DNA of 64,000 nt from Gossypium raimondii. Lineage: Eukaryota > Streptophyta > Magnoliopsida > Malvales > Malvaceae. The stretch lies in NCBI RefSeq assembly GCF_025698545.1, contig NC_068576.1:51370390-51434389 (forward strand), in the 5' to 3' direction. The notes beneath the pieces are model-generated. The model saw only the letters and a list, made by a program, of their open reading frames with translations, did no database searches and had not been told where the DNA came from. This document shows positions 1 to 64,000 of the stretch, piece by piece. Within the stretch, counting starts at the first letter, position 1; every line of letters starts with the position of its first letter. Both the position numbers and the translations under genes were made by a program.

Positions 1-229
1 AGTCCTTTGACAGCCCAAATTTGGTAGCCCAACATCTATTAGGCCGAGAAGAAGAAAAAGAGAAAAGAGGAAAAGGGGGCTTTTGGTAATTTCATAAATT
101 TTTAAATTTAGTTCATTTATTTAAATATTGTATTATTTCAATTAAATTAGTATTTTTAAAATAGTTTTTTTAGAAATTTTGTTACATTTATTTTACTCGT
201 ATTTTTTAAAAATAAAAAAAATATTTAAT

Positions 230-1535
230 GCATAAGTCAACGAACCGATTTAATTTTAAGTCATCGAATTCATTGCTATGTTGGGTGAATATCGATGGCT
301 CGTGTTAAATACGGGACGCCCTTCTAAAAATCGAAAATATTCAAAATTCCTCTTATTTTAATAAAAATTCTCGTATTTTATTAGAATCTCGATTAAATAT
401 CAAATTGAATCGATTTAACACTAATTCGATGATTTCATCGCCATGTAGGGGTGAATATCATAGTTTCGTGTTAAATACGGTATGTTTTTAAAAAAATAAA
501 AATAAAAATTCGTGTTTCAAATTTTCGTATTTTCAAATATTACTCGTATTTTAAAATTTTCGACTTTTAACATTTTCAAGAGTTTTCGTGTTTCACAAAT
601 ATTAGTGTTTTAAAATTTTTGTGTTTCAAAAATTTTCGTGTTTTCAAAATTTTAATGTTTTCGTGTTTTCAAAAAATTCTCGTGTTTTCAAAAAATTTTC
701 GTGTTTCAAATATTTTCGTGTTTTCAAAATTTTCATGTTTTCGTGTTTTCAAAAAAAATTCTCGTGTTTTAAAAAAAATTCATGTTTTAAAAAATTCATG
801 TTTTCGAAATTTTCGTGTTTTCAAAATTTTTCGTGTCATAAAAATTCTCGTGTTTCAAAAATTTTCGTGTTTTCAAAATTTTCATGTTTTCGTGTTTTCA
901 AAAAAAATTCTCGTGTTTTTAAAAAAATTTCGTGTTTTTAAAAAAAAATACATGTTTTCGAAATTTTCGTGTTTTCAAAATTTTTCGTGTCATAAAAATA
1001 CTCGTGTTTCAAAAATTTTCGTGTTTTCAAAATTTTCATGTTTTCGGGTTTTCAAAAAATTCTCGTGTTTTCAAAAAATTCTCGTGTTTCAAAAATCTTC
1101 GTGTTTTCAAAAATTATTATTTTGTTTCAAAGTTGTCGTGTTTAAAAACAAAAAAAAAGTTTTCTCAAGTTTCAATCGGATCACAATTAAATATTAAATT
1201 GAACTTGTATTTTTGAAAATTAAGACAACGCGCGTTTTACGAGATACTAATTTTGGGCGTCGCGAGGGTGCTAATACCTTCCTCGCAGAATCGACTCCGA
1301 ACCCTAATTTTCTCTGGATTTTACGTGGACCTAAAATTGCCTCTTTTTTAGAAAAGTTTAAAAATAAAATTTTCTTCTGAAAAGAGAATTTTGTAGGTGT
1401 CCGATCACACCTGGAAAAAAGATCGGTGGCGACTCCTTTTCAAATAAAGTCGAGATTCAATTTTCAAATTTTCAAATTTTCAATAATCACTTCAATTAGC
1501 GCCTACACCAAAATTTTTAGGTCGCTACAATTATT
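230..1535 (+). mobile_element. Ty3/gypsy-type LTR fragment (Tat/Ogre-like), fossil
   Basis: The stretch from about 1210 to 1530 has the look of the 3' part of a plant Tat/Ogre-lineage LTR: a GC-richer block with a GTCGCGAGGGTGCTAATACC-type string, then a 'GTGTCCGATCACACC' block, then 'GGTGGCGACTCC', and an apparent end near GGTCGCTACA at about 1529. The AT-rich array upstream probably belongs to the same LTR. No internal coding region is visible, so it is an isolated and old LTR remnant. The left edge is a guess. Confidence 0.5.
540..1140. repeat. AT-rich tandem array with ~154-bp higher-order period
   Basis: About 600 bp is built from short monomers of the form CGTGTTTTCAAAA(A)TTTT, roughly 15-18 bp each. 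A variant marker, TCGTGTCATA, recurs at 831-840 and 985-994, so monomers are also organised in a unit of about 154 bp. Open frames across it (for example 619-1197) encode only FSCFQNF-like repeats and are by-products of the array. Confidence 0.8.
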
Positions 1536-1819
1536 ATTTTAATAATTATACTTTTTATCAAATTTATGAAAAAAAATCAAAAACCCCATCTTCCAAGTTA
1601 TTGTGCTTGTTCCTTTAATTTTCCTTCTTTTGATTTGGAATTTTCTTTTAAGTGAAATCTATTGATTTAATTGATAAGACTATAGATGATGTCTTTAATC
1701 ATCATCTTAAAATGGGATGGGTATCATGCCAATTATCTGAGTAATCACTAATAGTTTAATTATTTATATAAAATTCCTTATTCTACCCAAAAAAAAACGC
1801 CTAATTAAAAAAGTATTTA

Positions 1820-2953
1820 TTATTAGGATGCTTTTATTTTAATCACTCAAAATAATTTTTTTGTATTTTTATCACTTTACTTTTAAAACATTTTCATTTT
1901 AGTCACTCACTCTTTAAATCTCTAATGATGGTTAACTATATATGCCACATAATGTTTACACTTTCATTTTAATCACTCAACTTATTAGTCGCTTTCATTT
2001 TGGTCATCTAAAAATTATCATTTTGTAAGTATTATTGAGGTAAAAAGAAGAAGGATTAAAGTGAACTAAAATAATACTTTAAAAATGGTCAAATTGGCCC
2101 TTGCTGAAAGTTCTAATTTTTTCAATATTTAAATTTTAATTTTCAAACACATCAAAATCAATTAAATAAGTTATTGAAAATTTTTATCCCATGATAATGT
2201 CAGTCAATGTATTACTATAATATTGAAATTAATTAATTTAGTGTCCTTCTAAATTTTAAAATTTTATTTTATGCTTCCAAATTTAAAATCAATTCAAATA
2301 ACCATCTTGAATAATTGTCTATGAGACACAATTTTTGTTATATGATCTGAATCTTCCATGCTAAGCTAAAAGTAAAAAAATTCTCACAATTAATTAAATT
2401 AATTAATTTTATTTGTCATGCCAAACAAAATCCATACTTTTTCATCACTTTTTACCCAAACAAAGAACAAGCAAATAATTTAATTAATTGTAATTTCATT
2501 TTTCTTTTCTACTTTAAGGAATATTTGAAATTATATAATCAAAGAAAATATAAGTTTTATAGACAATTATTAAATATGAGCTGAGTTGAATTCTTTAAGA
2601 ATAATATGGAAACATAAAATAAAATTTTAAAATTTAGAAGGATTAAATTATTTAATTAAATTAATTTTAATATTATAGTAACAAATCGGTTGACATGGAT
2701 AAAATTTTTCAATAATTTATAGGTTTTGATGTTTTGGAAATTTAAAATTTCAATACCAAAAAAGAAGAAGAAATTTACAATTTTGGCAATATGATAAACA
2801 AGTATAATTTGATAAATTTTTATGCATTATTTTAATTTCTACCTTTTTCACTTTAATCCTTAAATTTTTTGGTACCTCAATAATACTAACAATTGGTGAC
2901 TAAAATGAAGGCGCAATAAAAATTGGGTGATCAACTAAGATAATTTACCCTAA
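1820..2953. mobile_element. Long inverted-repeat DNA transposon remnant (Mutator-like style)
   Basis: Two diverged arms face each other, roughly 1965-2290 and 2600-2953. Matching blocks include GTATTATTGAGGTA (2030s) against TACCTCAATAATAC (2870s), and TCTAAATTTTAAAATTTTATTTTATG (about 2250) against its complement near 2620. The outer bases carry the 'TTTTAGTCACT' words seen in other elements of this window. No clear target duplication or transposase was found. It is a non-autonomous and fairly old element. The rest of 1536-3110 shows no gene. Confidence 0.5.
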
Positions 2954-3116
2954 AAAACATAAATCCAAAGATTTTGTGATATTTATTATACTTGGATAAA
3001 TGGTAGGATAAAATTACGATAAATAATAAAGAAATTCCAGATAGATATGTTGAAATATCAGATGATGAAGATAGATATGGAAATCCAAAAATTTAATTTA
3101 TGCATTCATTCATCCC

Positions 3117-3125
3117 TATATAATA
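3117..3125 (+). promoter_or_regulatory. TATA box of the beta-galactosidase gene
   Basis: TATATAATA lies 49 bp before the ATG at 3174, so the 5' leader would be very short (about 20-25 nt), or transcription starts elsewhere. It is the only good TATA-like word close to this start. Confidence 0.5.
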
Positions 3126-3173
3126 AGGCACCATCTACTCTCATCACAGTAATCAATTTCAGAGTTTGCAAAT

Positions 3174-6100
3174 ATGTGGAACATTTGGATTCTCGTGATT
3201 TGTTCAACTCTGCTATGCCTATGTAGAAGCTCAGCAATAGAGGTTGATTATGATCCCAAAGCCTTGATCATCGATGGGCAACGTAAACTAATATTTTCTG
3301 GTGCAATCCACTACCCTCGTAGCACCCCTGTGGTATATTTACTTGAATTTGACCTTTCATTTCTATTTAGGCACATGGAATTGATTTCTTGACACACTGT
3401 TTATATGTTGTATATATAAATGTGGCCAGATCTTATACAGAAAGCTAAAGATGGGGGCCTTGATGCAGTCGAAACATATATCTTTTGGAACGCTCATGAG
3501 CCTATCCGCCGTCAAGTGATACTTCTTTTTTCTCTTCTTATATTCTTTAAATAACCAGCACTACTCTGCCAATGTCAACCCTTTTTATTAATGGTTTAAA
3601 ACAGTATAATTTCGAGGGAAACCTGGATTTTGTAAAGTTTTTCAAGCTAGTTCAAGAGGCTGGACTACATGGAATCTTGAGATTGGGCCCTTATGTCTGT
3701 GCTGAATGGAATTATGGGTAAAATAATTTTCTTCTATCACCTAATGAATTCAATAAATTTTGGAATTAATATATATATATATATGTCGTATGCAGGGGCT
3801 TCCCTGTGTGGCTAAATAATATTGAAGGGATTGAATTAAGGACAGATAATGAAATATACAAGGTTCCTGCTTTCACTAGTTTTCATATTTAAAGTCTGAA
3901 CATATGGATTTCAACCATTTTTATCACTTCAAATGCAGAATGAAATGAGAATTTTTGTAACCAAGATTGTGGATATGTGCAAAGAAGCAAAACTTTTTGC
4001 TTCACAAGGTGGACCCATCATTTTAGCACAGGTTAGTAAATATTTAGTATTGAATATTGAGAACTTCTGAGACAAAATTCAACCCTTTCTCATGACAGAT
4101 TGAGAACGAGTATGGAAATGTTATGTGGGCTTATAAAGATAAAGGGGTAGCATACGTCAATTGGTGTGCTGAAATGGCTGCAGCCCAAAATATTGGAGTC
4201 CCATGGATTATGTGTCAACAGCAGAGTGCTCCACCGCCCATTGTATCTTTTGCTGTTTTTTTTTTTTTTATAGTTTTTTTGTAATTAATTTTATTATGGT
4301 AAATGATGTTTTCTTCTACAGATTAGCACGTGCAATGGGTTTTACTGTCATACGTTTAAGCCAAAAAATACCCTGATCCCCAAAATGTTTACAGAAAACT
4401 GGACGGGATGGTATTCAATATGTTCATTTCCTTAATTTTTTCCCCATTTTCAGATTAAACGAATAAATATATTGGACTATCAAATGTAGGTTCAAAAAAT
4501 GGGGTCAAAAAGACCCTCACAGACCTGCAGAAGACTTGGCTTATTCAGTTGCTCGTTTTTTTCAAGCTGGTGGAGTGTTGATAAATTACTATATGGTATG
4601 GTTATCACTTATCACCTCTTTGTTGTTGAACTTGGCTCCCAATGTCTCTTTCTTTGATCTATCTTTTTAACAAATATGCTTTCAGTACCATGGAGGAACA
4701 AACTTTGGACGTACATCTGGAGGGCCATTCATCACAACATCCTATGATTATGATGCCCCACTTGATGAATTCGGTAAGTGAGCCGAAGACTAAAAGCACA
4801 ATCCTCCACTTCCAAAAACGTAGTAATAGTTAAGATTGGTTCCTGTTTTCAGGCAATTTAAACCAGCCAAAATGGGGTCATCTTAAACAACTCCACTCAG
4901 CTATTAAAGTGGGGGAGAGGGTTCTCACTAATGGTACAGCAACCACAAAGGTTTATGGCAATGGGGTTGAGGTAAGTGACGGAGTTTTAACGAAATGTGG
5001 TAGACCTTGTAGATTTAATGCTGAATGAAATGGCTGTCTTGAATTCGAAATTTAACCAGCTGACGACGTACACCAATAGTATAACCGGGGAAAGGTTTTG
5101 TTTCTTGAGCAATAATAATCAAATTGAAGAGGCAACTGTTGTCTTGGAAGAAGGCAATATATTCGTTGTTCCAGCTTGGTCTGTTAGTATCCTTGGTGGC
5201 TGCAATAAGGAGATTTTCAACACTGCAAAGGTAGAAACTCTATTTTTTCATGCTTATAAGTTTATCACAGTTTGCTTGAAATGGAATAATAAGCTAACTA
5301 GGCGTATAAAAAAAGACTGCCCACAGGTTAGCACACAGACCTCTATCATGGTGAAAAAACAAATGGATGATGAAACTGCTAAATTATCCTGGATGTGGAC
5401 TCCCGAAACCATTAAAGACACCCTCGTTGGGCAAGGAATATTTACAGTTAGGCAGCTTCTTGAACAGAAAAGAGTAACTTCTGATGTTAGTGACTACTTG
5501 TGGTATATGACAAGGTAATGTTGAAATCCAAAACACATCCTTGTGGTATAAGGTGATTGAGTTCCTTAGAAATGGTAGAATTTTTTGTTTTCTCATTATT
5601 ATCTGTTGGACACAGTTTTGATGTTAACGGAACATCCTGGAAAGATGCTACTCTGTCTGTAAAGTCATCCGGTCAAGTCCTTTATGCTTACGTGAACGGG
5701 CATCTGATCGGTATCGTTTAACTATATGAACCAAATATAAATATATTCTATTTGCTCAAAAGATGATCAGAATAAATTTACATTTAATTTGTTTGAGCCT
5801 TTTTTTTTACAGGCTCTCAATCAGGTTACGCATTTCAGTTCAAGAACCCAGTTTCACTAATGCCTGGCACAAACAATCTAACTTTGCTCAGTGTCACAGT
5901 TGGTCTACAGGTAGGCAGGCACACTCTAGTGGAATGATGATTTGCTAACAATTGAAAATGAACTTCAACATTCATGTAATGTAAATTATCAATTTCAAAT
6001 TTATTGATATATCATGCTTTCTTTTCGTTATTCAGAACTATGGACAATTTTTTGATAAAGGACCTGAGGGATTAAATGGGGGTCCAGTTGTATTGACTGA

Positions 6101-7255
6101 CAACAAGAATGTTACTATAGATTTGTCATCAAATACTTGGAAATACAAGGTAAGTCTCAAAAGTTAAGGAATTAGAAAATCTCTATTACAGCAATATTAT
6201 ATACAATATTTGATTGAAACTTACTTTATTTTGACTTGGATAAAGATTGGGTTGAATGGTGAAGCCGAAAGACTTCATGATCCAAAATCTCCCCATTCTA
6301 GACTACAGTTTTCATCAGAATTTCTTGAACTTTTCATCGGCATGCCTATGGTTTGGTACAAGGTACTTAAAGTATAATTCAAATTAACTTTTCCCTTTTG
6401 ATTGTGGATTCAAATTATGATTCTAAGCAACTTGTTTTTGCATTGTGTTTGTTTAGACTGAATTCAAAGCTCCGCCAGGAACAGACCCTGTAGTTGTGGA
6501 TTTACAAGGCATGGGCAAGGGGCATGCCTGGATAAACGGAAACAGCATCGGACGCTTCTGGCCGGCACGAATTACTGATAGCAATGGCTGTGGCACGGAA
6601 TGTGATTATCGTGGGAAATACAATGAGAGAAAATGTTTATCAAATTGTGGCAATCCTTCTCAAAGATGGTATAAACGTCACCTCTCACATAATATTGGTT
6701 TACCAGCAACTAGTTAGTCTCAAAATCCGAAACCTGATACTATATACGTAATGCATTTGTAACAGGTACCATGTTCCGAGATCATTCCTAAATGACGACA
6801 ACAACACGTTGATTTTATTTGAGGAAATGGGTGGAAACCCTTCGCAAGTGTCTTTTCAGACCGTCACTGTGGGTTCGATTTGTGCAAATGTAAGCGAAGG
6901 CAACACGTTGGAACTATCATGCCAAGGAGGTCAAACCATATCGCAGATAAAATTCGCCAGCTTTGGTGATCCTCAGGGAAAATGTGGCTCATTCCAAAAA
7001 GGCTCTTGTGATGCAGATCTAAGCATATCTTATTTGTAAAAGGTACGTAGTCACGACTACTTTCTCGGCATCAACATACAGATTATATGTTTCTGTATCT
7101 GATAACCTAGTGTTATTAAGTACAAAATATATATTGGTTTCTTGCAGGAGTGTGTTGGGAGGGAGAGATGTTCGATTGATGTCTCGGATGCAACATTTGG
7201 ATCAACGGAGTGTGCCAACTTTACAAAGAGGCTAGCTGTTGAAGCTATTTGCTAA
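3174..7255 (+). CDS. GH35 beta-galactosidase (BGAL7/BGAL15 type), 19 exons, probably damaged
   Basis: Secreted cell-wall exo-galactosidase that removes terminal beta-galactose. Exons: 3174-3332, 3420-3515, 3605-3717, 3796-3862, 3939-4031, 4099-4242, 4322-4410, 4490-4595, 4686-4773, 4853-4971, 5060-5230, 5327-5514, 5616-5710, 5813-5910, 6036-6149, 6246-6362, 6457-6668, 6766-7042 and 7148-7255. Together they give 818 codons in one frame, normal for the family. The first ~20 residues are a hydrophobic signal peptide. SGAIHYPRS, the acid/base motif IENEYGN (exon 6), the nucleophile motif TENWTGW (exon 7) and the Cys-rich C-terminal SUEL-lectin domain are all present. Two faults are visible. Exon 2 lacks an AG before its expected first codon at 3420 (sequence TATATATAA|ATG). 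An in-frame TAA at 7037-7039, where the family has Glu, removes the last 37 residues. Using the AG at 3439-3440 would stay in frame but drop MWPDLIQ. A pseudogene or weak allele is likely. Confidence 0.85.
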
Positions 7256-8477
7256 TATAGGATGTTGTACCAGATAAAATTTTAGAAAATTATTTCTAGA
7301 AAGTACAACCAATCTAGGCGAAAGAAGTTTTATTGTTTTTCTATTTGTATTTAGATACATATGCTTTTATGCTAGGAGGCTAATAAATAAAAAAAATTCA
7401 AACTTCATTCAACTCAGGAAAATCAATTTTTTCTTAAATTTTAAGTTAATCAAATTGTAATATAGAAAAATAAATGGGTATAATTTTGAAAAATTCAAAA
7501 TAATCTTTACAAATGCAAAAACCTATAATAAATGTTAAATTATAATAATTTTATTTTTTAAAATGATAAAATCAAAGCTTTAAATTAAAAAATTATTAAA
7601 TCAATTTTATCATATTAAAATATATTATTTATCTCTTATTTTGATTTGAAAGAATTGTTGATATATATAAAATTTATATGTTGTTACTTAGAATCTATTC
7701 ATAAGTTTTAATTTAATATATTCTTTCTCGATAATTCACTTAACTGAAAATTTTAAATTTAAACTAAGATTTAACAACTCCAAAATTTTTAAACTTGATT
7801 TGATACAATCTACACCCTTAGTTTCTGTTTCTTTTGCCTTCAATGCTTGCCCTAAGTCAAATAACTCTTTGTTTAAAATTAAAAATATAAATTTATATAA
7901 AACTTATTTTACTATAAATTTAATAATTAATTTGGATATATAGATGATACATTTAAATTCAAAAACTTATTTTACTATAATAACTTCAAATAATAAATTT
8001 AAGAATTATTTTTGGTATTTTAATACAATAAGAAAATCTAAGATAAATTACATAAATAGTCATGTAACTATATATCAAAAATTTTTATTTTAGACACTCA
8101 AAATAAAAATTTACAGTTTAAACACTCATATTATTTGATCAATTTTTTCTAAATAATAATAATATCTAAAATTCTAGTTAATAATATCTTTTAGAACATA
8201 TTAGATAATGTAAGGTGAGAGGTTAAATTATAATTTTTTTATTTTTAAATGTTTAAAATAAAAACTTTTTGATACATGTAGGTTACCAAAAACATGCTGC
8301 AAACTGAATTAATATCTGTGACGAAGGGCTTCCCACTTTGATTTGAACTCGTATACTCCACGCCTATATATACGCTCGACGCCTTTAGTCTCCTTCAAGG
8401 AAGAAAAAAAGACCTAATAGTTAGTAAATCATCCGTTTCTCTACGCCTCAAACCCTCTCCCCCCCAAGAATTTAACC
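7256..8477. other. Intergenic, AT-rich, with one weak inverted-repeat element
   Basis: AATAAA words at about 7383 may end the beta-galactosidase transcript. From about 8040 to 8295 two diverged arms can pair (TCAAAAATTTTTATTTTAGACACTC against the complement of AAATAAAAACTTTTTGATAC), which suggests an old MITE. A TATA box for the next gene lies at 8365-8372. No other gene is seen. Confidence 0.5.
8365..8372 (+). promoter_or_regulatory. TATA box of the BOBBER1-like gene
   Basis: TATATATA sits in a local GC-richer context (CGCCTATATATACGC), about 113 bp before the ATG at 8478. That leaves a leader of about 80 nt, a typical spacing. Confidence 0.6.
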
Positions 8478-9281
8478 ATGGCCATCCTCTCTGGTTACAT
8501 AGAAGATGAAGACAACAAGCAATCATCTACTTCTTCTGCTTTGTCTTTCAATGCAGTTCTAGACCCTTCAAATCCTCTAGGGTTTCTCGAATCTGCCTTC
8601 AACTTTGTGTCCGAAAACTCTGACATGTTCAACACCGATTCTGTGGAGAAGAAAATATCATCTCTTGTGAAGAACATCAAGGAAAGGACAATGAAAGAAG
8701 AGGCGGCAAAGAAAGAGCACGAGACGAAGGAAAAAGAGGAGATCAAGGAGAAGCCGAAGCCGAAGCTAAACCCAAACAAAGACAACGGTCTCGACATGGA
8801 GAACCATTCATGGGGACAAAACCTGCAAGAGGTTACTGTTACAGTTCCTGTCCCTCTGGGGACCAAATCCCGAGACGTTGTATGCGATGTAAAGAAGGAT
8901 TATTTGAAGGTTGGGCTCAAGGGTCAGACCCCTATTGTTGATGGGCAGTTGTTCGAGACCGTGAAACCTAACGATTCGTACTGGAGTTTGGAGGACCAAA
9001 AGGTAATATCTTTGCTAATGACCAAGTGCGACAAAATCAGTTGGTGGAAATCGTTGTTGAAGGGAGGACCGGAGATTGATACTCAAAAGGCAGAACCAGG
9101 GAAGAGCAAGTTGTCTGATTTGGACATGGAAACGAGGTCCACTGTGGAGAAGATGATGTTTGACCAGAGGCAGAAGAAGTTGGGGCTTCCCACTAGTCAG
9201 GAGATTGAGAACCAGAACATGCTCAAGCAATTCATGGCTCAGAATCCAAATTTTGACATCACCAATGCTAAGATGTTTTAG
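8478..9281 (+). CDS. BOB1: BOBBER1-like NudC/CS-domain co-chaperone (267 aa, intronless)
   Basis: NudC-family small-heat-shock-like chaperone, needed in Arabidopsis for patterning and thermotolerance; expected in the cytosol and in heat granules. Residues ~30-75 (NPLGFLESAFNFVSEN, then ISSLVKNIKE) are the NudC N-terminal region. A charged Lys/Glu coiled stretch follows at ~80-103. The CS domain runs ~108-200, with SWGQNLQEVTVTVPVP, LKVGLKGQ, DGQLFETVKP and W-S-LEDQKVI. The C-terminus (DMETRSTVEKMMFDQRQKKLGLPTS as an aligned region) is the diagnostic BOB1 tail. The ATG is the first after the TATA box at 8365. The frame is complete in one exon, which would fit a retrogene origin if its relatives carry introns. 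The protein looks intact. Confidence 0.9.
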   Translation: MAILSGYIEDEDNKQSSTSSALSFNAVLDPSNPLGFLESAFNFVSENSDMFNTDSVEKKISSLVKNIKERTMKEEAAKKEHETKEKEEIKEKPKPKLNPNKDNGLDMENHSWGQNLQEVTVTVPVPLGTKSRDVVCDVKKDYLKVGLKGQTPIVDGQLFETVKPNDSYWSLEDQKVISLLMTKCDKISWWKSLLKGGPEIDTQKAEPGKSKLSDLDMETRSTVEKMMFDQRQKKLGLPTSQEIENQNMLKQFMAQNPNFDITNAKMF

Positions 9282-10520
9282 ATATAGATGATTGATTTTT
9301 ATTTACTACTAGTTTCTTAATTAGATTAGTTGTTTGGTCTAAGAGTTCATAAAGAGCAAAGGTTTAGGATCTTTAAGGTTTAATTAGATAGTAAACAACA
9401 GTATCTTGTTAGCACCAAACTCTAATCTCAGCAATTAGTTGTTTATCGTTTATCAGTGTTTCATAATATAATATCAAGGTTTTTCCTTAGGACAAGGAGA
9501 GGTATTCATGAATGATACTGGTATATTCCATGCAAATGCTACAACATGTTGAGCCAATGCTATCCGAGCTAAGCCCAAATTACCTTTGATCGTGTCATGC
9601 ACGAAAACAGCCCAAGGCTTTGCATAACGACACTAGAGAGCTTTGTGTTCTTCTAGTTAACTGAAGCCATCTATCTGGCCCAAGGCTTTGTTGTTCTAGT
9701 TAATGTCTTTTTCTTCTTAAAGATGGTGGAGTTGGATCGAGTCTGCCGGAGTCTCTCTGATTAGTATAAAAACAAAATAAATTTAATTTTTATTGTTTAA
9801 TGTTGTTCTCACTTTATCCATAATTTTTTAAAATTATTTCTTTGATTACAAAGTTGACGGAAAAATTAAAATATGACAATTTACATATATCTCAAAATTT
9901 AAAAATATTCATAACTTTTTAAAAGAAAATTACACATACCTAAAATGAAATATACATAATTTTAAAGAATCAATGCCAAAATAATAATAAAAATAAGATA
10001 AAAGTGACATTATCTCAAAATAAGAAACAAAAATATTAAGAAAAGGGCTAAAACCATCCAAATTATTTAATTATTAATTTTGGGAACAATAAATTTAATT
10101 ATCTTGAGTATCCATCTTTCTCAAAGGATGTTGTAATAGTAAAATTTTTAATGATTAAAAAAGTTGTCCCGCTTGGCTGCAACATGTGAGAATTTAGCAG
10201 TTTTTTAATAATTTTTTATTCATAAATTTTTTAAAGCTCTCGACTTTGTTCATTGATCATAAAAGTCGTGATGTATCAGTAATAAAAATAGGGTCCCGCT
10301 AACCTTTTCTTTTTCTTTCATTCAAGTGAATCTGTTTCTATATCATTTTGAGGGTTTCGCAAAGGATTCCTTGTTCTTTCACTCCCTGTGTCTTCCCATC
10401 CATCCTCTCCCATCTCAGCTGAGTGATAATCATTGTGGATCTCTTCTCCATTAAACCATTCGGTTGTACTAGTAGTAATATAAAAGATCTCAACTTTGAA
10501 GCAGCTTTGAGAGATAGAAT
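9282..10520. other. Intergenic, no gene seen
   Basis: Holds the 3' flank of the BOBBER1-like gene and the AT-rich promoter of the NB-ARC gene. A phrase CCCAAGGCTTTG occurs twice (about 9611 and 9679) in a moderately GC stretch with no open frame. The antisense frame at 10318-10689 overlaps the start of the NB-ARC gene and shows no family resemblance. Confidence 0.5.
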
Positions 10521-11522
10521 ATGGCCGAACTAAATGGAAACCAGGGAAAGACCCTGTACGACAAGTACCAAGAGAGATTGCCATCCCAAGAGAAGAGCAG
10601 CAAGGGGAAGTCCTTTGGCTTCTGGAGAAATAAAGATAAGAAACAGAATGGATCGGCCACAGCAGGAGCTGCCCCACCTGCAGGTTCAAACGGGGATGTT
10701 ACCCCAAACAATCCCGGCGAAGGGAGCCGATCACAGAAGAAAAATATTAAAAAGACTTATAAGCCTGCAGCCGCTGTGCGTGGTTTTAAGAAAGATGAGA
10801 TGTCGCTTGAAATAATGCTTCTCAAAGGTGGATTTAGGGATGAGCCCTTCAAGACAATCGGTGTTATCGGGCTGCCTGGTGTTGGCAAAACAGCCCTTTG
10901 CAGGTCCATTCTCCGAAATGAGAGGGTGAAGAGTAGCTACACGCAAATGTTTTGGATAAGCTTGTGGTATGAGGCAGAGGAAACTGAGGAGGAGGTAGAG
11001 GAAACTGAGGAGGTTGTAGAGGAAATTGAGGATACACTTCCAGGGGACATCATCAAATTCAAATCCGATGTGCCTCATCTTCTTAGACGCCTGAGCGATT
11101 ATCAGGAGAAACTAGCGGAGAACAAGTATTTAATTGTGTTAGATGATGTGGGGGAGGCAGAGGAAGACAACTATTATGAAGATCTCAACAAATGCTTCAG
11201 CGATGAACATCTTCCAAAGCAGAAAGGGGGAGCGGTTATCGTGACGTGTAGGTCGGAGGAAGCAGCAAAGAAAGTGGTGGGAGACGACAACTTGCATCGA
11301 CTTCAGCCTCTCAATGATCCAAACAGCTGCTGGTGGATATACAACGAGGCAGTGAAAGGTAAAAAGACAAGTGAAGACGCAACAATTTCAAACAAGGTGA
11401 AGGAGGAACTGATGAAGAGGTGTGGAGGTCTACCTGGGGCTGCACGAATGATGGGTGAAATCAAGAAGGACAAAAATAAAGCTAACCACACTCCGTCCAC
11501 TCACTCCACATTTCTTGCTTAA
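10521..11522 (+). CDS. Stand-alone NB-ARC P-loop ATPase (At5g45490-like), no LRR
   Basis: A 333-residue STAND ATPase with no LRR, TIR or obvious RPW8 domain. Residues 1-90 are polar, basic and probably disordered. The P-loop GVIGLPGVGKT is at 114-124, an RNBS-A-like FWISLW at ~144-149, Walker B YLIVLDDV at 203-210 with both Asp, RNBS-B GGAVIVTCRS at ~236-245, and the GLPL motif CGGLPGAA at 301-308. The protein ends ~25 residues later, so ARC2/winged-helix and LRRs are absent. An acidic repeat (EETEEEV, EETEEVV) at ~151-174 interrupts the fold after RNBS-A. Arabidopsis annotates such short proteins as 'probable disease resistance protein At5g45440/At5g45490'. All catalytic motifs look functional. 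It may partner the WHD-LRR protein encoded 5 kb away on the other strand; that is inference. Confidence 0.9.
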   Translation: MAELNGNQGKTLYDKYQERLPSQEKSSKGKSFGFWRNKDKKQNGSATAGAAPPAGSNGDVTPNNPGEGSRSQKKNIKKTYKPAAAVRGFKKDEMSLEIMLLKGGFRDEPFKTIGVIGLPGVGKTALCRSILRNERVKSSYTQMFWISLWYEAEETEEEVEETEEVVEEIEDTLPGDIIKFKSDVPHLLRRLSDYQEKLAENKYLIVLDDVGEAEEDNYYEDLNKCFSDEHLPKQKGGAVIVTCRSEEAAKKVVGDDNLHRLQPLNDPNSCWWIYNEAVKGKKTSEDATISNKVKEELMKRCGGLPGAARMMGEIKKDKNKANHTPSTHSTFLA

Positions 11523-12058
11523 TTAGATGTGGTATTATTTCTTGTCTTTGTATTTTGGAATTGATGAACCTTTTTGTTTGGCCTTATACTCTGCTCTTTG
11601 CCTGCCATGTTAGTTAATTTTAATCCCCAAGTTTTTCCTTCTTTTTTTTCTTGTAAATTGCATAATTAGTCCCTCAGCTTTTAGCTTATTTTTATTTGGT
11701 CAACAAACTACCCAAAAAAACTTTCAACCATCAAATTATTGATAAAATACTACGCATCTTATCAATTTAAATTTAAATTTAAATAATTTAATAAATTTAA
11801 ATTTCAATAATTACAAATTTTATTTAATATATTTAATTATTTTATAACTTTTACACCTAGCTCAAAAGCTAATCTTTTGGTTGCTTTCACAAAATTTTCC
11901 ATTTCATTATCTTCATTATCATTCATCACCTTTTATACCTAACCCTTCTACCTTTTATTTTATTAAAAGCCATCATTTATCTTTTTCTTTGAGAATTACT
12001 CCTATATAACCTTCTTCTCGTTTTTCTTTTTAATGATTATTATTGAAATCGATTTGAG
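11523..12058. other. Intergenic, no gene seen
   Basis: Contains the 3' flank of the NB-ARC gene and AT-rich sequence with fragments of the 'AGTCCCTCAGCTTTTAG' type common in plant repeats. No coding signal. Confidence 0.5.
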
Positions 12059-12716
12059 TAGAGGTGAGTGTTTAATCGAATCGAATTGAATAGAAGAATT
12101 TTGAGTTAATTAAATTGACGAGTCCTATTTTATTATCCTAACTCAATTTGAATTTTTTTCGAATCGAGTCGAGTGAAATAAAATTCAAAGCGAGTCGAAT
12201 CGAATGAAATTGTTCGAGTTAAATTAAAAAAATTAAACATGTCAAATTAAAATCTTACTATAGTATAACTAATATCATGTTATAGCACATAAATTTGAAA
12301 CCATATATATTTGAAAAGTTTTTCAAAGAAAAAAAAACTTTAGTACGATAAACTTGAACCATTAATTTACTTTTAGGTTCCAAAATTATTATTCTAGAAA
12401 TTTTTAATCTTTTAACTTTATATATATATATTTATAATTTTTTAAATATATATATATATATAATTTGAAATTTTTATAAATATTTTGAATTTTGAAAACT
12501 ATTTTATAATTTTTATTGAGAGAGATCAATTTACTCATTTTCAAGCTTAATAAGGGCCAAAAGGATATTTACAACAATCTGTTATTCGAATTATTCGAAC
12601 TGTAAAATTCAACTCGATTCACACTCGAAACTTGAATTGCTTATTTGAGTTGATTCGAATAACTCGATTCAATTAACTTGAGTTTTTTTTTTCAAATTGA
12701 GTTTTGCTCGCTCCTA
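12059..12716. mobile_element. hAT-type MITE (658 bp)
   Basis: Left end TAGAGGTGAGTG and right end GCTCGCTCCTA are imperfect inverted repeats of hAT type. Flanks GATTTGAG (12051-12058) and AATTTGAT (12717-12724) match at 6 of 8 bases, as expected for an aged 8-bp target duplication. The interior has repeated 'TCGAATCGA'-like words on both sides and no coding sequence. Confidence 0.65.
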
Positions 12717-13040
12717 AATTTGATTACCCTCACTATTTGAAAGTATAAATCAAGGCTTCTCGTATCCTTTAAACCCATCGCCCAATCGTTCTAATATTTC
12801 AATTATGGCTTTGTATTCGCTTTGATCTGACTTGTCATCATTTGAATCGAACAAAAAATGCTTCAAGCTCTAGTATTTGGTTTGACCCGGAGCTTTTAAG
12901 GTCTCTTTAGTTTCTCCTTCCTTTTTCTCTAGTTTGGGTCAGTTAGGGATTCTAGTAAGTTCAAGTGGTTATGGAGTTTTAGATTATTTGGTTGAGTAGA
13001 TAAAGTTGGCTTCGGCTTGTTAAATGTTATTTATTTATAG

Positions 13041-13484
13041 AGTTTACTATAGAAATAGTCACTTTTGTTTGTCGCATATTATATTTTAGTTACTTATGTT
13101 TGAATTGTTACGTTTTAGTCACTTACATTATTGTTACGAAGTGGTCACTTTACTGTTAAATTTCATTACTTCCCTAACGGCAGTCTTAAGTGGCAGTCCA
13201 AATGAGTTTTAAATGCCAACTTGGATGTCCAGTTGCTGGGATGAAAATAGGTTTTCAATTAAATAAATTTAATTTTGACTGCCACGTAGGACATCCAAGT
13301 TGACATTTAAAATTCATTTGGATTGCCACGTAGGACCACTGTTAGGGAGGTAACAGAGCTTAACGGTAGAGTAACCACTTTGTAACAAAACGATAACATA
13401 AGTGACTAAAACGTAACATTTCAAACATAAATGACTAAAATATAATATAAGGCAAACAAAAGTGACTATTTTAAGAATATAACT
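13041..13484. mobile_element. Foldback MITE with ~200-bp inverted repeats (Mutator-like)
   Basis: The left arm (AAATAGTCACTTTTGTTTG... from 13052) pairs with the right arm (...CAAACAAAAGTGACTATTTT, ending 13472). The match extends inward through TTTTAGTCACTTA and CCAACTTGGATGTCC. Almost the whole element is arm, so RNA would form a long hairpin. The family shares 'AGTCAC' words with the elements at 25572 and 56447. The target duplication is unclear. Confidence 0.7.
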
Positions 13485-13831
13485 ATCTGCTTTTCTTGAG
13501 GTTTTAAAGAAATTAAATAAATAGTAAATTTTAGTTAATGAAAATTCAAATAAATTAAAATAAATAAATTACATGGTATGGTACACATCAATTGATATTT
13601 GTAATCCACATGTTAGAATTTACAGGTTAAAATTGCTACACAACTAACAAAGTGTTTAATGACCAAATTGATGAAAATTATACGTAGAGAACTAAATTTA
13701 TTAAATTATTTAAAATTAAGCATGAATTGAGTTTTTTAAAAATTAAATAAAGACATTTGCATTATCTCTTCTCAAAACTGAAAAGTGAAAATTGTGAAGC
13801 AATTCACCTGTCACTTGTATTGTATTATGAT

Positions 13832-14437
13832 TAGGGGTGTCCAAAATTCAAGTAAAACCGAAAAAATTCTGTTAACCGATCGATTAACTGATTTTTTTGG
13901 TCGGAAGTTGGTTAATTATTTTTTAATTTTTCGGTTAACGGTTAATTCGGTTTGAAACCGGTCGGTTAACCAAATGTTTTCGGTTTAACCGAAAAAATTA
14001 ATAAATAAAATTATAATATATAAATAGGCCCACTATTCATCTAAACTCAATCCAAACCCAAACATCCAACCCAACCCAATCATAAAAATTAAAAATAATT
14101 TAATAAATAAAAATAAAATTCTAAAACTAAAACTAAAACTAAAGTCTTATGTAATGTTTTTAATTATGTAGTGATTCAAAGACTTATGTAATGTTTTTAA
14201 TTATGTAGTAATTCAATTCGGTTAATTCGGTTAATTTTTAACCAAAAATTAAAAAAACATATAATTTTTAGTTAATTCGGTTAACCGACCGAATTAACCA
14301 AAAAAATTTTGGTTCGGTTAATTTTTTCGGTTAAATTTTTTTAAAATATTTTGGTTCGGTTAACGGTTAAAAATTTTGAAAGGTTGGTTAATTCGGTTAA
14401 TGTTATTTCGGGTCGGTTAACCGACTAAACACCCCTA
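13832..14437. mobile_element. hAT-type MITE with perfect 8-bp target duplication
   Basis: TAGGGGTGTCC at the left and AACACCCCTA at the right are inverted. The flanks are identical ATTATGAT (13824-13831 and 14438-14445). The interior is packed with GGTTAACCG / CGGTTAATTCGG words, giving a dense palindromic interior. Non-autonomous, 606 bp. Confidence 0.85.
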
Positions 14438-14447
14438 ATTATGATGG

Positions 14448-14448
<1 letters not shown>

Positions 14449-14500
<52 letters not shown>
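14449..14500. repeat. (ATT)n microsatellite
   Basis: About 17 uninterrupted ATT units lie just past the 8-bp target duplication of the MITE ending at 14437. Confidence 0.95.
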
Positions 14501-14505
<5 letters not shown>

Positions 14506-16607
14506 ATGCATGCTTGAGAAAAAATTGGTTCGTTTTTTACATTTTTGGAACCTGCAAAATAAGAAATTGGAATTTTTTTACAAAAATTATAAAATATGAT
14601 ATAATATAATAAAAATATATTAATAATTTCTGTTTTATTATATTAAGTAAAATAAAAAAAAATTTAGGCCCTTTCTACCTTGGGCCATGGGTGGCGATAC
14701 TCCAGACTATCCCAAGGCCGGTCTTGAAAAAATTATGAATTTAAGCTTAAAATTTATATTTTCTTAATTATTGTAATAATAATAGTGCTAATTGAGTTTT
14801 TAATTATAAATTAATTTCATTAAATAGTACAAGGTGAGTTATGTGATTATGTCATACATAAATATATTATTAATTTTATTTTCAAAATGAAAGTGAAATT
14901 TTAAAAATAGAATGACTATAATATAAATAGGCCATAAAATATAGTAGAAATAATTTTTTGAGATAATGATAAATTTAATATAACATTTATTATTATTTAC
15001 TTTTATCCTGATTTTTTATTAATTGATCAGAAATTTTAAAATTTAATTAAAATTTTATTTTTTAAACAAAAAAAACTGATTAGTTAATTACAATTTTAAT
15101 AATATTGACATGACAATTTATATGAGTTGACGTAGATAATTTTTCTAAAAAAATTATGCATAATTGAAATTTGTTGATTTATTTAATGAATCTCTTTTTA
15201 AAATTTTTATTTTTCATGAGAGTTGTGAAATAAAATTTGAATAGTAAGCCATAGAAAGAAAAAAAACCGGCTATTAGGGGTAAATTTGTAAAATGATGTT
15301 CCCAGTCCCCAGCTGTGTCCCCCAGTCGTCCTGGAGTTTTAATGCCACGCTATTTGCATTGGTTTGTGGTGTCTCAGGCTTGGATGCAATAAAGCCAGTG
15401 GGTGGACTCTATCTGCCTTAAGTCAATGGCCCAACCGTATGGGTTGGATTTGGTCTATACAAAAAATATCATTTTATTTTCATCAAAAATAAAATAATTA
15501 TGGATAAGGGCATAAGGCTAAGATACTTTGAAAGCACCCATGTTCATCTCCCAATCAAGTTTTTTTTAAAATAAATATTTAAATTAAATTATTATTTATG
15601 TTATTTTTTTAGACAACATTTGATAAAATAAAGTTATAGATAGAGGGAGAAAAGGTGATCAGTTAACCAAGAGGGTGAGTATTGTGATATCATAACTCAT
15701 AATTATAGTAATAGAACCGATATTTTTTTAGGACCAAATTATAAAATTTAAAATTTAAAAATTAAAAAAATTTGAGACCTTTTTATTTTATTTTATTTTT
15801 TTCCTATCTATGATGAAGTGTCTATAAAAAAAACTTTCGCATTTTAAGTTTTTGGGGCTTCAAGAAATTTTTTTGTGGCCTTTTTCAGCCATAGTCCCTG
15901 GGTAGTCGCACTTCTAAACTACCCCAAGGTCGAGTCTGTTCAGTGGTAATCAGAACTAAATAAAATTATGGAAATAAAAACTTGAATGTGATTAGCTAGT
16001 CCAAACCTCTTAAAATCATATCTATTCTTGTTAGGTATTCACGATTATCGACTTATTATCCAATTGAGGTTGATCCGACCCTTTTTATCTTGATAAGTAT
16101 ATAGTTAACCAAAGCGTATAGTTCGCCTGCATGAGTTCGCATTTGGTGGGTCCGCGCTATCATGTAGGCGAACTCATATTCGAGAGGCAAGTGTTGACCC
16201 TAGAGTAGGGTACTATGCATGAGCATCTATTTAATCCTAATAAGTATCATTGAGAAACCATGCTTTATAAATAGAAAAGTTAATCTCCACGAGAGAAAAA
16301 AAATTCACAAAAATACTCAACAATTCTGAATTTAGTAGTAAATAAGTTGGTAGATTATGTTGATGAATAATCTACTAAAGTTGGGAAATAGGCATTATTA
16401 AGTTGAGATGTTAAAAGGTAAAATTAATGAATAAAGATAAAAGAGCAGAAAATACAAGACTGTGTGGGATAAAGAAAATTACCATTTCTTCCATAAAGGA
16501 AAATACAACAAACTAGGAAAAAAAGAAGGTGAAACTGAAATACAACACAAACTTGTCCGGTAAATTAGAAACAAAGAAACAAGAATGCAAAGCTCAAAGG
16601 TTGAAGT
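14501..16607. other. Intergenic repeat debris, no gene seen
   Basis: Two similar blocks, about 14655-14715 (CTTGGGCCATGGGTGG...ACTATCCCAAGGCC) and 15870-15945 (GTCCCTGGGTAGTCGCAC...ACTACCCCAAGGTC), look like diverged copies of one repeat. From about 16020 to 16380 there is a moderately GC block with TATAAATAG at 16267 that could be a decayed LTR or other repeat. No intact coding frame. Confidence 0.4.
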
Positions 16608-19064
16608 TTATTTGGATTGGACGAACTTTTGCCATACTCCATTGGCATCGCATGGGCAGAATGTGATTCTTGGGCATCTAAGGTTCTCCAAATATTTCAA
16701 ATTGGGAAATCGTTGCTGCATTTCTTTCCAGTTCATCTTGAAGTTCACCAAAAACTTCAAACGTAAGGTGTCCGCATTCCACTTCTGGCCATCCTCATGA
16801 TTTAGGTAACCCAGTCTTCCACCTCTAATCGACAAATTCGTGAGTTTCTTCATTTTTCTTGGTACCAGCCAAGTCGGTGGTTCCGAGCGAGGGAAACACT
16901 GGAGGTCCAGTTTCACCAGTCTCTCAAGGCCTTCCAGATTTTGTGGTTCTCTCTCTTTCATTGACAGCCTCCTCCATTTCTTAGCCATCAAAGCTATGTT
17001 GGCTGTCCCTCTTAAACCACCTCCCAGCTTCGCGGTCTTTGAATTTGCTTCACCTGCTGCTGCGACTGCACTCCTTTCCCGGTTGCCTTTATCCTCTCCC
17101 TTGTTCACTTTATCAGTCGAGGCTTTTGCTGCTGCACTACTAATACTACTTGCCTGCTTCTTCTTGGTCTTGGATTGCTGTTGTTCGCTACTACTGTCTA
17201 GCGTAGAATCCTCTTTTCCTGGCATTCCCCCCCATCCCCACGCTATCCTCAACTTCTCAAGTTTTTGAAATTTAGCGAGAGCGTCCCCTGCCTCATCGAT
17301 ATTGAACTTGGTAGTGTTCACATTGACGCTTAGTTTTCTCAGACTCGGTAACTCCGACAAATCGTCTAGTGTGCATGAGTTTTTGGCTTCCAGAATCACA
17401 AACCCTTTAAGGACTTGAAGTTCCGATAGTTTATTCAGCTGTTGGGGAATGTAATCAAGCAGATAGCATTCTGATAAATCCAAGTAAGTCAGCTTCTTAA
17501 GTGACCCTATCCTGTCTGGTAGCTTCTCCAGATCGTGACATGCTCTTAGATCTAATATCCTCAAATTTTCAAGCTTGCACAGAGTGGCGGGAAGCTTTGG
17601 GATACCGGAAATACCTTGAAGGCTAAGAAGCCTTAAATTCTTCATGTTTTTGAACCCTTTTAAGAACTCAATGTCTTCCACCTCAATATGGCGAGCTTGC
17701 CCAGCCGTGGCTTCCCATCTACCCAAATAAAGAACTTTAATGCCCGTCATCTTAGAAAACCACTCCGTAGGTAAATCTGGAAATTGCTTACTCAAGTTGA
17801 ACAACGTCTGCAATTTATCAATTTGCTGACTAGCTCTTATCAATGTGTTCTCATGTGGAAAATTGAACAACATCTGCAGCTTTACTAGATCTGCAGATAG
17901 CTTTCCTTGCAATAGCTTTCCTTGCTCCTGATGTTGCTCCTGCTCTTTAGGCTTTTCTGAATTGCCATCCTTGTCATTGCCTTTAAGATAATCAGCGAAC
18001 CAGGAAGCAGTAGCTCTTTCATTGCCATCCTTGTCATTGCCTTTAAGATAATCAGCGAACCAGGAAGCAGTAGCTCTTTCAGACTTCACCATACAAGCCT
18101 TGTTGCAAGATGAAAAATCCATGATGGGTTTTCCATCCTGGTCATAATCAAAGAAACCTTCTTTCTTGGCAAAATGGATCAAGCACGAACGAACAATTGG
18201 GGTCACCTTGTAGCTTCTGGGTTGTAATCTGTTTTTCTTCAGAACAGGCTCGATTAGCCTCTTCTCCACGAATGTGGTGAGAGTGTCGTTTAAATCTCCC
18301 ATCTCATCCTTTCCATTTCGGGCGATTAAGTTTTCTCCGACCCACCAAAATCTCAAAAACCTCTTCTTTATCTCCGCATTTTCAGGGAAAATTGAGAAAC
18401 ACAGCAAGCACAGTTTCTGCCTGTCATCAAGGCCTTCATATTTTTCCTCAAATTCTTTAAAATAATAGCTATTTTCAAATATATGTTCACCATATAGGTG
18501 AGGCAAGTCCCCTGCCTCGCCGGTGGCAAAGGTTGTCTGCAAAGCACGATTACCATCGGAATTTATACTGGCGGCCTGAAGTTGCAAGAGGATCAGGATT
18601 TTGACTCGGGTGATGTTGTTTCTGAACACACGTAGATTGTGCTGAACCTGTTTTCGTAACTCGTCTTTTTCGAGATCACTCACGATGTCGTTGACATTGG
18701 CCTCAAGAGTTTCGAATGGTTCTCTTAGACTATTTTTTAAGTTCTCCAGTTCCTGGAATGACCTGATCATATAATCGAGTTCTTTGCATAGTTTTCCCAG
18801 CTCGTACAGCGGTTCCTTCTTCTTGTCGTTGGTCTCCTGGGCCTGGTTAGCATCTCCATCCTGTTTGTTGGTCCCATCTTGCTCATTTCCAGTACGGTTA
18901 GAGCCATCTTGCTCATTTCCAGTCAGGTTATTAGCCGCAGTGTTGGTGGCGACAGCGATTTCGGCCTCTGCACAATCGCTAGTGAGGAGGTTCCTCAGGT
19001 TCGTTATGATATTGTTTATGTCCTGAATGGATAAGGGAGGTGGCTTGTCATCTGTGGAAGACAT
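16608..19064 (-). CDS. Winged-helix + LRR protein lacking an NB-ARC (RPP13-like/At5g45520-like)
   Basis: An 818-residue single-exon NLR-like protein with no P-loop. Residues 1-90 are polar with short repeats (GNEQDG, twice). Residues 85-170 are helical and coiled-coil-like. At ~216-300 comes an NLR winged-helix domain (CLLCFSIFPENAEIKKR..., then FVEKRLI), but the usual MHD triad is replaced: YKVTPIVRSCL, with VTP at 287-289. A perfect tandem duplication of 20 residues lies at 329-368. Leucine-rich repeats run from ~430 to ~800 (NLRILDLRACHDLEKLP, LTYLDLSECYLLDYIP). They are interrupted at ~640-710 by a low-complexity Ser/Lys/Ala insert. It could act as the sensor half of a split NLR with the NB-ARC-only protein at 10521-11522. 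Arabidopsis At5g45500/At5g45520 are similar neighbours. The start chosen is the first ATG of the frame; a TATA-like TTTATATTC lies ~40 bp upstream. Confidence 0.85.
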   Translation of the reverse strand: MSSTDDKPPPLSIQDINNIITNLRNLLTSDCAEAEIAVATNTAANNLTGNEQDGSNRTGNEQDGTNKQDGDANQAQETNDKKKEPLYELGKLCKELDYMIRSFQELENLKNSLREPFETLEANVNDIVSDLEKDELRKQVQHNLRVFRNNITRVKILILLQLQAASINSDGNRALQTTFATGEAGDLPHLYGEHIFENSYYFKEFEEKYEGLDDRQKLCLLCFSIFPENAEIKKRFLRFWWVGENLIARNGKDEMGDLNDTLTTFVEKRLIEPVLKKNRLQPRSYKVTPIVRSCLIHFAKKEGFFDYDQDGKPIMDFSSCNKACMVKSERATASWFADYLKGNDKDGNERATASWFADYLKGNDKDGNSEKPKEQEQHQEQGKLLQGKLSADLVKLQMLFNFPHENTLIRASQQIDKLQTLFNLSKQFPDLPTEWFSKMTGIKVLYLGRWEATAGQARHIEVEDIEFLKGFKNMKNLRLLSLQGISGIPKLPATLCKLENLRILDLRACHDLEKLPDRIGSLKKLTYLDLSECYLLDYIPQQLNKLSELQVLKGFVILEAKNSCTLDDLSELPSLRKLSVNVNTTKFNIDEAGDALAKFQKLEKLRIAWGWGGMPGKEDSTLDSSSEQQQSKTKKKQASSISSAAAKASTDKVNKGEDKGNRERSAVAAAGEANSKTAKLGGGLRGTANIALMAKKWRRLSMKEREPQNLEGLERLVKLDLQCFPRSEPPTWLVPRKMKKLTNLSIRGGRLGYLNHEDGQKWNADTLRLKFLVNFKMNWKEMQQRFPNLKYLENLRCPRITFCPCDANGVWQKFVQSK
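17961..18080 (-). repeat. Perfect in-frame 60-bp tandem duplication in the LRR gene
   Basis: 17961-18020 and 18021-18080 are identical. Each copy encodes ERATASWFADYLKGNDKDGN (20 residues), between the winged helix and the LRRs. Perfect identity indicates a recent event that kept the frame. Confidence 0.95.
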
Positions 19065-20793
19065 GGCTAGGGCATTAGCTCAAGAAAGTGAGACTGGACA
19101 AGAATATAAACACACACCAGGTAAAAAAAAATCTCTCAACCTAATTAGTAACTAGTCTGCAGGAGAAGCTGGGAAGGTTCCCTTGAATATTCCAAGAAGG
19201 AAAAAAGAAAAAGAAACAAAAAAACAAAGACTTGATTCAGGTCAACAAAAGGGCGAAAGTGAAGAAACTTTAAGCAAAGTTACAACCAAACGCTGCCTTG
19301 AAAACTGACAATGACTTGGCAGTATTGGTAGATTAATCAAGGAGAGAAAGAGTCCAGCAACTTCCTCGGGGCCACTTCTTTATTTTTCTGAAAATTTTGG
19401 TAAAATATTTTTAAAGACTAGTTGGTTTTTAGGGGTAGAATTTTAACCGAGTCAAGTCAATGCCCTTAAATGATTGCTCGCCGAAACATAATTGCTTTCC
19501 TTTAAACCAATAATTCATTTAGTGAAAGGACACAAGGGTTATCTTTTGAAGAGGAATCTTATTTTCTTTTAGGGAAACGTGGAGTTTTATATGGGACAAT
19601 TTTCTTTTTCTTTTTTTTTTCAAATAAAAGTCGTGTTTAGATTTTTATTGGAGGAAATGATGTTTTTATTTAACCCCTTTTTTGAATGATAAATATGAAC
19701 AAACAGGGATGTCAGGCTTGTTTGAGTTCCCCACCAACTCTTCATGGCCACACACCAGGTTAATTAATTTACTTCGATGCAACCTTGCCTACTTCTTTAA
19801 TCTCCAGCAGAACCTATGAGTTTTTTTTTATATATTACATGTAAGTTCAATGCGTGTTCCTTCTGCAAAAGAATTAAACAATAGGCAAATTGTATTTTCC
19901 CAACCTAGTACACCCATGTAATCCAAACTGCTGGTAGTGGTGGGAACTGTGAATTTCAGTTTTTCACCCTTGAAAAATGGAAGAAAAATAATCCTAACAT
20001 GCATGGGTTTGCCCGTTGCTGGTTCCATTTTGTCGTATTAACAGCCAATCCAACGGGTTACATCAAAAAATAAATCATACAGTACAATCTTTTATCTAAC
20101 TCTTGCTTAGAAAGTTGCAGAGTTTTTTTTTTTAACGAATAACAAGAAAACTTCACATGTACGAGTGTATCGTGTTCTGTTTTTTTTTTCTTCTCTTTTT
20201 GTTATATAAAAATTCAAAATGGAGAGCCTTTCACACTTTAAAAAATAAATCCAACATGCTTGGAAATTTGCAAAATGTTTCATTTTTTTTGGTAATTTGA
20301 ATAGTGAAAGGCATCCTTTCAGCTAACGCTACTGAAAGCGATTTTTGTAGGACATATTTTTCTCTCTCTCTCCTATTTAAAATAGTATAAATCAATACAT
20401 TTTTAAGAAAATAGCATATATATTCAAATAATTTTTTTTTCAGCATATATTGGAAAAATTGCCCTTTAAAAAATAAATCCAACATGCTTGGAAAATTGCA
20501 AAATGTTCCATTTTTTTTTGGTAATTTGAATCGTGAAAATAACAGAGCATTTGATCCCTTTCAAGTTGTGCAATAGGCAGTGAATAAAAAAGCATACCAA
20601 AAATTTGTTCCTTGCTGAAGAAAACACCATAAGCTATGATCTTGCGCAATATTACATTTTCCATTTCTCCACAGAAACTTGGAATTTAGCACAATAAAAG
20701 CAAAAGCAAACAGAGATGACAAACTTCATATATAAAAAGACGTGATTTAAGGCCGTGGTGGACAGGCATTGATGAAATGTGTGTGTAAAGTGG
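19065..20793. other. Intergenic between LRR and DUF594 genes
   Basis: Holds the promoter of the minus-strand LRR gene and the 3' flank of the DUF594 gene. A ~75-bp direct repeat occurs at 20236-20310 and 20465-20540 (shared core AAAAAATAAATCCAACATGC), about 90% identical. The short frame at 19828-20028 (-) has no recognisable family. Confidence 0.5.
20236..20540. repeat. Pair of ~75-bp direct repeats
   Basis: Copies at 20236-20310 and 20465-20540 share CCAACATGCTTGGAAA, GCAAAATGTT and GGTAATTTGAAT with few differences. They flank 154 bp of AT-rich DNA containing TTTCAGCTAACGCTACTGAA. The origin may be a segmental slip or a decayed element pair. Confidence 0.75.
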
Positions 20794-23280
20794 TTACTTT
20801 CCGACAATCAATTTAGCCCTTGCATGTCCCTCGTTGATCTGGAACTGCTCCCCGAGACCAAAATGAGCCATGAGCAACCAAATAAAAGTAATGAGCTCCC
20901 CACCTTTGCTGACCTGCTGTGCGTGCGTGTTTGCTCTGCAATGGCTGGCAGCATATGACATCAATTCCACCCACACTCTGCTCATCAATTTCCATTTATC
21001 CAGACCTTCCCCCTCAAGCCTGTTTAGTTCTTGTGCCAACATGCTGGCATCAAACAGAACAGATTTACTTCTATCCCCCTTCACCGCCACAGGTTTAACA
21101 TTTGTTGTCACCGAAAGAATCGCCTCGCAGGCCTTGGCTTCTACACTTCCGCTCCCTTTCAGCTTTTCTACCAGTGATGGTAATCCCCGGCTAGCAAAGA
21201 ATCTGTCAGCCTCGGCATAAGTGTCCCTAAATCTTATTTTTCCAATGCCTCCTACAGCAGACATCATTGTTGGCTGCCAGATTAAAAGATACAACATGTA
21301 ATCCGAGAGAAGCTTACTAAATTCTCGATAATTAAAGCTTTCCTTGTCTAGTTTCTTTCCATTGGAAGTATAGTAACATAGATCAGTAGCAATGTGCCAC
21401 AATATAATGCTTTCATCGTACTGGACATCGGTAATATACGGCATCAGTGAGCTGCGATCAACTTTTGTATCACTATCGACTATAATCCATTCACCCCTCG
21501 CCGCAGATATCCTCTTGGCCGTTTCAGGATCATCTGCATGGTTGGCTTTGGTTTTCAGCTCATCGAATATGAATTCCCATAGCTCTTTGGTGAATGGCTC
21601 GCGGGATACATATAATATCTCATCAATGAAGTCCTTGAGCCCCATACTTCCCATGATGAATGTACGAACATGGCCACAAAGTATACTTGTCTTTTTTATA
21701 ACATGGTGTAGCCCAGTAATATGGTTGAGCTTATCGACAACATAGGTGATAGCCGTGCTGACTTTGTTGTTGATAAAATCCAATACAATTATCACACAAG
21801 ACAGTAAACCGGTGATTGCATTGGTGAATTTTTTGATCAAATCAACAGCAAAGTCGAAACATGCATCAATGCGCAGAAAGGTGCTGATGTCCTTAGCGAT
21901 AACGAGTGGCCATCTCGTGAATTTGTGGATTCTTCTAGTATGGCTCTGCAGGCAATAACTTATCAAATTGAAGGATGAGAGAGATCCAGACCACCTTCGG
22001 AACAAAATGGGAGTTGACAAAACCTTATGATTGATCCTCTCAATCGGTTTCTCTTCTGGTTTAAGAGGGGTTGTACAGTCGCAGCTTCTCCACCATGGCA
22101 TCCTGAACCGAAGGAAGCTACTGAAGAGCCAAGCCAAGATCCCGGGATTGGAATCAGGGTCCTTGATGGTAGCAAACGTCCAGTCGGAAAAAATGAGCAT
22201 CAATAGGGCTATAAGATCCAGGACCACCGCACCCAGGAGCAAGGTGTAGGTGATTCCCACATCAAATTGGTTAAGGTCGTGTTTCCTTGTTCTGAAATGG
22301 AAGATAGAAAGAGCTGCTACAATGGAAGCAAAGGCTACACATCGGAATATATATCCCCAAGCGGAATGCACAACTTGTACTTTAGTGTAAAGAACCTCGT
22401 ATATGAAGTTGAGTTCAACCTCGATGACCCTCAGAGCATCGATTGGTTTTCTCTTTTTGAAGAATTCCCGGCTCTCGTTACGCTCACGGAAGCTAAATAT
22501 GAGATCCACCACAAGCCCCTTGAAGATTAGAAAGTACTTATAAGCATAATGCACTACTTCCAGATTGTTCAATTTGCCTTCCTTAACTGGCATATCAGTG
22601 GCCCTGGCTTCTTTATCAGGCTCTGGAATCATAATAATTCGCGTCGGAAGTTTGTTGTCTCTCTTGGAAGCGTACTCCTCCATAAGCTTTGCGTAGTTAG
22701 GCCCAGGATCAGCCTCTTTGAGCATGGAATCTCGAAACCTGTCCAAGCTCGCGAGATACAGAGCACGCGTCCGCTCCACATACTTGATGGTTCCAGCCAC
22801 AAACATTAGCACGGTGGGAACCCAAAACCTGTTCTTTGGGAGTGACTGAGCAAAGACATAAAGAGTTGCAACAGCTTGAAAGCCGAGACCGAGCAAGTGC
22901 CTAAGCCAAAGCTCGTTATCTTCAAGAGCAAAAGCAGTGATTGTATCGGGACCACCCAGATGCAACAAAAGAAAGGGAGCCCAGAAGGCCAGGAGAGCAT
23001 CGTTACTATGATGAGAAGAAGACTTGGACGTAGAGGAGCCAGATTTTTTAGAACCACTGCCTTGGTTATTGGAGATGAGACCCACAGTGAAATTAGCAGC
23101 AGCGTCGGCGAGCAAGTAAGCGGACCAGATGAGCATGATTAAGATTCTTTTCCTTGTAGATTTGCGGTATGGGGCGAGCAAAACCAGGAAGGTCTGCAAT
23201 GAGAGACTGAACAGAATGGTGCCTCGGATATTCCATTTGTCCCATACCTTCTGCACCTCCGGCGGGATGGGGTCGACCAT
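20794..23280 (-). CDS. DUF4220/DUF594 multi-pass membrane protein (828 aa)
   Basis: Plant-specific membrane protein of unknown function. The N-terminus has hydrophobic helices at ~20-37 (ILFSLSLQTFLVLLAP), ~47-65, ~95-112 (AFWAPFLLLHLGGPDTITAF, the DUF4220 hallmark), ~130-145 and ~155-167, then further helices near 310-325 and 345-370. A Ser/Lys-rich loop lies at ~75-92. The C-terminus has the DUF594 signature, HAQQVSKGGELITFIWLLM...H, followed by a short tail ending VGK. One exon, intact, with strong codon bias typical of a real gene. The start is the first ATG of the frame. Arabidopsis relatives (At5g45470, At5g45480, At5g45530, At5g45540) are, from memory, interspersed with the same NB-ARC and LRR genes seen here, which hints at a shared pathway. 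No biochemical role can be read from the sequence. Confidence 0.9.
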   Translation of the reverse strand: MVDPIPPEVQKVWDKWNIRGTILFSLSLQTFLVLLAPYRKSTRKRILIMLIWSAYLLADAAANFTVGLISNNQGSGSKKSGSSTSKSSSHHSNDALLAFWAPFLLLHLGGPDTITAFALEDNELWLRHLLGLGFQAVATLYVFAQSLPKNRFWVPTVLMFVAGTIKYVERTRALYLASLDRFRDSMLKEADPGPNYAKLMEEYASKRDNKLPTRIIMIPEPDKEARATDMPVKEGKLNNLEVVHYAYKYFLIFKGLVVDLIFSFRERNESREFFKKRKPIDALRVIEVELNFIYEVLYTKVQVVHSAWGYIFRCVAFASIVAALSIFHFRTRKHDLNQFDVGITYTLLLGAVVLDLIALLMLIFSDWTFATIKDPDSNPGILAWLFSSFLRFRMPWWRSCDCTTPLKPEEKPIERINHKVLSTPILFRRWSGSLSSFNLISYCLQSHTRRIHKFTRWPLVIAKDISTFLRIDACFDFAVDLIKKFTNAITGLLSCVIIVLDFINNKVSTAITYVVDKLNHITGLHHVIKKTSILCGHVRTFIMGSMGLKDFIDEILYVSREPFTKELWEFIFDELKTKANHADDPETAKRISAARGEWIIVDSDTKVDRSSLMPYITDVQYDESIILWHIATDLCYYTSNGKKLDKESFNYREFSKLLSDYMLYLLIWQPTMMSAVGGIGKIRFRDTYAEADRFFASRGLPSLVEKLKGSGSVEAKACEAILSVTTNVKPVAVKGDRSKSVLFDASMLAQELNRLEGEGLDKWKLMSRVWVELMSYAASHCRANTHAQQVSKGGELITFIWLLMAHFGLGEQFQINEGHARAKLIVGK

Positions 23281-23503
23281 TTCTTCACTATTCCTTCTTC
23301 TTTCTTTAGTTTCGAGTGTACTTGTCTGGTGAGCAAAGCACGGTTCAGTTTATAGATTGAAAGAACGCCGAAACTAAGGAAAACCAATTTAGACGACTAG
23401 CTTTTTCTTTGAAAAAAAAAAGGGAAGGAACTCAGTTATTGCTGGTTCATTATTTTTATTTTTTATTTTACTTTCTTAAGGCCGTGTTTGGTAGCTCCAC
23501 TAA

Positions 23504-23653
23504 GGGTGAGTTTGGATGGGCGGTGTGTTTATCTGCGCTTAGTGTAAAAATAGCGGTGGCGGTGAGATTAGATACTGTAGCGATACTGTAGCGTGAGACA
23601 AAAAGTAAGCTAAACGCACCGCACCGCACCCAATCGCCCATCCAAACCCACCC
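23504..23653. mobile_element. Tourist-like (PIF/Harbinger) MITE, 150 bp
   Basis: Ends GGGTGAGTTTGGATGGGCGG and CGCCCATCCAAACCCACCC are inverted, and both flanks are TAA (23501-23503 and 23654-23656), the 3-bp target duplication of PIF/Harbinger elements. The interior has GCGGTGGCGGTGAGATTAGA and CTGTAGCG twice. Related sequence is present inside each unit of the tandem duplication at 37669-39127. Confidence 0.85.
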
Positions 23654-23889
23654 TAAGTGATTTTACCGTTAGTGAACTTAAGTCAATATTTCAAGCCAAT
23701 ATTAACCATTTCATTCACAATATTTAATGTGTATATAAACTCATTTTATTAATTATATAAATTAAATTTTAATTTTAGTTAAATGGTATATGTGAAATTC
23801 ATGCAACTAAATATTAATACGTGATTTAGATGATTAATTAGGAGTAGTTAAGTCACAAATGTTTGTTTAATAAACTATTAGAAAAAATG

Positions 23890-24020
23890 TTAATTAAGTT
23901 TTAGTTTGATTGATCGGTATTGTTATCAATGAATGAGGATATGGGTTTGAGTTATTCTCCTATATAAAGGTTGGAGAGGGGTTATTATTAGTTTCAGGTA
24001 TTGCATCAAAAAGAAGAGAC
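23890..24020 (+). mobile_element. SINE-like element, diverged
   Basis: TTTGATTGATCGGTATTGTTATC and GGGTTTGAGTTATTC occupy the positions of decayed pol III A and B boxes. The following GGTTGGAGAGGGGTTATTATTAG...GTATTGCATCAAAAAG resembles the tail of the element at 59516-59656. It looks older than that copy. Confidence 0.5.
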
Positions 24021-25045
24021 ACGATTGAAAAAATTAAATTTATTGATTTAAATTTTTATGCATATTTGATAAATCAAAATAAACATAATTTAATATAATT
24101 TATTTTATAAAAATTGTGAAAAATAATAAATAACTGTGAATATTTTCAATTGTTTCAATTTTATTTTATTTATTTTAATTTTATATTATTCTATAAAATT
24201 TAATTTAAAATTTGATTTTATTTAGAATAAGATGAAAATTTTAAAATTAAAATATAATATAAAATATTTCATAATTTAAAATCTATATTTATCTCTTTAA
24301 GAAAACTATATTTTCAAACAATTTTATTACATTGCATGATTAATTTAAATAATATAATAAATATATCTTATAATTTATTTTTTTTGAACATTTAATTTTT
24401 TGACCTAACTTTTATCAGAAAAATTTGGAGGACAAAAACATTGACTTGGTCAATTGGTCTGATATCCAAAGCCGAATAAGATAAGAAAAAGAATCAATAT
24501 TCCACAAAACCTCAACTTCAAGCAAGCAGTCAAGCATTGTAAGCAGAAAGGAACGCAAAACAGAAGACACTGGTCGCGTACTGAGATTGGGTTCTGCTTC
24601 ACATCCTTCAATATTCAACCCACTCAGGTTTTTATTTTTTCTTCCTTTTCTGTTTCCCTTCTTATCTCCTTCTTCCCTTCAGTTTGCTTCATTTTTTGTT
24701 TCAGCTTCTAGTTTCTTTTTACTATCTTTATTACTTAGGACAAAGATGAATGGTTTATGTTCATAGTTTCACATCCCTCAGCATCTGGGGAAAGGAAACT
24801 GATCTGATTTAAGTGATTATTCAGAAACAATTCAAGCTATATATTTCATTTCTTTTTTATACCTTCTTGCTGCTTTCTACATAAGAGATTTTATTTCCCC
24901 TGCTTTCAGGAATCAGGATTGTACTGTGTGCTTTACAAATTTTCTTTTTACTCCTCTTTTATTCATATTAGGTAATATAACTTACTAATTTGTCATTTAT
25001 ATACTAATTTCTATACAAGGGAGGGAATCCCTGAGAGTTTGAGAG

Positions 25046-28000
25046 ATGAGTACTAAAGGCAGTTCAAGCCCAGATATCAGTGAAGAACCCAATGTAGGTA
25101 ACATCCACGAAGAGATCAATGAAGAACCCATTGAAGGTAATACTGACGGTGAAGGATCCAATAAAGGGAATAACCAAGAAGATACCAGTGGAGAACACAA
25201 TCAAGGCAGTACCAATGACATCAATGAAGAAGACACTGAAGGTAGTCTCTGTGTGTGTGTGTTTTAATTTCAATAATATTTTGTTGTTCTTATGGCTTCT
25301 GTAGAGAACCTGTTTCTGGAGATCTAGAAAGTAAAAACCCAACTTCAGATTTCAGAGTCAATGCAGGAAAACAAGTTTTAAAAACCTATAATTAGAATGA
25401 AATGAAGTAGTAAATCTGTGCCATATTAACCAGGTAATTATATAAATGTTGCTAGTTTGACAGTTCAATTTTGAGAATATAAGCATCTTTAATGGTACTT
25501 TTAGATGTGAGGGTGAAGTGTAATTGTTGAGATTGAAAGATGGGAAGGGAACTCCTTGTACATTTGTGTTAGGCTAAGGTACACCAATACTCACCCAACT
25601 TTGATTCCGATAACAAAACAGTCACTAAAATTTCAACTCAGTCACTGAACTTCAGAAAAATAACAAACAGTTACCTAACCATTTTTGTTACAGACGTAAA
25701 GGAGCTGTCATTTTTTCCGTCCCTCTCTCCCCCCCTCTCGTCTCCCTCCCCCTACCACCGCTCTCCCATCCCTCTCCCTCTTCCCCACCATCCCTCCCCC
25801 CTACTCCGATTCTCTCCCTCTCCCCCACCGTCCCTGTCCCCTACTCTGACCCTCTCCCTCTCCCCCACCGTCCCTTTCCCTCTGCTAACTCCGATTTCCT
25901 GCAAGCTTCAACCTTCTCAATTCACTCCACCAATCGACTGACATATTCTTAATTTTATGGTTGCTTTGTCTTGCGATTATTGCTCTCATCTTCATTACAT
26001 CGTTGCTCCAAAATCCCTTGCTTGCATCGACCAAATTGCTTCTAAATTATTTGCTGCAAATTGCCGATTGCAATGCTTCCAAAATAGTTGCTGCCCACGT
26101 TTATACCAGCTGCCATTTGATCCAATTTCAATCACCAAATAGCGTCTAAACAGTTGACTAAAAAGCCTTCAATATTCTTTAAATAAGCTACTTCGTTGAC
26201 CTGCTTGCTTGCTCTCTAATTCACTGCCGATCAAACAAGTATGTGCTGCCCATTGCACCCACCATTGCTTCAAAGAGGCTGCTGGTTAGCCAAATTTCTT
26301 CCACTGATCAGCCTTGATTTAGTGGCTACTAATTAACATTCCTTCCTCACCGATTGCTCCAATTATTTGCTGCTATTATTTGCTTCAAATTGATGTCGTA
26401 ATTTCATCCAATTTGCTGCCTCAAATGCTTGAACTTGTTGCTGGATATTTCTTTTTCCTGTAAGAAAAATTTAGGAGAGGGTTAGCAGAGGCAAAGGGAC
26501 GGTGGGGGAGAGGGTGGGAGTAGGGGGGAGGGATGATGGGGAAGAGGGAGAGGGATGGGAGAGCGGTGGTAGGGGGAGGGAGACGAGAGGGGGGGGGGGA
26601 ATGACAGCTCCATTATGTCTGTAACGGAAAATGGTTAGGGTGACTGGTTTGTTATTTTTCTAAAGTTTAGTGACTGTTGGTGTAGTTTAGCCTTTGTTTT
26701 ACTCTGCTATATGGTGTAGAAAAGAAATATATATTTTTGTCTCATATTATTGGAATTCTTTAGTTTAAATTTGATTATCGCTCTCTTATTCTCATTATTC
26801 TCATTTTCTTCTTGAAATAACAGTAGAAAAATTGACGGCGACAAAGGAAAATGCACGGAAGATATTTTATCAGTTAAAAGAAGACAATGTGTCAAAAATC
26901 ATTCTCCTTGGGGAGACTGGGACTGGGAAAACGTGGATGGCAAGTAAAATATGTGAGGTTGCTGTGGAGGAAAAGTACGATGAGCCCATTTGGATCTGTC
27001 TGGACAAAAAGCATGATAAGAAGTCTTTTCTGGACACCGTTGCCCGTCGGTTTTCTCTCCCAACTAGTGCAGATGAAAGAGAAGAAGATGGAGAAAAGGA
27101 GAAAAAGGATAAGAAAGTGAATAATGCAAAGAGAGTGGCGGAGACAATGATAGGAAAGCTTGATGCGGTGAAAAAGGAAAGTAAGTTTGTTCTATTGGTT
27201 TTGGATGGTCAACTAGAGATGATGGAGAAAGACCAAAATGAAGAGATGGACCACTACATCAAGGAAGAAATTTTAGGTTTGAAAGATAGCATGAATAATA
27301 TCGACAGTTTGAAGGTTCTTATCACGAGGAGGAAAAGTGAAAAAGGTGATAATGATGAGAAAGCAAAGAAGTTTAAGCTCGAACCCTTTTCTGGGTGTGA
27401 GACATTGAATTTGTTAAGAGACAATTTTGATGTCAGTGTGTATCCTGAAGAGCTTCAGAAAGTATCCGAGGCATTTCAGCGACACAGAAGAAAGCCTGCA
27501 GAAATCCTTATGTTTGCAGGAACCATAAATTACATTGCAAAAGATAAATCTGGGGAGTTAAAAGCTGCTTTGGAGGCAGCTGCTAATGGTCTGGAGCAAC
27601 TTCTGCGTTTTGCATATGATAAGGAGCGAGGAAATTCTATGATCGACTGCTTTTGGCATGGTTGGAACTTCTTGAGAAAACATGGTGGTGTTCATTACAA
27701 TGAGTTGATCACTAGCTGGATAATGGAAGGTTGTCTCAACCACACCAATCAGATTGATAAGGCTTATCTGGAGGGACATGATGTCTTGATGAAGCTTATA
27801 GATTATCACATGCTGAAACTGCAAGAGGACAATATCATTGTTGTGGAGGGAGCAACTCGTGAGATGAATAAGTTCTGCCGCCGTGGATACTTGGGAACAG
27901 CTGATCCTGGTTTGGCTAGCGTGCTCAAGGATATTGATGAAACAGATCTTGAAGAAATACCACCAGCTCAAGTTCTCGAAGGAATAACACCAGCTGATGG

Positions 28001-29111
28001 CATGATGAGAACACTGTGTGGTGATAAGAAAGAGAAAATGGTCTCCTCATTACTAATTGATGGAAGTCGTCTATGCAGAGAAGTTCATGATACTTTCTTT
28101 GGAGCTAAGGAGAACCTGAATCTGCTTGCTATTTTTTCTCCCCGGCTCAAATCTCCTGAGGAACTTTCCATATCTAGACCGGAGAAGCTGCTTGTGCTCA
28201 TGCTCAGAGGCTCTTACCTGTTGGAGAATGTAAATATTGTTGAAAAACTCAAAGCCTTAACCGTTCTTGAAATATCTGGTTCAAGAGCCTGGACGATAAA
28301 ACTCTCGGATAACTTTTTCCATGAAGTGTCCCGACTTCGGAGCCTTGACTTAACTGGAGCTGGAATTGAATCATTACCTGATAGTTTCTCTGAATTGACT
28401 GAACTGCGAAGGCTCATCCTTAGGCAGTGTTCTTCCTTAACACAACTTCCAAAGCTGGCAAAATTCAGTAAACTTGAAGTAATTGATCTTTCTGAATGCA
28501 CGAGTTTGAAAAAGATCCAAGAAAAGAGCTTCGGGAAACTTGAAAAGCTTAAAGTGATCAACTTTTCCCATACCAAAATCGAGAAACTACCTATTGTTAA
28601 GACTCTTAGAAATCTGACCATACTCTTATTAAAAGGATGCAGTGAGTTGTCCGCAATGCGCATGCTCAAACAGGTGTCGAGCCTCAAGATCCTTGATCTT
28701 TCAGGTGCAACTAACATAAAAGAAATTAGGTATGACTGCTTTGAAGAAACAGAAAACCTTAGAGAACTCAATCTATCAGAAACTCAGATACAATATTTGC
28801 CTCCTGAGATTGGCGATCTTCAGAAACTGAGACTAAAGGGATGTAAATTATTAAGAAATCTACCAGACCTGAGTGGGCATAGTAGACTAGAGGAACTTGA
28901 GCTCTCAGGTTGTGAGAGGCTGGAGAACTTGCCAGAGCTGAGTGCTCTTAAAAAACTGAAGATTCTCAATCTAAATGGTTGCAGCAACCTCAAAAGCCTT
29001 CCAGACTTAACATCCCTATTGAAACTTGAGAAGCTCGACCTACATGGTACTGAACTTTGGAGCGAAGATGTGGTTAAATCCCTGAGTCATATTAAAGACC
29101 TCCAAATATGA
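25046..29111 (+). CDS. Atypical NB-LRR protein (At4g19050-like), 2 coding exons
   Basis: Coding exons 25046-25241 and 26824-29111 join in phase (G|TA, Val66) to give 827 residues. Residues 1-65 are acidic and repetitive (EEP, EED words). The P-loop GETGTGKT is at 95-102. The Walker-B position reads LLVLDG (189-194), with only one Asp instead of the usual DD. RNBS-B-like LKVLITRR follows, while the GLPL site is degraded to KPAEI. A winged-helix-like region has IDCFWHGWNFLRKHGG. The MHD site reads VEGATREM. LRRs fill ~500-827 (LRELNLSETQIQYLPPEIG, LKILNLNGCSNLKSLP). There is no coiled-coil or TIR. Such proteins are annotated as disease-resistance-like, but the missing motifs suggest altered nucleotide cycling. 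After the stop, AAAG|GTGAGT at ~29119 and an acceptor near 29213 suggest a 3'-UTR intron. The first intron (25242-26823) holds a Mutator-like element. Confidence 0.88.
25572..26692. mobile_element. Mutator-like TIR element in the NB-LRR first intron
   Basis: Arms of about 300 bp (25572-~25890 and ~26470-26692) are inverted. They carry AGTCACT, AACAAA and GTTACAGAC words, then GGAGCTGTCAT, then a long pyrimidine tract (CT-rich on the left arm, GA-rich on the right). Flanks TTTGTGTTA (25563-25571) and TTTGTTTTA (26693-26701) match at 8 of 9 bases, the target size for Mutator-like elements. The interior, about 25905-26460, is TTGCTTC/TTGCTGC-rich and has no recognisable transposase or captured gene. 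Length 1,121 bp. Confidence 0.8.
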
Positions 29112-30603
29112 CCCTAAAGGTGAGTTCATCCATTTTCAGCATCCCCTGTTACTGTAAGCTTTCACTAAATGATTTAACAAAATTCCATGTTCTACTTCTT
29201 TCTACGATCCAGGTGAACACATTGCCCCCCTTCTTGACAGCCATAATTTCTTCATGTAACTTTCGATGAGAGGTTGTTCAAGCTTACCAAGAGGTCTATT
29301 GGGAACTGGAGTTGAAATTTGCTTTATTATGGTTTGCACATTTAAAGCACCTTCATCTGCTGGACTTGAAGTTTCCCCCAGAACAAGTTTAGTAGCCTAC
29401 TGGAGGAGCAGTTATGTGTGTAAAAATAAACTTTTCATTTTGTGTTGAAATTGTGATCTTGCTTGTCTGTGTCTGTGCTATCTATTCCGTACTGTTAGTG
29501 CTAAAACTGAATTGGTATTTGAGGATTTAATCGTAAACTCGAGTACTTTCTGTTGTGCTTTATTTGTTTAGTAGACTAGTATGCTGTGATTTAGCTTCAG
29601 ATCTATTATTCTGTTTTTCCGCCTTCTGGGGCGAAACTAGAAAGGAAACATAGTATATCATGATTCATGGGTATAATGACCTTTTTTTTTTTTTTTGGTC
29701 CTCTAACTTTACAAAAATGTTATTTTAGTTGTTCATTTTTTTAACCTTTTAAATTTACAATTTTTTATCAAATCAGTTCAAATGGGTGGAAAAGTTAACA
29801 TTTGTTAGTTTTCTTGAGGTGGCATATCGTGGATCATCATATAGATGATATTTTAATGTTTAATTAATTTATTAAAATTTAAGAATATATATTTTTTATA
29901 TTTTTAATGATTTTTAATTTTAGAAATAGTTTTATAAAATTTTTTGAATTTTAAAATTTTAAAAATTAATTAAATGTAAACATGTCATCCATGGACTAGT
30001 TCTCGTGTATATAACATTAACAAAATTTAAAAATGCTAATTTTTTTATTTTTATAAAATTAAATGATCAAATAATGTATTATACGGACTTATGGGGCGGC
30101 CTTCTCCTTTTAAAACCATAAACAATTCTTCTATATCATTATTATCAGCCCAAAAGTAGGCCAACAGAACAAATAACAGAAAAGAACGAACAAATTAGAT
30201 CTCAGAATATTGCAAATTTTGAAAAACGCATTTGTTTTAGGTCAATAGTGAATACAAGTACAAGTGAAAAATATTGATAATACCTCATACCTATAAGTAT
30301 CGAATTCTCAGCTCAAAACACCCTCACATGTCACCCAACTCACAAGAGGCAAGCCCCATCCGCGTCCCAGCCTTTTCTGTCTCCAAATTACAAAACACCC
30401 CCCACGAATTTTTTTTTATTTTTTATTTTTTGGTTCTTCTAAATCTAAAGTAATGGAACACAAGAGATAATTAGATTATAGTACTCGTAAGAAAATAGGA
30501 GGAGGAAAAGAGGGGTGAAAGGAAAAGAAAAAGAGGCTTTTTCATTTTTCCCACCTGAAGAAACGAAAATCAAACAGTCTTTTTTCTCAATCCCTCTCTA
30601 ACA
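29112..30603. other. Intergenic: NB-LRR 3' UTR and MOB1 promoter/leader
   Basis: Up to about 29450 this is probably the 3' UTR of the NB-LRR gene. From about 29690 to 30080 AT-rich sequence with 'GGTCCTCTAACTTTAC' words suggests a decayed repeat. About 30330-30600 is a GC-richer stretch and pyrimidine tracts leading to the MOB1 start, likely its promoter and 5' UTR. The frame at 29266-29448 has no family resemblance. Confidence 0.5.
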
Positions 30604-33600
30604 ATGAGTCTCTTCGGTCTTGGAAGGTGAGTTTTAATTTCTACTTTTAGAGAAGTTTATCTTAAAATGCTTTGTTATTTTCCCTTTTATTAATCTTCTT
30701 TTCGTTAATTCCTTCTTCTTCTTTTTTGCTTATTGCCAATTGCTGCTCATAATTTGCATGTCAGATCTATTATACTTTTGCAGCCTTTTTCTGATTCAAG
30801 ATCAACCAGCAACTCTACTTTTTTTTTTTAACCTTCATTAAGTTTAATTCAGATTCTAAAAACATTTCATCTATCATCCTGATTTTACTCCCTGATTCTT
30901 TCGTTCCTCTGTTAACTGTAACAACTACAATCCAATTGTTGCTTTTGTTAATTCAATCCCGTTGAGGTCAATTCAATCATTGATCATGATTTCTGCTGTG
31001 AAAATTTTGCTTATATTATTATGTTAAAGAAAATCAGTAGCGAATCTTAATGCATGTTGAACTTCTCTTAATGTTCTGGTGTTAAGCAATTAATGATATG
31101 TTCTGATTGCTTGCGATTCATTTGGTTCAATGTTAGAACTAGGATTAAAAGCTATGTAACCATGGTTTGTTTTCATGATTGGCAACATTAGAAAGGTCGA
31201 AAAGGTCAAGAGCTGAACTCTTGGTTTTTTTAACCTTAAAAGTTATATTGCCATAATCCAGAAGTTTTAGCTTTGTATCATGAAGCGTCGCAAACTAGGT
31301 TTGTTGGCACTTTGCAGCCATTGTTTGAAGATTTGTGGTGGCTGAATGAAGTTGAGGAAGTTGAATCAACTGGAAGAGAAACAGGAATGTACAAATGTAG
31401 TCTAATGGGAGCTAATTAATTTTCTAAAAGCCAATTGTATGATCAGTTTCAAAGGATGCAGGAGATCTTCTATAGTCTTCAGTAAGATAGGAGTTTGGGC
31501 GATTTGTATTGCTCTCAATCATGTATATGCGTCCATGTATGCATGATCAGCATTGTTCATTATTTCAAGCCATTAAAAGAGAAACACACTGAAAAATATT
31601 TTTTATATTTTGCTTAGATCTAATTACTCTGAACTATATTGTTTTGAATCTTTATCCTAACATAACATGCAGTACGGATATGCAATACCTTCAATGTACA
31701 AAAGCTGTTATGATCATATTATATATGGAGTAACTTCAAACTACACAAGCTATGCTATGATCCTATATATAGAGAGAGGAATTAGTGAAACATTGAACGT
31801 ACCTATTTTAGATGTGTGTATATTTCTATTTCTATTCCCACGTCTGAGCAGTATCTTTTCAGTTGAGATTTTTCTGCTAATAAATTGCTCTGAAAACAGA
31901 AATCAGAGAACATTCCGCCCCAAAAAAAGTGCACCTTCTGGAAGTAAGGTTGGTTACTTGTTCCTTCTTTATCTCTTTAATAAAGCATAATTAGTATTGT
32001 TCATCTCCTGCCTGTTAGAATTTGATATGATATGTTCTCTTACTCTGTGCTTGAATCTGGATTGTTAATTTGATCTGATCACCTTCGCAATTCCCCCCTT
32101 TGGAAATAAATGTTTTCCTCTTTATGACGACTAAGAACTTCTTGGGTGCGAGCATGCAACTTTAGCACACTGGAAGTCTATTAGAAGGTGTCCAGAAATA
32201 TAATAAAAGCAAGCCGAACTTAACACCTAAGATCTAATGCATCCAAAAACCTAAAAAAAGACCCTGGAAAATTGGCTTTATTTGCAAACAATCTAAGAAA
32301 ATGAGCTACTGTATTTTTTATTTAATGCCTTCTGCTGATTCTTCAACTTGGGTTTTTAGCTACTTGAATGGTTGCCATTATTTAGTTGCAAACAAACTAA
32401 GAATTCCCACCTTACCTATCGAGAAAGAAGAAAAGCTCACCTTGCCATTCATATTTCTGTTTTTTAGATTTCATCACTTTTGAAGTCACTGGTTCAGAAA
32501 ATAACTTTACGTTACAGTGTCTCCTTGAATTTTCAGCGGCAAAGTTGAAATTCTACAAACTTCAATGCTATACTCGCATGCATGACGGTCCTACAGCCTC
32601 ACCTGTGGGACCCACTCACGAATGTTAGCAAGCGTTATATACACGTACTACATGTGATAATTGTTTTACTAAACAAGCATCTATGTCTAAACTCTAAACA
32701 TGGTTAGTATTAATGTGTGGTTGGATATGATAATAATTATTAGCCTTTTTCTGGTTCCTCTACGGTTCTTGAGAGTTGTCTTATTTATTGTTTCTTTATT
32801 ATAAAATACTTTCTGGACTTCAGTCTTCTATATTAGTGGCTTAGCAGTCTTTGCAGTTCTCATCCTAGTGTTGTAATTTGACATAATGCAGGGCGCACAG
32901 CTTAAAAAGCACATTGATGCTACCCTGGGCAGTGGAAACCTAAGGGAAGCAGTGAGGCTACCTCCTGGGGAAGATTTAAATGAATGGCTCGCAGTCAACA
33001 GTATCTCTCGCTTCCCCTCTTTCTTTCTTACCCACATACACCTGGATAGCACATTCTGCATAAATCGTTCAATATATTTGTAAAACTTTGTATATAATCT
33101 ATCTATGATTATTCTACCTAAGTATAACTGTGCTGTTACTTACAGTCATAACTGTGTTGGATCTTTTTCAGCTGTGGATTTCTTCAATCAGGTGAATCTG
33201 CTCTATGGTACCCTGACTGAGTTTTGTACTCCTGAGAACTGTCCTACAATGACTGCAGGCCCTAAGTACGATATATAAAACTTGATTCCTTTTGCTTTTT
33301 TTAATAAATTAGTTGTACAAATTGTAAATTTAAATATTTTATTATGCTGTATGCCTATGTCATGTTTGTATCTATTTGGTGGTATTAAAAGTGTTTCCAT
33401 CAGATAATGGATGGATGAGTTAAGTCTCCAAGGAATTCAGATAAATCAAGACCCCGTTGACTTATTTAGGCTCTTTTATTTCTTTAAAACATACATGTAA
33501 ATTGCATTTAATTTATTTATTTACTTATTTAAATATATATAATATGCAAAATGTTATTGAAATATGATGTCTGAATATGTAGCATGAACTTGTCTATTTC

Positions 33601-35072
33601 ATGGGAGGACAATGAGCTATGCATTATGTTTTCATTGATTTCATTAATCCTAGTATTTGTTGTTGTTTCTATTATCATTGTCAGTTCGATCTAACTGGTC
33701 ACAATAATTTGAATTTTTCCTTATATTGTTCAAAGGTCGGTAGAAAGAAATAAAATATGTTTAGAATGTTTTTAGGAATTAAAAGTCCATGTAGTCATTT
33801 GATTTTGTCCAATGATTAGCTTTTAGTTTTCATGTTTGGTTCTTTTACCTTGCACTGTCTGATCAATCAGTTTAATAATGCTTGTGCACCTTAATTTAGT
33901 CTACTCATTTTTAATAATCTTTGAAAGCATATTTCTTGGGTTTTCAGTAGTTGATTATGTGCCATCTTACAAAACTTTACAGGTATGAATATAGATGGGC
34001 AGATGGCGTGCAAATCAAGAAACCTATCGAGGTTTCTGCCCCAAAATATGTCGAATATCTAATGGACTGGATTGAAACACAACTTGATGATGAATCGATA
34101 TTTCCTCAAAAACTGGGTAAAATCTTCAATTCTCTGTGATGAAGTCTGACTCGGACTAGAGAAAGATATTTGTTTATCTATGTATGATGACAACAGTGAT
34201 GATTAAACTTTAATATATGAAATTACTTGCCTCTTATCTATCCGGAATATGTTTATACATGTCATTGCACACTTGAAATTTGCTAGGTGCACCATTTCCT
34301 CCAAACTTCAAAGATGTAGTGAAGACAATATTCAAAAGACTGTTCCGAGTATATGCCCACATCTATCACTCTCACTTTCAGAAAATTGTGAGCCTTAAGG
34401 AGGAAGCCCATTTGAACACATGCTTTAAGCATTTCATACTTTTTACTTGTGTAAGTCTTTTTCTGCTTCTGCTTGATATACATACATATATATATTATTC
34501 TCTGCCCTTCCACTATTTATCTATTTTATACAAATTTAAATAGCATTTAAATCAGGGCCAATAACTTAAAGATGTTTGATGCAAATTCCAAAACAGTTAG
34601 TTGATGGTTCTTTTAAATCATAGCTAAATATAAGCTTGCCATTATTTTCTGAATAACAGTCATGATTTCTTGCCATATATGTATCATGGTTTTCAGAGAA
34701 GAATCTGTTACAGTGACCAAAACAAAAAACGGAATATAGTTTTAGTTGTGGAAAGAGAGATGGGCTAAAATACCTTTTGTTCTTTAAGTAACAAGAGGGC
34801 ACACTAGAGTCTCAAGTTTCACCGTTTAAGATATTAACCTCAATCTTCACCACCCGAGTTAAGGGCCAGATGACAAGAGTTGAAATGTTCTTTGTATCTT
34901 TTAGATCTCTGAAACATTCTTGTAAGAGGCTGGAATTCATGCTTAGTTGAGTAGGAAGTTGTTGGGTTTAATTGAGATTGTTGTTTTGGATGTGCAGGAA
35001 TTTGGGCTGATTGACAAGAAAGAGCTAGCTCCACTTCAAGAGCTCATTGAATCCATCATAGTCCCCTACTAA
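30604..35072 (+). CDS. MOB1A: MOB1 kinase activator (MOB1A/B-like), 7 exons
   Basis: Conserved adaptor of the Hippo/NDR pathway that binds and activates NDR/LATS-type AGC kinases. In plants it acts with the SIK1-type kinase in growth and cytokinesis. Exons 30604-30626, 31900-31948, 32892-33000, 33172-33265, 33983-34116, 34287-34450 and 34998-35072 join without frame errors into 215 residues, the normal length. The start [17 protein letters not shown] is typical of plant MOB1. The zinc site is complete: Cys79 and Cys84 ([13 protein letters not shown]), His161 and His166 (HIYHSHF), at the same numbers as human MOB1A. The C-terminus [10 protein letters not shown] is normal. The first coding exon is only 23 nt and is followed by a 1.27-kb intron. 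The gene shares its neighbourhood with EDR2 as in Arabidopsis. Confidence 0.95.
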
Positions 35073-35904
35073 TTACAGGACTGGACTTTGGAGATCCTGA
35101 TGATGTTTCTTTCTTCTTTTCTTTTCTTTTCTCTTTATTTTAGGGATGCAAAGTCAAATAAATTAAGAGACTGTTATAGCAGACGACTTAAGAAACAAGT
35201 GTCTCTAATTTATATCTGTGTGTTATAAATGCAAGTTCATATGTCATGTTCCTTGAATGCCTTGCATTACATCTAGCATTTTCGAAAAGAAAGCAGCTTG
35301 CCCTTGAAAGTTATCAGTGTCTTAATTTCCATTTAATTATTCTTCTTATACTTGTTGGACAAATTGCAAGTGAATTAATAAAAGGTGGCCAGGCCAGCAG
35401 CCCAGAAGCCGAAACCAATCTACCAAAAATTAAATATAAGTAACAAATCATTTATCTTGGTTTAAAGATAAGTTTATGTGTAAAATTTTCTTTAGATTTA
35501 TTTTAATTAATTGATATTGATTTTAATCGGAATCGTTAACATAATTATAAATTCAAAAAATATATCTATTATAGAGAAAGCTAGAGAAAGCTAATAGGTT
35601 GCTTGGTAGGCACTTGGAATGGCGCGATAATCAAGTATCCTTCACTGAATAATGAATGGTCCTAAGCAGATGATTACCTCGATCCACTCGTTTGCTGCCC
35701 ATCTTTTTCTTTACCTAAAAACCTTCCCCTTTGCCATTTCCGGCCACGGAAACGAACTGAAGATTGAACACCGAACATTTTAAACTTTACCCCTCCACAC
35801 ATAACAATCTATTTGGACTGGAAAAGCTAACCATTTAAACACATGACTTTTTAATCAAATTTATGATATTTCACACCTTTCTTTGATTTCTAGTAATACT
35901 AGTA
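35073..35904. other. Intergenic, no gene seen
   Basis: 3' UTR and flank of MOB1 to about 35450, then unassigned AT-rich DNA. The frame at 35246-35443 lacks family signals. Confidence 0.5.
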
Positions 35905-35909
35905 ACATG

Positions 35910-36892
35910 TGTTGGGACATTTTCAAATATTTATAGTGTTTTAATAATTATAAATGAATGGATGTAATTAATCAAAAGTTATATTATTTAATTTTTGAAA
36001 AAGAATTATAACTATTTAAATAATATTATTTGAATAGTTATAATATTAAATGAATAATTATGTGTTTATTTTAAAGACATTATTCAAAAAGGCACCTATT
36101 AAAAGATGTCTCTACGAAGAGACATGAAAATTCTTATAAATAGGAATGAGATTTCATTTGGAAGATACACCAACAAATTCTAATATTCTTTCTTTCCTTC
36201 CTTCATTTTCTAATAATATTAGATTATTCTATAAAGTAGAAATTGAGTTTCTTGTTATACATTGCTCAGTGTGTAGTGGAATATTCTCGTCAGTGCAAAA
36301 CGTAAATAGTCACTGGCTCCATTGTATCCTCGAGGTTAATTTGCTTGGAACTCTTTTGCACACCGAAGATAGGTGGGGGCGAATATAACCTTAAAGATAG
36401 TGACTTGACACACGCCTTGGAGCTTTGTTCTATTTCTTCTTTTTCTGTTCGAGTTCCGTTCTTGTGTGTTAGAATTAAGTGGTCCGAATCCTTATTTAAA
36501 TAAAATACAGTGGTAAAATAAAATAAAAGTAAAATCTCTATAGAACTATACTTCTTTTATTTTATTTTAGAATAAGGTTTTTTAAATCTTATTAAAATCC
36601 ATCTATTTGATATTGATTAGAATGAGGTGTTTCAATCTTACTACACTCCTATTAGAATATGATTTTACAAGCCTATAAATAGACATAGTCTACTCCTCTT
36701 GTAATTATTCAAATTCGACATAGTGAATTCTCTTCTCCTCTACCCGTGATTTTTTTCTCGAAAGGGTTTCCACGTAAAATCTGTGTGTTCTTTATTTTTC
36801 TCTCTCTTTTTCTTTACGATAAATTGTCATTACTGACATTCTATTTTTTTCAGTGTGTTTGAGATTTTTTTTACCAGAGATTTGGACTAACA
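35910..36892 (+). mobile_element. Solo LTR (LTR retrotransposon), interrupted by a second solo LTR
   Basis: Begins TGTTGGGACATTTTC and ends GGACTAACA, with identical 5-bp flanks ACATG (35905-35909 and 36893-36897), as an LTR insertion leaves. There is no internal region, so it is a solo LTR. A second LTR sits inside it (36467-36852). Without that insert it would be about 590 bp. TATAAATAGG at about 36136 is a likely LTR promoter. Confidence 0.75.
36467..36852 (+). mobile_element. Ty1/copia solo LTR nested inside an older LTR
   Basis: Begins TGTTAGAATTAAGTGG and ends CTATTTTTTTCA. Flanks TTGTG (36462-36466) and GTGTG (36853-36857) match at 4 of 5 bases. It resembles the LTR at 62313-62651: shared GCCTATAAATAGA, CGACATAGTGAATTCT, GAAAGGGTTTCCAC and AAATCTGTGTGTTC. 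So it belongs to the same copia family. It is younger than the LTR it interrupts. Confidence 0.75.
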
Positions 36893-36897
36893 ACATG

Positions 36898-37668
36898 TAG
36901 CTTTGGGAGAGATGGAGAAAGAGTGGTGGTGGTGGTAAGACAAGCTTACAAGGTCATGTAAGTTTCCTTTCAAAGAAACGGGGTCCTTTAATTCCAAAAA
37001 GTGTGAGAAAAAAAAAAGCCTCGGTTGCAGCAGTAAACCCACCCATGCATCAACCTTAGTTATCACCATCATGAAAGATGAACTCTTGGACTTGGAGACT
37101 ATGTCGTCTTCTTATGTTCAACTCATCTAATTATCTTAACTTTGGCTTCCTTTGGATGACCAGTTAGCTCCATTTCAGTGTGTTTGAACTACTTTTTTAA
37201 TTCAATCTCACTGATGAGGTGTTTGGATAATACCTGCAGTTGTCCACTGAACTTATTCTCATTGTGCTGCACCTCCAGTTGCTCACTGATGCTTTTTGCT
37301 TCAGTGCACTCAACGCAGGCTTTTTTTCTAATTTTACCCATGGCCCTTTCTATTTTTTTTAACCTTTTCTTTCCCTTTTAATATTTGAAAAGCTCAAGCA
37401 ATTTATCTCTAGATTAGGTTGGATAAATATTTATATTATATAATAAATTAATAAATATTATAATTTATAGGATAATAAGTAAATAACAATTAAGGTGTTT
37501 TAAGGTTATAACTATCATTTAAATAAATACAAATATGATAATTTATAGGATAATAAATAAAATATCAAAAGATACATTTTAATATTTTATTAAATGAATT
37601 TATAAATTCACATACTTTAATAATTTTATAAAAGTAAAATAATTTAAAAACTTTTGATATATATCAAT
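36898..37668. other. Intergenic, no gene seen
   Basis: Mixed AT-rich DNA. Around 37189-37325 a moderately GC block (GTGTTTGGATAATACC...) looks like a fragment of a 'superior number of bases in TTTGGATG' MITE family, but the ends cannot be set. The short frames (36887-37072, 37178-37381) show no family resemblance. Confidence 0.4.
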
Positions 37669-39127
37669 TCTAATTTGATGTCCTTAAAAGTCATTTTCTA
37701 TTCTCACTTCACCGTCACAGTTGTATTTGAATCCAAACACATACTCCACCGTTGTTTCTAATTTCACCGCTACAGTATCCAATCTCACTACTACAATAAC
37801 TAATCTCACCGCCACTACTGTTTTTAACCTCACCGGAGCTAAATACATCGCCCATCCAAACTAAACCTTTATATAATTTTCTATTACGATTGAAGAGTTA
37901 AAGTCAATATATATAAACAACACCAACCATTAAAGTAACAATTTTTTTCTCTCCCTTGTTGGTTTCCTAATTTATTATTTTTATTTCAAATACTAAATTT
38001 TTGTTGAAACTCTACATATACTGTTAATATATTTTGTTGATTTTTTTATAGAAGAAAAGAAAATCAGAATTAGTTAGCGCTCATATTACAACTTTCTCTA
38101 TTATAAATATATTATAAACAATAACCGGAGGAACATCATATTCACTATGATAAATGATGGAACGCAAGGCCAATTTAACTAGCTCATCTGTCACTTTGTT
38201 AAGCTCTCATGGCACGTGATTAATCAGAACCAACCAATATTGTGATATAAGTCCTTTAATTCTTCTGGAAATTGGCAAACTCTCCTGTTCACTTTCTTTA
38301 AGAATGTCGATTGCTTCCTTGCAGTCCAGTTCCAACACAACTTTTGTAGCACACCTCTCCTATGTGATCGAAAGTCCCTCATAGGCTCCTTATAATTTTA
38401 ATTTGATGTCCTTAAAAGTCATTTTCTATTCTCACTTCACCGTCACAGCTGCATTTGAATCCAAACACATACTCCACCGCTGTTTCTAATCTCACCTCTA
38501 CAGTATCCAATCTCACTACTAAATAACTAATCTCACCGCCACTGCTGTTTTTAACCTCACCGGAACTAAATACACCGCCCATCCAAACTAAGCATTTATA
38601 TAATTTTCTATTACGATTGAAGAGTTAAGTCAATATATATAAACAACATCAACCATTAAAGTAACAACTTTTTTCTCTCCCTTGTTGGTTTCCTAAATTA
38701 TTATCTTTATTTCAAATGCTAAATTTTTGTTGAAACTCTACATATACTGTTAATATATTTTGTTGATTTTTTTATAGAAGAAAAGAAAATCAGAATTAGT
38801 TAGCCCTCATATTACAACTTTCTCTATTATAAATATATTATAAACAATAATCGGAGGAACATCATATTCCCTATGATAAATGGTGGAACGCAAGGCCAAT
38901 CTAACTAGCTCATCTGTCACTTTGTTAAGCTCTCATGGCACGTGATTAATCAGAACCAACCAATATTGTGATATAAGTCCTTTAATTCTTCTGGAAATTG
39001 GCAAACTCTCCTGTTCATTTTCTTTAAGAATGTCGATTGCTTCCTTGCAGTCCACTTCCAACACAACTTTCGTAGCACCCCTCTCCTATGTGATCGAAAG
39101 TCTCTCATAGGCCCCTCATAATTTTAC
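37669..39127. repeat. ~728-bp tandem duplication with MITE and LINE RNase H fragment
   Basis: Units at about 37669-38395 and 38396-39127 are roughly 95% identical over their whole length. Each begins with a piece of the Tourist-like family seen at 23504 (TCACCGCCAC, CGCCCATCCAAACT). Each ends with a minus-strand segment that reads as a plant non-LTR retroelement RNase H domain: VVLELDCKEAID, RRIKGLISQYW, then HVP.ELNKVTDELVKLAL, with a stop codon in place of Arg in HVPREL. The tandem arose after both insertions. Confidence 0.85.
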
Positions 39128-40386
39128 CTCCGATATGAGACATGAGTCAATCTTTTTTTTGCTAAAACTTCAAATCCAGCAATCATCATGATTTCATGTA
39201 ATATTTTCTATTGTCGTTATAGAGTTAAAACTTAATATTGATGTATCCATATTAACTTTAAACCATCTAAAATTTAAAAAACACCTTGCAAGACAATAAA
39301 ACTCGTAATCATACTACCTCTCATTTTTTTATAATTATCTTCTGACTATGTATAAAAACATTTCATTTCTTAATAGTTTTAGGGGAAAACAAACACATAC
39401 ACACACAAAAATATAGATAATGACAATTTTACACATTATTGGGTGACGCGTGAATAATCATTTCGTCCATCCAAATTTATATGCTGATACTGACATGGGA
39501 CCATACATATTACTTTGAAATGCTTTAGGCGCTAGTACTTATTTGTAATTAAGCTATTTACTAGTGGCCTAAATATTTGCCCTTGTTTCCCCCTTAAAAC
39601 AGATCCAACCCAGCAGCGCAGCCCCAAAAAGAAAGTAAAGTAAACTTGGAAGTCAGCCCTCCTTCTCATTTAAATTTGGCAAAGCGTCACGGTTCTAAAG
39701 ATACCTCATACCCCACTTACCCAATCATAATCAGACACGTGGAGTCGTATTTGTTCGCGCTCCCCTTTTTTACACTTACGTGGGATCTCTCAATCTCAAA
39801 TCCATCGTCCGTTAGAATCTTCTCTTCAATTGCGTCGTCGGCATTTCCACTCCACACCATCGCCGATCCCCCCCAATACCGCGTTAGGTCTCTCCCCAGA
39901 TTCCCCCCACCCCCGTTATTATTATTTTTTATTTTTAATAATATTCTTATCAGTAAATTAAAACCAAACATTTCATTTTTTTCTCATTGTTCCATTTTCT
40001 TTTTCTCTCAAATTACGGTTTTATATTTCTTCTTCAATTGTCTTCTCTGAAGTTCACTTGATCCTGCTTGCTTTTATCTCTTTGTTTTTTTTTTAACTTT
40101 ACTGTTTTCTACTTTTTCTTTTGTCGTCTCTTCGTCGTAGATTCGCTTTTGCGATTCTCGAGTTCACCGGAAATGTGGAAGCCGAATACTCGGATTCTTT
40201 GAGAAATGATAATTACGAAACATTGATTTGCTGATTTCTAGATTTGGAAGGTAAAGTGAGAGATGATAAGAGATCAAATGACTTAGGCGGCACTACTCTA
40301 GTGGAAGCAAGGATTACGATCTAAGCTTCCAAGTTTGCTTAGGAGGAAATTCGGTTGTTTTTGGTGGAATTTTTGAGACGGCTGAA
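39128..40386. other. EDR2 promoter and 5' UTR region
   Basis: No gene before about 39600. A G-box ACACGTGG lies at about 39734-39741. A CT-rich leader runs 39830-40140, where a 5'-UTR intron (donor after GCGTTAG or nearby, acceptor at CGTCGTAG about 40140) is plausible. The frame at 39646-40050 lies in this leader and is not supported as protein-coding. Confidence 0.5.
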
Positions 40387-43300
40387 ATGTCGAAGGTGGT
40401 GTACGAAGGATGGATGGTGAGATATGGAAGAAGGAAGATCGGCCGATCTTTCATACACATGCGATATTTCGTACTCGAAAATCGACTTTTGGCTTATTAC
40501 AAGAGAAAGCCACAAGATACTCAGGTGTTTTATTATTATTTTTAGAGTTCTTAATTTTGTCTAGGTTCTTAAATTAAACATGTTATTGAAGCTTTTTACG
40601 GTTTTTTTTTTTTAATTTTGAAATCGTTTTTTTGGGATCGGAGAAGAGAGAAAATGCTTATTTAGAATGTTAGTGCAATTATATTTTATTTTAATTTTTA
40701 ATAATAGAACTTGTGCGGCTGGCGCTGCTATGCTTTTAGTAAAAGGAGGAGCATCTTTGTTTACAAAGGTGTCTGAAATCTCTGGGTTACTTCACTGTTT
40801 AGGGAAAAGAGAACAGAGTAATTTTTATTTTCGTTTTTCTTTTGAAAAGGCTGTTTCATTTGACTATTCGCTCCCCCCCCCCCCGGGGGTCTCATTTAGG
40901 TTCCAATCAAGACCCTGTTGATAGACGGAAACTGTAGAGTGGAGGATCGAGGCTTGAAGACACACCATGGACATGTGAGTTTCCCGTTTTATATGTGTTT
41001 ACCTGTTTTTGTGTTATAATGATAATGACAGTACAAAAACAATGCTTTCAATGGCTGAGAACTTAGACTGTCCAACTTCGTACATTCATCGTGTACACAT
41101 GCATGTAAACGAGTGTGTGTATAAACATATTGTTAAGTCATGAATAATTATCCATTTCTCTTGCTAAAGATAACTTTGTGTTTTCTATTACCGACTGTTA
41201 TTGATTTAGGACTCTCCTATTGACCAATTGCAGTTTTATGCTTTGCTGAATATATTTTACTGCTCTTTTCTTCCTTTTCTCTCTTTTCATCCAGACTCAT
41301 GCATGCTCTTATTGCCTCAGTTTTTGCATGACAGTTCATGTAATCCACTGTAATGTTCCATTAGCATTTATGCTCTGGTGCATGATGAAATGTATTCGTT
41401 TAGATGGAACACTCATTTATACTTTATTTTAACTTGCTCACAGTTTATGTTTTGCAGATGCTTTATGTTTTGTCTGTTTACAACAAGAAGGAGAAGTACC
41501 ACAGAATCACGGTTTGTTGTTTTCATTTTCCTTTTCTTTAATGGATATAGTAAATGAATACGCATTCTTTGATGCTTAATAACCTGAGCTTGCTTGATTG
41601 GTTATTCAATTTGGAGAAATTGAAACAAGTTCTTGGCATCTTCTCTCTTAGGCTTGCCACTATGAGGGGAGGGTGTAGGAATGGATCCCTTGCTATTTAT
41701 TCTTTGCCAAATTAACAGTGGTTTTTTTGCGAGCTCTATGCTGAAGGACTTAAGTCACATTATCAAATGGTGGTGTTGCACTCGCTTTTACCATATAGAC
41801 ATTATCAAATAGTTGAGTTAAACGCTATTTTTTGAGTTCCGAACTTCAATTTATTGTTATATGGGAGTGAAAGCTTTTCATGATGGAATTAGATTGGTAT
41901 CTGTTTAGAAGTGATACTATCCATTGTGTTTCTCTTTGATTGTGCAAGCAAAACTGACACATGTTTCAGATTTACTATGTGGCCTCTTTGACCCGTGTTC
42001 ATTTTCAGTTTTCGCAGTCTTTGTGTCCTATATATCCTTTTGTGAAATCTTATGCTCTTGAATATTGGGAACCTAAAATAAGTCATGTTTGTATACTTCT
42101 TTCTAGATGGCAGCATTCAACATCCAGGAAGTCCTAATATGGAAGGAAAAAATAGAGTCTGTAATTGATCAGGTGCATATCCCGCTTTTTGCATGTTTTG
42201 GATTTGCATTGTGAACTTGCTTTCTTTATCAACTTCTGTCACAATGGTTTAGGGTCACAGTTTTCTTTACTGAATTGAATGTGTTTTCTTTATATGTTAA
42301 CCTGTTAGCCAGACTGTTTCAATTGTCTAGTTACATTATTTTTATATGCAGCATCAGGAGCCTCAAATTGCTAATGGTAACAAATATGTTTCTTTTGAAT
42401 ATAAATCTGGGATGGATAATGGGAGGACTGCTTCTTCTTCGGACCATGAATGTCAGTAAGTGCCCGTCTATCACTGTTTTTTAATTTTCTGTTGGTTGTA
42501 TGTGTTCATAAAAGTGAACGCTTCTTATGTTAGCTGTGAGTCAGCTAGGTCTGTGGCTGAGGACTTCAGTCGAGCTGCCTGAGTGCCTAGAATTCTTTGA
42601 GTCAAATACTCATGGGCTGAGGGGTATTTTTTGTAAATGAGTGGGGGGAAGTTAGAATAATTAGTTGTTGTAAGATGAGGTCTTATATTTTTTGGGACTT
42701 CATCCTCGTCTTACATCTTCTGAAGTATTGCAACTTCTAAAATATAGCATACATGAAATACATAAATATTTCATGGTTGGAGCAAGTAAATAGTTTTGAT
42801 AAATAATAGCCAAAGCCTTGTGACTGGTCTGCTGGTTATGATGAATATCAAATGGTTCAATAGCCTTGCTTTACTGTTGGTTTAATGCATATTATCTGCT
42901 TCTTGTTAAATTTATTGGCAAGCTGAATAAAGCACTTGTTCATTTGCTTCAATTTCTATTAAAGGTTGATTGTAAATCAAAATGAAATAAGGTGCCTTGA
43001 TTCTTATCAGTTCTCAGCCTTTCCCTGATTTTTCTCTCTCTCTCTTTTTATTTTTTTTCCAATTTTAAGAGAAGTCATTTGTGATCCTTGGTCAATCTTG
43101 AAATTTATTTATTTATTTATTCTTAAGGTTCAGTGCCCAGGAGGATGAAGTTGATGCACCATCAAGTTTGCTAAGGAGAACAACTATTGGAAATGGTACA
43201 CATTTGATTTCCTTTCTCATCTACTTTGAACTATTTAGTTCAATTATCAGAATCTCAACATTTCTAGGAAAAATATCAGGTCCTCCAGATTCAATATTCG

Positions 43301-46300
43301 ACTGGACACAGGAATGTGACTCAGAATTGGCAAATCACAATGCCAACAACCAAGCATTTTCTGGAAAACATTGGCGCCTCCTTCAATGTCAAAATGGTTA
43401 GTTTTTCATTTTATTGGCTTTAAGGTTCAATCCAGGTATGAAAATCTCAAAAAAGTAGTTTGTAATGGAAGGGTCTTTTAATTACCATGATACTGTAGTG
43501 GCAGTGAGAGATCATTATGAAACTAAACTTTTTCTTTGATTTGACAGGACTTCGCATTTTTGAAGAGCTTGTTGAAGTTGATTACCTTGTATGGAACTAT
43601 TTCATTGCTTTCTTTATGCCCTGTATTTATTTTTCAGTCATAAAAATGTTTTGGTTATTAAATATTGCATATATTTTCTTAATGCAGCCAAGGAGCTGTA
43701 GTAGAGCAATGAAAGCTGTAGGTGTTGTGGAAGCTACTTGTGAGGAAATTTTTGGTCTTGTAATGAGCATGGATGGAACTAGATTTGAGTATGTTTCGTA
43801 TATTTTCAATTAAAAAATATATATTGTAGTTTTCAATGCCTGAGACAAAAATGCATACCTTTTTTCGTCCACACAATTTGTTTTAGATTTTTGGCAACTT
43901 TCCATATTTTATTAGTATTTTGTTTATCTTCTGCAGGTGGGATTGTAGTTTTCAGTACGGTAGTTTAGTTGAAGAGGTAGATGGGCATACAGCTATAATT
44001 TATCACAGGCTTCAGTTGGATTGGTTTCCTCTGTAATACTTTATCTCTAATTTAAGTATTTTCAGTTTATGCTTTATTTCATTGTATATTTATCCTTTGA
44101 AGTAGAACTGCCATAGTTTGTTTTATTTTGGAACCAAAGTAGTCAGGAAAACACATAGAAGAGCTTGTGAATCACCTTTTAGAACATTTCTTTGATTGTT
44201 GATATTTTAGCTAACCAAGGCATATAGGAAATTCCAGATGTGGACAGGTTAAGCTTAGTCTGGATACATGCTGGTGAGTACCAAAAGAAGGGATGAGATT
44301 AAAAGAAGGAATGATAAAAGATTAAATTCACTGTATCTTTAAAATAGAAGGAAGAAAAAGAAAGAAAAATTGTGGAAGTGGGAAAAGACATAATAGAAAA
44401 GACCTAGAGAGAGCATGTACTTATTATGATACATAATAGGAGTGAGCCTACTTATTATTCAAGGTTTACCCCAAATTTTCTTACATAAACCTTAGTATGA
44501 TACTCACATCTATGTTTGTAGATACACTAATTGTTTTTGGATAAAAAAGGAGCCTTTGAATATTTTACTATTACAGGAGTGAGCCTACTTATTATTCAAG
44601 GTTTATGATCACTTTTGTTCACTTCATTGAGGATTATTTATGCTACATTATGGAATATTTTTAAATTTATGCTAGTTTTCAAAAGATTTCTTTCTTCTTT
44701 CTTTATGAAGTATGTGCAATTTTTCAAGGTTATTGCTCCGTGCTTTTGCAGGTTTGTATGGCCCCGTGACCTTTGCTATGTGCGTTATTGGCGCCGAAAT
44801 GATGATGGAAGTTATGGTAAGTCTTGCAGATTTACATATTGAACTGTATGCTTATTTTTCTAGCTTCAGAATTTTAACTTCTTTTCTCGTCTTGATTATT
44901 GTGCAGTTGTATTATTTCGCTCTAGGGAGCATGAGAATTGTGGCCAACAACCAGGATATGTGCGGGCTCATGTTGAAAGTAAGCTCTATGTGAATTCCTT
45001 GGTTGTGCCAATACTTGAAAGATGAGTATTTAATTTGGAGTATATTGCATACTATGTACTAAATTTCTCAGGTGGAGGGTTCAACATTTCCCCCCTGAAA
45101 TCTCGAAATGGGAAGCCTAGAACGCAGGTGCAGCATCTCATGCAGGTTGATTTGAAAGGATGGGGTGTGGGTTATGTTTCATCATTTCAGCAGCACTGTC
45201 TTCTTCAGATGTTGAATAGTGTTGCTGGTGAGTTATTTTCTCTATCCTGCGTGTTAAAATTTATGGTTTTCTGGGAACTTGATGTCACATTAAAAGATAG
45301 GATGCTTTTTCATATTTCTATAGTTTACTTCTTTTTGTTCTCATATTTCAATAACATAAAGAAATAGGGAAATATATTCTTTTTGTTGTGATATCAATCT
45401 GGTCTGCATCTTGACATCCCACACTTGTCCAAATAATTATCAACTTAAGAAGAAGAAAAAAAGAGAAGAAAAGAACGGTGTGAGGAGGTGCGAGGGGATG
45501 CCATTCCTATAATATATTTTTCAGTCTGATATTAAGGAAACTTCACTCCTATAATATTTGTTTCAGTCTGTGCTCATCTACCTTCTGAAAATTGTTGTTA
45601 CCTCTCATGACAGGATTGCGTGAATGGTTTGCTCAAATAGAAGAAAGAGGTGCTCCTCCTAGAATTCCTGTTATGGTCAATATGGCCGCATCTTCAGTTT
45701 CCTCAGTTAAGACTCAAAAGATAGATGAGTTATCTGTTCCCCCTGGCCCTTCTCTTGATCAAACAAATGCTGCAAGCAGAAACTCTGTGATGATGGATGA
45801 ATACTCTGACGAAGATGAAGAACAAATGCCTGAGGCAGAACAAGAGGTTTTATATTACCCTTATCTTTAATATTTTTTGTTTGACTTATTATTAACTATG
45901 GGGTTTGTTGTTTCCTTAAAATTTCCAGGCATGTCCAACAAAAAGTGACAATGATGCCAAGAGAACAGGTGGTGGTCCTAATAATATTATATTGGTTTAT
46001 TTCGATGTGATTGAATAAGATTTTTAATTTATGAGTCTGACTTCTCATCCCAAATATACTATATGTTTGATGAATTAAAGCCCCAAAAGAAGAACCATTT
46101 GAGAAAATTGATTTGTCATGCTTTTCTGGTAATCTACGACGTGATGACCATGATAATTCTCGTGATTGTTGGAGAATTTCGGATGGTAACAATTTCAGAG
46201 TCCGTAGCAAGCATTTTTGTTTCAACAAAACAAAGGTTCCCATTCTTTTGCTTGTTACTTCTAGTTACTTTATTTACATCTAAATTATATCTTATGTCTT

Positions 46301-49300
46301 TGTTTTGTTGTTACTTTTTCCCCTTGTATGCAATGAAGATTCCTGCCGGGAAGCATTTAATGGATCTTGTTGCTGTTGATTGGTTTAAAGACACAAAAAG
46401 AATGGACCATGTTGCTAGGCGTCATGGCTGTGCTGCACAAGTGAGTCTGAGAAGTTACCATTTAATGTTGTTTGCCTCTGTACTGTTCCACTTCAGAAAG
46501 CTATTTTTTAGTATCTCAGTGTTATGTTAAATAATTCCTACTCCATTTGCTATGCATGGTTTCTCTGTTCTGTTATTTTGTTTATTAGGGAAGTGCCGTG
46601 AACATTGTAAACCACATGGGCAAATGGAATTTGATTGCATTAAAACTGATTGGTTCACTTGTATTTTTGAGTTGCATACCTTGCTGGAGTAACTCCATAA
46701 CCTGCCTGGTAGTTATTGGAATTGGATGCAGGCCATGCATGTGGCATATCAAAATATTTGTTAGGTCAATCGGTTAGGTTGCAAATTGGAAGTACCAGTC
46801 CTTTGCCCATCCTCCTATCTTGAGGCCAAGACTTCAGCCTAGGAGGCTAGGACCTCATACTTCTGTAGTAGTGTATCGGGGGTAGAACCACAACCTACAT
46901 GTTCACATTTCTTGAACAGAAATTATATCTTACAGATTCAATACAAGCTAATCAGGAAAAATTTTTCTTGAAATGATGAAGAATTAACTTAAACCAGTAA
47001 ATTTAGTAAAAGGAACTTCAAATTAGGGTAGCTGGTTGTGTTCCTACTATGAACAAGCTACACTTTTTTTTCTAGGGAAAAAAAAAAGGACTGAGTAGGA
47101 ATCACATTTATTGGTTGATTGCATTAGATCTGAACTGACGGTTAACGGTTAACCTACCATTCTCCTAAGAGCCTAAGCATGTACTGCTTAGGTGTTTCTT
47201 GGGTTGTCACTATCAACTTTATAGATGTAAAACCTATCAATTCTCTATGGAGTATATTTTACAGGTATTTTCTTCTGTCTTTGTAGGTTGCTTCAGAAAA
47301 GGGGCTTTTCTCTTTGGTCTTTAATGTTCAAGTAAGTTTCCATAATGCTGGTAGTGTTATATCTCAGACTGATGGATCATGACGTTGAGTTGATTATGTT
47401 AATTTGTTCCAGGTTCCTGGCTCAACCCACTATAGTATGGTCTTTTATTTTGTGACAAGGGAACTAGTACCTGGGTCCCTTTTGCATCGATTTGTTGAGG
47501 GTGATGATGAGTTCCGCAATAGTAGGCTGAAGCTTATTCCCTCAGTGCCAAAGGTATCCATCTTTTTTCTTCATGCAAAGATAAATGTTTAAATCAGGAT
47601 GTTTAGACAGTTGGAAGCAGTCTTCATCGTAACTGTGCCTCCTGAATTTTTGTCATCTATGGACTATGCTCTTTATTAGTCTGCCAAGTCCATATCACAC
47701 ACTTGATGTGTGTCACCGTTCAAACAACCTGTACTTTATTCTTAAAAGCTCCTATACTTCATGAACCCTAAAATAATGCTGTAAATGCTATTAATTGCTG
47801 CACTGCCCTCTTGAGTATGACAAATGTGCTATCTAGATTCTCATGAGCAGTTTCTGAACGGGATTGTCAAAATTGTTGTTTTTACATACTATAACACAAT
47901 TTTTACCGGATCATTGGTTTCCAGTTATGTTCTCCATGATATTCTTAATCCTTTTGACTTCCTTTTATGCATGCAAGCATGAATATATGCATGTTAAGGG
48001 TGTACTTAGTTAAGTGAAAAAGTGGAATGACGGAAAAAAGGAGTGGAAAAGTGGAAAGAAAATAAATTTTGAGTGTGTTTGGTACGAAAGAGGAGGAAAG
48101 AAAATAAAAGAGATGACCATTTTCTATCCTAATGCATAAAAAGAAATCATTCCAAACTGGAATGATAAGAGGAGAAAATGAGAGAGATGTAAGTTCAAAA
48201 TTCTGCATTTTTCAAAAGTTTCATTTCCTTTCCTCTCATTTTTCAACTCTGCCAAGCAATTGGTGAAAAGAAAATTTAGAAATATGGAACATTGAAGAAG
48301 CAGAAAAATAGAAAGAAAAAAATACATTTTCCATTAATGTGCTTGATAAGAAAGATGGGAAAATTGAAAAAGAAGTAATTTTCTTTTCATCAATTGCTTG
48401 GCAGAGTTGAAAAATGAGAGGAAAGGAAATGAAACTTTTGAAAAATGCAGAATTTTGAACTTACATCTCTCTCATTTTTTCATCTTTCTTATCAAGCACA
48501 TTAATGGAAAATGTATTTTTTTCTTTCAATTTTTCTGCTTCTTCAATGTTCCATATTCTAATTTTCTTTCCACTCTACCTAGCAAGCCTATTAGAAATAA
48601 CAAGGTGGATTGGTCAATATTACATAGGTTTTGCTGTTTCAAAGTTACAAATGGTGAACCACTTTTCTGACATAGCTACCTTTAATTAAAGTTGGACATA
48701 GTCCTTATCTGCAAACCTGATCCCATTAAGTAACATATTGCTGTTGTAAATTATTTTGTTCGTTTAATTGTAATTTTCACTTTGCACCTTTGAACTTGTT
48801 CTGAATTGTTCACATTGAATTTTGCAGGGGTCATGGATTGTGCGACAGAGTGTTGGGAGCACCCCCTGTTTGTTGGGAAAAGCAGTTGATTGCAACTATA
48901 TCCGTGGTCCCAAGTACTTAGAGGTAAGGATCCTTATGGTTTCTGTATAGTACACATAAATGTAGCATTAAGCAGGGGTCCTTGTTACTGATATGTGTTT
49001 ACTTGTTCATGTGTCTCTCTAGGTTGATATTGACATAGGTTCTTCTACGGTTGCTAATGGAGTTTTGGGGCTTGTCATTGGTGTAATCACAACATTGGTG
49101 GTTGACATGGCTTTCCTTGTACAGGTACGTTCTTCTAAAGCACCAGTTGTTGCTTGCTTCATTGTTGATAATAGCCATAACACATACCAACTTGCTAGCA
49201 AAGAGAGTCAGTAGGAAGCAGCGTAATCTGATGCAATCAATGTTGTAATGCACATTATTTTCATTATTAATGGCATGTCAATAGCAAAGAGTGCATGATA

Positions 49301-49583
49301 GTAATATAGGGGGCTGTAGGTAGTAGTTTTACCTAATTCTTAACCAGAAAGCGTGGCTATTGTTCAAAACCATTGCCCATTGTTGCTAGAAATTAGGCAT
49401 GGAGCTCTAAGTTGCATTAGTGGTTTACTTTTGTTGTAGTAAAAGTGCTTGCATGTTTTCTTTGCTGCCCACTAGGCAAATACAACAGATGAGCTGCCAG
49501 AGCGGCTAATTGGTGCAGTTCGTGTTTCTCATATAGAGCTATCGTCTGCCATAGTTCCGAAGCTGGATGCTGATCCATCATGA
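40387..49583 (+). CDS. EDR2: ENHANCED DISEASE RESISTANCE 2 (PH-START-DUF1336), 22 coding exons
   Basis: Lipid-binding negative regulator of salicylate-dependent defence and cell death; it binds PI4P and acts at endomembranes. Exons: 40387-40524, 40900-40974, 41458-41511, 42107-42172, 42352-42455, 43128-43195, 43280-43396, 43548-43588, 43688-43788, 43937-44032, 44752-44816, 44907-44978, 45072-45227, 45614-45846, 45929-45968, 46081-46235, 46339-46440, 47287-47331, 47413-47553, 48828-48923, 49023-49124 and 49476-49583. All splice in phase to 724 residues (Arabidopsis EDR2 is ~718). The PH domain is at ~1-110 (EGWMVRYGRRKIGRSFIHMRYF). START is ~180-395 (RLLQCQNGLRIFEE, FVWPRDLCYVRYWRR, LMQVDLKGWGVGY). 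An acidic linker follows (YSDEDEEQ). DUF1336 is ~485-724 (CWRISDGNNFRVRSKHF, VPGSTHYSMVFYF, GKAVDCNYIRGPKYLEVDIDI). A 13-C run sits just before the exon 2 acceptor. Confidence 0.95.
44439..44606 (+). repeat. 28-nt direct repeat inside EDR2 intron 10
   Basis: AGGAGTGAGCCTACTTATTA followed by TTCAAGGTTTA occurs at about 44439-44468 and again at about 44575-44605, 136 bp apart and identical in the core. It probably records a local duplication or the flanks of a lost insertion. Confidence 0.8.
48000..48590. mobile_element. Foldback element in EDR2 intron 19 with A-B-A'-B' arrangement
   Basis: Block A (about 48179-48275) has its reverse complement at 48377-48475. Block B (about 48281-48360) has its reverse complement at 48476-48556. 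So the order is A, B, A', B', not the ordinary nested A, B, B', A'. Pairs match at roughly 95%. The 'GTGTGTTTGGTACGAAAGAGG' words on the left side are typical of plant MITEs. It is confined to the 1.27-kb intron between exons 19 and 20. Confidence 0.8.
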
Positions 49584-49886
49584 TTGTATTGACCACACAC
49601 AGTTCATCTATACGGATTATTTGTTCTAATATTTCATTCACATTTCCTCTTTTATCATTCAACATTACAAAAAGGAAGCCGTCACTTTTGTTTTTCCACA
49701 TGAGGTTTTCAGGAAATGTAATGAAAATTTTAACGTCTATATATAGAACAAAAAAAGTACATGGATCTATAAGATCAGGATGCCCAAGCAAAAGAAATTA
49801 ATAAGGTAGATAATAATCCTCATAATATGTCAATGAAATACAGAGGAATTATATAAATAGATTTCTCCGTGACAGAAACCTTGTGC
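49584..49886. other. Convergent 3' region between EDR2 and the UGT gene
   Basis: Only 303 bp separates the two stop codons, which face each other, so the 3' UTRs may overlap. No other feature. Confidence 0.6.
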
Positions 49887-51485
49887 TTAATGTGCATTCA
49901 GGTTAACAATAAAATCCTTGAAAGCATCCAAAGAAACAGCTGAGCTCGCTGGGAAACCCTGCTGAAATTTAGTGCTAAGCATCACAGCTTGCGTTTTAAT
50001 GTCTTCGTTTCCCATTAGCCTCTCAATCCCTTCAGCAATATCATCCTTCTTGATATTCTGTTGTGCCAGATTATCGGAAATCATGCACCCCACTTTGAGA
50101 TGATTCACTACCAATTTGGCATTGGAGTGCTGGTCACCCCTAATAGGCCATGCCAATAATGGCACCCCACGTCCGATTGCTTCCACCGTAGAATTCCATC
50201 CACAATGTGATAGAAACCCACCCGTCGATGCATGGCTTAATATTAACAACTGAGGTGCCCATCCGTGTATGATCAATCCTCTTTTACCGACCTTTTGGTC
50301 CAAACCATGTGGGAAGTAACCCTCTTCTTCAAAGACTACATCATTGGAACCAGGTTGGTTCCCTAAGAACTGAGGTGGGCCAGGTGGTGGACCTGGTCGG
50401 CCCGACCCATGTTGGTTCCCTAAGAACTGAGGTGGGCCAGGTGGTGGACCTGGTCGGCCCGACCCATGTTGGATCACCCAAATAAATGGCCTGTTCGAGG
50501 CTTCTAATGCATCAGCCAATTGCTGGAACTGTTGTTTGGTGGGAGCAACTTCAGTACCGAAAGACACGTATAGCACTGATCCATGTGGCTTTGAATCTAA
50601 CCATCCCATCACTTGATCTTCCGTAACATTAGATTGTTTGTTGGCTCGGATTTCACGATCGTGGAGCAAGGAATCGGATGATTTCCAAAACTGTTGGGGC
50701 AATAGGGGCCCAACACCCCAAACTGGTTTACCAATTTGGAGCCTTAAATAGTCAAGAAATGGGCCTTCAAGCTCATGGCAACTATTCAGCATCAATGCGA
50801 CTGAGTCCTTGGCAGTTTCCATCCATTGTGGCTGTCCACCTGGTTGGGGTGGTCCCATTTTCGGTGGTGGATGTCCAAGAGGAAACCCGTCCGCTGCTGG
50901 CGGTGGTGGTGGTCCTGGAGGCCCACGTGGAAACCCGAAGCCCCCAAGCTGGGGAGGAGGTGGTCCAGGTGGTGGGCCTTGTTTAAGATCGGAATCTGTC
51001 AAAGCCATTTCTTCAGGTAACCCAGGAAGCAAAATTGTCTCTCCAGGCTCGATATCTACCACGCGAGCCTTCCACATGGCGAACTCCAGAGCTGCTGAAC
51101 ACGCACCCGAGGTGAAAAACGCAATTGTTGGAATCTTAAGCTTCTTGAAAATGTCTGCTGTCCAATCCATCATATTATCTATTACGGCACAGGCAGGTTG
51201 GGAGGTATTCTCCAGCAGACTGGCAATGCCCTGAGCTAAATCTGAGTGATGATGATGGGGGCCGGAACTGAGCTCTGGTGGAGTAGGCGATGAAGAGGGT
51301 ATTTGGGCAACCTGAATGAGAGGATGATCATGGAAGGAAGAGGGTATAGAAGAAGAGAGATTGGAGGAAATGATGAGAGTAGCTTTGAAATTGCGAGAGG
51401 CTATGTGCTTGCACAGTTCCATGGATGGGAGGAGATGGCCTTGCCCAAAGAACGGAATCACCCATATCTGGCTTTCGCTCGACAT
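49887..51485 (-). CDS. UDP-glycosyltransferase (GT1) with two proline-rich insertions, 532 aa
   Basis: Plant family-1 glycosyltransferase that moves sugar from UDP-sugar to a small acceptor in the cytosol. Single exon. The N-terminal GQGHLLP carries the catalytic His17, with a candidate partner Asp at ~103 (VIDNMMDW). The PSPG box spans 409-452, starts WAPQ, has HCGWNS and ends with Gln452, which usually favours UDP-glucose. The usual length is ~460-490; the excess comes from two Pro/Gly-rich inserts. Insert 1 (~169-220; GPPPGPPPPQLGGFGFPRGP) lies between the N-terminal acceptor-binding strands. Insert 2 (340-377) is two exact copies of HGSGRPGPPPGPPQFLGNQ, between the WVIQ strand and the FPHGLDQKVGKRGL loop. 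The subfamily is uncertain and so is the acceptor. The frame is open and the core motifs are intact. Confidence 0.9.
   Translation of the reverse strand: MSSESQIWVIPFFGQGHLLPSMELCKHIASRNFKATLIISSNLSSSIPSSFHDHPLIQVAQIPSSSPTPPELSSGPHHHHSDLAQGIASLLENTSQPACAVIDNMMDWTADIFKKLKIPTIAFFTSGACSAALEFAMWKARVVDIEPGETILLPGLPEEMALTDSDLKQGPPPGPPPPQLGGFGFPRGPPGPPPPPAADGFPLGHPPPKMGPPQPGGQPQWMETAKDSVALMLNSCHELEGPFLDYLRLQIGKPVWGVGPLLPQQFWKSSDSLLHDREIRANKQSNVTEDQVMGWLDSKPHGSVLYVSFGTEVAPTKQQFQQLADALEASNRPFIWVIQHGSGRPGPPPGPPQFLGNQHGSGRPGPPPGPPQFLGNQPGSNDVVFEEEGYFPHGLDQKVGKRGLIIHGWAPQLLILSHASTGGFLSHCGWNSTVEAIGRGVPLLAWPIRGDQHSNAKLVVNHLKVGCMISDNLAQQNIKKDDIAEGIERLMGNEDIKTQAVMLSTKFQQGFPASSAVSLDAFKDFIVNLNAH
50355..50468 (-). 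repeat. Perfect in-frame 57-bp tandem duplication in the UGT gene
   Basis: 50355-50411 and 50412-50468 are identical, each encoding 19 residues of the Pro/Gly-rich insert 2. With no differences at all it must be recent, and it keeps the reading frame. Confidence 0.95.
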
Positions 51486-53232
51486 TCTTGTTGAAATGAA
51501 ACAGCTTTGGCTTGGTGGTTTTTCTCAATATCCAAACACGATTGATTCACCCAATTTATAGAGCGGGAAAAGGTAGGAATAGGATGAGATGAAGACTTAA
51601 AGGTTAAGGTTTTCACTGGTAGGTAGTCAAGGAAAGAGGATTGGACTTGTAGTTATGAAAAGTGAAGAGAACCAAATACAAACAAGTCATCGTTAATGAT
51701 GGACAATCTGGAACTTTCCGTGATACTGGATTTGTCCAATGAAGAAAGTTCAATTAAAGTAAGGGTCTATGAAGCACCGGGAAACCTCCTCTTTCCAGTG
51801 TCATATCGGTGCCCGACACGGACACACCACCGACACGGCTGGATACGTATCAGATCAAAAAAAAAAAACCAAATTGAACACAGTCACAGAAACGGAAAAA
51901 AAGAAACAGAAGAGAGAAGAAATACAAGGAAAGATGGGGAAGAAAAGAAACTGAAATGAAAAAATTGTGGAGAAATGGAAAGGGGCATGAAGCTGAAAAT
52001 TTTGGGCTGCTCATTATTTATAATTATTAAAGTTCTTTTTGGTACAAAATTATTAAAGTAAGCAAATATTATGATAAATATATATAATGTTTGTCTAATT
52101 TATTTATTTATTTGATTAAAATTTTAATTTTTACATAAAAAGATTAGTTTAATTATAAATAAATAAAATTATTAATAATTTCTTCTAGAAAAGAAACATT
52201 ATCATGTTATTATTGTCATGTACACTATACTCGTATTCTAATTTTTTTTTTTTAAATTATCATATCACTATATTCGTGCTTCATTAAGTAAAAATGAGAG
52301 ATCTTTTTTTGAAACAGTAAAAATGAGAGATCTATAGAATAGTAAGAGGGCCAGAAATGCTAGGGTAAGCAAAGCATAGACTGGGAATTTCAGCAGCCCT
52401 TGAATTGCATGGATCACAGTCAACAAACCTGAGGATGAGATTTGATAAATGTGGCTATTGTCGACCAAGACACGATTAAAGCAACAGATGATCCAGGAGT
52501 TTGTGAAGAATGAAATTAATAGAATTTATAAAAATATTAAAAGGTAAATCTGTCATTATATTATAGTTAAAGAAAAGGTTACTGTCATTATTTCATTTAT
52601 TATGATAAACCAAACAGTTTAATGATAGTGCGAGATCAGTTTGAAAATAGAATTGTCGGATTTAATTATAATTTAAATGTTTCGTTCAATTTTTTATGTT
52701 GAATTTTAGAGTATCTAAAATGATTTACTCTTGTCACAACAAAAGGGTATGCTAAAGCTTTAATTTAAACAGGTTGCTTGAATGATTTATTCTTGTCACA
52801 ACAAAAAGGTATGCTAAAGCTTTAATTTGAACAGGTTGCTTGAAGGAGATCAATACTACTCAAAATAGCTATTTGGGATATTAAGCAGATGTTCACTATG
52901 AAGAGAAATTAAGTTGATTGTTTAACTAAAATGTTTTCTATTGAGATTGATGATATGCTGAGAGTAACACGTGTGCATAAGGAATTGATTTAGCAAGACA
53001 AAGCTGCTGGTACTTTTGTTATCTCATTTTTTATTCACCAAAAAATCTGTCCGACAGAAGTTGCTCTTTCTTCCTCGTTATATGGACACTAATGTGACAT
53101 TGTTGTGCGATACCAAGTGCCTTTCGTGTGTGTTTTGACTTTTGATCATCTTCTGTTGAAGTTGAAGAGTTTTTTAAGAAAAAAAATCATGAAAACATGC
53201 GGTTTCCATTTACAGCACTAACAAACTTGTAG
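51486..53232. other. Intergenic between UGT and PHL11-like genes
   Basis: UGT promoter to about 51700. At about 51795-51850 the GC-rich ATCGGTGCCCGACACGGACA-type word is a common plant repeat fragment. A 62-bp tandem repeat lies at 52719-52842. From 52850 to 53010 a stretch with many part-frames may be old retroelement debris. No gene. Confidence 0.45.
52719..52842. repeat. 62-bp tandem repeat, two copies
   Basis: 52719-52780 and 52781-52842 share AATGATTTA(C/T)TCTTGTCAC, AACAAAA(G/A)GGTATGCTAAAG and ACAGGTTGCTTG, with three differences. Confidence 0.9.
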
Positions 53233-54731
53233 CTATGTCTGGTCTTTTAAGTCAAATGCAGTGGAATCTCCTTCAACTTCAAGCTTAACATCTTTGCTGT
53301 TTTCTCTCCGTCTCCCTCCATAATTCTGAAAAGCAGAGCAGTTGGCCTTGTTTAAAACGCTGAAGTTTGTTTCTTCCTCACCATTCCCTTCGCAATAATT
53401 TATATCAATCGAGACTCTCTTTTGGGCTTTCTCTAATATTGCTTGCAAGTACTTCCCTTGTGCATCTATTCTCATCTGCAGTTTCTTCTCTACCTACAGT
53501 AAATACAAATTACGAGCTTGAATAGCAAAATTCGCCAACTGACAGAATATACTACTGTTTTTCTCTTAAAGGGTAAATTAACCTCAAGTTGCTCTTGCAA
53601 CGTCTGTTGTACTTCTAGCTGATTCTTCAATGCTTCTGCCACTGGGATTTGTCTGTTTCATTTGCATATTCAGTGCACTTTTGACAGACCCAAAAACGAA
53701 AAACAGTCTGAAAAGATGATATCCTAATTTGATTCTCAATTTCTAGCCGCTGTAAAGTCTGATGTAACCAGTGAATACTCAAGCAGAAGCAGAGGTTCTG
53801 ATTACGAAGCAGAAATGATAAATAGAGTTTGCGAAGTACCTTTGCTCACTGTCAGCTCTTGGTGAATTGGTGATGATAGTCCCTGAAAAATGATTGCTAC
53901 ATTGTACATATGAACTCCCTAAATTAAGGAATAGCAGCCATCACCACAACAACCAACTTATCACCCTTTTAAGAAATATTTGTATATTTCTAATCAACCA
54001 ACTTACCACCATTTACTTTGTTTAGGTCTACTGCATTTTGTTTCCGTGTCTGCTGTCCTAGTCTGTATTTCTATAAAATAAGCAAAATCACCACAGTGCA
54101 ATGTTTAAAAAAATAATTGAAAAGCAAAAGGGAAGCATGCTTGAAAGCATTAATGGCATTGTCCTATGCTATTTACCTGTAAATGGCTCTTCAAATGGTA
54201 GAGTGTTAAGCCCTTCATGCCCATCAACCTTAGGACGGACTTTGGAGTTGCTTCTGAAAGCAGAATTTCACAATAACATCAGACTACAATGTAAAAACTA
54301 TGCCAAGGTGATATTTCAATATACTTATATCATTTCATTAATAATAAAAAAATAGAATTACAATTTAGTACAAGAAGAAGATTCTACTTAACGAAAACCA
54401 GAGTGTTTTTCTACTATAAAAATTTTGCTAATAACTCATACACGAGTGCCTTATTTGTTTCATATTGTCTATAACCTGCTTCTTGTTGCACCGTATATGA
54501 AAGAAATTGAAAGATATGTATCTAATTGCACAAAATAGTAGAAACAGCGTAAAGAGGTAGAGAAGACTAACTGTCAGGGCCACCAAGTTTAGTTACGGCA
54601 TCGACAAATCGGTCGTGAAGATCAGCCGTCCATCTCAGTCTCGGCTTCGGGTCTCTGCTCATCACTACCTCATTTTCGTACCAATAGTTCCCTTCTCCAC
54701 CACCGCCTCCGCCATAGTTTAATCTCTCCAT
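53233..54731 (-). CDS. PHL11: MYB-CC (GARP/PHR1-type) transcription factor, PHL11-like, 6 exons
   Basis: Nuclear DNA-binding protein of the PHR1-like family. Exons on the minus strand: 54731-54572, 54253-54177, 54070-54007, 53883-53841, 53652-53583 and 53493-53233. They join in phase to 224 residues. The start [20 protein letters not shown] is followed by the SHAQKYF-type single MYB repeat at ~28-84 ([35 protein letters not shown]). A MYB-CC coiled coil is at ~125-165 ([23 protein letters not shown]). The C-terminus is acidic. None of these exons is long, so the protein is easily missed by simple ORF finding. PHL11 is the best name because At5g45580 (PHL11) sits next to the MOB1/EDR2-type genes in Arabidopsis; other small PHL members remain possible. 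Confidence 0.88.
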
Positions 54732-55787
54732 CTCATCAAATTCTCTCCTTAAAACTGAAAGGGAGTTGATTTTCCAAATGTCAAATAGGATTCTTTTGAG
54801 AATGAGAATTGTAAACAGAGTTTTTGCTGCTTCAACTTCATATAGATTAGCAGAGTATTTTTATTTTTGATTTACTCAGAAATGGACAAAGAATTTTTAT
54901 ATCTTAACCCCAGAACATGCAGAGCAAAGCTCGGCGACGAATCTTAAAAGCAAACAAACATGATTTACATTTACAACAAAACAAACGCGGCATAATAATT
55001 TTCTCCCACTTCTCCGGTCTACGTTTACGTTAGGCGTTCCACCGTTGATTTTCCTAGTTTGATGATCCAACGGTTATTTGAGAGACAATAAGAAGTGGAT
55101 GCAGCTTGGAGCGAGACGTAGCAAATTGGTAAAAAGGGTTCGTGACGGTTCCACGTAAGTGCCAGCGTGTAATATTCGGTGGCAAAAGAGAAGAATGGAA
55201 TATTCAATGAGTCACGTGGCGGGCCCACAGACGCAAGCGTCACTCAGGTTACATCGTCGTCTTTCCACATGGCCTGGGCCGGCAAGGAAGGCACGTGTCA
55301 TATTAACCGTCAATAACGGGGGACTCAATATTCGCAATGGCTCGACCCCAACATGGAGGTAGGGTGCAATGCCAGTAAAAAAAACCAAAAAGGTGCCCAA
55401 CGAATTAATTAATACAAATTTAATAGTATTTATTTATTTTAGAGTTTTTATGACGTGCTAGTATATATTTCATTGTTGAGGTAAATGTTTCTCATCTTAT
55501 CCATGGTTGTAGGTTTGGATATAGAGTAGTTTTAAAACTTGTGGTTACTGTATATCTTTTTAATGAGTCTACTAAACACAAAATATTAATTATTGAACTC
55601 GCCTTAATAAATACTTTGAACAACAACAAAAAAAATTTATTATTAGCCAAATACTAGTGTATGTCTAAATGGTCCTTAGGGAATGAAGACTAAACCTTTT
55701 AGATTGGTCTATTAAAGATTTGCAAGTGGTAAACATGTGTTATAAATTGATAACATGTCAAGTTGGGTTTAATTAGTTCAATTTTTG
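54732..55787. other. Promoter region of the PHL11-like gene and intergenic DNA
   Basis: About 54732-54960 is likely the leader and core promoter of the PHL11-like gene. 55120-55330 is unusually GC-rich for this window and carries several ACGT elements. The rest is AT-rich with no gene. Confidence 0.5.
55147..55300. promoter_or_regulatory. Cluster of ACGT-core (G-box/ABRE-like) motifs
   Basis: CCACGTAAG (~55151), TCACGTGGC (~55212) and GCACGTGTCA (~55292) occur within 150 bp, about 420-560 bp upstream of the PHL11-like start. Such CACGTG boxes bind bZIP/bHLH factors. Whether they act on this gene is inference. Confidence 0.45.
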
Positions 55788-55795
55788 TTCACAAG

Positions 55796-56362
55796 TAGAC
55801 CTATTCATGAGCCAAGCATTCTCCCAAGCCCAAAGGTCCGCTTGAAATTCAGAAAGGTTTTAACAAAAATATTAGGCTTGAGCAAAAAAAATAGGGCCGA
55901 TTAAAATATGAGTTGAGCTTGGGCTTGAACATTCAATGCCCGAGCTCAGCTCGACCCGATCAATTTTAAGTTTATAATATTTTATATTATGTTATTTTTA
56001 TATATTATGTAATTTAAAACATATTAAAAAATAAACTAATACTAAATAATATAATACTACTTTAATGTAAACATTAAAAAAATGTTAAGATTGACTATAT
56101 AAAAATTTTCAATAAATAAAAAATGTTTAAAAGTATTAATTATTAAAATAAAACAATATAAATATATATTTTTTAAATTTAAAAAATAATATGGGCAGGC
56201 CTAAAATGGGCTTAGACGAATTTTTTGCAAATATGGACGAGTTTGGACAAAATTTTAGGCCTAGATTTTAGGTCGGGCCGGACTTAGGAAAACATAAAAT
56301 ATATTAACATCATGCTTAGGCCCGACATAAACCTGACCTAGCCCGGCCCATGAACACCTCTA
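55796..56362. mobile_element. hAT-type MITE with perfect 8-bp target duplication
   Basis: Left end TAGACCTATTCATGAGCC and right end GGCCCATGAACACCTCTA are inverted. Both flanks read TTCACAAG (55788-55795 and 56363-56370). The interior has AGCTCGACCCG and TTTTAGGTCGGGCC words and a very AT-rich middle. 567 bp, no coding sequence. Confidence 0.88.
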
Positions 56363-56446
56363 TTCACAAGTATAATTAATTATTAATTATTATTTTATCA
56401 TATAAAATTGCTTTATATATAAAGTTACTGAAATTAATAAAATTAT

Positions 56447-57430
56447 GGGTAAATTACACAAACAGTCACTCAACTTTGGGGTAGCTAACAAAACAGTCAC
56501 CTAGGTTTTATTTCAGTCACTCAACTTTTAAAAAATAACAAAACAGTCACTAACGTTATAAGAAAGTGACAAAACAGTCACTGATTAACAGTTTCCGTTA
56601 GTGTCTTAACGGGACCGCTGATGTGGCAAGTTAACTTGCCACGTTGGATGTCCACAGTGAAACCCACCCAAATTAAAAAGAAATTGAAAAAAACCCCTAA
56701 TAACAGAGAAGAGAAGAAGAAAAAGAAGAAGAATGCATCGAATGATTTGCTAAGGTTTGAAATTTATACTTATAGGCGGCATTCGACACCGGTGCCATGG
56801 TTACAAAAGGGACAACTGAAAACGGTATCAAGCTTATCCATTCGCTTCTTAGGAGTAAACTTTGCTCTTAATTTCCTCTTTCCCATCCTTAAATCCCTTC
56901 AACACATCAAATTACAACCAAAATCAGCATGAAATTTTCCAGAATTTCGCAACAAATTTAAAGTTCTTACTAAAAATCAAATTCAAATTTCAAACCCTAG
57001 AAAATCATTTGATGCTTTCTTTTTAAAGATAAATAATTAGGTTAAGCAGCAAGAAAAATCTATTTTCTTAAATTTTCTTTCTCCGGAAGAAAAACACAGC
57101 AAAAAAATTGGGTATTTTCTTCTTTTTCTTCTTCTTATTCTCTATTATTAGGGTTTTTTTTTTAATTTCTTCTTAAATTTGGTGGATTTCCACTGTAGAC
57201 ATCCACGTCCAATTTGGCAAGTTAACTAGCCACATCAGCTAGTTAACTTGCCACATCCACGGTCCTGTTAAGACACTAACGAAAACTATTAATCAGTGAC
57301 TGTTTTGTCACTTTTTTATAATGTTGGTGTCTATTTTGTTATTTTTTAAAAGTTGAGTGACTGAAATGAAACCTAGGTGACTGCTTTGTTAGCTACCCCA
57401 AAGTTAAGTGACTGTTGGTGTAATTTACCT
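56447..57430. mobile_element. Pack-MULE: Mutator-like element carrying an ELOF1 gene piece
   Basis: Terminal inverted repeats of about 290 bp (56447-~56735 and ~57117-57430) start GGGTAAATTACAC / AGGTAAATTACAC and are ~90% identical. They flank about 380 bp of single-copy DNA. Target duplication is a perfect 9 bp, TAAAATTAT (56438-56446 and 57431-57439), the Mutator hallmark. The unique middle includes, on the minus strand, the first 37 codons of transcription elongation factor 1 (56886 down to 56776). No transposase is present, so this is a gene-capturing non-autonomous element. The arms contain 'AACAGTCACTCAACTTT' words shared with the intron element at 25572. Confidence 0.92.
56776..56886 (-). 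pseudogene. ELOF1: Captured 5' fragment of ELOF1 (transcription elongation factor 1 homologue)
   Basis: The minus-strand frame from the ATG at 56886 reads MGKRKLRAKFTPKKRMDKLD, then TVFSCPFCNHGTGVECR. This matches the universally conserved start of Elf1/ELOF1 (basic tail, then the first zinc-ribbon pair Cys25 and Cys28). Full proteins of ~85-90 residues continue with a second CxxC, which is absent here: after Arg37 there is one more codon and a stop. The 5' side up to ~57116 may be captured leader sequence. Few changes from the conserved protein are visible (Leu6, Phe10, Thr11, Gly33), so capture is not very old. Confidence 0.88.
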
Positions 57431-57439
57431 TAAAATTAT

Positions 57440-58330
57440 ACAAAAAAAACTATTTTTTAATTGAAAAAAAAATAAATGAACTAAATTGATTCAACTGTTA
57501 GAATTGAATTCTACTCGTTTAGTTGTTTTTAATATTTAATTTGATTTTTTGTTAAAAAATTAAAATATTGTTTAACAACCATATTTTTTTTTAAATTCAA
57601 TCTAAACATCAATGCAGTATGCACAAAATATACTAAACATTTTAAAAATCATATTATATGTATTGTTAATACACAAGTCTCGTACACTATCATTGAATTA
57701 TATTTAATCACTTCATTAATTAACAAAATAATGAAGTACCTATACATAAATATCCCTAAATTTATTTAAATTGGAAAATTGATATCCATTCAGGTTTGGG
57801 CCGGGCTCGACTAAAAATTCAGACCATTTATTAGGCCCGGGCCGGGTCCAGCCCGAAAAATGGGCCTAAAATTTTACCCAAGTTCGAGCCAGATAAAAAT
57901 GCTAAAACCCGAGCCCGACCTGTATTAATTTTTTATATTATTTTATATAATTTTTAAATATATATAATACATCAAAAATATTAAAAACATCAAAATAAAT
58001 ATTTCCCAACAAATTAAAAATAAAATTTAAAATATATGTAGACTTAAATAACACTAAGATAAATGCAACTTAACAATCAAATGCCTCTAAAATAATAACA
58101 AAATTAACAATAAAATAAGTTTTATACAATATCCAAACAATAACAACAAAATAGTAGCAACATAATAGTAAAACGGTAGCAAAAGAGGGAGAAAACAACA
58201 AGAAAATAACAATTAAAAACAAAAAAAGAGAGTAGATTTTTTTGTCCTTCAGTTAATTCGGACCGGGCCGAGCTCGGGCAAAAAATACCTTACTCGAGGC
58301 CCGATCCGTTTTTTAAACGGGCCTTATTTT
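57440..58330. other. Intergenic AT-rich DNA with a second GGGCC-type element
   Basis: After the Pack-MULE the DNA is AT-rich to about 57790. From about 57796 to 58411 there is a decayed element with GC-rich ends (GGTTTGGGCCGGGCTCG at left, GCCGGGCCAAGTC at right), related in style to the hAT MITE at 55796. Its target duplication could not be identified. No gene. Confidence 0.45.
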
Positions 58331-58411
58331 TTTGTCCAAGCCCATTTTTCGGACCTATATTTTTGTCCAAACCCTCTCACATTTCGGACAGGCCTTCTGC
58401 CGGGCCAAGTC
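57796..58411. mobile_element. Decayed hAT-like MITE with GGGCC-rich ends
   Basis: Inverted GC-rich ends (GGTTTGGGCCGGGC and the complement of GCCGGGCCAAGTC) enclose an AT-rich core of ~600 bp. It shares the words AGCTCGGGC and GGCCCG with the intact element at 55796. Ends are approximate. Confidence 0.5.
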
Positions 58412-59515
58412 TAATTATGACTATCATCATCTTATAAATCATCATTTATTATGTTTAAATAAATTTACGGATATTTATTTTTGTGTCTTCCAACATATTT
58501 TTATTTTATTTATTAATGACATGATAATTTGTGATTTATTAATAATGCATTGAGAGTGTATTGGAAAATTTAACCTGAAATAAAATGATGAATTCTTGAA
58601 GAATTGTGAAATAATTTTGTGCACCATTAAAAAATAAAGTAATTTTTATTAAAAAAGCATTTTAATATGAATAAAATTATAAAAACTTTAGAGACAACTT
58701 ATTACCGTTTAAAGAGTAGATAATACCTTATTACATTATTTTCTACAATTTTAATTTTAAAAATTGTTTTGTTTTTGAATTTTAAAAGTTTTTATTTTTA
58801 ATAAAATCATTTATTTAAAAAATTAAGATTTCATTAAAATATGGTATTTTTAATTTTGTTAAAAATATGCACTTTTAAAAATGAGTATCAAATTGAAAAA
58901 ATTGTAAACATTGAGGGAGTTAAAAATTATTTTACTTTTATTTTAATTACTACACTAACAACACTAACAATAAAATAATTGGATGGACGGCCGAATATTT
59001 TTAAATAAAAACACAAAGATTCAATGTTTACAAATTAAAAGTAGAGAAACTAAAATTTAACTTTCAAAAAGTATGCACATTAAAAAAACTTTTCTAATAG
59101 GTTAGTTTTACATCCTCATGTATATTTATGTATAATTAATATTTTAACGATCTAAATGTCATATTTTATATTCTATTGATATATATGGTTCATGTCAAAT
59201 TTGATGTGAATTTAAAATTTCTAACTATTTGTTTTATAGAAAACTTTCAATCGTTTAATAAATATTAATATATATATAATATTTTAGATCGATATGATGG
59301 TGATGTTAAATTGATTTAAAATTTTACATGCATGATAAGTACAATTATATCGATAGATTCAACAATTGGGTCGTTAAAATATCAATCGTACAAAATATAT
59401 AAGATCTAAAACTATTTTAATTTGATACGAGATATAAGTGGACCTCTCCCTATATATAATTTCTATTTTTTCAGAATATATAATTTTTGGCTTATATTTA
59501 AATAATTGCATGTAG
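58412..59515. other. Intergenic, AT-rich, nothing recognised
   Basis: Over 1 kb of AT-rich DNA with no coding frame, no repeated block and no recognisable element. Confidence 0.5.
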
Positions 59516-59656
59516 TTTATTGGATCTTAGCTCAGTTGGCATCAACATTGTTGTCAGTGTAAGAAGACATGAATTCGAATATGCTAAAGTATATTATTCT
59601 TTTATTTAAAGGTCGGGAGGGATATTGGTAGTTATAATATTGTATATAAAAAAAAG
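59516..59656 (+). mobile_element. tRNA-derived SINE with 8-bp target duplication
   Basis: The 5' part has a good pol III A box (TTAGCTCAGTTGG at about 59527) and B box (GAATTCGAATA at about 59571), as in tRNA-derived SINEs. The tail ends in an A-run. TGCATGTA occurs on both sides (59508-59515 and 59657-59664). A tRNA gene is excluded because the rest does not fold as a cloverleaf. The copy at about 23890 shares the GG(T)TGGGAGGG-like tail. Confidence 0.7.
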
Positions 59657-59892
59657 TGCATGTATGCATACACTAAATCAAAACATTTTTGATACAACAA
59701 TTGCCCATTTAAAATTCAAATCCTCCGTAAGCAAATTAAAACATTTTTTATTAACACAAATGAAAAAAAAAAAAAACCAAATTCATCATTTAGCCTAAAT
59801 TATTTCAAAAGAATTAGGATTACAAAAAGGAAATTACCTTTTGACGGTAAAAGAAAACCCTTTAATTATTCCCTTTTACTTGGTTCCTATTC
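59657..59892. other. 3' flank of the membrane-protein gene
   Basis: AT-rich with an A-run at 59764-59776; no gene. Confidence 0.5.
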
Positions 59893-61650
59893 CTATGCAG
59901 CTTCCTCTCCCACAGCCTGTTTCTTTGCATTGCCATCAACATTGCTCATGCTCATGCTCATGCTGTCGCTCTCATCCAAGCCCTTGGTGATGGGTGAAGC
60001 CGTCTCGCCCTCTTCACTCACAAGCCCTGCGGCTACTGCTCCTCCAACGTCGCTTATGTTCGCATATATCGAAATCACCATCGCCACTGCTGCTGTGCAG
60101 AAAGCGGTTGCGAAAGAAGTTCCAACATTTCCAGCAGCGGCTCCCGACGCTATTGCAAAGCCTAGACAAGTTCCCACCATTTTCACCCACGAGTACCAAA
60201 CTGCAAATGCGCCTTCTTTACCAGCTGGTGAACAGTCCATCAACAAAACTCGCCCAAAAGCATGCAAGACTCCAGCCGATGTGCTTTGCACTGCAGCAAA
60301 AATCAGTATATGATGTCTCTGCCAGTTCTCCTTTCGGAACTGGAACCCTGTTCCTGAAGTTACTAGTGATAAAATGAGTCCAAGCAGATGCATTTTCACT
60401 GCATTTGCCTTAAAAACAAGCTGAATTGGTTGCAGCAGCGGCAAAGAAATTGAGGGGAAAATGAAATAAATTAACCAGAAATAGAGCAAGAACACTGGCT
60501 TGAGGCAAAGTTGTCCAACCAAATAAAGTACCCCTCCTGTGAAAATGCACATTGATGTGAATGAAGAAAGCCCAACAATAATAAGGCTTCCAAGTCCATG
60601 ATGATATTTAAAAATGGAGAGGAAATGATTTGTTGGTGAAGGAGAGGTAATGGCCTCCCCAGGCCTCAAAGTAAAGACGTGAACTATTCCAGCTAGCCAT
60701 TTCAGTCCACTGAAAATGGAGACCACCCACAAGCCAGTAAAAATATCTTGAATTCGAAGCATATAATACACGAATGCTGCTATTACAGCAGACCCCAAGC
60801 AACCAGCGGCTGTGGCATAGAGTGATAGCCAACTTGAGACACCTCTTCTATCTGGGAATTGATGTCTTTGAATGGTGGTTCCAGAGAATCCTCGGATCAT
60901 TAGGCCATGATGGCGGGTGTGAGAAGCAGTAGCAACGATAATGGCAGCCACCACTGGAGCAATATATATGGGGAAGATCCATGTGACTTTGAAGAATCCA
61001 ACAGGCAGACAAAATAATGCTCCAATGGCTGTTGCAGCTCCAGCAAAAACTTGCAGGTTCTGCCCTTGGTCAAGGTTGGTGGAAATGGAACGGAGTGCCG
61101 GTGCAGCCAGAACTAGGCCTATTGCCCAGGAGATTGAAGTCCACTCTAAGGGGGAAACTTTGGAATTGCCAACTGATATTGAACGCTGTGTAAGTCGCTC
61201 ATACCTGTAATATTTAAACGAACATTTATTATTAATTGCATGACCTTAAGCTGAAAATGATTTGAGAAATATATACCAAGTCAACGACGCTTACAGTTTC
61301 ATTTCATTGATCTTACAAGCCAAGCCCTTGGCACTCTCGCTCCATCCTCGGAGTGGCTCAGTAGGTTCCTCAACTATTTGACCGATGGTTAGAGAAAACA
61401 CTACAGGTATAAGAACCGTATGGACAAAGTAAGAGCACAGTTCATAGGCATACCAAGCCCAAATTTCCTTTCTCGTAGGTTTATGCTCAACCCTCGAATA
61501 TGTGCTATAAGCTTCCTTATTAGCTCTCTCCGGTTTCATGGAAGTGTCACCCACGTCAAAGATCGACCTATCGATAATTTCCCTTTCATTTGATTCTGGT
61601 GCATGGACTAGTCCTTGAGTGTTTTGAAATTCAGAACTCTCTTCTGCCAT
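59893..61650 (-). CDS. Multi-pass membrane protein, MFS/Atg22-like N-terminus, 555 aa, 2 exons
   Basis: Exons 61650-61295 and 61204-59893 on the minus strand join in phase (CT|G, Leu119). The N-terminal ~45 residues are hydrophilic. Then KPTRKEIWAWYAYELCSY, followed by a hydrophobic helix, resembles the start of Atg22/MFS-type transporters (WYAYDF.N). About ten more hydrophobic helices follow, for example WTSISWAIGLVLAAPAL, FAGAATAIGALFCLP, WIFPIYIAPVVAAIIVA and GCLGSAVIAAFVYYML. A TM-rich centre and VGTSFATAFCTAAVAMVISIY come near the end. The tail is Met/Ser-rich (DESDSMSMSMSN). The substrate is unknown and the family assignment is tentative. Its intron is short (90 nt). The region upstream to 61980 is the likely promoter. 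Confidence 0.82.
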
Positions 61651-62312
61651 GTTGGCTGAGTCTCAGCTTTGTTAGATGAAAATTTTGTTGTTTGGGAAAA
61701 TGAAGGTACAGAGAGTACAAATAGACAAAGATGATGAAGAAACAATAGACGATAAAAAAAATATTTGTCGAGTAACGAGGTCGGCAGTCGATTGGCACTA
61801 GGCAGAATGGTGAAGGAAGAGAGGTTGCTATGAGGGTGAAATTGAACAATGTTGGAGATTATGAGAATAATAGAATATGTTCCATTGTGGTGTGAAATTT
61901 TCAAGAGTTTGGGTTTGGCAAAGCAAACCTCGTTGTGCTCATTTATGAATTGATATCGTGGGGATATAATTGGCATCATTCTTTTCCCTCATTCACATTC
62001 TGTCTTTATGTGTTCTTTCAAGGAATAAAGATATATATCAAAGATCTTGTTAAGAATCATCAGTGATATAAACAATGTAAATATCCATCTAAACTAACAT
62101 TGTTTTCTCAGTTCCTGTACCCAAATTAAAGACCGGCGAATGGGCTTGACAATTTATTGCTCTAACTTTTGATGGGCATATTCACACTGAGATCACGGAA
62201 TTTTTGTCCACAAGTATTTAGCCCAAGACTCCGGCATAATTAAATATAAAGGTGATTTTACCTTAGATTTTCAATGAAGATAATAATTATTTTTTTCTAC
62301 TTTAATTTATCA
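61651..62312. other. Promoter region of the membrane-protein gene
   Basis: Leader and promoter of the minus-strand gene, then AT-rich DNA up to the copia element. The minus-strand frame at 61608-61979 overlaps the leader and is not supported. Confidence 0.5.
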
Positions 62313-64000
62313 TGTAAAAATAGAACATTGGTAATAACAATATGTCGCAAAGAAAAGAGAAATAAAAATAAAGAACACACAGATTTTTATGTGAAAACCC
62401 TTTCGGGAAAAAAACCACGAGCAGAAGAGAAAAAAATTCACTATGTCAAATTCGAATGATTACAATAAGAATTTCAACTACATCTATTTATAGGTTGAAA
62501 AAACCTAATTCTAATCAAAGTCAAATATATCATGCTAATAAATGTTAAATATATTATACTCATAAATACTAAATCTTCTAGAAATAAGATATATTTTGTT
62601 TAACTTGACTTGCAAGCAATTTTTTAAAATTTGGGTCACACAACTCTAACAATCTCCACATTAACACGAATTCTCAACGAACAAGTTTTTCACCTCTTCT
62701 ATAAAACCCCTTAAGGGTTTAACTTCAACAATGAACACCAACCAAGTCTAAACAATGCTCAAAGTTGGTTATAGGAAGTGACTTAGTCATCATATCTGCA
62801 GAATTTTCATGAGTACTAATTTTGCTCACCACAATATCACCACGGGCAATAATATCACGAACAAAATGATACCGAACATCAATGTGTTTTGTTCTTTCAT
62901 GAAACATTTGATCTTTTGTAAGAAAGATGACACTTTGACTGTCACAAAATACTGTACTAATTTGAAGGTCTTCATTGAGTTCACTAAAGAGTTCCTTCAA
63001 CCAAATAGCTTCTTTACAAGCCTCAGTAATCGCCATGTACTCAACTTCAGTGGTAGACAAAGTGACTGTAGTTTGCAAAGTGGCTTTCTAACTGATTACA
63101 CAACCTCCGATTGTAAAGACATAACCTGTGAGAGATCTTCTTCTATTAAGGTCTCCAGCAAAATCAACATCAACAAACCCAATGACTCCATCTCTAGTTC
63201 TTTCAAACTGTAAGCAAACATCAGTAGTACCTCGTAAGTATCTTAAAATCTACTGAACTACTTTCCAATGTTCTTTACCGGGATTCGCCATGTATTAACT
63301 GCACTAACTGCATATGATAAATCTGGACGTGAACAAACCATAGCATACATGAGAGATCCCACAACACTAGAGTATGGAACATGTGATATGTACTCAATCT
63401 CATCATCTGATTGTGGAGACAAAGCCGATGAAAGTCTGAAATGGGCTGCTAAAGGAGTACTAACAGACTTAGCACTCTGCATATTGAACCTACAAAGAAC
63501 TTTCTCAATGTACCCCTTATTAGGTACAATTTACTTGTTTTTCCATCTCTGAGAATCTTCATACCAAGTATCTTCTTTGCTGGTCCCAAATCTTTCATCT
63601 CAAATTATTCACTTAGTTGGGCTTTGACCTTTTTTATCTCTCCTTTATCTTTTGCTGCTATCAATATGTCATCAACATAAAGGAGTAGATACACAAAAAA
63701 CTATCACTGTTTTTCTTAAAGTAAACACAACTTTCAAAACTACTTTTTTTGAAATTATAAGAAGTCATAAATGAATCAAACCACTTGTACCACTATCTTG
63801 GTGACTGTTTCAAACCGTAAAGAGACTTTTTCAGCAAGCAAACATAGTCCTCTTTTTTACATCTAACTGCTCAAGCTCTAAATCATGCATGGCCACAATA
63901 CCAAGCAAAGTTCGAATCAAACTATGCTTCACAATTGGGGAGAACCCATCTGTGAAGTCCACTCCTGGAATTTGACTGTAACCCTTTGCAACAAGCCTTG
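62313..64000 (-). mobile_element. Ty1/copia retrotransposon 3' part, fossil, runs off the window
   Basis: The 3' LTR is 62313-62651, read on the minus strand from TGTTAGAGTTGTGTGAC to an ACA end. Its sequence matches the nested LTR at 36467. Next comes the end of the pol region. RNase H is recognisable at 63078-62725 ([44 protein letters not shown]), and the C-terminal part of reverse transcriptase (SKSVSTPLAAHF-type, YSSVVGSLMYAM, RPDLSYAVSAVN) is at ~63482-63258. The rest of pol and gag lie outside the window. It is a broken copy with several breaks in the visible part, and of moderate age. Confidence 0.9.

Follow-up and report, generated by a model that had tools for sequence, protein, structure and literature searches.

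Mutator-like elements (MULEs) are flanked by target site duplications (TSDs) of 8-11 bp, according to the available part of one account (PMC6446971), and Pack-MULEs, in which such elements carry fragments of host genes, number more than 3000 in rice in the accessible text of two reports (PMC8903248, PMC4858842). Tomato PM-ZIBP, as far as its description is available (PMC3310237), combines MULE ends, a TSD of about 9 bp, an internal host-gene fragment and copies with different TSDs; PM-ZIBP-1 is 944 bp long and has the TSD TTTTAAATT. MULEs with extra terminal repeats are described in the same text. For animal Pack-TIRs, the accessible sections of PMC8277862 present gap filling or template switching as the route by which filler from elsewhere is acquired, with microhomology at the breakpoints and later transposed copies. 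We found no report of ELOF1 in a Pack-MULE in the open PMC literature, and no title on cotton Pack-MULEs among the matches listed there.

Here we analyze a cotton (Gossypium raimondii) element located in a 64,000-nucleotide stretch of DNA (C12:51370390-51434389, hereafter the window; positions without a contig name refer to it), using searches of the 750.8-Mb genome. We conclude with high confidence that the element is a Pack-MULE.

Results

Structure of the element and of the captured exon

The whole element occupies positions 56447-57430 (no strand assigned) and was delimited by its paired ends and the flanking 9-bp TSD. The initial annotation had described a 984-bp element with long inverted repeats and a perfect 9-bp target duplication, and both features were recovered: TAAAATTAT stands at 56438-56446 on the left and at 57431-57439 on the right (read from the sequence and with a script; unstranded), and the ungapped cores of the left (56448-56639, plus strand) and right (57238-57429, minus strand) terminal inverted repeats form arms of 192 nt each that are 92% complementary. 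Gapped homology extends inward from these cores to about 56730 and about 57117, respectively. The element starts with GGGTAAATTACAC and finishes with GTGTAATTTACCT, the two ends differing slightly. Nearly all of the 984 bp is accounted for by the terminal repeats, a captured ELOF1 piece and an inverted piece of the leader of its parent gene, and an Rfam scan of positions 56000-58000 gave no match above the gathering score.

The captured piece of ELOF1, a gene for an RNA polymerase II elongation factor, lies on the minus strand at 56759-57107. It consists of exon 1, preceded by 221 nt of leader or upstream sequence and followed by the first 11-16 nt of intron 1. Its coding part (56776-56886, minus strand) spans the first 37 codons, including the CPFC motif, and translates from 56886 to 56776 as MGKRKLRAKFTPKKRMDKLDTVFSCPFCNHGTGVECR, followed by one extra codon and then a stop. 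Pfam Zn_ribbon_Elf1 matches this exon with E 4.7e-9 (36.7 bits, cut-off 29.8, model positions 1-37 of 79), and phmmer retrieved 11 distinct solved chains at E <= 0.01, 10 of them named elongation factor 1 and the eleventh a hypothetical UPF0222 protein. The earlier identification of the first 37 ELOF1 codons with the first zinc pair is thus borne out by the Pfam match and CPFC, with the correction that three of the 37 codons are altered relative to the parent. The piece ends ahead of the second zinc-ligand pair, as had been stated, with the stop lying one codon past codon 37, and the window copy cannot encode the whole zinc ribbon. The initial annotation gave neither the strand of the exon, which is minus, nor the 37-40-nt inverted leader piece; apart from these points and the copy number of the middle (below), its facts were right. 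At the position of the former splice donor of intron 1 (56772-56773, minus strand), the window copy has AT where, according to the alignment and sequences, the parent and two other copies of the element have GT.

Parent gene, copies and breakpoints

A genome search with 56736-57116, in which six first-look candidates were scored, gave nine matches as a lower bound, the window itself included. Two of them, at C1:48.71 Mb (93%) and C12:6.81 Mb (92%), extend across the whole query, so that the middle of the element, previously called unique, has two more copies in the genome. The alignment to an ELOF1 locus that had been set in advance as a check gave 92% identity to C6:59644359-59644713 over query positions 24-372 and did not refute the proposed capture. 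Weaker matches were found at C6:42.14 Mb (76%, query 24-323) and C1:5.71 Mb (85%, 111 nt), and the three further matches are short (30-40 nt), inverted and part of the same loci. A search with ELOF1 motifs located three ELOF1-coding stretches at each of C6:59.64, C6:42.14 and C1:5.71 Mb, and because these stand in order the three loci look like genes. The captured leader matches closely only the C6:59.64 gene (92% over 355 columns, 92.1% before rounding, compared to 76% over 311 for C6:42.14), and across the captured part the window copy agrees with that gene at 94.5% of the 327 sites compared. Judged from these alignments, the parent of the captured piece is the ELOF1 gene at C6:59.64 Mb (L011).

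The two other ELOF1-carrying copies, at C1:48708444-48709406 and C12:6806993-6808070, have inner junctions identical to those of the window copy, and their TSDs are TTTAAAAA (8 bp) and TTCTATTAA (9 bp), respectively. Since the three copies share the same inner junctions and have different TSDs, there was one capture, with transposition afterwards. The C12:6.81 copy (L040:1501-2578) additionally holds a partial terminal repeat inside one end. Whole-element distances are 0.088 between the window and C1 copies and 0.116 and 0.119 for the other two pairs. Eight sites of the captured part differ from the parent in all three copies, and the three pairings of copies have 2, 2 and 1 sites in common, a distribution that favours no particular branching order. 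At plant substitution rates of roughly 3.5e-9 to 7e-9 per site per year, the window and C1 copies would, as a rough guess, have split some 6-13 million years ago.

The captured piece starts 221 nt 5' of the ATG in the window copy, which corresponds to about 227 nt in the parent. Its other limit lies 11-16 nt inside intron 1, a value that depends on how the switch to the adjoining sequence is drawn. Next to it lies the 37-nt inverted piece of the parent's leader (56729-56765, plus strand), which is 94.6% identical to the opposite strand of L011:2452-2488 and pairs with 56985-57024 in an inverted pair of 40 nt that is 88% complementary. At the intron-side switch the parent has GTAAGTATAAACTTC, in contrast to GTAAGTATAAATTTCAAACCTTAGCAAATCATTCGATG in the C1 and C12:6.81 copies and, except at the first base, in the window copy; the later part of GTAAGTATAAATTTCAAACCTTAGCAAATCATTCGATG is the parent's own leader, reversed (L011:2452-2488), and AAA is common to both sources at the switch. 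The inverted leader piece continues into terminal-repeat sequence that is rich in TTCTT. The parent region L011:2300-2800 is free of inverted repeats of at least 12 nt, so the switch arose within the element. We infer that template switching in repair synthesis made the inverted piece, the AAA match itself being too short as proof, and the gap-filling model, in the part of its description that is available (PMC8277862), agrees with such switching.

Coding changes in the captured exon

Compared to the parent exon, the window copy carries four changes in three codons (S6L, P10F and A11T), the C1 copy three changes, and the C12:6.81 copy two changes, one of them common to the window copy, plus a one-base deletion that shifts the frame. 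Over the three copies, the distinct coding substitutions amount to eight nonsynonymous and no synonymous ones, the direction of one of them being uncertain, since G33S in the C1 copy is the state of the C6:42.14 gene. Along the same 37 codons, the C6:59.64 and C6:42.14 genes differ by eight silent changes and one altering change (Fisher p 0.0004 for this gene pair against the copies with their 0 silent and 8 altering changes), and the C6:59.64 and C1:5.71 genes by 13 silent changes and one altering change. By a rough estimate, neutral decay alone would give zero silent changes about one time in ten, eight substitutions being few. In both the window copy and the C1 copy, the exon frame is still uninterrupted for 38 codons. 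On these counts the captured exon seems to have decayed since capture with no sign of selection, although the sites are few and weak constraint may remain, and we infer that its function has probably been lost.

The terminal-repeat family

The end pattern of the family, allowing up to 3 mismatches in 30 bases, occurs 271 times in forward and 275 times in reverse orientation (546 ends), whereas the reversed control of the pattern occurs 0 times. From 60 loci (L023-L082, several overlapping), which comprise the best matches to the terminal inverted repeat and the first listed exact matches and are not a random sample, we obtained 27 end pairings and kept 25, leaving out two alternative inner pairings, in L054 and L082. 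The 9-bp TSD is perfect in 18 of these 25 elements, has one mismatch in four and two mismatches in three; with a one-base boundary shift allowed, perfect matches number 18/25 in the family versus 3/600 among cross-paired flanks.

The interiors of many family elements are mutually unrelated. Among 19 open frames, selected for their length and by inspection in 16 of the 22 elements without ELOF1, five scored above the Pfam cut-off: fragments of a PPR protein (L034:1501-2831), a Na/Ca exchanger (L075:1500-3012), an F-box protein (L082:46-1723), a fibrillin (L052:194-1754) and a phosphatase N-terminal domain (L041:28-1751). Vps35 (L065) and Helicase_C (L029) scored under the cut-off, and the remaining frames of the 19 gave no Pfam match or chance-level ones only. 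Matches to two bacterial families, PspB and Bac_export_2, were also under the cut-off and were put down to chance. The exchanger fragment recurs elsewhere at nearly whole length in four places (92-95%), in two pieces in a fifth (93%) and at 82% in a sixth; the PPR fragment recurs in one place at 94% and in another in two pieces at 89-91%. The family captures gene pieces repeatedly and looks like a serial carrier of gene fragments.

A 7.6-kb element, L086 (L086:118-7763, C5:30868817-30876462), has related ends and the 9-bp TSD ATTATAATA. Its left end matches at 82% over 203 nt, its right end at 83% over only 52 nt plus a 35-nt piece at 94%. A MULE transposase domain, PF10551, scores 28.2 bits in a split frame (cut-off 27.6), and PF03108 scores below its cut-off. 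L086 belongs to a related subfamily, not to the same one, and is a candidate for a relative of the element that supplied the transposase. In the Pfam search for MULE domains, 150 of 2055 candidates were scored, and four long stretches between family ends were examined. L084 has an N-terminal transposase piece under the cut-off and no clear TSD. L083:84-4790 (C1:34.93 Mb) holds, in 4.7 kb between two family ends, a 292-codon open frame of PPR repeats, and L085:91-7241 (C2:36.09 Mb) holds Ty1/copia-like frames (RVT_2) between two family ends, with an outer 9-bp repeat, TTTAAGTTT.

Surroundings in the window

The nearest recognised same-strand gene downstream of the element encodes a MYB-CC type factor (PF14379 above cut-off at 53233-53493; a weak Myb match at 54567-54860 is below cut-off), and its candidate ATG is at 54731, some 1.7 kb away. 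Because the old splice donor is changed in the window copy, a fusion transcript made through it is unlikely there. Further away, at 49887-51524 on the minus strand, a glucosyltransferase-like frame (PF00201) is interrupted in frame by proline/glycine-rich repeats, and the same region contains 2.2 repeats of a 57-bp unit (50350-50472).

Discussion

All structural features of the class that we examined are present in the 984-bp element. Its TSD is perfect and of MULE length, its terminal inverted repeats are long, and its ends are kin, via the related subfamily of L086, to those of an element with a transposase domain. The element is non-autonomous, without a transposase of its own; it contains a host-gene fragment whose parent lies elsewhere; and it moved after capture, as three copies with three TSDs and the same junctions document. 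The Pack-MULE assignment of the initial annotation is therefore upheld. Constraint on the captured coding part, expected of a functional Pack-MULE, was not detected among the few sites available (0 silent, 8 altering, one frameshift).

We propose that a non-autonomous Mutator-like element took up a copy of the 5' part of ELOF1 between its ends and later moved as one unit. The most likely start would be an internal break in an element with these ends, from which repair synthesis would have invaded ELOF1 at C6:59.64 Mb and duplicated roughly 350 bp spanning the leader, exon 1 and the first part of intron 1. At the short AAA match, synthesis would have changed templates and used the opposite strand of that leader for 37 nt, before the copied strand was joined again to the other terminal repeat within the pyrimidine-rich stretch of that repeat. 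The copies would then have been moved to at least three loci by a MULE transposase, presumably acting in trans. We consider this account of capture and transposition, including decay without visible selection, to be very probable.

The high similarity of the captured part to the parent would also be expected if a processed or segmental ELOF1 duplicate merely happened to lie between two unrelated inverted repeats. The piece, however, includes upstream sequence and the start of intron 1, and hence is no plain mRNA copy; the same content rules out a retrocopy of ELOF1. The recurrence of the same ends and inner junctions at three loci with differing TSDs refutes a chance arrangement, to which we assign virtually no probability. 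A different question is whether the captured element became a functional gene, encoding a putative basic peptide from the 38-codon frame or donating its exon to a downstream gene. Two of the copies (window and C1) keep the frame open and the MYB-CC gene is a candidate fusion partner on the same strand, but purifying selection was not seen, the window copy has lost the old splice donor and the C12:6.81 copy bears a one-base deletion. These changes leave the basic nuclear peptide suggested earlier unsupported; a selected peptide is disfavoured by the substitution pattern, and a functional gene of either kind is highly improbable.

The putative small RNAs against ELOF1 that had also been suggested earlier could come from a hairpin locus, in which the terminal repeats and the inverted leader piece would fold back. 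The minus-strand RNA of 56726-57024 is predicted to fold at -79.1 kcal/mol (z -3.4, with 1 of 200 shuffles as low), and exact runs of 26, 22, 43 and 82 nt are shared with the parent. A folding excess is nevertheless expected of any inverted repeat, and the inverted piece is exact to the parent over just 18 nt in the window copy, 17 nt in the C1 copy and 24 nt in the C12 copy. We regard such a locus as unlikely, and it is similarly a long shot that template switching at capture made an ELOF1-leader fold-back whose copies may be, or may have been, a source of small RNAs tuning the C6:59.64 ELOF1 gene. Capture and transposition, followed by decay, remains our preferred reading.

The ELOF1 element is a further example of known gene-fragment capture, clear but ordinary. 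The capture is a clean one: its parent is known, its breakpoints can be read and it has left three descendants. The terminal-repeat family can be used to study how MULEs acquire gene pieces, above all the inverted leader piece at one junction.

Compared to tomato PM-ZIBP, with which it shares the MULE ends, the TSD length, an internal host-gene fragment and copies with different TSDs, the cotton element captured another gene and has an inverted leader piece adjoining the exon; the two are likened by structure, not by kinship of their terminal repeats (PMC3310237, available part). The additional terminal-repeat piece of the C12:6.81 copy resembles the MULEs with extra terminal repeats in that text, although the duplicate is partial and absent from the window copy. 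Animal Pack-TIRs, as far as the accessible description goes (PMC8277862), likewise have filler from elsewhere, breakpoint microhomology and later transposed copies, whereas the cotton element is a plant MULE and fits fork stalling as well as gap filling.
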